This document shows positions 1-35,779 of a stretch of 35,779 bases of DNA, piece after piece. Source of the stretch: a virus; the IMG/VR virus record IMGVR_UViG_3300047300_000298, positions 1 to 35,779 of that record. One strand, given 5' to 3'. The stretch's first letter is position 1; each line of letters starts with the position of its first letter. The translations under genes and the position numbers were made by a program. Below the pieces are notes generated by a model. That model searched no databases. It had not been told where the DNA came from and saw only the letters and a program-made list of their open reading frames with translations.

Positions 1-91
1 CGGCAGCCGGTTCGAGCACCTTCCAGGCACGCTTGGCAAACTCGGCCAAGCTGCGCCTGCACAGCTCACGCTCGACGGCCAGCAGGTCAGC
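1..91. repeat. Terminal direct repeat with 33650-33740 (terL start)
   Basis: These 91 bases match 33650-33740 without a mismatch, and similarity ends abruptly at position 92. The repeat lies in the 5' part of terL. It implies a circular or circularly permuted molecule with a period of 33,649 bp if cassette A is the one used. Confidence 0.9.
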
Positions 92-106
92 CTCAGTCAG
101 GAGCAT
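1..106 (-). CDS. terL: Large terminase subunit, N-terminal fragment (cassette A side)
   Basis: Only the first 35 or so codons are present; the gene runs off the left edge. The reading starts at ATG 106-104 and gives MLLTEADLLAVERELCRR, which continues as the N-terminus of the complete large terminase at 32289-33755. Positions 1-91 are identical to 33650-33740; only the first few codons differ. The start overlaps the end of the small terminase gene by 14 bases, the same arrangement as in the second copy. In a circular molecule this fragment would simply be the start of terL, so it is best read as a redundant contig end and not as a broken gene. Confidence 0.8.
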   Translation of the reverse strand, partial: MLLTEADLLAVERELCRRSLAEFAKRAWKVLEPAA

Positions 107-578
107 TGGCATCCTTGGCCGCGATGATCTGCGCCAGCACGTCTGTTGACAGCTTGGAAGCGTCAATTGTCTGCACTTGCAGCGGGTTTTCCTTGTCGCC
201 CGCCAACTCCAGCCGGTCGCCGTATTTCTTCGGGGCCAGCTTGGACAGAAGCCACTTTCGGCTGTCCACTTGCAGTTTGCGCTGTTGGATGGCCTGCCAG
301 TCGCGCTTTCCGTCTCCAGTCTCAGGGACTTCGCCGTCGGCCAGCTCCAGCACCTCATTCGCCATGCGCTCGATCAGGTCTTCCCTCGCGTGCGCGTAGT
401 CTTCCGCAAGTTTCGCGTCAGCATCCACCCATCGGTTGAAAGTGCTCTGCGGAACTCCTGCGGCTTGGCAGGCTTTGAAAGCGCTCAGGCCGTCTCTCAT
501 CCCTTGCAGGACAGCTTGACAGATTGCGGCTTTGTCTCTTTCTGGCTTAGCTGTCTTTTCAGTGCGTTTTGTTGCCAT
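93..578 (-). CDS. terS: Terminase small subunit, Sf6 type (cassette A)
   Basis: This 161-residue protein recognises phage DNA and loads the large terminase during headful packaging. A helix-turn-helix lies at about residues 20-52, and the segment RKWLLSKLAPKKYGDRL (about 107-123) matches the Sf6 gp1-type small terminase signature. The C-terminus (DVLAQIIAAKDA) resembles the C-terminus of the otherwise unrelated small terminase at 33736-34224, suggesting a conserved contact with the shared large terminase. The start ATG (576-578) has a strong GGGGAG ribosome binding site and overlaps the end of the methyltransferase gene. The gene ends 14 bases inside terL. Function follows from family and position. 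Confidence 0.85.
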   Translation of the reverse strand: MATKRTEKTAKPERDKAAICQAVLQGMRDGLSAFKACQAAGVPQSTFNRWVDADAKLAEDYAHAREDLIERMANEVLELADGEVPETGDGKRDWQAIQQRKLQVDSRKWLLSKLAPKKYGDRLELAGDKENPLQVQTIDASKLSTDVLAQIIAAKDANAPD

Positions 579-1311
579 AAATCTCCCCTTGCGTCAGCAC
601 TCGCATTGCTCTTGCAGCCACTGCTGGAACCCATCCATTGCCAGTGGTTTTGAGTCCGTCCATCCCTCTGGCCACATCATCAGGATTTCTTGGCATCTTG
701 GCGTAGTCATCCGCTGATAAAGTCGCATCAATTGCTCTTGCAAATTGCCGTCTGCGTGATTCTTTCGGATCAACTTCAATGGGTTTCGGAAAGTCCAAGC
801 CTTCCAGCTCTGCGCTGTCGGTGTAAGCAACCATGTAAAACCGTGCTCTGTGATGCGCTGCTCCAACGGTTGACGCATAGAACACTCCCCATCTTGCATC
901 AAACCCCATTCCGGCCAAGTCTCCGAGAACTCTGCCAAGCCCCCTAGAAGTGAGCATTGGCGAGTTTTCCACAAGGACAATTCTCGGTCGAACTTCACGA
1001 ATGATTCTGGCCATTTCCACCCATAGTCCAGATCGCTCGCCATCCAATCCTGCCCCCCCCCCGCACTGGCTGATGTCTTGGCATGGGAATCCGCCTGTGA
1101 CAACATCGATTGATCCATTCCATGGTTTTCCATCAAAGGTTCTGACGTCATCCCAGACTGGGAATTGTTCGATGACTCCATCACGCATTCTGTCAAGCAT
1201 GATCTGACGCGCTCCGGAATCAACTTCAACAGCGCAGACGGTGCGCCATCCAAGCAGCTTTCCTGCCAAGACGCTGCCACCCCCTCCTGCAAATAATGCC
1301 AGCTCATTCAT
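559..1311 (-). CDS. DNA C5-cytosine methyltransferase (cassette A)
   Basis: This 250-residue protein should transfer a methyl group from S-adenosylmethionine to cytosine C5. Visible motifs are the cofactor loop LALFAGGGG (I, residues 4-12), the catalytic GGFPCQ with Cys77 (IV), ENSP at 115-118 (VI, where ENV is usual), HHRARFYMVA at 153-162 (VIII) and GNGWVPAVA from 224 (X). The stretch between VIII and X is short, so the target-recognition region is small. ATG 1311 is preferred over the upstream GTG 1317 because AAAGGTG sits just ahead of it. A G10 tract on the coding strand (1053-1062) encodes Gly84-86 just after motif IV, and the frame is intact here. No partner restriction gene is nearby, so this is an orphan phage enzyme, probably protecting against host restriction. 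Confidence 0.88.
   Translation of the reverse strand: MNELALFAGGGGSVLAGKLLGWRTVCAVEVDSGARQIMLDRMRDGVIEQFPVWDDVRTFDGKPWNGSIDVVTGGFPCQDISQCGGGAGLDGERSGLWVEMARIIREVRPRIVLVENSPMLTSRGLGRVLGDLAGMGFDARWGVFYASTVGAAHHRARFYMVAYTDSAELEGLDFPKPIEVDPKESRRRQFARAIDATLSADDYAKMPRNPDDVARGMDGLKTTGNGWVPAVAARAMRVLTQGEIYGNKTH
1053..1062 (-). repeat. G10 homopolymer tract inside the C5-methyltransferase gene
   Basis: Ten consecutive C on the + strand (G on the coding strand) encode glycines 84-86 immediately after the catalytic PCQ loop. The number of bases keeps the frame open. Tracts of this length are classical slipped-strand sites in phase-variable bacterial methyltransferase genes. A one-base change would truncate the enzyme after roughly 90 residues. 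Confidence 0.75.
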
Positions 1312-1320
1312 CGTCACCTT

Positions 1321-1827
1321 TCAAACGTGCTTCCAGGTCTTGCGCGTGATCACCTGCGCGATGGTCATCAGGCTGACGCCGTACTCTGTGGCCAACTTGG
1401 CGTAGCTGATCTGAGGCGATCTTGCGCGGATTTCTAGCACCTGATCTTCGGTCAGCTTTGAGCACCAAATCTGCACGCCTTTTGGCTGCGTGCCATGGCC
1501 GACTTTGTGGGAATTGTTCTCGACTGGCGTGGCGTAGGCCAAATTGGTCAGGCGGTTGTTGGTCTGGTCGCCATCCAAGTGCGCAACCTCCATGCCCTCC
1601 GGGCAGTCACCACAGAAAGCCTGCATCACAGCGCGATGGACTTTCCATTGCTTGACCTTGCCGTCCTTGCGTGCGTTAAACACCATGCGGCCACCATGAT
1701 CAAGGCATGGACTGAGCTGGCGCATTGGCCGCGTGCCTTTGCCAGGGCTGATGCGCCGCACGTTCCCATGGTCTGACACCTCATAGGCCTCAAATCCGGG
1801 TAGTTGCTTCCAGTTTTCTGCGTCCAT
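1321..1827 (-). CDS. HNH homing endonuclease with NUMOD4 domain (cassette A)
   Basis: This is a free-standing homing endonuclease of the I-HmuI kind (168 residues from the chosen start). The NUMOD4 segment WKQLPGFEAYEVSDHGNVRR lies at residues 6-25. The HNH_3 nuclease core follows, with HRAVMQAF at 64-71, VAHLDGD at 81-87 and NNRLTNLAYAT at 90-100. A C-terminal helix-turn-helix lies at about 138-161. The frame extends up to a TTG at 1863 overlapping the rusA stop. I prefer ATG 1827 because a promoter-like sequence lies directly upstream. The gene is present only in cassette A; cassette B has nothing between rusA and its methyltransferase. It is probably a selfish element inserted between rusA and the methyltransferase. 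Confidence 0.85.
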   Translation of the reverse strand: MDAENWKQLPGFEAYEVSDHGNVRRISPGKGTRPMRQLSPCLDHGGRMVFNARKDGKVKQWKVHRAVMQAFCGDCPEGMEVAHLDGDQTNNRLTNLAYATPVENNSHKVGHGTQPKGVQIWCSKLTEDQVLEIRARSPQISYAKLATEYGVSLMTIAQVITRKTWKHV

Positions 1828-1833
1828 GCAACC

Positions 1834-1863
1834 ATTATAAAGCATTGGTGCAACTGTTTTCAA
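1834..1863 (-). promoter_or_regulatory. Candidate sigma70 promoter for the HNH homing endonuclease
   Basis: On the minus strand TTGAAA (1863-1858) is followed after 18 bases by TATAAT (1839-1834). Initiation about seven bases downstream would fall at or near ATG 1827, so the transcript would be leaderless or nearly so. No good Shine-Dalgarno sequence precedes that ATG, which agrees with leaderless translation. The -35 box overlaps the last codons of rusA. Confidence 0.5.
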
Positions 1864-2198
1864 CTGCTTATTTCAACGGAAACGAAGCCTCCAATGCCAT
1901 CGCCTTTCTTGATTGTGAGCGTCCAGTGCTTGTCGTCCACCTTGAGCACGTCGGCCAGGCCATCGAGGCCAGCTTTGATGCGTGCCAGGGCGTTGTCTAG
2001 GTCGTAGGCGCGACGGGTCGGTGGGTAGAACGTGAGCGTCAGGTGCAGGCTGGCTGCCTGGATGGGGCGTGCGCCTTGCTCCATGGCCTGCCAAAAACAG
2101 GCCTCGCGGTAGGCTTTTTTCAGCTTGGCCAGCTTTGCCCAGTGGTTTCTGGCGTTCGGGCTAAGGCCAGTGGGTGGCCAGGGAAGCTTGATGATCAT
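1860..2198 (-). CDS. rusA: RusA-family Holliday junction resolvase
   Basis: This is a 112-residue homodimeric endonuclease that resolves four-way junctions made during phage recombination and replication, before packaging. The family signature is clear: RRAYDLDNALARIKAGLDGL at 62-81 supplies Asp66, Asp68, Asn69 and Lys75, and DD at 88-89 completes the acidic metal site. Length is typical of the family (about 120). It is preceded by an overlapping DUF6378-type gene and is the last gene shared by both cassettes. A second, 5'-truncated copy at the right window edge differs at the C-terminus (GGFVSVEISS here). The junction between common sequence and cassette-specific sequence therefore falls inside the last 15 or so codons. 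Confidence 0.92.
   Translation of the reverse strand: MIIKLPWPPTGLSPNARNHWAKLAKLKKAYREACFWQAMEQGARPIQAASLHLTLTFYPPTRRAYDLDNALARIKAGLDGLADVLKVDDKHWTLTIKKGDGIGGFVSVEISS
1900..2188. repeat. Direct repeat with 35491-35779 (rusA)
   Basis: By eye this stretch aligns without gaps to 35491-35779 with about five substitutions. The final 127 bases (2062-2188 and 35653-35779) are identical, and the window then ends. The offset is 33,591 bp, the circular length if cassette B is used. Confidence 0.9.
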
Positions 2199-2473
2199 GC
2201 GTCGTCCTGCTTGGCCTCTTCCAGGCGCTCGGCAACCAGAGTGGCATACCCTGCAATGTCCACCCAGTTGTCGATATATGTCGGGTCGCCGTTCAAAACG
2301 CGTGCGATCTTGTGGGCGATCATTTCCAGAGCCTCACGTCCAGTTGCGCCGAGGTTGTTCCACCCGTCGGTTTTTTTCATCACGCGCTTGATCTCTTGAG
2401 AGATTCGAGCATGGTCTTTGAATTGGCCATACCGTGCTCCGCGCTCGGCCAGGGTTGCTTTGACGTCGGTCAT
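2195..2473 (-). CDS. Conserved phage protein, DUF6378-like
   Basis: This 92-residue protein reads LAERGARYGQFKDHARIS, then MIAHKIARVLNGDP and DNWVDIAGYATLVAERL. That pattern is common in small phage proteins, which I recognise as the DUF6378 group. The family has no established activity known to me; the conserved acidic and histidine residues would fit a small hydrolase, but that is a guess. The start ATG 2473 shares ATGA with the stop of the upstream Ref-like nuclease, and its own end overlaps the start of rusA, so the genes are translationally coupled. An in-frame extension upstream to 2590 is rejected because it lies wholly inside the nuclease gene. Confidence 0.75.
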   Translation of the reverse strand: MTDVKATLAERGARYGQFKDHARISQEIKRVMKKTDGWNNLGATGREALEMIAHKIARVLNGDPTYIDNWVDIAGYATLVAERLEEAKQDDA

Positions 2474-2751
2474 TTCAGTCTCTCCAGTGTGTCGGCCAGC
2501 AGATCGGTCTCGGTGAATCCGTAATGCTTGGCAAAGCCCTTGGTGCCAAGGCCATGCACGCCGGTGTTGCCACGGTGGTGCTCTGGGCACAGTGGGATGA
2601 CGTCCATGTGCTTGGCACGCTGACCCATTCCGGTTCCGTGGCGAGGGTGGTGCAGCTCAGCAGGCGTTGCGCCGTAGCCCAATCGGTGGCAGACGGCACA
2701 ACCAAGGTCTGCAACCCGGCTCATGTGCTTGCGCTCTGCGATTGTGGTCAT
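2470..2751 (-). CDS. Ref-like, RecA-dependent HNH nuclease
   Basis: This 93-residue protein matches the phage P1 Ref family, a nuclease that cuts DNA at RecA filaments and enhances recombination. Paired cysteines CAVC (18-21), the HNH-type AELHHPRHGTGMGQR (31-45), PLCPEHH (53-59) and a closing histidine (GVH, 64-66) give zinc and catalytic ligands in family order. It lies between NinB and RusA, in a block of recombination functions. It overlaps both neighbours by a few bases (ATGA type). The family assignment rests on motif order, not on a database search. Confidence 0.82.
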   Translation of the reverse strand: MTTIAERKHMSRVADLGCAVCHRLGYGATPAELHHPRHGTGMGQRAKHMDVIPLCPEHHRGNTGVHGLGTKGFAKHYGFTETDLLADTLERLK

Positions 2752-3449
2752 TTCGTCATCACCTGGTAGTCGTGGAAAACATAGCCCTTGCTGGCATCGC
2801 CAACCTTGTGAGCCTTCACCCAGACATTCTTGCCGCTTTTCAGCCTGCGAATGTGGCCGCGACGGTCGTGCAGGCGCGGTGAGGCGTGCGTGCCACCTTG
2901 GCTTTCAGACCGCGGCTTGGCAGGCTGGATGATGACCGTGTGCCAGTCATAGGTTGGCAGCTTGCCTTCAGCGATCTTGCGCCGGTTGGTAAATGTCTGT
3001 TTGACCTCTGGCCGGTAGCTTTCGCAGCCAGTGTCCATGCTTTCCAGCCACTTGGACATGGTGGCCAGCATGATTTCGGCTACATCTCGCGGCAGATCGT
3101 CGCCTTCGTCCACCGGGCCGTATTTGATTTGTCCGTCCTCGATCAGGTAGACCATCGGCGGGAAGGTGGTGTACTTGCCAGGCTGTCCCTTGCTCAGGTC
3201 GAGCACGATGCCTTCTTCTGGGTCGCCACCAGACGCCAGCATCATCATTTCGTAGCGTTCGTGGTTTCCAGACTTTCCAGACCAGAGCACAAGATTTTTC
3301 TCGAACGGTGGTCGGTGCGTGGCCAGGTTGTCGATCTTGATGCCTGTGGACAAGTCGGCGCTGGAGATGTCAAACCACTGCATTTCGGTCGGGTCGAAGC
3401 CTGCCGAGATGACCGATTTCATGATTGATCGCACAAATGCTGTCGTCAT
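2748..3449 (-). CDS. Conserved phage protein of unknown function
   Basis: This 233-residue protein has no catalytic motif that I recognise. The C-terminal 50 residues (THASPRLHDRRGHIRRL, then SGKNVWVKAHKVG) resemble a basic tail seen on several unrelated phage proteins, where a variable region is followed by RRGH..R.L.SGK.VWV. Its basic character would suit nucleic-acid contact. A GGAGA ribosome binding site sits eight bases before ATG 3449. Both ends overlap neighbours by ATGA, placing it firmly in the replication/recombination operon between NinB and the Ref-like nuclease. An alternative start at residue 10 is possible but has a poorer binding site. Confidence 0.8.
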   Translation of the reverse strand: MTTAFVRSIMKSVISAGFDPTEMQWFDISSADLSTGIKIDNLATHRPPFEKNLVLWSGKSGNHERYEMMMLASGGDPEEGIVLDLSKGQPGKYTTFPPMVYLIEDGQIKYGPVDEGDDLPRDVAEIMLATMSKWLESMDTGCESYRPEVKQTFTNRRKIAEGKLPTYDWHTVIIQPAKPRSESQGGTHASPRLHDRRGHIRRLKSGKNVWVKAHKVGDASKGYVFHDYQVMTK

Positions 3450-3883
3450 GTGATCTCTCCGGTGTCTTGGTCAATGAACTCTGGTGCGGTGAACTTCACG
3501 CCTTGCTGCGCACCGAAAGCCTCGATCAAGTCTTGCAGCTCGCACATCTCTGGCTTCGTCATGTTGCTGGTGGACTTTCCCAAGGCAACAAAGCCACCGT
3601 CGATGCCTGGCACGACGTCCTGCTTGGTCAAGGCAGCGGTCAGCACGTCCTTCCAGTTTTCAGGAGTCAGCTTCCTGCCGTACCAGTTAACCTGCTTGCT
3701 GACGTCTGTCAGCATGGCCCAGAGCCTGCGGTTTTGTTCCAGGCTGCGGGTTTCCTTTTTGACTTCGACGACCATCCGGTGGCCAGCCATCAGGGACGCC
3801 TTGATCAAAGGCCAGATTTGTTGCGTCAGGACTTTGTGAGCCTGGACTGGCTCGAACAGCGTGATCTTGATGCGTTCACTCAT
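3446..3883 (-). CDS. ninB: NinB-family recombination protein (lambda Orf-like)
   Basis: This 145-residue protein belongs to the NinB/Orf group, recombination mediators that bind single-stranded DNA and SSB and stand in for RecFOR. The signature RSLEQNRRLWAMLTDVS, then WYGRKLTPENWKD, then GGFVALGKSTSNMTKPEM and a final IEAFGAQQGV are in family order. ATG 3883 is chosen because GGGAGG lies seven bases ahead; the frame continues upstream to 3913 without a better signal. It overlaps the gene above by eight bases and the gene below by four. Together with ERF, exonuclease and SSB on the other strand it completes a phage-encoded recombination set. Confidence 0.88.
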   Translation of the reverse strand: MSERIKITLFEPVQAHKVLTQQIWPLIKASLMAGHRMVVEVKKETRSLEQNRRLWAMLTDVSKQVNWYGRKLTPENWKDVLTAALTKQDVVPGIDGGFVALGKSTSNMTKPEMCELQDLIEAFGAQQGVKFTAPEFIDQDTGEIT

Positions 3884-4139
3884 GCCCATCCCTCCCGGAC
3901 TGCAATCCAGCACTCGTCGATGCTGAGGGGCGTTTCGTCAATGCCTGGCGCACGGACTCCAAGATGCGCTCCCGGCCAGGGTTCTGTGGAAATCTGTCGA
4001 TGGCCGCTAGCATTGCCGCAGCTTGTCTCTTGTCTGGCCTGGTGCTGAGTACCAGCCTGCAGCAGCACGCCACGCATCTGAACGAATACGCCCCACTGCT
4101 GGGCCGTTGTCTCGATGATTCGCATTGTTTGCATTTCAT
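3876..4139 (-). CDS. Small cysteine-rich phage protein
   Basis: This is an 87-residue conserved small phage protein of unknown function. The N-terminus carries CKQC (3-6) and CVACCC (22-27), a plausible zinc site, followed by RLVLSTRPDKRQAAAMLAAI and RERILESVRQALTKRP. I have seen similar sequences beside NinB in other phages and chose this frame over a competing one (3880-4206) for that reason. ATG 4139 overlaps the stop of the P-like gene (ATGA), and the gene ends eight bases inside ninB, so it is coupled on both sides. Confidence 0.75.
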   Translation of the reverse strand: MKCKQCESSRQRPSSGAYSFRCVACCCRLVLSTRPDKRQAAAMLAAIDRFPQNPGRERILESVRQALTKRPSASTSAGLQSGRDGHE

Positions 4140-4531
4140 GCCTCGCCCTTGTACTGTTTGCGCAGTTCTGCCAGTTTTGCCAGCGCAGTCTGTTTGTTTC
4201 GCTCAATTTCGTCTTTTTCTCGTTGCGTCAGTTGTTTTTCAATGGCCACCACTGGTTTGCGTGGGATTTCAGGGCCAGCGTTGCACAGGTTCCTGAACTT
4301 GATCGCGCTAGGCACAAATTCGCCGTCTAGCTTTTCAATGGCGAAATCCATGCTTGGCCTGTAAGTCAGAAAAGTGCCAAGCTGCTTTTTCCATTCCTGC
4401 CGCACAAAGCCTGGGTCAATGCCGTCAAAGTGACGATTGAAAGTCGCTCCGAAGATGGCCATCATCCTGCCGAAGATGTAGTCCAGCCCTTGATCGGGTG
4501 TGCAGAAGTCAGTTTCCGAGTAGTTTGACAT
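4136..4531 (-). CDS. Phage replication protein P-like (helicase loader candidate)
   Basis: This 131-residue protein directly follows the replication initiator, as lambda P follows O. The sequence IFGRMMAIFGATFNRHF, then EWKKQLGTFLTY, then FVPSAIKFRNLCNAGP resembles the core of the lambda P family, where the final segment reads (L/P)PS..QF...C. It would bring the host DnaB helicase to the origin. The C-terminus is a charged helix (QREKDEIERNKQTALAKL). ATG 4531 is supported by GGAGG eight bases upstream, in preference to an in-frame ATG at 4555. The P assignment is moderate; the position supports it strongly. Confidence 0.65.
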   Translation of the reverse strand: MSNYSETDFCTPDQGLDYIFGRMMAIFGATFNRHFDGIDPGFVRQEWKKQLGTFLTYRPSMDFAIEKLDGEFVPSAIKFRNLCNAGPEIPRKPVVAIEKQLTQREKDEIERNKQTALAKLAELRKQYKGEA

Positions 4532-5231
4532 CGTTGCCACCTCCGATAAGTCCACGGGTCAGGCCAGAGGCCACGCGCTGGTTCATTTGCCCGGTCTGGC
4601 TAAGGTTTTTGTCGGCCACCCAGTCTGCTTTGAACGACTGCCAGTTGCGGGTGATGCATTCACGCAAAGCTGCCTCCAATGGCCAGCCTGCCTTGTCTGC
4701 TTCACGCTGGATGCCATCAATGACGGTCTGCGTGACCTGGGCTTTCTTGGCTTTCCGGTGTCTTACGAAATCTTGCCAAACAGAATCAGACACGCCGACA
4801 GGCGATGCAACGACAGTGGCTCTTTGTCTTTTTACTGGTTCTTGGTTATTGGTTATTGGTTCTTGGTTAGCATCAAAAACATGTTCGTCCGCATTGCGTT
4901 CGCTATGCGTTCGCATTGCCTTCGCATTGCTCCAGCGTGCATTTGCAGCTTTTTGGGCTTTTTCTGCCTTCTCGTGGTAGTCGGCAATCTCTTTGTCGCA
5001 TCGTGTGTGATGCCAGCCATCTGGTGATTCGGTGAAGAAGTGGCGCAGAAGCAAACGCACGGTTTTTTCATCCGAACGCATTGCAAACGCAACGTCCTCA
5101 AAATCACTGCTGATCGGGGATTCGCTGGTGTAGTAGGCCCACAACATCCTGAGATATGTGGCCAACTGATGGTCATCAAGGTGCGTGGTGTCCTTGATGA
5201 AATCACCTATGTGGTGCTGGTAATAGTGCAT
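4509..5231 (-). CDS. Replication initiator, DUF1376 (YdaU-like)
   Basis: This 240-residue protein has the DUF1376 N-terminal domain (MHYYQHHIGDFIKDTTHLDD..LATYLRMLWAYY), found in phage replication proteins that occupy the position of lambda O. A low-complexity linker (about residues 95-135) follows. The C-terminal domain reads VWQDFVRHRKAKKAQVTQ, then WPLEAALRECITRNWQSF, typical of these initiators. The linker is encoded by tandem DNA repeats (4888-4931 and 4837-4870), as the lambda origin lies within O. A good AAGGTGAG site precedes ATG 5231. It overlaps the P-like gene by 23 bases. Acting as an origin-binding protein is inferred. Confidence 0.82.
   Translation of the reverse strand: MHYYQHHIGDFIKDTTHLDDHQLATYLRMLWAYYTSESPISSDFEDVAFAMRSDEKTVRLLLRHFFTESPDGWHHTRCDKEIADYHEKAEKAQKAANARWSNAKAMRTHSERNADEHVFDANQEPITNNQEPVKRQRATVVASPVGVSDSVWQDFVRHRKAKKAQVTQTVIDGIQREADKAGWPLEAALRECITRNWQSFKADWVADKNLSQTGQMNQRVASGLTRGLIGGGNDVKLLGN
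4837..4870. repeat. A+T-rich heptamer repeats beside the iterons
   Basis: Four head-to-tail copies of GGTTMTT (GGTTCTT, GGTTATT, GGTTATT, GGTTCTT) plus a partial fifth occupy this stretch. They lie about 17 bases from the iteron block, within the same initiator gene. The composition would suit a DNA-unwinding element. They encode the repetitive NQEPITNNQEP of the linker. Confidence 0.6.
4888..4931. repeat. Four tandem 11-bp iterons, candidate replication origin
   Basis: Four exact-length copies run head to tail: TCCGCATTGCG, TTCGCTATGCG, TTCGCATTGCC, TTCGCATTGCT. The consensus is TTCGCATTGC plus one base. Eleven bases is about one helical turn, so sites would face the same side of DNA. The unit is not a multiple of three although it lies in coding sequence, which argues for a DNA role and not a peptide repeat. 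A related GAACGCATTGCAA occurs at about 5074-5086. Location inside the initiator gene copies the lambda O/ori arrangement. Confidence 0.65.
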
Positions 5232-5334
5232 TGCTCACCTTACGTTCTCGGTTGTCGTTACTGAAGAAATCATCGGCAGGACGGTAACGAGTCGTCTTTT
5301 CGGGAGCTACCCTAGCCGCTGATTTGAATTTCAT
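5203..5334 (-). CDS. Small ORF between the regulator and the replication initiator
   Basis: This is a 43-codon frame starting at ATG 5334, six bases after the stop of the Cro-like gene, with AGGT a few bases ahead. The peptide begins MKFKSAARVAPEKTTRYRPA and continues DDFFSNDNRERK; it has no motif I recognise. It fills the otherwise empty 109-base gap and overlaps the initiator start by 29 bases, the tight packing seen throughout this operon. It could be a small regulatory protein in the position of lambda cII, or a leader frame; there is no evidence for either. Confidence 0.45.
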   Translation of the reverse strand: MKFKSAARVAPEKTTRYRPADDFFSNDNRERKVSNALLPAPHR

Positions 5335-5340
5335 CTTACC

Positions 5341-5553
5341 TCAGACCAGTAAGCCATTCAAGGACTTTCTGAAGGCCGCGCCGAACTTCTTTTCCAGCAC
5401 TGGCCGCCACTTGTGGGCCACGCCGTTGACGCGCCACATCTGCACGGCAGGGCCGCTTGGCGCACCAAGGGCCTTGGCCAGCTTGGTGTAGCTGCCAGCC
5501 TGCTTGTGCGCGAAGGCATAGACCTGGTTGAAATACTGATCGTCTTTGTTCAT
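5341..5553 (-). CDS. Cro/YdaS-like DNA-binding regulator
   Basis: This 70-residue protein has a helix-turn-helix at about 18-48: YTKLAKALGAPSGPAVQMW followed by GVAHKWRPVLEKKFG, the pattern of YdaS/Cro-like phage repressors. It is the first gene of the leftward replication and late operon, divergent from the ERF gene, which is the expected place for Cro. No Shine-Dalgarno sequence precedes ATG 5553, while a TATAGT box lies nine bases upstream, so its mRNA may be leaderless. No CI partner is present in the window. It probably binds the repeats at 5558-5568 and 5605-5615. Confidence 0.7.
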   Translation of the reverse strand: MNKDDQYFNQVYAFAHKQAGSYTKLAKALGAPSGPAVQMWRVNGVAHKWRPVLEKKFGAAFRKSLNGLLV

Positions 5554-5676
5554 GGGTCTGGACTATAACACAAAAATGTAACAGCCTAAAAAATATTTTT
5601 TTGACTGGACTATAAAATTCTTTTTTTATGGTGTATGATTCGTTTCACCAACAACCACCCACGAAAGGTAAACACG
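5554..5676. promoter_or_regulatory. Divergent control region with duplicated 11-bp operator-like site
   Basis: This A+T-rich region separates the two main transcription units. CTGGACTATAA occurs at 5558-5568 and again at 5605-5615, 47 bp apart in direct orientation. Each copy contains TATAGT on the minus strand, a possible -10 for leftward transcription, with no clear -35. On the plus strand TATGAT (5634-5639) is a fair -10 for the ERF operon, and TTGACT at 5601-5606 is too far away to be its partner. Binding of the Cro-like protein to the repeats is inferred. Confidence 0.6.
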
Positions 5677-6261
5677 ATGGAAATCAAGCAGATCGCAGCA
5701 GCACTAGTCAAGGCCCAGAAAGCCTTTGGCCCAGCACTCAAGTCCTCCAGCAACCCTCACTTCAAAAGCCGCTATGCCGATCTGGCGGCCTGCGTCGAGG
5801 CGGTGATGGATTCCCTCAACGACAACGGCATCGCCCTGGTGCAGCATACACACGAATGCGAAGCTGGGGTGATGGTCGAGACGGTCTTTGTCCACGAATC
5901 CGGGGAAATCTTCTCGGCTGGCAAGCTGCACGTCCCAGCGGTCAAGCACGACGCCCAGGGTTACGGAAGCGCCCTAACCTACGCACGCCGCTACAGCCTG
6001 ATGGCCGCCTGCGGTATTGCCCCAGAGGATGACGACGGCAACGCCGCCAGCAAGCGCACACCAGCTCCTGTGGCCGGTTATGGTGAGTTTGAGGCAGCCA
6101 CCCTGCCAGCCATGCGCGAGGCCGCACTGCAAGGCAGCGAAGCCCTGGCCGCAGCGTTCCAGGCTTTGCCCAAGTCAGCACACAAGGCAGCGTTCTGGCA
6201 AGCCCAAGGGCCAGCCCTCAAGAAGGCCGCCAAGACAGCAGACGAGCAGGAGGCAGCATGA
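5677..6261 (+). CDS. erf: ERF-family single-strand annealing protein
   Basis: This 194-residue recombinase anneals complementary single strands, as P22 Erf does. It carries the family core GYGSALTYARRYSLMAACGI at 95-114 followed by an acidic EDDDGN, and the N-terminal NPHFKSRYADLAACVEAV. ATG 5677 is chosen over the upstream in-frame ATG 5635 because GAAAGG lies ahead of it at normal spacing and homology begins at MEIKQIAAAL. It is the first gene of the rightward operon and overlaps the exonuclease by ATGA, the usual coupling of the two recombination partners. Such systems could drive the cassette exchange seen at the window ends. Confidence 0.92.
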   Translation: MEIKQIAAALVKAQKAFGPALKSSSNPHFKSRYADLAACVEAVMDSLNDNGIALVQHTHECEAGVMVETVFVHESGEIFSAGKLHVPAVKHDAQGYGSALTYARRYSLMAACGIAPEDDDGNAASKRTPAPVAGYGEFEAATLPAMREAALQGSEALAAAFQALPKSAHKAAFWQAQGPALKKAAKTADEQEAA

Positions 6262-6878
6262 TCGAGCAAGGCACACCTGAGTGGTTCGCCCAGCGTCTTG
6301 GCAAGGTCACGGCCAGCCGGGTATCGGACATCATCGCCAAGACCAAGACCGGGGTTTCTGCCAGCCGAGCCAACTACCTCGCGCAGCTGGTGGCCGAGCG
6401 CCTGACTGGCCAAGCTGCAGAGACCTTCAAAAGCGGAGCCATGCAGCACGGCACAGAGACCGAGCCGCAGGCACGGATGGCTTACGAGGCCGAGACGGGC
6501 CTGATGGTCACCGAGGTGGCCATGATCCAGCACGGCACCATTGAGATGGCCGGGGCATCGCCTGACGGCCTGGTCGGTGAGGATGGCCTGGTCGAGATCA
6601 AGTGCCCCAACACCAGCACGCACATTGCCACGCTGATAGCCGACAAAGCGCCGAGCCAGTACATCCCACAGATGCAGTGGCAAATGGCTTGCACGGGCCG
6701 CGCCTGGTGCGACTTCGTGAGCTTCGACCCACGGATGCCAGAGGACATGCAGCTGTTCATCAAGCGGGTGCCACGCGACAACGTTTTGATCGCTGAGTAC
6801 GAGGCCGAAGTGGTCAAGTTCCTGGCCGAGGTGCAGGAAACGGTGGACAAGCTGATCCAGATTCGGAGGGGTGTATGA
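6258..6878 (+). CDS. YqaJ/lambda-type 5'-3' exonuclease
   Basis: This 206-residue protein resects double-stranded ends to provide single strands for the ERF protein. The PD-(D/E)xK active site is seen as GASPDGLV with Asp103 and LVEIKCP with Glu113 and Lys115. Family features GTPEWFAQRLGKVTASR (5-21), GAMQHGTETEPQAR (60-73) and YIPQMQWQMACTGR are all present. Its length is close to lambda exonuclease (226). It starts in ATGA overlap with the ERF stop and ends in ATGA overlap with a ten-codon frame. Confidence 0.92.
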   Translation: MIEQGTPEWFAQRLGKVTASRVSDIIAKTKTGVSASRANYLAQLVAERLTGQAAETFKSGAMQHGTETEPQARMAYEAETGLMVTEVAMIQHGTIEMAGASPDGLVGEDGLVEIKCPNTSTHIATLIADKAPSQYIPQMQWQMACTGRAWCDFVSFDPRMPEDMQLFIKRVPRDNVLIAEYEAEVVKFLAEVQETVDKLIQIRRGV

Positions 6879-6907
6879 GCAACACAAACACAGGCGGTAC
6901 AGCATGA
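6875..6907 (+). CDS. Ten-codon coupling ORF
   Basis: ATG 6875 overlaps the exonuclease stop (ATGA), encodes MSNTNTGGTA, and its own stop overlaps ATG 6904 of the next gene in the same way. A strong GGAGGG lies just upstream at 6865-6870. The frame may serve only to pass ribosomes from the exonuclease to the next gene, whose own binding site is weak. Function as a peptide is not claimed. Confidence 0.4.
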   Translation: MSNTNTGGTA

Positions 6908-7299
6908 AGGAATGGAAAGCCCTTGACTTAGTGATGCGCTACTCGCACCACACACGTCGCATCAAAGAACTTAGCAAGAAGATTGGCGACAGCCTAGACC
7001 TGTGCCATGGACTGGACGGCAATCGGCTGGAGATGGACAAGTATGGCTGCCATGTGTACCAGCGAGACATGGACAACAAGAACCGCGATAAGTCCACCCA
7101 CCTGTGGGGATGGTATCAGCCTGAAACCGTCGATGACGGATTCATGAACCCGACACTGGTATGGAAGGAAGTCGGCGTACTTGAGGCCGAACAGTGCCCG
7201 CACTGCTATGCCGCGCACCTGGCCATCCAGGAGCGCAAGGAACATCGCAAGAAACTTGGCGCAGTCAAGGCGGCAATGACGAGAGGCGGTGCAGCATGA
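6904..7299 (+). CDS. Conserved phage protein with one CxxC pair
   Basis: This 131-residue protein has unknown function. It is basic and helical at the start (MKEWKALDLVMRYSHHTRR), with CPHC near the C-terminus followed by a charged helix and GAVKAAMTRGG. The ending is familiar from other betaproteobacterial phage proteins next to exonuclease or SSB genes. ATG 6904 is preferred; a GTG at 6871 in the same frame lies directly on the Shine-Dalgarno sequence and is unlikely to be used. Its stop overlaps the next start by ATGA. Confidence 0.75.
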   Translation: MKEWKALDLVMRYSHHTRRIKELSKKIGDSLDLCHGLDGNRLEMDKYGCHVYQRDMDNKNRDKSTHLWGWYQPETVDDGFMNPTLVWKEVGVLEAEQCPHCYAAHLAIQERKEHRKKLGAVKAAMTRGGAA

Positions 7300-7583
7300 A
7301 AGGCCGCGACCTTCGAGACGCTGGCATCGCTCGCGTATCCATTGGCCGCGAGGACTGGATCGCCAAGGCACGCAGCCTGGCCGTCAGCATCGCCAAGCGA
7401 TCTGGCCAGGTGACCATCAACGACGTCCGGCAGCTCATCGACTTGCCTGATGACTTCCACCCAAACACCTGGGGCGCGGTTCTGAAGGGTGACGCCTTCG
7501 AGCCTGTCGGTTTCTGTCAAGCCACCCACCCATCGGCCCACGCTCGGGTCATCCGCATCTACAAACTGAAAGGGCAATCATGA
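7296..7583 (+). CDS. Conserved small phage protein, possible winged helix
   Basis: This is a 95-residue protein of a type common in phage recombination operons. The pattern SGQVTINDVRQLIDLPDDF, then NTWGAVLKGDAFEPVGF and PSAHARVIRIYKLK looks like a helix-turn-helix followed by strands, a possible winged helix, and may bind DNA. That reading is from sequence pattern only. It starts in ATGA overlap with the gene before and ends in ATGA overlap with ssb, so it is translated together with SSB. Confidence 0.78.
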   Translation: MKGRDLRDAGIARVSIGREDWIAKARSLAVSIAKRSGQVTINDVRQLIDLPDDFHPNTWGAVLKGDAFEPVGFCQATHPSAHARVIRIYKLKGQS

Positions 7584-8002
7584 AAGCACAAGGACTGGCA
7601 CGCATCGGCAAGGACGCTGAGGTGCGATACACACCAGGCGGCACAGCTGTGGCCAACGTCTCGCTGGCGTTTACGTTCGGCAAAAAAGGCGACGATGGCA
7701 AGCGCCCGACGCAGTGGGTTGACGCCTCCCTCTGGGGCCAGCGTGCCGACGGCATGGCACCTTACCTGCTCAAAGGCAAGCAGATCGTGGCTTACCTCGA
7801 AGACGTGCACCTGCAGACCTACACCAAAGGCGACGGCACAACGAACACCAAGATGGTGGCACGTCTGGCCGATCTGGAATTTGTGTCGGATGGCTCAGAC
7901 CACAAACCAACACAAAAGCCGCAAAATGAAGCACAATCGCGTCCGGCTCCAGCGCCGCAAGGTTCTGGGTTTGACGACATGGACGATGACATTCCATTCT
8001 AA
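7580..8002 (+). CDS. ssb: Single-stranded DNA-binding protein
   Basis: This 140-residue SSB has an N-terminal OB fold (GLARIGKDAEVRYTPGGTAV, then WVDASLWGQRADGMAPYLLKG, then TKMVARLADLEFV). A disordered Pro/Gln-rich linker and the acidic tip DDMDDDIPF follow; the tip recruits partner proteins. It protects single strands during replication and recombination and probably works with the ERF, exonuclease and NinB proteins encoded here. Length is somewhat below the host type (about 175) because the linker is short. Confidence 0.93.
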   Translation: MKAQGLARIGKDAEVRYTPGGTAVANVSLAFTFGKKGDDGKRPTQWVDASLWGQRADGMAPYLLKGKQIVAYLEDVHLQTYTKGDGTTNTKMVARLADLEFVSDGSDHKPTQKPQNEAQSRPAPAPQGSGFDDMDDDIPF

Positions 8003-8011
8003 GGAGACAAC

Positions 8012-8500
8012 ATGGAAGAGCAACAACCAAAGCGGCCACCGTTCAAGGTGTCTGGGTCGGCAGCGATCAAGCACTTGAACGTGCGCAAAGAAGGGCCAGA
8101 AGACGAGAAGATTCTGGCCGTGGACATCAAGATGGAGATCAAAGGCATCGACAAGGCACTGTGCGGGTACTTTGACGAGGCTTTGGAGGCCTTCTTGTGG
8201 CGAGGTGATACCGACGCCATGATCGTCCGAAATCTCTGGCTGACGCCCGTGCAGTACGGCAACCTGGTGTCGTCGGCCACGGCTGAGATCGGCAGCCAGA
8301 CGTTTGTCGGCGCTGAGATCAAGAAGTTCAGCATCGCACCGCGTGACGGTGGCGTGATCGCGCTGACCTGCAGCGTGACCATTTACCCCACCGCATCCGA
8401 AGTCTCGCAGCTGGCCAAGCTGGTGCAAGACGAAACCCGCGTCCTTCTTGAAGGGCCGCCAGACCTTTTCAATTCATCAACCCCAACGGAGCAAAAATGA
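8012..8500 (+). CDS. Conserved phage protein downstream of SSB, unknown function
   Basis: This 162-residue protein has a very strong AAGGAGA binding site, suggesting high expression. It is predicted to be mostly beta strand (IKHLNVRKE, KILAVDIKMEIKG, MIVRNLWLTPVQYGNLV, GGVIALTCSVTIYP). Glycine and charged positions suggest a compact single domain. I know similar proteins beside SSB in betaproteobacterial phages but no function for them; a role with single-stranded DNA is a guess from context. ATGA overlap with the next gene. Confidence 0.8.
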   Translation: MEEQQPKRPPFKVSGSAAIKHLNVRKEGPEDEKILAVDIKMEIKGIDKALCGYFDEALEAFLWRGDTDAMIVRNLWLTPVQYGNLVSSATAEIGSQTFVGAEIKKFSIAPRDGGVIALTCSVTIYPTASEVSQLAKLVQDETRVLLEGPPDLFNSSTPTEQK

Positions 8501-8724
8501 GCACACGCATCTACCTGGTCACCGACGTGGAGACCAACAAACACCGCCTGATTCGCGCAGGCAACCAGGCCCAGGCCATCCGGCACGCCGCCCAGACACG
8601 GTTCGACATCGAAGTGGCTGGCCAGGACGATCTGGTGAGCCTGCTGACTAGTGGCATTCCGGTCGAGCTGGCTGGCGCTGGTGCCACGGTTGACATGTTT
8701 GAAGAAGCGCAGGAGGCAGCATGA
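8497..8724 (+). CDS. Small conserved phage protein
   Basis: This 75-residue protein begins MSTRIYLVTDVETNKHRLIRA and contains NQAQAIRHAAQTRFDIEVA. The pattern is typical of a short alpha/beta phage protein whose members often sit in this operon position. No catalytic residues are evident. It overlaps both neighbours by ATGA. Function unknown. Confidence 0.72.
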   Translation: MSTRIYLVTDVETNKHRLIRAGNQAQAIRHAAQTRFDIEVAGQDDLVSLLTSGIPVELAGAGATVDMFEEAQEAA

Positions 8725-8873
8725 CCACCGGCAACAAACGCCAATACGTGACCGTCCGCCTGCCCGACGACATCATGGCCAAGCTCAAGGCCGAGGCCGA
8801 GCGCAACACTCGCAGCCTGTCTGCCCAGGTGCTGCACTTCCTAAAACAAGGCCTTGAGAAGGTGAAAGCATGA
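8721..8873 (+). CDS. Arc-like ribbon-helix-helix DNA-binding protein
   Basis: This is a 50-residue protein with the ribbon-helix-helix layout: strand RQYVTVRLPDDIMAKLKAEA followed by the second helix SLSAQVLHFLKQGLEKV. Such dimeric proteins (Arc, Mnt, CopG) repress transcription by inserting a two-stranded sheet into the major groove. It overlaps the genes on both sides by ATGA. A likely target is a promoter of this operon, for example the repeat-bearing promoter at 10559-10586, but no direct evidence links them. Confidence 0.82.
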   Translation: MTTGNKRQYVTVRLPDDIMAKLKAEAERNTRSLSAQVLHFLKQGLEKVKA

Positions 8874-8998
8874 AGCGAGGCTGGCAGTTTGACGTGGAGT
8901 GGTTCACGCACCGCTGGCCGCTGTTTGTCGTCGGTGTGCACCATGGCCAGTTCTGCCTGTGCCTTTGGGTGGTCGATGTGACCATCTGGAGGTACTGA
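8870..8998 (+). CDS. Small hydrophobic phage protein
   Basis: This is a 42-residue frame in ATGA overlap with the ribbon-helix-helix gene and TGATG overlap with the next. The peptide starts MKRGWQFDVEWFTHRWPLFV and ends VVDVTIWRY; six tryptophans and many aliphatic residues stand out. It may associate with membrane or be a short beta hairpin. No homologous family is recognised. Coupling at both ends supports real translation. Confidence 0.55.
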   Translation: MKRGWQFDVEWFTHRWPLFVVGVHHGQFCLCLWVVDVTIWRY

Positions 8999-9150
8999 TG
9001 GACAAGCGCTACGTCCTGATGGCCGTCCTGCGGCCTTCAGCCATCCACCTGGCCGCGTGCCGGGCACTTTCCTGTGGTTCACGGCCAGCGATGGCTGTGT
9101 TCCTTGACCGAGTTGAAAAGACATTCAGCATCCTGGAGTACAAGCCATGA
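8998..9150 (+). CDS. Small hypothetical phage protein
   Basis: This is a 50-residue frame beginning MDKRYVLMAVLRPSAIHLAA and ending EKTFSILEYKP. It starts at TGATG with the preceding gene (GGAGG seven bases upstream at 8987-8991) and ends in ATGA overlap with the next. There is no recognisable domain. Confidence 0.55.
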   Translation: MDKRYVLMAVLRPSAIHLAACRALSCGSRPAMAVFLDRVEKTFSILEYKP

Positions 9151-9509
9151 CCGACCAATATGCAAGCGAAGCCGATACTTTGGCCCTGATTCGCCGCGAC
9201 CAACGCAGCGATGTTGAGAAAAAACTGGAAGCCATGCTTGATGAGCGTGGGGCTTTGGAGATGGGCGCAGAGCCGTTTTTTATCCTGCGCCAGATTACGC
9301 TGGAGCAGATGACAACAATTGAATCCATCAAGCAAGCCATCACTGACCCAGAAAATCAGCCGTCGCAGTTTGGCACGGTAACGATGGAACACATGCAGCG
9401 TGAAATCGCTGCTGAGCGTGAGGCGTGTGCGAAGGTGGCAGAAACACTGCACGAAACTTCATGGCCTGACGCCATCGCAGCCGCCATCCGAGCAAGGGGG
9501 CAGGCATGA
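9147..9509 (+). CDS. Hypothetical phage protein
   Basis: This is a 120-residue, mainly helical, acidic protein. The C-terminal part (REIAAEREACAKVAE, then WPDAIAAAIRARG) is a pattern found at the ends of many otherwise different phage early proteins. The N-terminal half is unlike anything I know. Overlaps of ATGA type on both sides. Function unknown. Confidence 0.7.
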   Translation: MTDQYASEADTLALIRRDQRSDVEKKLEAMLDERGALEMGAEPFFILRQITLEQMTTIESIKQAITDPENQPSQFGTVTMEHMQREIAAEREACAKVAETLHETSWPDAIAAAIRARGQA

Positions 9510-10057
9510 CCGAAGACGAGATGAAGCTGGACATGCTGGTGGCCGAGCTGGAATACGAGAACCGGCTTTTACGCGCACGAAACGAGCGATTGGTATCCGA
9601 GGCCCAGGCCACCAACTTTGAGCGCACAGCGGCCTGGCTGAAGGCTTGCGGGAAGGAGCAGCTCAACCCTGCGCACCTGTCCGTCCAGATCGGTGTGCAT
9701 TTCGAGGAAATGGTCGAGCTGCTGGAATGCATCGAGACCGACTGCGCCGAGGACACCAACTCGCTGGAATGCTTGTCGGACGACCTGCGCTTGATCGCCA
9801 CCAGCCTGAAAAAAGGCAGCACGCTGGCCTTCATCAAGACCGACAAGGAGGTGCACGCACTGGATGCCTTGTGCGACACCGAGGTGACCGGAAACGGCAT
9901 CGCCTACCTTGCGGGGTTTGACAAGAACGGAGCCGACCAGGAGGTGCTGGCCAGCAACGAGTCCAAGCAGGTGGACGGCAAGCCTGTCATCCTGCCAGGC
10001 GGAAAGATCGGCAAAGGCCCGAACTACCGTGCGCCAGAGCTGGAGAAGTTCGTGTGA
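9506..10057 (+). CDS. MazG/PRA-PH-like nucleotide pyrophosphohydrolase
   Basis: This is a 183-residue protein with an N-terminal coiled helix (about 5-40) and an all-alpha NTP-pyrophosphohydrolase domain. Metal ligands are expected at Glu67, Glu68 and Glu71 (HFEEMVELLE) and at Asp120 and Asp124 (HALDALCD). The closing signature TGNGIAYLAG, then GKIGKGPNYRAPEL is typical of phage members. These enzymes hydrolyse nucleoside triphosphates to monophosphates, and phage versions are thought to change dNTP or ppGpp pools; which substrate applies here cannot be told. Overlaps both neighbours. Confidence 0.82.
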   Translation: MTEDEMKLDMLVAELEYENRLLRARNERLVSEAQATNFERTAAWLKACGKEQLNPAHLSVQIGVHFEEMVELLECIETDCAEDTNSLECLSDDLRLIATSLKKGSTLAFIKTDKEVHALDALCDTEVTGNGIAYLAGFDKNGADQEVLASNESKQVDGKPVILPGGKIGKGPNYRAPELEKFV

Positions 10058-10542
10058 AAAAGCGCAAGCGACAGCCAAGGCAAAAGCGGTACACATTGCT
10101 GGATGAGCTGGCCGCCAGCCCGACAGAGCCATTGCCGCAGCAGTGGCGCACCTATCAGCTCACCAGGATGTACGCAGGCCTGAGCAACCTTGAGCAGGCC
10201 GACAATCCAACACCGGACGACTGGCGCGTCGTGTCTGATGCCGTCAACCTGGTCGAGACGCTGGTGCTGGAGATGAAGGTCTGCCAGGACGACAGCGGCC
10301 TGCTGATGGACGCCATCACCGCACTGGCCATGGCAGGCAAGCGCAGCAAGGAAGGCAAGACCCTGCGCCTGGACGGTGCAGGCATCACAGCGGTGCGCTC
10401 CATCCTTCGGGACTATTCCGAGCTGCTGGATGTGCTGCCAGCCAGGACGATGGTGCGCTGCCACCGGCTGACAGAGCAGCGAATTCAGAACATCCTCGAC
10501 GGAAAGAAGCGACCGCATGACGTGAAAATCTGCGATTTGTAA
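10054..10542 (+). CDS. Conserved phage protein of unknown function
   Basis: This is a 162-residue, mostly helical protein starting at GTG 10054 in GTGA overlap with the MazG-like gene. The first twelve residues are highly basic (MKKRKRQPRQKR). The middle (DWRVVSDAVNLVETLVLEM) and the end (RTMVRCHRLTEQRIQNIL) are amphipathic helices. It closes the first block of the rightward operon; a 71-base gap with a promoter-like sequence follows. No motif for activity is seen. Confidence 0.75.
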   Translation: MKKRKRQPRQKRYTLLDELAASPTEPLPQQWRTYQLTRMYAGLSNLEQADNPTPDDWRVVSDAVNLVETLVLEMKVCQDDSGLLMDAITALAMAGKRSKEGKTLRLDGAGITAVRSILRDYSELLDVLPARTMVRCHRLTEQRIQNILDGKKRPHDVKICDL

Positions 10543-10558
10543 GGGTTTGTCCTAATGC

Positions 10559-10586
10559 TTGAGTTTGTGGTTGTTTGTGGTAATAT
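10559..10586 (+). promoter_or_regulatory. Candidate internal promoter with GTTTGTGG repeats
   Basis: TTGAGT (10559-10564) and TAATAT (10581-10586) are 16 bases apart. GTTTGTGG occurs at 10563-10570 and 10573-10580, ten bases apart (one helical turn), and TATGTGGT follows at 10584-10591. The repeats fill the spacer, where a repressor would block polymerase. This is the only gap of note in an operon otherwise built of overlapping genes. Confidence 0.45.
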
Positions 10587-10613
10587 GTGGTCATCTTAAC
10601 CAAGGAGCAAAGC

Positions 10614-10778
10614 ATGAAACATCACCAGCACACGCAGTACCCTTACAGCGACGAGATCAAGCGCCGTTTGTTCATCAGCAAGACCGAGCGCCGCTGCGAA
10701 GCCGCTGCCGGATTCCTCCTGGCCGTTGCCATTGGTGTCGGCCTTGCCTGCTTGCTCGTCGCATGGTGGTCGTCATGA
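10614..10778 (+). CDS. Small single-pass membrane protein
   Basis: This is a 54-residue protein: a polar, basic N-terminus (MKHHQHTQYPYSDEIKRRLF) and one membrane helix (about 31-52, AAAGFLLAVAIGVGLACLLV). AAGGAG sits seven bases ahead of ATG 10614. It lies well away from the lysis genes, so an early function such as superinfection exclusion or altered membrane physiology is more likely than lysis, but neither is shown. Confidence 0.68.
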   Translation: MKHHQHTQYPYSDEIKRRLFISKTERRCEAAAGFLLAVAIGVGLACLLVAWWSS

Positions 10779-10963
10779 GAACAGAAACCAGCGTCCACAA
10801 AGTGGCCAAGATCGAGATCGGTGAGCGCAGATTCCACGACAGCGAGACCAGCCCATTCTGGGTGCGCGAGATCGTCATCACGGACGTGGATGGCCACAGC
10901 CACACGATCAACGTGTACGCCAACGGCCAAGAGGACGACGACTGCCTGAAGGTGACGACATGA
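10775..10963 (+). CDS. Small hypothetical phage protein
   Basis: This is a 62-residue protein with alternating strands (HKVAKIEIGERRF, WVREIVITDVDGHSHTINVY). ATG 10775 overlaps the preceding stop; an in-frame ATG at 10763 is possible. ATGA overlap with the following gene. No known family. Confidence 0.65.
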   Translation: MRTETSVHKVAKIEIGERRFHDSETSPFWVREIVITDVDGHSHTINVYANGQEDDDCLKVTT

Positions 10964-11220
10964 GCTACATCGCAGAGATCGAAAGCCGGGTAGCTGGCAT
11001 CCCTTGCCTGATTGGTGTGTCGCACTTCGACTGCGTGCGCGGGTCTTACTCTTACAACGCGGCCAGCGACATGGACTATTACGGCTACAGCGAAAGCGAG
11101 TGGGCCGTGCTCGACCGCCGAGGCCGTCCGGCTGCCTGGCTGGAGCGCAAGCTCACCGACGACGACCGCCAGCGCATCGAGCAGGAGATCGCAGAGGCCA
11201 TGACAGAGGAGACGTATTGA
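10960..11220 (+). CDS. Conserved small phage protein
   Basis: This 86-residue protein reads GIPCLIGVSHFDCV, then ASDMDYYGYSESEWAVLDRRG and AAWLERKLTDDDRQRIEQEI. I recognise this as a widespread small early protein of Gram-negative phages, with no function assigned to my knowledge. The aromatic and acidic core is well conserved. It starts in ATGA and ends in TGATG overlap. Confidence 0.75.
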   Translation: MSYIAEIESRVAGIPCLIGVSHFDCVRGSYSYNAASDMDYYGYSESEWAVLDRRGRPAAWLERKLTDDDRQRIEQEIAEAMTEETY

Positions 11221-11444
11221 TGGATGCGCTTCAACACTTCGATCAGTTGTATGGCGATCTGGGCCTGTCGCCACAGGACGCCGCCAAGTGGGTGTTTGTG
11301 TCCGGTTGGAACAGCGCCATGCAGGAGGCAATGCAGCGCGTCCAGACCATGCAACTGCAAGACGACACCAAGGCCAGCTTTTCGGTTTATTTCCAGCAGA
11401 TGATGCACATCGACCCAGCAACTATTCAAGCGAGGATGCAATGA
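11220..11444 (+). CDS. Small hypothetical phage protein
   Basis: This 74-residue helical protein begins MDALQHFDQLYGDLGLSPQD and contains WVFVSGWNSAMQEAMQRV. It starts at TGATG directly after the preceding gene and ends in ATGA overlap with the next. A similar helical segment is common in small proteins of tailed-phage early regions. Function unknown. Confidence 0.65.
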   Translation: MDALQHFDQLYGDLGLSPQDAAKWVFVSGWNSAMQEAMQRVQTMQLQDDTKASFSVYFQQMMHIDPATIQARMQ

Positions 11445-11911
11445 GCAAACAGACAGAAACGCTGAAGCTGGCGCTGGAGGCGTTGGACGTTTTGCTGACA
11501 GAGCCAATAGCGCACAAAGCGGCAGACAGGGCTGAGTATTTGTTGCTGCAAGCTGCGCCAGCCATCCGCGAAGCACTGACCGAGCAGCCAGCACAGCAGC
11601 AGGAGCCTGTACAAACCACACCTAATTTTGCGCAGTTGAAACAGATATTGGACAACCTTGATCGGTGCCATCACATGGACTCAAAGCAAGAGTTTTTGCG
11701 GACATGGATTCGAGATTGGACTGAGCACAAATTGGCAAAACACATCCAACCAGCAAGCAAGCCGTGGGTTGGGCTGACGGAGGAGGAGATTCACAAGATG
11801 ACTGTGCTCATGGGTATCAACCCAGAGTGGAAAGCGGAAATTGAAATCGTGCGGTCTATCGTCCGCAATCTCGAAGCCAAACTCAAGGAGAAGAACCATG
11901 GACATTGTTGA
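11441..11911 (+). CDS. Hypothetical early phage protein
   Basis: This is a 156-residue protein. The N-terminal half is helical (LKLALEALDVLLTE, YLLLQAAPAIREAL) with a Gln/Pro linker. The C-terminal half carries KPWVGLTEEEIHKM, a short module that recurs at the ends of many phage early proteins with different N-termini. It may be mosaic. ATG 11441 overlaps the previous stop. It ends 14 bases inside the next gene. Confidence 0.7.
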   Translation: MSKQTETLKLALEALDVLLTEPIAHKAADRAEYLLLQAAPAIREALTEQPAQQQEPVQTTPNFAQLKQILDNLDRCHHMDSKQEFLRTWIRDWTEHKLAKHIQPASKPWVGLTEEEIHKMTVLMGINPEWKAEIEIVRSIVRNLEAKLKEKNHGHC

Positions 11912-12086
11912 AAGCATCAATCGCTATCTCGCTGGCTCGCCGGTAAACAAGGGGGAGCGCACGCGGCTCACCAGAGCGCGGGATGAAATTATGCGTCTTC
12001 GCAAATCCCAACAACCAGCACCGCAGCAGCCGCCATCCGTGCAAGAAAGGAAAACACATGAGTACACCAACCCAGCACTGCGATGA
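11898..12086 (+). CDS. Small hypothetical phage protein
   Basis: This 62-residue protein (MDIVESINRYLAG, then RARDEIMRLRKSQ and a Gln/Pro-rich end) has a good AAGGAG site ahead of ATG 11898. The helical N-terminus is amphipathic and the C-terminal third looks disordered. It overlaps the genes on both sides. Function unknown. Confidence 0.6.
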   Translation: MDIVESINRYLAGSPVNKGERTRLTRARDEIMRLRKSQQPAPQQPPSVQERKTHEYTNPALR

Positions 12087-12240
12087 GTGCAAACATGCCA
12101 CCATGCGAGCGCTGCCCAAGCCTGTCCTTATTTGCGCCATGTTGCACAAGCCGCGCTTTTACGCGCCTGTGTACTGGCTCAAGGATTCGTGGGGCTGGAA
12201 GCGCAAGTGCGAGGACTTTGCGAAGAAGGAGCAGCCATGA
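12058..12240 (+). CDS. Small cysteine-containing phage protein
   Basis: This is a 60-residue protein with HCDECKH near the N-terminus and further cysteines in VLICAML and WKRKCEDF, a probable four-cysteine metal site. The block LPKPVLICAMLHKPRFYAPV followed by DSWGWKRKC is familiar from betaproteobacterial phages. GAAAGG precedes ATG 12058. It overlaps the previous gene by 29 bases and the next by ATGA. Unknown function, possibly nucleic-acid binding. Confidence 0.7.
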   Translation: MSTPTQHCDECKHATMRALPKPVLICAMLHKPRFYAPVYWLKDSWGWKRKCEDFAKKEQP

Positions 12241-12515
12241 GCAACGTGATCGAGCTTCGGCCAAAGTCAGAACCGCACGGCTCTGGCCAGGCTTTCTGCC
12301 TTCAGTGTGGCCACGAATGGATGGCTGTTGCTCCTGTTGGCGAGACGCGATTTGAGTGCCCAGAGTGCTACACGCACAAAGGCCTGTGGAAGTTTGAGTT
12401 TGCGCCAAAGGTAGGCGACATGGTGCGCGAGTGCAGATGCGGCAACCAGCTGTTCTACATCAAGCCTGAAGGCCACATGTGCGCCAACTGCGGAACGGTT
12501 CAGGATTACAGCTGA
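12237..12515 (+). CDS. Zinc-ribbon phage protein
   Basis: This is a 92-residue protein with four cysteine pairs: CLQC and CPEC in the first half, CRC and CANC in the second, suggesting two zinc ribbons. The strand FAPKVGDMVREC separates them. Such proteins are common as the last gene of early operons and may act on transcription, but there is no direct evidence. The stop overlaps the end of the convergent gene by ten bases, and no rightward terminator is visible. Confidence 0.75.
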   Translation: MSNVIELRPKSEPHGSGQAFCLQCGHEWMAVAPVGETRFECPECYTHKGLWKFEFAPKVGDMVRECRCGNQLFYIKPEGHMCANCGTVQDYS

Positions 12516-12721
12516 CCAGCACGCCGCTTGGCGTTTGAGTGGGCCTGCCACTGATCGCGGCACTCAGGCCCGCAGAAACGCCTGTCGTCGGCCACTACGT
12601 CCTCGCAGTAGTGGCACAGGCCAGTTGGCTGCAAACGCTGGTGAGGCTCCCTGGCGGTGCGCAGGCAGGCCTCGCGTTCTTGCTCTTCCCTCAAAGTGGC
12701 TTGGTCGGAAACGTCGGTCAT
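12506..12721 (-). CDS. Small zinc-finger protein after the late terminator
   Basis: This is a 71-residue protein with a C-terminal zinc finger (GLCHYCEDVVADDRRFCGPE, then CRDQW) of a type often found at the end of phage late operons. ATG 12721 comes three bases after the T tract of the intrinsic terminator and has no Shine-Dalgarno sequence. Expression would depend on terminator read-through and leaderless-type initiation, or on an unseen promoter. It converges with the early operon and overlaps its last gene. The N-terminus is charged and helical (REEQEREACLRTARE). Confidence 0.62.
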   Translation of the reverse strand: MTDVSDQATLREEQEREACLRTAREPHQRLQPTGLCHYCEDVVADDRRFCGPECRDQWQAHSNAKRRAGQL

Positions 12722-12723
12722 AG

Positions 12724-12749
12724 AAAAAAGCCCGGCACAAAGACCGGGC
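12724..12749 (-). terminator. Intrinsic terminator of the late operon
   Basis: Read on the minus strand, GCCCGG (12749-12744), an eight-base loop and CCGGGC (12735-12730) form a G+C-only stem followed by six T (12729-12724). A second hairpin, GCTGC-TTCG-GCAGC, lies just upstream at 12766-12753 and has a stable UUCG tetraloop. Both lie between the holin stop and the zinc-finger gene. There is no T tract on the plus strand, so it acts in one direction. Confidence 0.85.
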
Positions 12750-12781
12750 AAGGCTGCCGAAGCAGCTGGAGACAACTGAAA

Positions 12782-13195
12782 TCAGGCTTTCCCTTTGATG
12801 CGCTCAAAGGTGCGAAGTCCACCAAGGCCCAACATGCCGGTGAGCAAGACCATCAGGGTCTCGTTGTCGATCGGTGGCAAAGGCGGAACAGAACCGCCAC
12901 AAACGGCCACCAGCCATGGCAAAACAGGCTGGAGAAGGAACTGGTACACCAGACCGAAAACGCACGCCCAGCCGGTCGCTGGACGCCAGCCACCACGGAA
13001 CATGTCGGTGCCTGCCTCGACCTTGTTGACCTCAAGTTGGCCAAGCGCCAGTTTGGTCTCTGCGTCCAGCACGGCCAACTCGCCTTTTTGGGCCAGCTCC
13101 ATCAGCTTGATCTTGGCGTCTGCGCTGGCCTGGGGGTCGGGCAGCACCTTTTCTAAGACGGTGCCGATCACGGGGATGAGTGCTTGCCAGATCAT
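12782..13195 (-). CDS. Holin with three membrane segments
   Basis: This is a 137-residue protein matching the three-TM holin family related to gene-transfer-agent holins. Features are a hydrophobic N-terminus, a helical stalk (ADAKIKLMELAQKGELAVLD), the signature FRGGWRPATGW (66-76), a hydrophobic segment about 74-98 and a last one in LMVLLTGMLGLGGLRTFE. It would open the inner membrane at the end of infection so the endolysin can reach the wall. It starts in ATGA overlap with the endolysin gene and is the last gene before the terminator. Confidence 0.85.
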   Translation of the reverse strand: MIWQALIPVIGTVLEKVLPDPQASADAKIKLMELAQKGELAVLDAETKLALGQLEVNKVEAGTDMFRGGWRPATGWACVFGLVYQFLLQPVLPWLVAVCGGSVPPLPPIDNETLMVLLTGMLGLGGLRTFERIKGKA

Positions 13196-13572
13196 GGGTA
13201 TGCCTTTCGATCAAGCTCGAAGTGTGGCCCGTCCTTGAATGTGCTCCAGTCGCCACCCCAGACGATGGCCACGTCCAGCTCCTTGGCCGCCTCTTTCATG
13301 GCTGCCGCGATCTTGTGATACAGCGGCCAAGACCAGTCCACTTGGTTGTCCACCCAAGCCCCAAGATCGACCGCGTGGCCTGTGATGTGGCGCGAGTTGA
13401 GGGTCTGGCTTGCACCGGACTCCATCAGCGTCTTTTGGCGCTCAGGATCGCGCAAGCCTTCCAGGACTGTGAAGTCCACGGTGGTGATCTCAATGGCACG
13501 CTCGACAACCTTTACCAGGTCATCGTGCACGCCTTTAAGCCGCTGCTTTGAACGTGCGCCGAGCTTGTACAT
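13192..13572 (-). CDS. Endolysin, M15-family L-alanyl-D-glutamate peptidase
   Basis: This 126-residue protein resembles the T5 endolysin and VanY-type zinc peptidases that cut the peptide stem of peptidoglycan. Zinc ligands are expected at His62 and Asp69 in SRHITGHAVD and at His117 in DGPHFEL; VLEGLRDPERQ at 36-46 precedes them as in the family. No signal peptide or membrane anchor is visible, so it depends on the adjoining holin for release. AGGA lies about eight bases before ATG 13572. Confidence 0.93.
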   Translation of the reverse strand: MYKLGARSKQRLKGVHDDLVKVVERAIEITTVDFTVLEGLRDPERQKTLMESGASQTLNSRHITGHAVDLGAWVDNQVDWSWPLYHKIAAAMKEAAKELDVAIVWGGDWSTFKDGPHFELDRKAYP

Positions 13573-13580
13573 GCTGATTC

Positions 13581-13769
13581 CTACTTTGCGACGTAATGAA
13601 TGACGACGACAGGGCGGCCACGACCGCCATGGCTGACGGTGCGCACCGCCTCGACGGGCAGACCAGACAGATGCACGAGGACTTCCTGCTTGGACAAGCC
13701 AGTGGCGTCGGCCAGGTCTTTGACAGTCCTCTGGTTCTCACGAACCATCTGCATGATCTGCTCACGCAT
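13581..13769 (-). CDS. Helix-turn-helix protein in the lysis cassette
   Basis: This is a 62-residue protein with a helix-turn-helix (RTVKDLADATGLSKQEVLVH, about 14-33) followed by two strands (AVRTVSHGG, PVVVIHYV), the outline of a winged-helix DNA-binding domain. ATG 13769 shares ATGA with the XhlA-like gene. It is unusual to find a DNA-binding protein between two lysis genes. It may time late or lysis transcription, or the gene may have been acquired by chance. Function is inferred from fold pattern only. Confidence 0.7.
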   Translation of the reverse strand: MREQIMQMVRENQRTVKDLADATGLSKQEVLVHLSGLPVEAVRTVSHGGRGRPVVVIHYVAK

Positions 13770-13981
13770 CAGCTTTTCCAGTGGCTGGCCACAAAGCCAA
13801 CGAAGGCAGAAAACGCCGAGGCGATGCTCATGCCAATCCAAAGCCCACCCTTTGAGCGATTGGCCAAAGCCAGCAGCTCTTCAAGTTGGCGCTCCATTTT
13901 GTCGACCTTGCGATCCATGTCCTGGACTTTCTGCCAGAGCACACCGTACTTCACCAGGTCGATCTCGTTCCCATCCGCCAT
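13769..13981 (-). CDS. XhlA-like membrane-associated lysis protein
   Basis: This 70-residue protein has an N-terminal coiled coil (WQKVQDMDRKVDKMERQLEE, 16-35), a KGGLW turn and one membrane helix to the C-terminus (IGMSIASAFSAFVGFVASHW). This is the hemolysin XhlA family layout; XhlA cooperates with a holin in lysis of Bacillus and related proteins occur in many phage lysis cassettes. ATG 13981 is chosen over ATG 13999 because GGAGG lies nine bases ahead of it. Confidence 0.8.
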   Translation of the reverse strand: MADGNEIDLVKYGVLWQKVQDMDRKVDKMERQLEELLALANRSKGGLWIGMSIASAFSAFVGFVASHWKS

Positions 13982-13999
13982 GACGTCAGCCTCCAACAT

Positions 14000-14353
14000 T
14001 TACAGGCCTTCGCCTGGTGTGACGTAGACGGTGGTCGCGCCAGAAGCCAGACCGCTGAAGAAGGTGTCCTTGTTGAAGCGGATGATCTCCACTGCACCAG
14101 GGAGCAACGCAATGGCATCTGACGGAGTGCCAGCCACTGGAGCGACAGCAGCGGCCTGGGCCAGTGCAGCAGTCGGGCCAGTTCCAAGAAACACGGTGTT
14201 CGCGCCTGCGTTCACAAAGCGGTACTGACCTGTGGCTTGAGCGTTGAACTTCTCGTAGAAGGGGGCCTGAACACCAGTTGGTGCTGTGCCTGCGGCAGCG
14301 ACGACTACGGTCTTGCCTTGTGGGTTAAATGCGATTTGTGAGTTGGTTGCCAT
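14000..14353 (-). CDS. Small virion-associated protein, unknown
   Basis: This 117-residue protein has a beta-rich, Ala/Gly-rich sequence (MATNSQIAFNPQGKTVVVAA, QYRFVNAGANTVFLGTG, PGAVEIIRF, TTVYVTPGEGL). The composition and location between the tail appendage gene and the lysis cassette suggest a minor structural or appendage-attachment protein. A good AAGGAG site precedes ATG 14353. No family with known function is recognised. Confidence 0.65.
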   Translation of the reverse strand: MATNSQIAFNPQGKTVVVAAAGTAPTGVQAPFYEKFNAQATGQYRFVNAGANTVFLGTGPTAALAQAAAVAPVAGTPSDAIALLPGAVEIIRFNKDTFFSGLASGATTVYVTPGEGL

Positions 14354-14362
14354 GATGACTCC

Positions 14363-15499
14363 TTAAAGAAGAATGCGCTTGTTTTTGCGACGAGTGTAGA
14401 TGTACTTCCCAAGCTGCGCGAAGAAGTCCCATCCAGTGTTGTTTCCTGCGTCCACGTTCCCATTGGAGACAAACGCATTCCAAGTGGCACCGCCAGTGGC
14501 GTTGATGTCTTTGATCGTCAGATTGCTGACGTTCACCGTTCCACTGGTCTGCGACAGCGTGGCCTGAGATCCGGCCAACGTGGATTCCAGAAATTTCTGA
14601 GCTGCGCCGGATGTGGCAAACGTGCCAACAGTGCTGGTGACACCGTTTTTGATGCGCAACTTGCCAGCAGTCATCGTCAGTGTTCTTGTCGAACCAAGTG
14701 ACAAAGCATCAGCGCACTCAACAGTTGTTCCTGACGAATTGACAGTGACGCCAGTGTTGATGGTGACGCCGTTTGATGTAATCGTCTGAGTGCCTGACGC
14801 CTTCAACAGGCTGATTGGGGAAGCCGCAAACGCCGTTGTCATCGACGCCGACAGTTTGAGGTTACCGTACAGTTTGATGCTGGACGCAGACCATGTTCCA
14901 GAAAACCCGGTGAAGTCGATGTTGTTCCAAGTGAACCCACCGCCGATGTTGATCGTTCCAGATCCAGTGGTCACGTTTACAGACAAGGCATTTGCAGCAA
15001 CCGTGCTCCCGCGAATGCCAATGGTCACACCAGCAAGAAAGTTGCCGATCATCTCGACCAGCGGATTGCCTGTGTACGTGATCGGGACAGATGCGTTCTC
15101 GGTATCAAACGCCCACGACACCGTTGCAGTACGTGTGATCTGAACCTTGCCGGTTGTACCGAATGCCAGTGTTCTTGCATTAGCGAGTTTCGATTCAAAA
15201 ATCTGAGCCTGGATTGCAAACCCATTCAGATCAAGAGTTCCTGCCGTGAGCGTCGTGACAACTGTCGTCATGTTCGCGCCAAGCACGACTGGCAATGTTG
15301 AGGTATTGATCGTCAGTGTTGAACAAGTCGCACCAGCCGCAGTCGTGCAAGTTCCTGTGCCAGACGCAGAATCAAAGATGACAGCATCGCTGGCAGTTGG
15401 TACGGAAGCACCTGGAGCACCGCCAGATGTAGCAGACCAGTTCAGAACGTTTATTGTGTTCCACGTTCCAGAACCGCCCACCCAATATCTGTTTGCCAT
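14363..15499 (-). CDS. Beta-helix-like appendage or adhesin protein
   Basis: This is a 378-residue protein starting MANRYWVGGSGTWNTINVLN, an opening typical of phage appendage proteins. It is followed by many short strand-turn repeats rich in Thr, Ser, Gly and Asn (NTSTLPVVLGANMTTVVTTL, VTTGSGTINIGGG), which suggest a right-handed beta-solenoid. The C-terminus ends in a basic tail (YIYTRRKNKRILL). Placed after the tailspike, it may be a second receptor-binding or surface-adhesion protein. No enzymatic motif is visible. The role is inferred. Confidence 0.7.
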   Translation of the reverse strand: MANRYWVGGSGTWNTINVLNWSATSGGAPGASVPTASDAVIFDSASGTGTCTTAAGATCSTLTINTSTLPVVLGANMTTVVTTLTAGTLDLNGFAIQAQIFESKLANARTLAFGTTGKVQITRTATVSWAFDTENASVPITYTGNPLVEMIGNFLAGVTIGIRGSTVAANALSVNVTTGSGTINIGGGFTWNNIDFTGFSGTWSASSIKLYGNLKLSASMTTAFAASPISLLKASGTQTITSNGVTINTGVTVNSSGTTVECADALSLGSTRTLTMTAGKLRIKNGVTSTVGTFATSGAAQKFLESTLAGSQATLSQTSGTVNVSNLTIKDINATGGATWNAFVSNGNVDAGNNTGWDFFAQLGKYIYTRRKNKRILL

Positions 15500-15513
15500 T
15501 TGGTCAGCCTTTC

Positions 15514-17640
15514 TTAAATGTCAGAAATACCAGCAGACCAATTTAAGCGAACGGTCGCTGTAGCAGACCAGTTGGTGTTGTCGCCAGACTGAATCCAAGG
15601 CCATATGTTGTCCAATCGCAGGCGATAGAGGCCACCAATAACAGGACGATTACCGTTAAGACCAAGCGCTGTATTTCCACCAGTGGTAGCGTGTGCGGTT
15701 GGAATCTTTGGGTAGGGGTATTTGTAGTCAATCGCAGACGCTGGAATTGTGTACGCTGTTCCATTTGTTGCTTCAACGTCAAGGAACCCAGACTGTTGCA
15801 TCATCCGCATCGGCTCGTTAACGTATTCGTTAGCGACACACAAATACGTTCCGGTCGGCATGCCAGATACACGGTCAACAATAATGAAGTCAGAGTCAGC
15901 GACTGCGCCAAGGCCAGTGTCTGCACGTGTACGCAGCACCCCGACCATTGCAGACGCTTGGTCGAAAGTGATGTCGAAAATCTCAACGTTAACTTTGACA
16001 GTAGACGACTCATTGCGAACAATGCAAAAGTACGTTGATGCAGTGGAGCCGTCAGCAATAACATGGCAATTACGCACTCGAACAATCAGAGCCTCATCTG
16101 TGTTTGATGTGATGGCGCTTGAATTACCACCAAAATCAATGATACCTCGACCAATAGCACTTGGGTCGCCACCTGCCCAAATCTTGCAGTTTGCAATTTC
16201 TTGCAGACCGCCTTTGATTTCTCCAGCGTAGGAGACAATCCCGTTCAACGATGTGGTAATGTTGCAATCAGTGTACCGATTGTTTTTGCCGCCAAGCAAA
16301 ATGCCGTTGTAAATGGTGCATCCATCAAACACACAGTCTTCAGTGTTGCCGTGATAGTCAGCAGCTTGAGTCGCTGAGTTGATGTCGTTTTTCAGCGTTG
16401 CACCAATTACTCGGCTGTCTCGTGTGGTCACGCAGCCAATACTGCCACCGCCACCATGCGTGATGGCGTGGCGACGAGCGTAGAAGTTACCGCCAATCGT
16501 CCTAGCGTGTTGGCTGTTTCCAATCGCCAGCCCGTAGTCGTCGCCGCCATCGCCTTTGTTAAACAGGTTTAGGTTGATAGAGGTTGGCATGTAGCAGCGG
16601 TCGTAGTAGACAATGCTGTTGTTTTCAAGATACCCGCTGACGTTTTCGATCAGCGGTCGGTTGCACAGCGAGACCTTGATGAGACCAAGAACAGTTGTGC
16701 CTTTCACACGGAAATTGCGCAAAGAAACCGTCGGGCTTGTCAGTTTGTAGACATCAACGTCAACAGGCAAATAGCCGTCGTACAGGGGGTTGGTGACACT
16801 GACATCGTTTCCAGAAATGCCATCAACTTGGCACCATTCTCCAGCTTTGTAATCAGGTCTAAACCCTGACCACGAATATGCTGTCGGGTTGAAAATCACA
16901 AAAACGTCATCGACAGACAGTGATGGAGTTGAGGCGAATGTTACTGTCAACGAACCTTGTGATGCGTTGCTGATCTCCTGAATTTGTGTCAACGAGCCAG
17001 AAACGTCGATGCCGTAGCTGCTACCAGTAACCGTACCAGACCAGTCCAATACAGTTGAATCGCCATCGCCTTCAATATGCAAATCTCCTGTCGTGCTGAA
17101 CGCTTGGGACAGTTTGTAAACACCAGCAGGAGCGTATATTTTTTGACCTGTTGATGAAACAAAAGCAATTGCAGCAGCAAATGCAGCGCTGTCATCCGTC
17201 ACGCCATCGCCAGCAGCATTAAATGGCTCATTTTTGATATTCACAAATGCTTGCAGCGCAAGACCGACAGTGCCTTGTGAATATGATGCAGATTGGTCAA
17301 ATGTTACTTGCGAAGCATCGACCTGAACTACTACACCGCTGTAACGCTCAGTCGCAGCCGGTGCGCTGTATACCACGCTGCCGTTCTTGTTCATCACGCG
17401 AATGCTGTAGTCGCTGTTGACGTACAAGCGAGCAGGAGTGCCGCTGTTGACCGGATAGCCGCCTTGCGTGCGGATTGGCTGGCCAGCCAGTTGTGTCAAT
17501 GCGGCATCCCAGTAGACATTGATCGGATTGCCTTGTGGATCAAGGTTGGCTGTGCCAATCCAGATGTAGCCGTTCTCAAGCGGCTGCCCATCCGTCTCCG
17601 TGAAGATCGGATAGGTTGGCTGAATGCTGAGTGCGGACAT
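15514..17640 (-). CDS. Tailspike with P22-type head-binding domain and beta-helix
   Basis: This is a 708-residue tailspike. The N-terminal 100 or so residues match the P22 tailspike head-binding domain (PIFTETDGQPLENGYIWIG, then VYWDAALTQLAGQPIRTQGG), which fixes the trimer to the tail machine. A pectate-lyase-type solenoid follows (FNAAGDGVTDDSAAFAAAI at about 140-158), with rungs to about 560 and a C-terminal beta domain. It probably binds, and perhaps cuts, a surface polysaccharide of the host; catalytic residues cannot be assigned by eye. The body seems lower in G+C than neighbouring genes, in line with horizontal exchange of host-range modules. Confidence 0.9.
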   Translation of the reverse strand: MSALSIQPTYPIFTETDGQPLENGYIWIGTANLDPQGNPINVYWDAALTQLAGQPIRTQGGYPVNSGTPARLYVNSDYSIRVMNKNGSVVYSAPAATERYSGVVVQVDASQVTFDQSASYSQGTVGLALQAFVNIKNEPFNAAGDGVTDDSAAFAAAIAFVSSTGQKIYAPAGVYKLSQAFSTTGDLHIEGDGDSTVLDWSGTVTGSSYGIDVSGSLTQIQEISNASQGSLTVTFASTPSLSVDDVFVIFNPTAYSWSGFRPDYKAGEWCQVDGISGNDVSVTNPLYDGYLPVDVDVYKLTSPTVSLRNFRVKGTTVLGLIKVSLCNRPLIENVSGYLENNSIVYYDRCYMPTSINLNLFNKGDGGDDYGLAIGNSQHARTIGGNFYARRHAITHGGGGSIGCVTTRDSRVIGATLKNDINSATQAADYHGNTEDCVFDGCTIYNGILLGGKNNRYTDCNITTSLNGIVSYAGEIKGGLQEIANCKIWAGGDPSAIGRGIIDFGGNSSAITSNTDEALIVRVRNCHVIADGSTASTYFCIVRNESSTVKVNVEIFDITFDQASAMVGVLRTRADTGLGAVADSDFIIVDRVSGMPTGTYLCVANEYVNEPMRMMQQSGFLDVEATNGTAYTIPASAIDYKYPYPKIPTAHATTGGNTALGLNGNRPVIGGLYRLRLDNIWPWIQSGDNTNWSATATVRLNWSAGISDI

Positions 17641-17762
17641 TACTGGTTCTCCTGTTCAAATTGCTCCTGAGCCTGCAGCGACTGAACGATGAACTTTTCA
17701 CGCGCACTCATTTCGCGTGGTAGTTTCACCTCATCGGCAAACTTTCGGAAAGATTGTGACAT
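17640..17762 (-). CDS. Forty-residue protein before the tailspike
   Basis: ATG 17762 opens a 40-codon frame (MSQSFRKFADEVKLPREMSA, then REKFIVQSLQAQEQFEQENQ) whose stop overlaps the tailspike start (TAATG). It is a charged, helical peptide filling the whole space between the large ejection protein and the tailspike. The close packing and helical design support a real gene. Function unknown; a small virion or assembly factor is possible. Confidence 0.68.
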   Translation of the reverse strand: MSQSFRKFADEVKLPREMSAREKFIVQSLQAQEQFEQENQ

Positions 17763-17773
17763 CAAGACGGCTT

Positions 17774-19705
17774 TCACGGTTGACTTTCTGTCTGTGGTTT
17801 GTAGTTCAGGGCTTTGGTGATCCTGGCCTTGATTCGCTTGTCTTTCACGTTGTCTCGCAGCATCTTCATGCCTTGGACGACAGGTAGAGGGATGCCAGAG
17901 ACAAGGCCCATACCCGCAGATTCAGCCAGCAATGCGGCCACCGTTCTTGCTGTGCCTGAGTTGTTGATACTCGTCAGTGGTGGGGTGGATTGGATGTACT
18001 TCAGCACCTGGTTCAAGTTTCTGACCTGTTCGGCTGCTTCAACTCCCAAGACCAGATCGAGCTTTCCGTTTTGATCCAGTGCCTTGATTGCTGCGTCCAT
18101 CTTTGCACCAGAGATCACCGGCAGGTTGTCAGACCCGATTCCAGATTCTGATTTCTCAATGATGTGACGGACGGTCGCGCCTTGCAATTCTTTCCAGGCT
18201 TGCTGGCCCTCGTTGTCTGGGATGGTGGACAAAACCCGCTTAAGGTGCTGAATTTCGCTTGGACGGGCGTTCAGAATCGTGACACTGAAAACATCCTCCA
18301 CCGGAGTCTGAGCGTCAGACATGCCTTTTTTCTCAAGCAGCAAACGCGAGACGATGGCTCGGTTCTCGTACTTTTGAGCCTGTCTCTGACGTTGACGACG
18401 CATGTCCTTTGTCAGGTCTCCACCAATTGGATCGCCGATCTCGTCAATGCTTCGCTTGATGGTCGCAGCCAGGCGCTTGTCATTTGGATTCGCTGCGCTG
18501 ATGGCAGAAACGGACTGGCGGAAATCCTCCAGTTGGCCAAGAGTAGTACCCGGCACGGCCACAAGACGGCCACTGTCGTCCATTTGTGCAATGCCAAGGT
18601 TTACGGCATTCTGACGGGCCGTGTCAGGCACCCCGGTTACACCAGAAACGCCACGGGCTTGGCTGTTCAAAAATTCCAGCACAGGCGTGGTGTCAACCTC
18701 TGTTTTCGCCTCTGGTGAGTTCCTGAATTTTTGATACAGAGCATTGGTGCGCTTTTTCTCAAAATCCCATCCAGCCATGAGGCGATCAACGACCTTGATG
18801 CCGGTGTTTGCGTAGTCGCCAGCTTCAGCTCCGGTGTCGTCCAGGACTTGATTGAGGCGAGCCAATGCTGCGCGGTTGTTTTCCTGCTGTCGCTCCAAAA
18901 ATGGGGCCTGGTATTCAGGAGTCTTGGCTTTTTCCTTCTCAAATGCCAGCAACTCTGGTGAGCGTTTCATTTCGCCTTCGGTCAGTCTCAGGCCAGCCAT
19001 TTCAGCTTCTGCAGCCCTTTGAAGTTCCAAAGGAGTAGCCGCAGCACCACCAGAAACCCGCGCACCAGTTGACGGGGCTGCTGGAGTTGGTTCGCCAGTA
19101 ACCATCTCGCGCACTGCTGTCGTGGCCGCTTGTACGGGTCGTGCCACGGCCTGACCTGCTGCACGAGCAGCTTGCGTCGTAGCGGCAGCGCCACGTTTGG
19201 CAGTAGCCTGGACGATGGGCGCAGCTTGTCGTGCAGCCTGTGTAATGGCACCTGGAGCCGCGATCATTGGCAAGACTGGTGGCAACACATCACCAAGCGC
19301 TTTTCCGACTGCCTGGGTCATTTCCTGGCCAGCCTGGGTGCGTGGCTGATAGGTCAAAGCCTGAGCGCCTGCCGCTGCCGCTTTCTCGACTTCGCGCATG
19401 GCCTCTGGCGTTCCAAACTGGCCGGAGAGAATTTGCTGAGACAAACCAGCAAGTGTCCCAGCCAAAGTTCCTAGTGTTCCGCCGACAGCACCAGTACCGA
19501 GCGTCAATGCAGTCTCGCCAGCGCCAACAATCTGCTGGCCAATGCCTGGTTCTTGCGGTGCTGGTGCAAGTTGCTGCTGCATCCTTGCAGTATTTTCTTC
19601 ACCCTTCGCCAGTTCGTAGGCTTTTGCAACAGTGTCGAACTCAGGTGTGCCGCGCTTGTCGGCATTCTTGACGATCCAGGCTGCGTATTCGTCTGCTGTT
19701 GCCAT
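17774..19705 (-). CDS. DNA ejection protein, P22 gp16-like position
   Basis: This 643-residue protein is third in a row of three ejection-type proteins, as gp16 is in P22. It has an N-terminal helical motif (YAAWIVKNADKRGTPEFDTV), a long Ala/Gly-rich amphipathic stretch at about 55-185 (ETALTLGTGAVGGTLGTLAG) able to interact with membrane, and a large helical C-terminal half. Such proteins leave the capsid ahead of DNA and form a conduit across the envelope. Assignment rests on order, size and composition. Confidence 0.75.
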   Translation of the reverse strand: MATADEYAAWIVKNADKRGTPEFDTVAKAYELAKGEENTARMQQQLAPAPQEPGIGQQIVGAGETALTLGTGAVGGTLGTLAGTLAGLSQQILSGQFGTPEAMREVEKAAAAGAQALTYQPRTQAGQEMTQAVGKALGDVLPPVLPMIAAPGAITQAARQAAPIVQATAKRGAAATTQAARAAGQAVARPVQAATTAVREMVTGEPTPAAPSTGARVSGGAAATPLELQRAAEAEMAGLRLTEGEMKRSPELLAFEKEKAKTPEYQAPFLERQQENNRAALARLNQVLDDTGAEAGDYANTGIKVVDRLMAGWDFEKKRTNALYQKFRNSPEAKTEVDTTPVLEFLNSQARGVSGVTGVPDTARQNAVNLGIAQMDDSGRLVAVPGTTLGQLEDFRQSVSAISAANPNDKRLAATIKRSIDEIGDPIGGDLTKDMRRQRQRQAQKYENRAIVSRLLLEKKGMSDAQTPVEDVFSVTILNARPSEIQHLKRVLSTIPDNEGQQAWKELQGATVRHIIEKSESGIGSDNLPVISGAKMDAAIKALDQNGKLDLVLGVEAAEQVRNLNQVLKYIQSTPPLTSINNSGTARTVAALLAESAGMGLVSGIPLPVVQGMKMLRDNVKDKRIKARITKALNYKPQTESQP

Positions 19706-21100
19706 TTATTGGCCTCCGCGCAGAATTGCGTCTGCCTGCGAGCGAATGTTTTGCTGTGCGGCCATTGGTGCAGGGTTCCTATCGGTTGGAATCTGCTGCA
19801 CCAGTGAGCTTTGCTGACCAGGCTGGTAGCGCTTGCTCACATCCTGCACCACGCGCTGCGAGAAATCGTTGAACGTCTCGCCTGGTTTTGCGGAATAGTC
19901 ACCGGCCACAAATGCGTTCTTGGCTCGGGTGAGTGTTCCGTTGTTCTGCGCCAGCCAGTCTGTTTTGGCGTTGGCCACCGATGCGTCAATGTCCTGAAGT
20001 TTTGCCATGCCGCGCAAGAAGCTGGACAGGTCGCTGGCAGAGGCATTTTCACCAGGGAAGCCCTTGAGCGCCAATGAAATGTCTTTGTCTGTTGCGGGGC
20101 CTGGAGGCAGGGACTTGATCGCCGCCGTATTGCGCAAGCGGATGTATTCCTGGCGCAGTTGCGTCATTCCACCTTGAAAGCCGCCAATTTTCTTTACCCA
20201 ATCGCTAGCGCTTGAAACGGCACCATAGCCACCGCCCTCAGCGTCTAGGCGTTTTGCAAGGTCGTTGAATTGGTCGGCAGATTGCTTGGACGTAGCAGCG
20301 GTTACGGCAGCCTCATTGATCAGTTTGCGCGTGTCAGCAGGAATGTCGTTCAGATTCTTCTGAATGCTGGACATTTTTTCTGCAACTGTTGCAGCCGCTG
20401 TCTGACGGTCAAGATTCAGGCGTGCAGAACGGTCTCCGATCTGGCTTTGCAGGTTTTTGACGTTCCAGTTTTTCTCATCCAATCCGGCCTGCTGCAGTCG
20501 TTCTGCAAAATCGGCCTCGACTTTGGCTTTTTGTGCTTCGGACTCAGCCTTTCCAATTTCACTCTGTCCTTTTGCGGCTTTCAGCACGTTGTCCAAGTAG
20601 TCCTTGCCGCCAGGGATTAGCGTCATCTTTCCACCCCAAAGCATTGCAATGTTCTTGGGGTCTTTTTTGGCTTGCTCTGCCATCTGCTCCAAATAGTTGG
20701 CTTCCATCTGGTCGCCACTATTGCGTGCAGCCTCTGCCTCTCGCTTGAGGAAATTAACGCCAACATCGATGTTTCCGGTGGCCAGAGACAGTGCGACATT
20801 GCCCATTTGCTTGAGCGTCGCCTGGTTTGCGCGTGCATCCCTGCTTTCCATGACCTTGCGAATGTTCTCTGCCTGGTCTTTGTTGCTGATCAGCATCACG
20901 TTCTCATAGTCTTTTGCCGTGGCATCAGGAGACATGAGGCGTGTGATTGCTTGCTGATACTGCTTTTGCGCGAGTTGCTGGCGCTCCAATTCTGCGCGTT
21001 CTTGCTCGGCCTGGGCAATGCCTGCGCCGATTTTGTAGCCTTGAAGCGCTTGCGCGAATGGATCGCCTACCTGTGCCGTGTAGTCAATGGGTGCGACCAT
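19706..21100 (-). CDS. DNA ejection protein, P22 gp20-like position
   Basis: This is a 464-residue, mostly helical protein rich in Gln, Ala and Lys, with coiled-coil-like runs (AQAEQERAELERQQLAQKQY; EAQKAKVEADFAERLQQAGL). It lies between the gp7-like and gp16-like proteins, matching P22 gene order 7-20-16. It is probably packaged inside the head and injected with the DNA. ATG 21100 with AAGGA upstream is chosen; the frame is open further upstream to 21181 but overlaps the previous gene. No enzymatic motif seen. Confidence 0.75.
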   Translation of the reverse strand: MVAPIDYTAQVGDPFAQALQGYKIGAGIAQAEQERAELERQQLAQKQYQQAITRLMSPDATAKDYENVMLISNKDQAENIRKVMESRDARANQATLKQMGNVALSLATGNIDVGVNFLKREAEAARNSGDQMEANYLEQMAEQAKKDPKNIAMLWGGKMTLIPGGKDYLDNVLKAAKGQSEIGKAESEAQKAKVEADFAERLQQAGLDEKNWNVKNLQSQIGDRSARLNLDRQTAAATVAEKMSSIQKNLNDIPADTRKLINEAAVTAATSKQSADQFNDLAKRLDAEGGGYGAVSSASDWVKKIGGFQGGMTQLRQEYIRLRNTAAIKSLPPGPATDKDISLALKGFPGENASASDLSSFLRGMAKLQDIDASVANAKTDWLAQNNGTLTRAKNAFVAGDYSAKPGETFNDFSQRVVQDVSKRYQPGQQSSLVQQIPTDRNPAPMAAQQNIRSQADAILRGGQ

Positions 21101-21101
21101 T

Positions 21102-21866
21102 TCAGAATCCTTCCATTTGTGCGGCCAGCATTTGTGTCTGCTGCGATCCTGGCTGCGTTCCGTACTGCAACGCAGTGCCAAGGTTCAAGCCACCAAGGTT
21201 GCCAAACACTTTGCCAAAACCTCCAGCACCTTGAATGGTGCCAAGCGCTTTGGTGATTGCATTAGACGTGATGTTTCCTGACAGTTCGCCTCCAGCCTGT
21301 GCTTGGCCTTGCTGCGTGAGCAAGTTTGCGATGTTTGCGCCAGTTTGCTGCCCAAATGCAGCCTGACGCGCCGCTGACGCTTGACCAACATTAGTCAAGC
21401 CTCCGAGACGCTCATACTGCTGGTTGATCAGCGACGTGAGAAGTTGCGGCCTGAATTGTGCGAGTGCGGCTTGGATATTCCCACCGCGCAGACCGCCTGT
21501 TGCAGATGCGCGTTGCAACAAGGCGTTCTCACCTTGCTGCGTTAGCGCTTGGAATTCAGGGGAAGCCTCAAGCGCCGAAATAGCCTGTTGCTGTGCAGGA
21601 GCGCCAGCAAGGCCGAGCAATGCTTGCTGCTGGCCAATAGCGCCAACACCAGCTTGCTGGTACGGCTGCAAGAGTTTTGTGATTTCGTCGAACTGGCGAC
21701 GTTGCTCTGTGATTCCAGATTCTGCTGCACCGGCTTGGATTCCGGCTGCTGTTTCTGCGCGGTCTTGTCCTTCAATAGCGCCGCCAAGTGCCGAGCCAAT
21801 GGTGCCGCCAACCGGGCCACCAAAAAACGATCCTGCAATTCCGCCTAGTGTGCTAAGCAATCCCAT
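21102..21866 (-). CDS. DNA ejection protein, P22 gp7-like
   Basis: This 254-residue protein has a glycine-rich hydrophobic N-terminus (MGLLSTLGGIAGSFFGGPVG), a Gln-rich helical middle (FDEITKLLQPYQQAGVGAIG) and Gly/Gln-rich end, the usual design of small ejection proteins such as P22 gp7. It opens the ejection-protein trio. An 80-base gap upstream contains a 7-bp hairpin (21893-21899 with 21913-21919) but no gene. The assignment is by composition and gene order. Confidence 0.78.
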   Translation of the reverse strand: MGLLSTLGGIAGSFFGGPVGGTIGSALGGAIEGQDRAETAAGIQAGAAESGITEQRRQFDEITKLLQPYQQAGVGAIGQQQALLGLAGAPAQQQAISALEASPEFQALTQQGENALLQRASATGGLRGGNIQAALAQFRPQLLTSLINQQYERLGGLTNVGQASAARQAAFGQQTGANIANLLTQQGQAQAGGELSGNITSNAITKALGTIQGAGGFGKVFGNLGGLNLGTALQYGTQPGSQQTQMLAAQMEGF

Positions 21867-21892
21867 ACAAACACCTCAATTTTTCATTGGAT

Positions 21893-21919
21893 GCCGCTGG
21901 TCGCATTTTCCTCAGCGGC
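21893..21919 (-). other. Hairpin in the intergenic gap before the gp7-like gene
   Basis: GCCGCTG at 21893-21899 pairs with CAGCGGC at 21913-21919 around a 13-base loop. No T tract follows on either strand, so it is not a standard terminator. It may be a processing or stability element in the late mRNA, separating tail-assembly from ejection genes. Confidence 0.4.
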
Positions 21920-21946
21920 TTGATTTTCCCACAAATGGTGAGCGTG

Positions 21947-22345
21947 TCAATCCTGCTCAAATTCACGCTCCTCCCAAGCCTGGCAGGAGCGCATGTCGTG
22001 GCAAATGAAGTCGAACTTGTGACAGTAGCCGCGATAACCTGCGTCTGTGTCCCACTGGTTGCGCGGGATGCGCTCCATCTTGGCCTGCATCATGGTCGAA
22101 TTATTGAAATACTCGCAATTCGAGCAGCGACGACGACGCGCCTCTTTTTCATCGACTTGCATGGCCTTGGCCAGCTTCATCCAGTAGGGCTTGTTCGCGC
22201 CGGGTTCGTTGGACGGATTCTCAGGGCCGAGCATCCAGTCGTCGATCACCACCTGGGTGTTCTTCTTGTTCTCTGCCGCTGTGATGAACGGCATCGATTC
22301 AGGCAGGCCGGTGAACCCGGCCATCATGATCTTCGGCATTTCCAT
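21947..22345 (-). CDS. Cysteine-cluster protein in the virion operon
   Basis: This is a 132-residue protein with five cysteines in its C-terminal half (Cys74, 77, 108, 115, 121) in CSNCEYF, YCHKFDFICHD and CQAWEE. The pattern suggests a zinc or iron-sulfur site. The N-terminal half (GFTGLPESMPFITAAENKKN) has no known domain. It lies where P22 has gene 14, but I see no clear likeness to it. An AAGGAG site seven bases before ATG 22345 fixes the start. Unknown function; possibly an assembly factor or a minor virion protein. Confidence 0.7.
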   Translation of the reverse strand: MEMPKIMMAGFTGLPESMPFITAAENKKNTQVVIDDWMLGPENPSNEPGANKPYWMKLAKAMQVDEKEARRRRCSNCEYFNNSTMMQAKMERIPRNQWDTDAGYRGYCHKFDFICHDMRSCQAWEEREFEQD

Positions 22346-22355
22346 GGTGTGCTCC

Positions 22356-22691
22356 TTAGGTGATCTCGCGGCCACTGGCGCGAATGGTCAGTGATGTGGC
22401 TGCGCTGGCGATGGTCGAGATGAACGCGCCAGGCTCCAGCACTTGGCCAACCAGCTCCGGGAAAGTGTAAGTCTCGTCCGGTGCAATGGCGCGTGAATCC
22501 ACCACCAGGTTGCTGACACCAGCAGAGCCGCCACTGGTCACCAGGTTGACGCTGATGGTCACGTTGCCTGCGCTGGTGTTGGTGGCGGTGAACTTGTCGA
22601 TCACGGTCTTGCAGTTCACAGCGGTGTACTGCGTGGTCTGCGAGCTTTCTGCCTGCTTCGATGGAATAAGGGTTTTTACTAGGACGCTCAT
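22356..22691 (-). CDS. Small beta-rich virion protein
   Basis: This is a 111-residue protein with successive strands (MSVLVKTLIPSKQAE, KTVIDKFTATNTSAGNVTIS, AIAPDETYTFPELVGQVLEP, SAATSLTIRASGREI) typical of an Ig-like or jelly-roll decoration domain. A strong AAGGAG site precedes ATG 22691. It lies nine bases after the needle-like gene. It may decorate the capsid or cap a tail component. No direct evidence. Confidence 0.72.
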   Translation of the reverse strand: MSVLVKTLIPSKQAESSQTTQYTAVNCKTVIDKFTATNTSAGNVTISVNLVTSGGSAGVSNLVVDSRAIAPDETYTFPELVGQVLEPGAFISTIASAATSLTIRASGREIT

Positions 22692-22700
22692 GGTTGCTCC

Positions 22701-23996
22701 TTACTGTTGAATTTGAGTGACGGACAGCACGACAGCCGGTGCGCCTGGTGCAAATGCTGTGGCTGCCACTGTGTCGATTGTGACGTTTATGCTGTCTGCC
22801 GCAAATGCCAGCTCGATGTAGTCGTTGGCCGCAAGGGATAAAGGCTCCATCAAGGCGATGGGGATGTATCCGTTGTTCAGATCGGATGTGACAAGACGCG
22901 CACTGTTTGCGATGGCTGTGCCGTTCTTTTTGAACCATACCCAGATGTTTTTCGCCGAGGAACTGCCGCTTGTGATCTGCACCGTTGCATCGAGACGATA
23001 CAAACCGGATTCAGGTACAACGATGCGAGATGTTGGTGTCCCAATGGTCACGCCATTGCTGATCTGCGTGTTGTCAAACGTCAGCAGGTATTCGGTGTTG
23101 ATGACCGCAGGAGTCTGGTCTGTGGTCTTGGTGAACACGCCGTAATACTGCATCTGCTGGATCGTTGGCCGCACGAAGATCACGCCAGTCGTCGCGTCTG
23201 AAGTGACGCACGCAGCCAGAGGGATCACATTGTCTGGGGCCGTTGGCTTCACATTAGTGAACGCTCCTGCTACTGTCGGGCTTGCGTAGAGCAAATCACC
23301 TGGCGAGAAAGCGCTGGTGTCGATGTCTCGAACAAAGCCCCATGTCGTGCAATAGCCCTTTTGTCCGCTGTCTGGCAAGTCGTGGGTCATGACGCCCAGG
23401 ATGTAGAGCGATGGACTGCTGCCGTCTGCGAGGTACGGAGCGACCAGCAACGCATTGGGTGTCGATCCAGCAAACCCAACGACAGTGCCGTTCGGAATCG
23501 TCACGCCAGTGGTATTGCCGACACGAGCATATGTCTCTTGGCCGATCTGCTGAGTAACGCCGTAGTCCATTCCGAGGTTGACAGTTTGGTCGGCGGTGTT
23601 CCAGGCAAGGCGACGGGGTTTGTCGACAGGAGATGGCGACTCATTCAGGTCAATGTAATCGGTGACGACCGAATTGTTGTTTTCGATCACCGGGGCCGTG
23701 GCAAGCATCTCCAAAGCATTGGCAATCCGGGCAAGTGTGTTCAGCGCTTCCACCGCCTTTTGGTCGGCTGCACCGCTGTTGATGGCTGAGTCAATGGTGA
23801 GCTGGACAATCTGAGCTAGCGCACTGTCTGCCGCTGCTTGAGCGTTTCCGGCCTGGATGCTGATTCCAGTCGTATCGCTCGAAGGCGAGACCTCGTCAGC
23901 AATCTGGAACAGGCGCTCGAATTGTCTGATCTGCTCGTGGTTCTTGAGGAACGTAGCGAGCTGATCGCGAGTGAGGTTAAGCTTTTGCGTTGCCAT
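22701..23996 (-). CDS. Tail needle/fibre-like structural protein
   Basis: This is a 431-residue protein following the gp10-like gene, the place of the P22 needle gp26. The N-terminus is helical (LTRDQLATFLKNHEQIRQFE), then a likely trimeric coiled coil (about 45-105), then beta-rich domains. The C-terminal 130 or so residues (ESGLYRLDATVQITSGSSS, KNIWVWFKKNGTAIANSARL) look like the TNF/C1q-type knob seen on some phage needles (Sf6 gp26). It probably plugs the portal channel and contacts the host envelope. TGATG overlap with the gp10-like gene. The exact role is uncertain. Confidence 0.68.
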   Translation of the reverse strand: MATQKLNLTRDQLATFLKNHEQIRQFERLFQIADEVSPSSDTTGISIQAGNAQAAADSALAQIVQLTIDSAINSGAADQKAVEALNTLARIANALEMLATAPVIENNNSVVTDYIDLNESPSPVDKPRRLAWNTADQTVNLGMDYGVTQQIGQETYARVGNTTGVTIPNGTVVGFAGSTPNALLVAPYLADGSSPSLYILGVMTHDLPDSGQKGYCTTWGFVRDIDTSAFSPGDLLYASPTVAGAFTNVKPTAPDNVIPLAACVTSDATTGVIFVRPTIQQMQYYGVFTKTTDQTPAVINTEYLLTFDNTQISNGVTIGTPTSRIVVPESGLYRLDATVQITSGSSSAKNIWVWFKKNGTAIANSARLVTSDLNNGYIPIALMEPLSLAANDYIELAFAADSINVTIDTVAATAFAPGAPAVVLSVTQIQQ

Positions 23997-25399
23997 CAGT
24001 ATGCCAATGGCTCGATCTGAGCCTCAAGACGCACAAAGGACAGGTGGGCCTGGCTGTCGCCGCGGAAGCGCTGGATGCGCCAGTTTCTCATGTGGCCCTG
24101 CTGAAACCATGCCAGGCGCTTGGTTGTGTTGCCAGTCGTGCCGACGCGCAACGGACGGTCTTGGCTCCATGTTACGCCGTCCACGGAGTAGCTGGTCGTG
24201 ATGATCGGGTCAACGCCCAAGGCCACGCGGCCTGTGAGGCTCACAAGCTCCAGCTCGTTGAAGATCGCGCCGTTGCTCTCGTTGTAGACGATCAGCGTGC
24301 CAAACTCCCAGCGCACGATCTGGCCCCAGTGCGTGCCGATGTTGTCCACCAAGTAGCCGATGGCGTTGGATTGCGGGTCTCCTACAAGCCACTTGTCGTA
24401 TGCCCAGACGAGATTTCTCGCACGGTACTGGCTGAAGCCGACCGTCGAAGTGGTCAGCGTGAACCAGACCTGCTCGCCAAGCTCTGCCGATGCGGCAGCG
24501 TCATAGACGATGGTGCGGTCGGGCAGGTGGACGTACAGATGCTGGTGCGCACGATCGTTGCGTGCTTCCAGCTTGACGGTGGCCAACTGCGCTTCGGTGT
24601 AGTTCAGCAGCAGCTGATCGATTTCCTGCGTGCTTATTTTTTGAGCAGTTGCGTTTGCGCCAAGGTAAATGCCAGGCTCTTCATTGCGGCCACTTCCGAG
24701 GAATGCGACTGTTTCAACGAACACGCAGCAGCCGAAGGTGCCGATGACGCCCTTCTGCACCTGTGCTCCATCAATGCGCTGGAATGGGAAAAAGTCGCCA
24801 CCCACGTTGTCAAACACCTCGATGGTGTTGCGGTTCAGTGCATAGACCTCGTTGCGCAGCTTGAGCAGCGCCACCACGGGGTCTGGGTCGACTTCGGAGC
24901 TGCCGTACCTCAAAGGATTGACCTGGGTCGGGTCTGTCAGATCTGTCACGATCAGGCTGGTTCCGTCGGTGGTCATGAAGTAACCATCCACCCACACCAC
25001 ATCGAGCACGATGCCAAGGTCAGGGTCTGTCACTTGCGTGAGTGCGCCGTTCCAGTAGTACAGGCGGCCACCGGACGCAATGGCCAGACGATCGAAGCTG
25101 TAGTCCATCGTCACCAGCGTGTTGACTGGGCCGCCAACGTCACCTAGGACGGTCACGGCGCCATTGCTGGCCACGGTCACGAGCTTGGTGCCCATGACGC
25201 GATAGCAGACGCCATTCCAGTTGATGCCGCCACGATCAACCCCTGGGCCGGTTCCATTGCCAACGATGCCATCACCAGGACGCAAAAAACCGGCACTGAT
25301 GCCGGACTTCTTTGGCACGGGCACCAGGTTGACTGGGTAGCTCGTGCGCAAGTCCGGGCCGTTGTCAGCGTAGATGCCGTTGAGGATTGGAATTTGCAT
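23996..25399 (-). CDS. Packaged DNA stabilisation protein, P22 gp10-like
   Basis: This 467-residue protein closely matches the length of P22 gp10 (472), which forms a hexameric hub below the portal and keeps packaged DNA inside. It begins MQIPILNGIYADNGPDLRTS, with the family pattern YPVNLVPVPKKSGISAGFLR, and continues as blades of a beta-propeller (LVTMDYSFDRLAIASGGRLY). It is located after the gp4-like factor and two small proteins, and before the needle-like protein, as expected. High confidence on family. Confidence 0.9.
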   Translation of the reverse strand: MQIPILNGIYADNGPDLRTSYPVNLVPVPKKSGISAGFLRPGDGIVGNGTGPGVDRGGINWNGVCYRVMGTKLVTVASNGAVTVLGDVGGPVNTLVTMDYSFDRLAIASGGRLYYWNGALTQVTDPDLGIVLDVVWVDGYFMTTDGTSLIVTDLTDPTQVNPLRYGSSEVDPDPVVALLKLRNEVYALNRNTIEVFDNVGGDFFPFQRIDGAQVQKGVIGTFGCCVFVETVAFLGSGRNEEPGIYLGANATAQKISTQEIDQLLLNYTEAQLATVKLEARNDRAHQHLYVHLPDRTIVYDAAASAELGEQVWFTLTTSTVGFSQYRARNLVWAYDKWLVGDPQSNAIGYLVDNIGTHWGQIVRWEFGTLIVYNESNGAIFNELELVSLTGRVALGVDPIITTSYSVDGVTWSQDRPLRVGTTGNTTKRLAWFQQGHMRNWRIQRFRGDSQAHLSFVRLEAQIEPLAY

Positions 25400-25402
25400 G
25401 GC

Positions 25403-25690
25403 TTACCACTTCACCTTGTTTGCCCAGTACGCAGCGCTCATTTTGCCTTTGGCGATGTTCTCTGCGTGCCTGGCCTTGAAAGATTCGCGCCGCGTCTTGT
25501 CGGCCTTGCTCTCGCCTTCACGCTTTGGAGACCCGGACACGCCTTGCTGGCCAAAACGGATGGTCTTCACCTGATCGCCTTCCTTGGCCACAACGACGTG
25601 CGACTTGGTTGGATGCGATGGCGTGCGCTTTGGCTTGTTGTAGCCCTGCACGCCAACGCGCTCCAGCCTTTGGTCTTTTTTCGTGGCCAT
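25403..25690 (-). CDS. Small basic conserved phage protein
   Basis: This 95-residue basic protein reads GYNKPKRTPSHPTKSHVVVA, then TIRFGQQGV and ESFKARHAENIAKGKMSAAY, ending WANKVKW. I recognise this as a small protein widely conserved among short-tailed phages (DUF5872-like), always among head and tail genes, with no established function. It starts in TGATG overlap with the preceding gene and ends three bases before the gp10-like gene. Confidence 0.78.
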   Translation of the reverse strand: MATKKDQRLERVGVQGYNKPKRTPSHPTKSHVVVAKEGDQVKTIRFGQQGVSGSPKREGESKADKTRRESFKARHAENIAKGKMSAAYWANKVKW

Positions 25691-26145
25691 CAGGCGATCC
25701 GATACCAGCTGTTGGTGGACTGCACGAAGCGCATACGGAAAAAGTCCTCGGCAGCCAAAGTGGTCGGGGCGCCATAGGCAGCGCTTGCGCCGTTCAGGGC
25801 CAGCGTGAATGCGGTGATCTGCTGCGTGGTGGTGATGAGCACCTCCATGCCATCAGGCGTCTGGGTGTTCAGCGGCAGGGTGATCGTGCCAGTTGCCAAA
25901 GTCCCAGCAGGCTGAATCAGCATCCACTGCTGCTGAGCAACAGGCGTCGGCACGGCCACGTTGAAGCCGGTGCCTGGCGTGTAGACGTTGGTGGCCAGCG
26001 TAGGGCTGGCGAAGTTCTGCTGGAAAAACGTCAACAGTGCACCGATGGGCAAACGACGTGCGTCGCCGTTGTTCGGGGTGTAGACGGGAATCTGATCGCC
26101 AGGTGAGGCGACCATGAGCAGCGGCAGTTGGTTGATGTAGGCCAT
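25690..26145 (-). CDS. Small structural protein between tail accessory genes
   Basis: This is a 151-residue protein (MAYINQLPLLMVASPGDQIP, then TPNNGDARRLPIGALLTFFQ, later GMEVLITTTQQITAFTLAL). The pattern of a short helical start followed by strands is common in phage structural proteins near tail tubes. A good AAGGA site precedes ATG 26145. It may be an adaptor or fibre-linked protein; no family known to me. Confidence 0.7.
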   Translation of the reverse strand: MAYINQLPLLMVASPGDQIPVYTPNNGDARRLPIGALLTFFQQNFASPTLATNVYTPGTGFNVAVPTPVAQQQWMLIQPAGTLATGTITLPLNTQTPDGMEVLITTTQQITAFTLALNGASAAYGAPTTLAAEDFFRMRFVQSTNSWYRIA

Positions 26146-26154
26146 GATGAATCC

Positions 26155-26637
26155 TTAGTTGAACTGGAGTGGGCCGTCTGGGCCAGCATCGACTGGATCG
26201 ACCGGAGGACGGATGAACGGGTTGTCGTACACGCGCCAGGGCTTGTTGCCAGCGCCAGCAGGCATCGTGGACGGGAGTTGCTGCGGGTAAGGCGCGGTCG
26301 CACGCTGCAGCAGGGTGTTGTAGCTGTCCTTGGCCACGGCCTTGGTCTCGGGCATCACCACCTTGCCGTAGCCAGGCGCGATGCGGATGGCCAGGTTTGT
26401 GATGATTGCCTCGTTGGCGCTGTCTGGCACTTCGGACGGCTCGTCCAGGTCGCTGTACTGCGGACTGCCTGGAATTGGGTAGCCAAGACGGATTCCTTTG
26501 CCGTTCCAGTCGGCCATCATGGCATCAAGGCGACGCAGGGCAGACTGCAACTGCTCGGGCTGCAGGTCGAAAACATAGGACGCAAGGCCGATCTCCTCGA
26601 ACGCTGCGTTCACGAATTGGCGCTTGCTGTAACCCAT
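26155..26637 (-). CDS. Tail accessory factor, P22 gp4-like head-closure protein
   Basis: This 160-residue protein matches the P22 gp4 family (166 residues), which binds below the portal as a ring and lets gp10 and the tailspikes join. Typical sequence: KRQFVNAAFEEIGLASYVFD, LQSALRRLDAMMADW, and ANEAIITNLAIRIAPGYGK. It is followed by the gp10-like hub two genes later. Some gp4 proteins have muralytic activity; no catalytic residues can be assigned here. Confidence 0.88.
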   Translation of the reverse strand: MGYSKRQFVNAAFEEIGLASYVFDLQPEQLQSALRRLDAMMADWNGKGIRLGYPIPGSPQYSDLDEPSEVPDSANEAIITNLAIRIAPGYGKVVMPETKAVAKDSYNTLLQRATAPYPQQLPSTMPAGAGNKPWRVYDNPFIRPPVDPVDAGPDGPLQFN

Positions 26638-26638
26638 G

Positions 26639-26944
26639 TCAGGCCTCCTGCTTGTTCAATGCTTCGGTGATCATGGACAGCAGCTTCTCGTCGCTGGTGC
26701 GCTTGGTGAAAGTCAGGCCGAGTTCTTTGGCCTTTTCGACCAACTCGATGCGGGTCGGAGCTGCATTGTCGTCAGGAGCAGTGCTTTCGACTGTTTCCAC
26801 ATATTGCGTTCTGTGCAATTCTGCAAATGCCTGCTCGTTCAGCAAGCGGTGGTTGATGCCATCGATTGGCTTGGAAGGCTTGCGAACCTTCACGGGCTTT
26901 TTGCCCTTGCGGTATTTGGGGGCGAGGATGATGGCTTCCATCAT
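26639..26944 (-). CDS. Small phage protein with HeH/SAP-like C-terminus
   Basis: This is a 101-residue protein. A basic N-terminus (YRKGKKPVKVRKPSKP) is followed by a central segment and a C-terminal helix-extension-helix (RIELVEKAKELGLTFTKRTS, then DEKLLSMITEAL) like the HeH/LEM/SAP group of small nucleic-acid or protein-binding domains. Found among head-completion genes in several phages. ATG 26944 or 26941 can serve as start; both overlap the end of the gene before. Unknown role. Confidence 0.7.
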   Translation of the reverse strand: MMEAIILAPKYRKGKKPVKVRKPSKPIDGINHRLLNEQAFAELHRTQYVETVESTAPDDNAAPTRIELVEKAKELGLTFTKRTSDEKLLSMITEALNKQEA

Positions 26945-27111
26945 TTGCCTTTCTTCTTGGGTGCCTTGCTTGGCTTGCCTGCGGCCTTGGCTGCTTTCTC
27001 AGCCGTGCTGAGTGCAATGGCAACGGCCTGCTTCATTGGCTTGCCAGCCTTCTTTTCCATCTTGATGTTCTTGCCGATGGTCTTGCTTGAGTAACCTTTG
27101 GTCAATGGCAT
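26941..27111 (-). CDS. Small lysine-rich conserved phage protein
   Basis: This is a 56-residue protein starting MPLTKGYSSKTIGKNIKMEK with KPMKQAVAIALSTAEKAA after it and a poly-basic end. This small protein is very common among tailed phages, next to portal and coat genes, and its function is not known to me. AGGAGAAGG lies ahead of ATG 27111. The homing endonuclease gene upstream overlaps its first ten bases, so that element was inserted immediately before it. Confidence 0.78.
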   Translation of the reverse strand: MPLTKGYSSKTIGKNIKMEKKAGKPMKQAVAIALSTAEKAAKAAGKPSKAPKKKGK

Positions 27112-27848
27112 GGTGCCTTCTCCTGTTTTCGTTTCTCACGAGCCTGCTGCATTGCAGCCAGCCGTTTTTCCCTGATAACAGGGTCTTGCCACGAGCTTGC
27201 CGTCTTGCCTGCGATTTTCTGCTTTGTGCTGTCGTCGCGCAATGAGCGTTTACGAGCCTTTGCCGCAGCACTCATCTTGGCGCGAGTCTCTGGCGTTCTC
27301 TCATAGGCTGCAAGTTTTTGCTTGGTCACCTCTGGCATTGCATAACCAGAAGCCTTGCGTTCTTGCCATACGCGCTTTGATTGCTCCGATCGCTCAGCAC
27401 GCTTCTCGTCTGTCCATGTCGCCTTAAGTCCGTCAGAAACCTTTTTGCGGTAATCAGCGTCCTGCCAACGACGCGTCGAAGCGTCAACCCATGAGGAAAC
27501 GTCAGAGTATTTTCGGCCTGTTGCTTTTTCAGCAATCTTGGCTGCAACCTCTGGATTCTTTGATGGGGCAGTGTCACCACCGTAGGCGACGTTGTACCCT
27601 TGTGGAGCCAACGTGCCTAAAGCAATGATTGCTGCCTTCTCCGCTGCATGAAGTTGATCTTGTGTCTCAAACTCAGCAATCACCGAAATTTCAGGTTCGC
27701 CATATTTGCGCCACGCACAGTGCACAGGAAGCTGGCTGCCACTTTTGACAGACCGCTTGTGTTGTGCGATGCGGATGCTCATATTGCGTGCCGTTTGTCC
27801 GATGTATGCCTTGCCAGATGCAAAAACCAACTTGTACAGAATGTGCAT
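27102..27848 (-). CDS. GIY-YIG homing endonuclease
   Basis: This is a 248-residue free-standing homing endonuclease. The N-terminal GIY-YIG nuclease shows LYKLVFASGKAYIGQT (4-19), with Tyr15-Ile-Gly, Arg26, His30, Glu70 and Asn86 as expected active-site residues. The rest is basic and repetitive, with several NUMOD3-like motifs (TRAKMSAAAKARKR) that bind DNA. It sits between coat and tail genes, where it interrupts the virion operon without breaking any gene. Its RBS lies in a stable hairpin. It probably cuts phage DNA lacking it and spreads by recombination. Confidence 0.9.
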   Translation of the reverse strand: MHILYKLVFASGKAYIGQTARNMSIRIAQHKRSVKSGSQLPVHCAWRKYGEPEISVIAEFETQDQLHAAEKAAIIALGTLAPQGYNVAYGGDTAPSKNPEVAAKIAEKATGRKYSDVSSWVDASTRRWQDADYRKKVSDGLKATWTDEKRAERSEQSKRVWQERKASGYAMPEVTKQKLAAYERTPETRAKMSAAAKARKRSLRDDSTKQKIAGKTASSWQDPVIREKRLAAMQQAREKRKQEKAPCH

Positions 27849-27880
27849 ATCATGCTCCTGATTAACTCAAGAGCATGATA
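27848..27880 (-). promoter_or_regulatory. Hairpin covering the ribosome binding site of the GIY-YIG gene
   Basis: TATCATGCTC (27880-27871 on the minus strand) pairs perfectly with GAGCATGATA (27857-27848) around 13 bases. The 3' arm includes GAG of the AGGAG Shine-Dalgarno (27859-27855) and the A of the start codon at 27848. Read-through transcripts from the coat gene would hide the start. No T tract follows, so it is not a terminator. T4 I-TevI is regulated in this manner. Confidence 0.7.
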
Positions 27881-27907
27881 GCACACTAGCGGTATTATCC
27901 TATTCAA

Positions 27908-29191
27908 TTATTGATTGAACAGCAAAATTCCGCTCATCTCGGGGTTCTTGTTCACCACACCGAACAGGGTGTCAAGACGATACTTGATCGTCATGCTGTC
28001 GATGTCGTAGAACTTCTGCAGCACCAGCTCGATGCCCTGGTCGGTGCTTGCACGCATCACTGCGACGCCAGCATCGGAAGGAACGGCATAGCGGCCAGGC
28101 AGAATTTCCAGCGAGTCACGCTGCCAGAACACGTTGACCTGTGCGGTGTTCACGTTCAGCCAGACGATGGCGGCAGTGTTGGAAGGCGTGGAAACTTCCA
28201 CGTTCTTGTACTGCAGCTGAGCGTCGGTGGGCGAAACACCCTGGGCACCGATGATCGGAGGCGTGATGGTCATGGTCGTGGCCGAATCCACCGAGACAAC
28301 GCGGAAGGTCTTGAGCTGACCAGTGCTTTGCTTGGTGATGTGGTGCACGGCATAGACGCCAGCAATCGTGAAGGCGTCGCCAGCAGCCACACTGGTCGTA
28401 GACGACACGGTGACGGTCTGGAAACGGTTGTCCACGTTGATCTGGCCGCCGACGGCAGTCGAGGTGGCCTGGGGCGTGTAGTTGGCTTGAGTGCCTGCGC
28501 CATCGGTGTCGATGGTGATGGAGCCACCACCAGCTGCAGCAGCTTGACGGTTGGCGTAGTCCATCTTGTAGGTGTCAAAGCCAGCCACCATGCCGACGTA
28601 GGAGCGCTCATAAGCCTTGTCAGACTTCTGATTGCCGAACGAACGGGCGGTGCCAACCAGGTTGCCAGCCAGGCCGTTGTAATCGCGGCTGGACAGGGCC
28701 ATGAAGCGGTCGTAGTCGGGCACGCCTTGCTCGTTCATGATGGCGTCGCACAGGGCCACGTCGTCATAGTCACCGGCAGCGGCAGCAATCGGCACAACCA
28801 GCGAACCCAGGCTTGCAGCCGAGTTCATGATGGCGACGTTGATGTCGGAAGCCAGCTTCTGCTTGGCGCTGTCACCAAGGCGACCTTCTTGCAGGGCATC
28901 GCGCAGTTCGAGCGAGGTCATTTCCCAAGGAACGGTCTTGCTGAAGCCCAAGGTAGCAGGCACAGCCAGCTGGGTCATGGACTTGTAGCCAGAGATCGGA
29001 GTACCAGGGGTGCTGTTGATCGACTGGGCGATGTAAGGCTGTGGACGCCAGATGGTGTTGTTGGCACGTTCCATCATCGTCTGGTCGGTGTTGTAGACCG
29101 CGACGTTACGGGACAGAACCAGGGCATCCTGGAAACCTTCCAGGAGGTCTTCGAACGCTACGCGCTCTTCTTTGGAAAAACTATTGGCCAT
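27908..29191 (-). CDS. Major capsid protein, P22 coat-like
   Basis: This 427-residue protein is nearly the length of P22 gp5 (430) and has its organisation: N-arm helix (FSKEERVAFEDLLEGFQDAL), an HK97 fold, and an inserted Thr/Ser/Gly-rich beta domain at about 215-345 (TVTVSSTTSVAAGDAFTIAG) like the P22 I-domain. AGGAG lies before ATG 29191. It follows the scaffold gene as in P22. It builds the T=7 type icosahedral shell if the analogy holds. Confidence 0.92.
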   Translation of the reverse strand: MANSFSKEERVAFEDLLEGFQDALVLSRNVAVYNTDQTMMERANNTIWRPQPYIAQSINSTPGTPISGYKSMTQLAVPATLGFSKTVPWEMTSLELRDALQEGRLGDSAKQKLASDINVAIMNSAASLGSLVVPIAAAAGDYDDVALCDAIMNEQGVPDYDRFMALSSRDYNGLAGNLVGTARSFGNQKSDKAYERSYVGMVAGFDTYKMDYANRQAAAAGGGSITIDTDGAGTQANYTPQATSTAVGGQINVDNRFQTVTVSSTTSVAAGDAFTIAGVYAVHHITKQSTGQLKTFRVVSVDSATTMTITPPIIGAQGVSPTDAQLQYKNVEVSTPSNTAAIVWLNVNTAQVNVFWQRDSLEILPGRYAVPSDAGVAVMRASTDQGIELVLQKFYDIDSMTIKYRLDTLFGVVNKNPEMSGILLFNQ

Positions 29192-29213
29192 GATGGGCTC
29201 CTATTTCAAAAAA

Positions 29214-30110
29214 TCATTTGGATGCCGCTTGCTTCTGCCGTTTGTACTGGAGCACTTTCGTGTAGTTGCCAGTCTTCTCAGCTTCAGCTCGCAGCCGTTC
29301 AAGGGTTGAGTCCACCGCGCCTGAAACTCGGCCAGTTGAGCTGACCATCCTTTCTGGTGCAGGGGCTGCCTTTCGGTTCGTAACTTTCAATTCCTTCTCC
29401 AGTTTCGCGACCGCAAAGGCAAACTTTACGGGGTCTTCGATCTTGGCCAGCTCTGCCGCCTTCTTCGGGTTTTTGCCGAGTGCGTAAATCACCAGTGCCG
29501 GATTGTCCGCGCCTTGCAGCACAACGCCTTGCTGCGTGATGTTGAAGAGTTCCTGGGCCACGGCCTCGGCATCCTCAAAATCGCGCACCTTGAGCTCGGC
29601 TTTCGCCTTGCCATACCCTGCGAGCTTTTCCTGCCAGGCTTGCTGTTGCGCTTGCTCGGCCTGCTGGGCTTTTTGGGCCTCAGCATCGGCGTGGCGCTTG
29701 CGCTCGAACCAGTCTGCCAGTGCAGTCTCGAATCGGTCTGCGTCGTATTCGTAGTCCTCCAGCTTCGGCTTTGGCCCGAGTGCGACCGGCTTTTTCTCGG
29801 ACGTCTGGGTCAGCTTCGCTTCGAGTTCTCGAATGCGTTTTTCCTTCTCACGGTTTGCCTTACGCAGCTCTTTCACCCAACCAGGTGCCTGAGCGTGCTC
29901 ATCGGGAGGTGGCGCTTCCTCACCAATGGAAACGATCACTTCGTCTTCGTCGCCTTCGTTTTGATCATCGCCGGATTGCTGGTCGTTCTGGTCGGTGCCG
30001 GAATTTTGCTCGTCACCCACTTGCTCAGAATCGTCCTGGCCATCCTGTTCGTCGATCACCAAGGTTTCGTCGTCGAGGTTCTCATCTCCTGTTTCTGCCT
30101 TTTTGTTCAT
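29214..30110 (-). CDS. Scaffolding protein
   Basis: This 298-residue protein resembles P22 gp8 (303) in size and composition. It has a very acidic N-terminus (EQDGQDDSEQVGDEQNSGTD), a coiled coil (VKELRKANREKEKRIRELEA, about 79-98), a helical Gln/Ala-rich middle and a basic C-terminal helix (TKVLQYKRQKQAASK) of the sort that binds coat protein. It guides procapsid assembly, then exits. It starts right at the end of an open frame that continues from portal. Confidence 0.85.
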   Translation of the reverse strand: MNKKAETGDENLDDETLVIDEQDGQDDSEQVGDEQNSGTDQNDQQSGDDQNEGDEDEVIVSIGEEAPPPDEHAQAPGWVKELRKANREKEKRIRELEAKLTQTSEKKPVALGPKPKLEDYEYDADRFETALADWFERKRHADAEAQKAQQAEQAQQQAWQEKLAGYGKAKAELKVRDFEDAEAVAQELFNITQQGVVLQGADNPALVIYALGKNPKKAAELAKIEDPVKFAFAVAKLEKELKVTNRKAAPAPERMVSSTGRVSGAVDSTLERLRAEAEKTGNYTKVLQYKRQKQAASK

Positions 30111-30187
30111 TCAAATACCCCATTTAACTCATCCACTTCAAACGGCTGGATGGATACCGTGTACCCACATTCTCCATCAAATCGCCG
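30111..30187 (-). other. Open portal-frame extension lacking a start codon
   Basis: After the portal TGA (30190-30188) the same frame stays open for 25 codons and reads RRFDGECGYTVSIQPFEVDE then LNGVFE. It closes with TGA in ATGA overlap with the scaffold start. The peptide looks protein-like and the end is placed as if translated, but there is no ATG, GTG or TTG in it. An ATG overlapping the portal stop is in another frame and ends after four codons. It could be a read-through extension, or a small gene broken by a one-base indel. Confidence 0.4.
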
Positions 30188-32254
30188 TCATCTGACAACA
30201 GGCTGCACTTGTTCACCAAGTGACGCCTGCTCCAGTGCATCGATTGTGGTCAATGCGATGTTCTGATCGATCTCGCTGGCCTTGGCCATGGTCTCTGCCG
30301 TGCGTGCGCGGGAAAGCTCCGCGTCGGCCACGGTCTTGATGGTGTCGGCGCGTGCCTTGGCAGCCTTGGCCACGGCTTCCTCGGCGGCAGCCTGCAGGAA
30401 AATGGCGTTCGGGTCTTGCTGCTGGCCACGGGCTTCCATCTCAGCCATCATTGCTTCGGCTTCCTGCTCTGTCGGTTTTACGACACCCATGCGAATCAGG
30501 CGCTGGCGGAAGTAGTTTTGCACCTCGCTGACGCCTTCGCCTTCCATGTTCATCATGGCCATGGCACCGAGCACCTGCAGCGTCTCAGGGTCTTGGGTGA
30601 TCTGCATCATGCCGGTCAGGGCGCGAACAGTGGCCGCACGACGGGAGCTTGATGACGGGCCGACGTCCACGTCCACGTCGAACTTGGCCGCGCCCAGGTC
30701 GTTGGCCATCTTGACCTCGCCATTTTCCTGGTCGACCATAGGCTGCATCAGGGTCACGGAGTCGGTTTCGCCGTTCTCGGTGATGACCTTCATCTTGCGG
30801 CCTTCCTCGATGTAGATGTCTTTGGCAATGGACAGCCAGACCTCGCCGCAGCGCTTCATGGCTTTGGCAAAGTTGCTCATGTAGATGAACGTCTGCATGT
30901 CCAGCTTCTGCTGGATCATTTCCACGGCCTTGCCGCTGATGTTGCTCACCAGTTTTTCGCCTGCCTGCTGGTTTCCCAGAATGTCCTGCATGTCCTGCTC
31001 GGTCACTTGCAGCAAAGCTGCCATGGCCGGAGGCACGTTCGGGGCGCGGGTGTAGGCCACAGGGCCGCTGACAGTCTGGCTGCCGTCCGGGCCAGTGATC
31101 GGGTTGATCAGCAGGTACGGGTAGTCCTTGAGGTTGTCCTCTGACCACATGACCTGGTGGCCAGCCACCTGCTCAGGCGTGAGGATGGGCTTCTCGACGC
31201 TGGACAGGGCGCTGATCTCGCCCAGCTTGGACAGCTGCATGTTCTTGAGGCGCTGCGCGTCCTTGGCCAGGCGCACGTGACCCATGCAACGCTCGACGTT
31301 ATCCACAAACCAGCGCTTGCCGTAGACTGGGATAATTGGGATGCACTTGCCTGCGATGTAGCCGCAGTCCTCGAGCACCTTGCCACCGGACATGATGTAC
31401 TTGTGCACCTTGCGCGACTTGATCTTGCGCTGGCGCACCTCGACGCTGCCAATGGCGGCCAGGGTGTTCTCCAGCTCTGGGTCTTCCTCGAAGTCTTTGG
31501 CGCGGTAGCGTTCCTCGGTGCCGTCGATGGCGCGGAACACGCGAATGGTCTCTGTGACGTCCTCGACCTTGTAGTATTCAGCGATGTAGACCACATCGGG
31601 CGTGGCCCAGTCGAATTCGTACTGGTGGATGATCTTCGGCCAGTCGGTCGGGTCGTCGTTCCACTCTTCCTTGTAGCTCTCGCGGGTCATCGAATAGATG
31701 ACGTAGCAGAAACGGGCGTCGGCCTTGTCCTGGCGCTTGGCGTTCAGGTCAAAGAACACGGAGCTGTCAGCGTCGAAGATCGGCTCGATCTGGATGCGCT
31801 GGCGCTCGTTTTCCTCGTCCTCGTCGTCCTCATAGACCGTGCGCAGACGCCAGGCACCGAAGCCACCGCCGACCGCTTCCTCGAAAGCGTTGTCGTAGGC
31901 CTCGTCGGCCACGCTGTCGTGCTCGTCGGCGCGGTACAGGCCGTCACAGGTCTCGGCCAGCTTGTCGTCCTTTGCGCCATCCTTGGACACGTAGTCCACG
32001 GTGATGCGGTTGTTGCGGTATTCCGAGATGATGCGCATGACCGACAGCGCGATCTTGTTCACCTCGAACTTGGGCTTGTTTTCGTAGATGTCCCAGAGTG
32101 GGCCTTCCCATTGAGCGCCGGAGATCGAATAGAAGCGCCGGTCTTGCAGGCACTGCAGGCGCTCGTCTCTCAGCGCCGTTTGTACGTCATCGAATTGCGC
32201 GAGCGCTTCTGAGTGAAGGTTCGCCAATCGCTGCTCTTTGGAAATGCGTGCCAT
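30188..32254 (-). CDS. Portal protein, P22 gp1-like
   Basis: This is a 688-residue portal (P22 gp1 has 725). Family sequence at the start includes ALRDERLQCLQDRRFYSISG and ALSVMRIISEYRNNRITVDY; a long C-terminal helix, the barrel equivalent, is rich in Ala and Glu (EEAVAKAAKARADTIKTVAD). Twelve copies form the DNA entry vertex and headful sensor, binding the large terminase on one side and gp4/gp10 on the other. GAGG precedes ATG 32254. Its frame remains open beyond the stop, see 30111-30187. Confidence 0.93.
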   Translation of the reverse strand: MARISKEQRLANLHSEALAQFDDVQTALRDERLQCLQDRRFYSISGAQWEGPLWDIYENKPKFEVNKIALSVMRIISEYRNNRITVDYVSKDGAKDDKLAETCDGLYRADEHDSVADEAYDNAFEEAVGGGFGAWRLRTVYEDDEDEENERQRIQIEPIFDADSSVFFDLNAKRQDKADARFCYVIYSMTRESYKEEWNDDPTDWPKIIHQYEFDWATPDVVYIAEYYKVEDVTETIRVFRAIDGTEERYRAKDFEEDPELENTLAAIGSVEVRQRKIKSRKVHKYIMSGGKVLEDCGYIAGKCIPIIPVYGKRWFVDNVERCMGHVRLAKDAQRLKNMQLSKLGEISALSSVEKPILTPEQVAGHQVMWSEDNLKDYPYLLINPITGPDGSQTVSGPVAYTRAPNVPPAMAALLQVTEQDMQDILGNQQAGEKLVSNISGKAVEMIQQKLDMQTFIYMSNFAKAMKRCGEVWLSIAKDIYIEEGRKMKVITENGETDSVTLMQPMVDQENGEVKMANDLGAAKFDVDVDVGPSSSSRRAATVRALTGMMQITQDPETLQVLGAMAMMNMEGEGVSEVQNYFRQRLIRMGVVKPTEQEAEAMMAEMEARGQQQDPNAIFLQAAAEEAVAKAAKARADTIKTVADAELSRARTAETMAKASEIDQNIALTTIDALEQASLGEQVQPVVR

Positions 32255-32288
32255 ATTTTTGCCCTCGTTTCAAGTATTTTCGCATCGT

Positions 32289-33755
32289 TTACCACTTATT
32301 GACAATCGGGATTGGTTTGAAGGCCGCTGGCTTGGTGGCCGGTAGCTTTTGCACCAGGTTGATCGCGTCGAACATAGGGTCGAGCTGGTCGTCGTGAGCG
32401 CCAGCAGGGAAGGCCGCAACCTCGGCCAGGAAGTCTGAAAGCCAGGGCGCGTCCTGCGGAAGCACCACGTTGCCGGACTCGATGAACGGGGCCGCGTCGT
32501 GTGCCCGGCTGATCTTGTCCTTGTTGCGTTGCACCGGCACAACGGGGATGCCTTCGCGCCGCAGCGTCTGGATCAGGCCAGTGCCGGACACCTTGTCCTC
32601 GACGTACATGCCTCGCAGGGTCGCCGCCTGGTACGGTGGCCGCATGTCGTTCAGGTGCTTGAGCCAGAAGGCACGGGCGTGCACCAGCAGCTCTGGAGCC
32701 TCCCACTTGCCACGAATCTGGTCGATCTTGACAGCCTTGCCAACGGTCGAACGTGCCCAGCACTGCAGCACAGACCAGTCGTTCTGGGTGGCTGTTTTCT
32801 GGGCCGTGTCCACGGTGATGAAGCGGAAGTCCATCGCCGGGATGGATGACCAGTAGCCAAACCACTCGGTGCTGATGATGCCGCCGCCTCTGGGAGCTGG
32901 GCGCTGCTGGAGCTGGCCAGCCGTGCCGTAAGTGCCCAGGGTCTTTTCCAGTTCGGACACCTGCGCCTCACCAAAGCGCTCAGGGAACATCAGCTCGCCT
33001 TCCACGGTGCGCGGGTCAGTCCAGCCAATGCTGGTGGTGCAGCGGAACTCAGGCTCGAAGCGCATCGGGATGCACAGGTGCACGTAGGGCAGGCCCATTT
33101 CCAGAATCACGCCGCTGATGTCCTTCTCGTTCAGGCGTTGCATGATGACCACGATGGCCGACTTGTCGGAGTTGACGCGGGTCGGCAAGGTCTCGGTGAA
33201 GGCAATCCGGGCAGCTTCCAGCTTGGCCGCGCTGTTGGCGTTGTCAGCGCTGATCGGGTCGTCGAGGATAACCCGGTCGCCACGCACGCCGGTCATGCTG
33301 GTGAAGGCTCGGGCCTGGCGCACGCCTTTACGGGTATTCCCGAACTCTCGCTTGCCGTCCAGATCGGCCAGCAGGTCAAGCGGCCAGAGCTTCTGGAACC
33401 ACTCGGACTTGATCAGGTCGCGGCAGCGTCGGCTGTCTCGGATGGCCAGCTGCTCTTCGTGGGCCGTACCCACAAAGCGCATCTCAGGCATGCCTCGCGG
33501 CCCCCACTCCCAGGCTGGCCAGATCACGCCGGTCAGCAGGGACTTCATGGAGCCGGGTGGCACGTTCATCAGCAGGCGGTTGATTTCGCCCTTGGTCACG
33601 GCCTCCAGGTGCAGACAGATGGCGTCCAGCGCCCAGCCCCACTTCAGCTCGGCAGCCGGTTCGAGCACCTTCCAGGCACGCTTGGCAAACTCGGCCAAGC
33701 TGCGCCTGCACAGCTCACGCTCGACGGCCAGCAGGTCAGCTTGCGTCAGATGCAT
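32289..33755 (-). CDS. terL: Terminase large subunit
   Basis: This is a 488-residue packaging motor (P22 gp2 has 499). The ATPase domain has Walker A VPPGSMKS at 65-72, Walker B RVILDD at 161-166 and the coupling segment IMQRL at 204-208. The C-terminal RNase H-like nuclease has Asp316 (FITVDTA), Asp387 (YVEDKVSG) and Asp456/Asp459 (HDDQLD). ATG 33755 is preferred: it matches the copy at the left edge and overlaps the small terminase by 20 bases. The frame is open up to a GTG at 33833, inside that gene. Together with portal it packages DNA by a headful mechanism, as expected for P22-like phages. Confidence 0.94.
   Translation of the reverse strand: MHLTQADLLAVERELCRRSLAEFAKRAWKVLEPAAELKWGWALDAICLHLEAVTKGEINRLLMNVPPGSMKSLLTGVIWPAWEWGPRGMPEMRFVGTAHEEQLAIRDSRRCRDLIKSEWFQKLWPLDLLADLDGKREFGNTRKGVRQARAFTSMTGVRGDRVILDDPISADNANSAAKLEAARIAFTETLPTRVNSDKSAIVVIMQRLNEKDISGVILEMGLPYVHLCIPMRFEPEFRCTTSIGWTDPRTVEGELMFPERFGEAQVSELEKTLGTYGTAGQLQQRPAPRGGGIISTEWFGYWSSIPAMDFRFITVDTAQKTATQNDWSVLQCWARSTVGKAVKIDQIRGKWEAPELLVHARAFWLKHLNDMRPPYQAATLRGMYVEDKVSGTGLIQTLRREGIPVVPVQRNKDKISRAHDAAPFIESGNVVLPQDAPWLSDFLAEVAAFPAGAHDDQLDPMFDAINLVQKLPATKPAAFKPIPIVNKW
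33650..33740. repeat. Direct repeat with the left window end (1-91)
   Basis: This stretch is identical to 1-91 and marks where the common genome ends and the cassette-specific sequence begins on the terL side. Just past it, only the extreme 5' codons of terL and the last codons of terS differ between the two versions. Confidence 0.9.
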
Positions 33756-34224
33756 CTTTTGCGGCCATGATCTGCGCCAGCACCTCGGTGCCAAGTTGGG
33801 AAACGTCCAAGGTTGCGATGGCAATCGGTGCACCGTTGGCTCCGGTGTGCTCCAGCTGCCTTGGAGGTTCTTTCCAGCCCATCTGGCACTTTGACCACCA
33901 AATCTGTGCGGTCGTGTCGCCTGCCATGGCTTTCTGGAAGATTCCCTTTCCGATCTGAGCGTTGGCCTTGGCCTTGCCGTTTACCAGCTCGGTGGGGAAC
34001 TTCTCGCGCAGCGTGTCCACATGGATGCCGTCACGAATCAGGGCAGCAATTTGCTCAAACGGCACGCCGTAGCCAGACATGGCCTCCACCTGCTTTCGCT
34101 CGGCATCGGTTGGCTCAAAGGGTTTGCGGCCAGCGCCAGGACGTGCGCCGCCGTAGTTTTTGGAGTGAGTTGCCTCTTTTTTAGGCACTCGGGTCGAATT
34201 TTCAGGATTTGGCTTCTTTGCCAT
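33736..34224 (-). CDS. terS: Terminase small subunit, alternative type (cassette B)
   Basis: This is a 162-residue protein. A basic N-terminus with GGARPGAGRKPFEPTD and a helical DNA-binding part (ERKQVEAMSGYGVPFEQIAA) is followed by FQKAMAGDTTAQIWWSKCQM and a short tail. It is unlike the cassette A protein except for the last 25 or so residues (LGTEVLAQIMAAKDA). It should recognise a different packaging site, or the same site by a different fold, while feeding the same large terminase. It overlaps the methyltransferase by 23 bases and terL by 20. Position gives the function. Confidence 0.8.
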   Translation of the reverse strand: MAKKPNPENSTRVPKKEATHSKNYGGARPGAGRKPFEPTDAERKQVEAMSGYGVPFEQIAALIRDGIHVDTLREKFPTELVNGKAKANAQIGKGIFQKAMAGDTTAQIWWSKCQMGWKEPPRQLEHTGANGAPIAIATLDVSQLGTEVLAQIMAAKDASDAS

Positions 34225-35266
34225 TTGTAACCTCCGCGAAAGGTTCGCCAGTTTCTGCGTGAGTTGCTATTTTGCCAGTGAAGTCCTGCCAGCGTCTCAC
34301 AATCACATCACAATACTTCGGATCGAGCTCCATGATGCGTGCGACGCGGCCATTCTTCTCGGCTGCGATCAGGGTGGTGCCGGAGCCGCCGAAGCTGTCC
34401 AGAACTTGGTCGCCACCTTTGGTGTTGTTCAGGAGCTGGTACTCGAACAGGGCCACGGGCTTCATGGTCGGGTGCTCACCGTTGCGGGATGGCTTCTCGA
34501 ACTCGAGGATGGTCGTTTGCTTGCGGTCGGCTGCCCACAGGTGGCTGGCTCCTTCCTTCCATCCGTACAGGCATGGCTCGTGCTTCCAGTGGTAGTCCTG
34601 GCGGCCCATGACCATGCTGGATTTCTTCCAGATCAGGCACTGGCGGACTTTCCAGCCTGCGTCCTGGGCTGCGCCTCGGAAGTTGTAGCCCTCGGAGTCT
34701 GCGTGCCAGATGTAAAACACAGCGCCTGGCTTCATCACCATGTCGGCTGCCGTGTAAGCATCGCGCAAGAATTGACGGAATTGGTCGTCGCCCATCTCGT
34801 CGTTCTTGATCTTGAGCGCGTCCTTGGTCTTGCCTTCGTAGGCCACGTTGTAGGGCGGGTCGGTCAGCCACATGTCGACCAGCTGGCCTTCGGTGAGCTT
34901 TTCCAGGTCGCTGACGCTGGTGCTGTCTCCACACAGGAGGCGGTGCTTTCCCATCACCCAAATGTCACCTGGCCGGGTGCGCGGGTTCTCGGGCAGCGGT
35001 GGGGCGTCGTCCGGGTCGGTCAGGCCTTCCGTTCCGACTGGTGCCAGCAGCTCCTTTATCTCATCCAGGTCGAAGCCAGTCAGTTCGAGATCAAAGCCAA
35101 GCTCCTGCAGGTCGGCAAACTCAACCTTCAGCATTTCCATGTCCCAGCCTGAATTCAGCGCCAGCCGATTGTCGGCAATAACGTAGGCGCGTTTTTGAGC
35201 GTCGGTCAGGTGCTCCAGCCGGATGCATGGAACCTCGCTCAGTCCCAGCTTGCGTGCGGCCAGCAC
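34202..35266 (-). CDS. DNA adenine/N4-cytosine methyltransferase domain (cassette B), downstream part of frameshifted gene
   Basis: This open part (354 codons) holds the C-terminal end of a ParB-like domain (LTDAQKRAYVIADNRLAL) and a beta-class amino methyltransferase. Motif IV TDPPYN is at about 135-140, HPTMKP at 265-270 and the cofactor motif LDSFGGSGTT at 289-298. It has no natural start: the apparent GTG 35266 is a valine inside GRVLAARKLG. The true start is ATG 35445; one G is missing from a G-run at 35289-35296. With that base the gene would encode 414 residues. It probably modifies phage DNA against host restriction when in frame. As read here, the enzyme is off. Confidence 0.85.
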   Translation of the reverse strand: MLAARKLGLSEVPCIRLEHLTDAQKRAYVIADNRLALNSGWDMEMLKVEFADLQELGFDLELTGFDLDEIKELLAPVGTEGLTDPDDAPPLPENPRTRPGDIWVMGKHRLLCGDSTSVSDLEKLTEGQLVDMWLTDPPYNVAYEGKTKDALKIKNDEMGDDQFRQFLRDAYTAADMVMKPGAVFYIWHADSEGYNFRGAAQDAGWKVRQCLIWKKSSMVMGRQDYHWKHEPCLYGWKEGASHLWAADRKQTTILEFEKPSRNGEHPTMKPVALFEYQLLNNTKGGDQVLDSFGGSGTTLIAAEKNGRVARIMELDPKYCDVIVRRWQDFTGKIATHAETGEPFAEVTNGKEAKS

Positions 35267-35445
35267 TCGGCCATGTCCGGCAATGATGCCCCCCCCGCGT
35301 CAATCAGCACCGGATTGGTGAATCCGAATTCCTGGATGGATGCAGCGATCTGGGCCACCTGCGCGTCGCTATGTGTCCGGCTGTTGCGTGCATAGGGTAT
35401 GAGCGCATCGATCTGGATGGTCTCAAGCGTGTCTGGTAGTTTCAT
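35239..35445 (-). CDS. ParB-like N-terminal part of the cassette B methyltransferase (frameshifted)
   Basis: This is a 68-codon open frame: a ParB/Srx-like domain start (MKLPDTLETIQIDALIPYAR, then DAQVAQIAASIQEFGFTNPV) that runs to LIDAGG and then goes out of frame, ending in ASLPDMAECWPHASWD. With one additional G the frame continues GGIIAGHGRVLAARKLGL, the standard ParB motif, into the methyltransferase. It starts in ATGA overlap with the rusA copy. ParB-methyltransferase fusions are common in phages. Confidence 0.85.
   Translation of the reverse strand: MKLPDTLETIQIDALIPYARNSRTHSDAQVAQIAASIQEFGFTNPVLIDAGGASLPDMAECWPHASWD
35289..35296 (-). repeat. G8 homopolymer tract causing the methyltransferase frameshift
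   Basis: Eight C on the + strand (G on the coding strand) lie just after codons for LIDA. Nine G would give GGG before IIAGHGR and join the ParB and methyltransferase parts. A tract of eight or nine G is prone to slipped-strand change during replication, so the gene may switch on and off. Confidence 0.8.
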
Positions 35446-35779
35446 TCTGTGGGCCTTTCGATGTGAACTTCAACGAATCCACCAACGGACTCGCCTTTTT
35501 TGATTGTGAGCGTCCAGTGCTTGTCGTCCACCTTGAGCACGTCGGCCAGGCCATCGAGGCCAGCTTTGATGCGTGCCAGGGCGTTGTCCAGGTCATAGGC
35601 GCGACGGGTCGGTGGGTAGAACGTGAGCGTCAGGTGCAGGCTGGCCGCCTGAATGGGGCGTGCGCCTTGCTCCATGGCCTGCCAAAAACAGGCCTCGCGG
35701 TAGGCTTTTTTCAGCTTGGCCAGCTTTGCCCAGTGGTTTCTGGCGTTCGGGCTAAGGCCAGTGGGTGGCCAGGGAAGCT
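35442..35779 (-). CDS. rusA: RusA Holliday junction resolvase, 5'-truncated by window end (cassette B side)
   Basis: This is a second copy of rusA lacking the first four or so codons because the window stops. From position 35491 on it is nearly identical to the gene at 1860-2198, including YDLDNALARIKAGLDG and the later DD. The C-terminus differs (ESVGGFVEVHIERPTE). The stop overlaps ATG 35445 of the ParB-methyltransferase. In a circular molecule it is the same locus as the first copy. Confidence 0.88.
   Translation of the reverse strand, partial: LPWPPTGLSPNARNHWAKLAKLKKAYREACFWQAMEQGARPIQAASLHLTLTFYPPTRRAYDLDNALARIKAGLDGLADVLKVDDKHWTLTIKKGESVGGFVEVHIERPTE
35491..35779. repeat. Direct repeat with 1900-2188 (rusA)
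   Basis: This stretch aligns without gaps to 1900-2188 with about five substitutions, all before 35653. The last 127 bases are identical and end with the window. The period is 33,591 bp. Confidence 0.9.

Follow-up and report, generated by a model that had tools for sequence, protein, structure and literature searches.

Phase-variable Type III mod genes form the phasevarions of Neisseria, Haemophilus, and Helicobacter. The Type IIG methyltransferases of Campylobacter jejuni are phase-variable through poly-G tracts (PMC4889913). The phage locus described here resembles these bacterial systems in that a simple repeat lies in the reading frame, the gain or loss of a unit shifts the frame, and the ON and OFF states are distributed at random. 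Unlike them, it is phage-borne and encodes a C5-cytosine methyltransferase that is an orphan as judged from its gene neighbours, its tract is part of the catalytic loop, and a second ORF overlaps its frame. A phage-borne phase-variable methyltransferase is absent from the available passages of a 2026 review (PMC13076061). Nothing on point was found in the literature search for phage-borne poly-G methyltransferases or for an overlapping methyltransferase frame, which is weak evidence because most journals were not covered.

Within the gene for the large polypeptide of M.EcoHK31I, a different frame encodes the small one. According to Lee et al. 1995, cited in PMC3404938, motifs I-VIII and X of M.EcoHK31I (YGGCCR) are on the large polypeptide and motif IX is on the smaller one; PMC3404938 also places the predicted TRD on the large subunit and describes M.AquI as two polypeptides forming one C5 enzyme. 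The two phage ORFs, called alpha and beta below, are like M.EcoHK31I in that a putative motif IX is apart from the chain holding motifs I-VIII and X, and like M.AquI in the putative two-polypeptide make-up of the C5 enzyme. In M.AquI, however, the small subunit holds motifs IX and X, while motif X stays in alpha in the phage pair. Moreover, M.EcoHK31I is one restriction-modification system, whereas the alpha/beta layout is spread across phage genomes. The second ORF of the phages covers nearly the whole gene, unlike that of M.EcoHK31I, and some of the phage members have a poly-G tract. Both kinds of system, the poly-G contingency locus and the split C5 methyltransferase, are known, and they are probably combined in these phages. 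I consider it probable that the tract is a phase-variation site in a phage orphan C5 methyltransferase which is dual-coding with an M.EcoHK31I-like layout; that the tract slips in the population, that alpha and beta act together, and what the switch is for are inferences.

The G10 tract and the two cassettes

The DNA analyzed here, called the window, is a virus record (G000) with a length of 35,779 bases. The genes, motifs, and tracts of its two cassettes and their flanks are all on the minus strand. A run of ten C residues on the plus strand at positions 1053-1062, which is a G10 tract on the coding strand, is the sole run of this length in the window, as the original prediction had it. The second-longest G or C run is a C8 at 35289-35296, and no further G or C run of six or more exists in the window. 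In dinucleotide shuffles, a G10 is expected 0.01 times per window by chance; the expectation for a G8 is 0.75 (overlapping matches counted), so that the G8 alone is not significant.

The G10 tract lies in an intact ORF (alpha, 559-1311) encoding a C5-cytosine methyltransferase (PF00145, E = 4.6e-29; phrog_363) with motifs I, IV, VI, VIII, and X. Motifs I, IV (the catalytic PCQ, 1078-1086), VI (ENx), and VIII are all within this single frame, and the sequence GNGWVP at 625-642 is motif X. The ORF finder placed the start at a GTG (1317), but the ATG at 1311, which has AAAGG upstream, is the likelier start codon. In the loop after PCQDIS, the tract codons GGG GGG GGG GCA stand directly behind PCQDISQC and in frame with the ORF, encoding Gly86-Gly88 and providing the first base of Ala89 (numbering from GTG 1317). 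Thus, the codons and the PF00145 match bear out the earlier statement that the tract encodes glycines right after the PCQ of a C5 methyltransferase.

The ends of the window overlap: positions 1-140 match 33650-33783 at 90.7% identity, and 1881-2188 match 35472-35779 at 96.4%. The common flanks, RusA (1860-2198, flanking the left cassette; phrog_34; second allele at 35442-35779, 96.4% to 35472-35779) and TerL (32289-33833; phrog_38), enclose two differing cassettes at the opposite ends of the window. The left-end cassette is composed of an Sf6-type TerS gene (93-578; PF20901, 6.8e-25), the C5 methyltransferase gene, and an adjoining gene for a NUMOD4/HNH endonuclease (1321-1863; profile matches). 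The right-end cassette is composed of a gene for a different TerS protein (33736-34224; profile match and alignment) and a gene for a ParB-N6-adenine methyltransferase (34202-35445; PF01555, 6.8e-24; phrog_498, 2.7e-152). The latter frame is broken at the G8 tract in its ParB-like part, one base below the in-frame length, and the downstream ORF spans 34202-35266. Relatives carry only one cassette, that of the C5 enzyme in L002-L005 and L007 and that of the N6 enzyme in L158, L160, and L161. The simplest inference is that a mixed population was assembled into one over-closed circular contig, in which alternative cassette alleles were joined. In that case, the ON state of one cassette and the OFF state of the other would come from two different genomes. 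It had been proposed that one methyltransferase is ON and the other OFF; this holds for the reading frames, which are intact in the C5 gene and shifted in the ParB-N6 gene, but not as a reciprocal switch within one virion.

No restriction enzyme family was found among the neighbours of the C5 gene (TerS, the homing-type NUMOD4/HNH endonuclease, and RusA). By this neighbour test, which rests on sequence alone, the C5 methyltransferase is not part of a restriction-modification system and is an orphan. Upstream of the C5 cassette, L003 (913-965) and L004 (3354-3406) have a short match to window positions 35394-35446, the start of the ParB-methyltransferase gene; the match may be left over from the other cassette. 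Another homing endonuclease gene of the window (27102-27848; phrog_314, GIY-YIG-like by eye) lies immediately downstream of the gene for the major head protein.

The overlapping frame and the likely split C5 layout

It was found that a second ORF (beta, 594-1307, 237 aa) overlaps alpha in the +1 frame, a feature missing from the original prediction. Behind AAAGG, the sequence ATGAATG (1305-1311) holds both start codons, that of alpha at 1311 and that of beta 4 nt later at 1307, and beta ends 35 nt before the alpha stop codon. Across the C5 family, this +4 start is found more often than any other arrangement. Is the second frame maintained by selection? The expected numbers of stop codons were obtained by shuffling the synonymous codons of frame 0. 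In the tract-bearing genes, the +1 frame has 13 stops against 112 expected in the N-terminal half and 11 against 255 in the C-terminal half, while the +2 frame is undepleted. Tract-free genes are likewise depleted in +1 stops (2 against 22 and 1 against 49), and so are the C-terminal halves of an unbiased gene set in the alternative frame (2 against 105 and 42 against 198). As a control, 124 further genes from the same contigs have 1518 stops against 1580 expected and are undepleted. The differences in the C-terminal half fall on third codon positions in 38-40% and on first positions in 34-42%, compared with 61-78% on third positions in the control genes (TerL, portal, and N6). Wobble conservation is highest over VENSPMLTSRGLGRVLGDLA and GRVADGVAARVDRLKAIGNG; the N-terminal half of beta is open yet barely conserved in sequence. 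The beta of the window matches phrog_1008 (1.9e-12), and beta homologues exist in isolated phages of Vibrio, Salmonella, Pseudomonas, Stenotrophomonas, and Porphyromonas. The beta frame is under selection and is conserved in the family.

A beta start inside the gene, immediately after the tract, which would then serve as a ribosome-binding site, was considered and rejected, since the alternative-frame start codons are varied and often TTG, and since the stop depletion upstream favours the +4 start in the subfamily of the window. In other subfamilies, an internal beta start is likely (91 stops against 116).

The second conserved ORF has consequences for the annotation, expression, and assay of such phage genes. 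Each of the seven phage records examined annotates one frame or the other, never both. MG592600 (L426) and PP083311 (L548) have only the beta frame annotated, as a 'hypothetical protein', and PP079418 (L547) has the beta frame annotated as a 'DNA-cytosine methyltransferase'; alpha was missed in all three. Other records have alpha annotated. The phrog_1008 entry ('DNA methyltransferase', 329 positions) is matched by beta but is silent on the overlap with a C5 methyltransferase in another frame.

When alpha was compared with single-chain C5 methyltransferases, the hhalign alignment spanned motifs I-VIII only (2.5e-28). Motif IX was not found in the alpha chain, given that the alignment ends at motif VIII and that the motif-IX pattern occurs in frame 0 in only one of the 88 unbiased genes, as against 56 of the 88 in the alternative frame. 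The C-terminus of beta, LNPxWVEWLMGWPxGWTD, was placed on motif IX by hhalign, although the match is weak (P = 0.016). In the window, this motif-IX-like element is TTPRCQEILMMWPEGWTD at 654-707, identified by the pattern and by the weak alignment falling exactly on motif IX. Considering the lack of motif IX in alpha, the motif-IX-like element in beta, and the division known from M.EcoHK31I, alpha and beta likely constitute a split C5 methyltransferase; their joint activity is inferred, without protein assays. The AlphaFold model of beta alone is of low confidence (pLDDT 47.5). A beta that is predicted to be unfolded by itself would fit a subunit, yet this shows nothing. A PDB profile search with beta yielded a single, irrelevant-looking match (3nng, E = 0.004).

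Tract lengths and reading frames in the family

Among the closest C5 relatives, L002, L003, and L005 have a G10 tract, L007 and L008 have a G9 tract and are out of frame, and L004 has an interrupted tract, GGGGTGGGT. The tract of the N6 gene is G8 in the window (OFF), G13 in L160 (OFF), G14 in L161 (ON), and G10 in L175 (OFF), and it is interrupted in L158 (ON). Absence of the tract from close homologues was one part of the condition for refuting the original prediction; tracts of differing lengths are present for both cassettes.

The IMG/VR collection was scanned for runs of eight or more G residues located 4-24 nt after PCQD. At least 120 stretches were obtained, and among the matches listed, most are C5 methyltransferases like that of the window, with G8-G17 tracts. 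Since these loci were selected by their tracts, the length distribution below eight is meaningless. I therefore refer to an independent, unbiased sample of 109 phage C5 methyltransferases collected via GGFPCQDI. Behind PCQD, the maximum length of a G run is 2-6 in 105 of these genes and 9-15 in four, and lengths of 7-8 do not occur. This bimodality indicates that the long tracts are a separate class rather than the tail of a distribution. Thus, about 4% of the C5 family has a long tract and about 96% lacks one. In the isolated phages examined, the tract was absent from the six sites that were read, and one site was not scored. A tract scan of Genome_contigs gave 75 matches, about nine of which are apparently real C5 methyltransferases.

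Among the matches listed, there are 93 distinct tract-bearing genes, of which 72 are in frame and 21 are out of frame; 14 of the latter are one base short, and seven are two bases short or one base over. In the unbiased set, the frame continues past the tract site in the 105 genes without a tract, as judged by eye. Again among the matches listed, the spacing from PCQ to SGLW in the in-frame genes is 18 residues in 66, a natural 19 in three, and the same length by eye in the remaining three, which the regular expression did not score. These residue counts are equal to those of the tract-free genes. Relative to the canonical loop length, the OFF genes are at -1 in 13 cases and at +1 in five, and no in-frame loop variant of plus or minus 3 was found among the tract-bearing genes listed. 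The differences in tract length between in-frame genes arise from adjacent codons becoming Gly codons (GGGAG to GGGGG), not from longer loops.

The distribution of these states was examined on a tree of 199 methyltransferases by comparing the number of changes with that for shuffled labels. The ON/OFF state requires 17 changes against 17.4 for shuffled labels and has no phylogenetic signal. The OFF genes are scattered rather than inherited by clades, which speaks against decayed lineages and would fit reversible switching. The presence of the tract requires at least 34 changes against 65 for shuffled labels.

Probable phase variation and other explanations

If the tract is a phase-variation site, slipped-strand mispairing during replication would add or remove one G. 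A tract of canonical length would leave the catalytic loop PCQDIS-x-x-GGGxG intact, and the enzyme would be made; one base off, the N-terminal half with motifs I-IV would be severed from the C-terminal half with motifs VI-X, and the enzyme would be off. Since the alpha and beta frames overlap at the tract, a single slip would disrupt both. On the loss of one G, the N-terminal half of alpha would join the beta frame and that of beta would enter the closed frame; on the gain of one G, the converse would occur, and alpha would be broken in both cases. A mixed population would comprise methylated and unmethylated phage genomes, most likely as bet-hedging against hosts that restrict either unmethylated or methylated DNA, a purpose which is inferred. 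Phase-variable methyltransferases are known from bacteria; what is probably the same device is found repeatedly in phages here, at a single site of a single enzyme family and in over a hundred contigs. This suggests a hedging by phages of the methylation of their own DNA against hosts that differ in which DNA they restrict.

Could the OFF lengths be homopolymer errors of assembly or sequencing, the tract being merely a GC-rich stretch of glycine codons? The absence of phylogenetic signal in the ON/OFF state is equally expected from errors, there are no read data, and some of the OFF calls could indeed be assembly errors, which are not excludable for single contigs. As an explanation of the whole pattern, however, this seems unlikely. 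Near-identical contigs from different metagenomes (L117/L147, L123/L152, and L121/L145) share the same tract length, including OFF lengths, which argues against random assembly error and also implies that switching is not fast enough to blur every sample. Forming the tract requires the replacement of a Lys by Gly and the exclusive use of GGG, which accounts for only 18-20% of Gly codons, and motif I (FAGAGGG), which is equally rich in Gly, gave four matches in the same collection against at least 120 for the post-PCQ site. With the bimodal run lengths and the shuffles, these observations rule out chance GGG codon use as the origin of the tract. A genome pair otherwise identical and differing only in tract length was sought and not found; the closest ON/OFF pairs of C5 genes have about 94-96% nucleotide identity. 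A candidate pair of 11 and 10 G residues, L087 and L121/L145, actually differs by a G/A substitution at the tract end and does not represent slippage. That the OFF genes are ordinary pseudogenes being lost is very hard to believe: some phage methyltransferases may be dispensable, and 21 of the 93 genes among the matches listed are out of frame, but the OFF genes are mostly one base off at the tract and stand beside ON relatives on the tree, and their C-terminal halves, once the frame is restored, are open as long as those of ON genes (median 196 residues versus 180).

It is also conceivable that the tract is a programmed site of transcriptional or translational slippage, which would supply alpha and a fusion of the alpha N-terminal half with the beta C-terminal half in a fixed ratio from one gene. 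At the tract loci, the loss of one G leads into the conserved beta frame, which matches the methyltransferase frame in open length, while the remaining frame meets a stop within about 14-60 codons. Nevertheless, most family members retain both frames without a tract, beta has its own start codon 4 nt behind that of alpha, and +1 alleles exist too. The tract length and the frame vary between relatives, which would be intolerable for a programmed site, and I regard this possibility as doubtful. The identity of the one-G-loss frame with the beta frame further raises the idea that the -1 phase yields a defined fusion of the catalytic N-terminal half of alpha and the C-terminal half of beta with a function of its own, so that a slip would swap viral proteins; this is a speculation to which I attach little weight.

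Returning to the phase-variation site, IMG/VR was also scanned for runs of 14 or more G residues with open frames of at least 80 codons on both sides. Five of the eight internal coding-strand tracts (L042, L430, L441, L487, and L489) were found in DNA methyltransferases, which were identified by eye from their motifs. An enrichment of homopolymers in methyltransferases, which had been proposed as a check, is thus seen, albeit in a small sample. Together with the length variation in close homologues, the 21 of 93 OFF genes among the matches listed, and the random scatter on the tree, it supports the switchability that had been claimed for the locus.

In L430, L441, and L487, the G14-G15 tract lies at another site of the C5 methyltransferase gene, directly after motif VIII. 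A tract of nine or more G residues was also found in motif I (FAGxGGG) of C5 methyltransferases in L009, L247, L313, L340, and L553-L556, which is rare compared with the post-PCQ site. At least three loci have a G9 just before DPPY, the allowed gap having been too short for L042, L220, and L230. L021 has tracts of G10, G10, and G8 at 4250, 4507, and 4729, in or near a single C5 methyltransferase gene. L042 (IMGVR_UViG_3300034106_000103) has a G15 after PCQ in a C5 gene at 6688 and a G10 just before DPPY in a ParB-N6 gene at 9739; the two genes, 3 kb apart on one contig, are both in frame.
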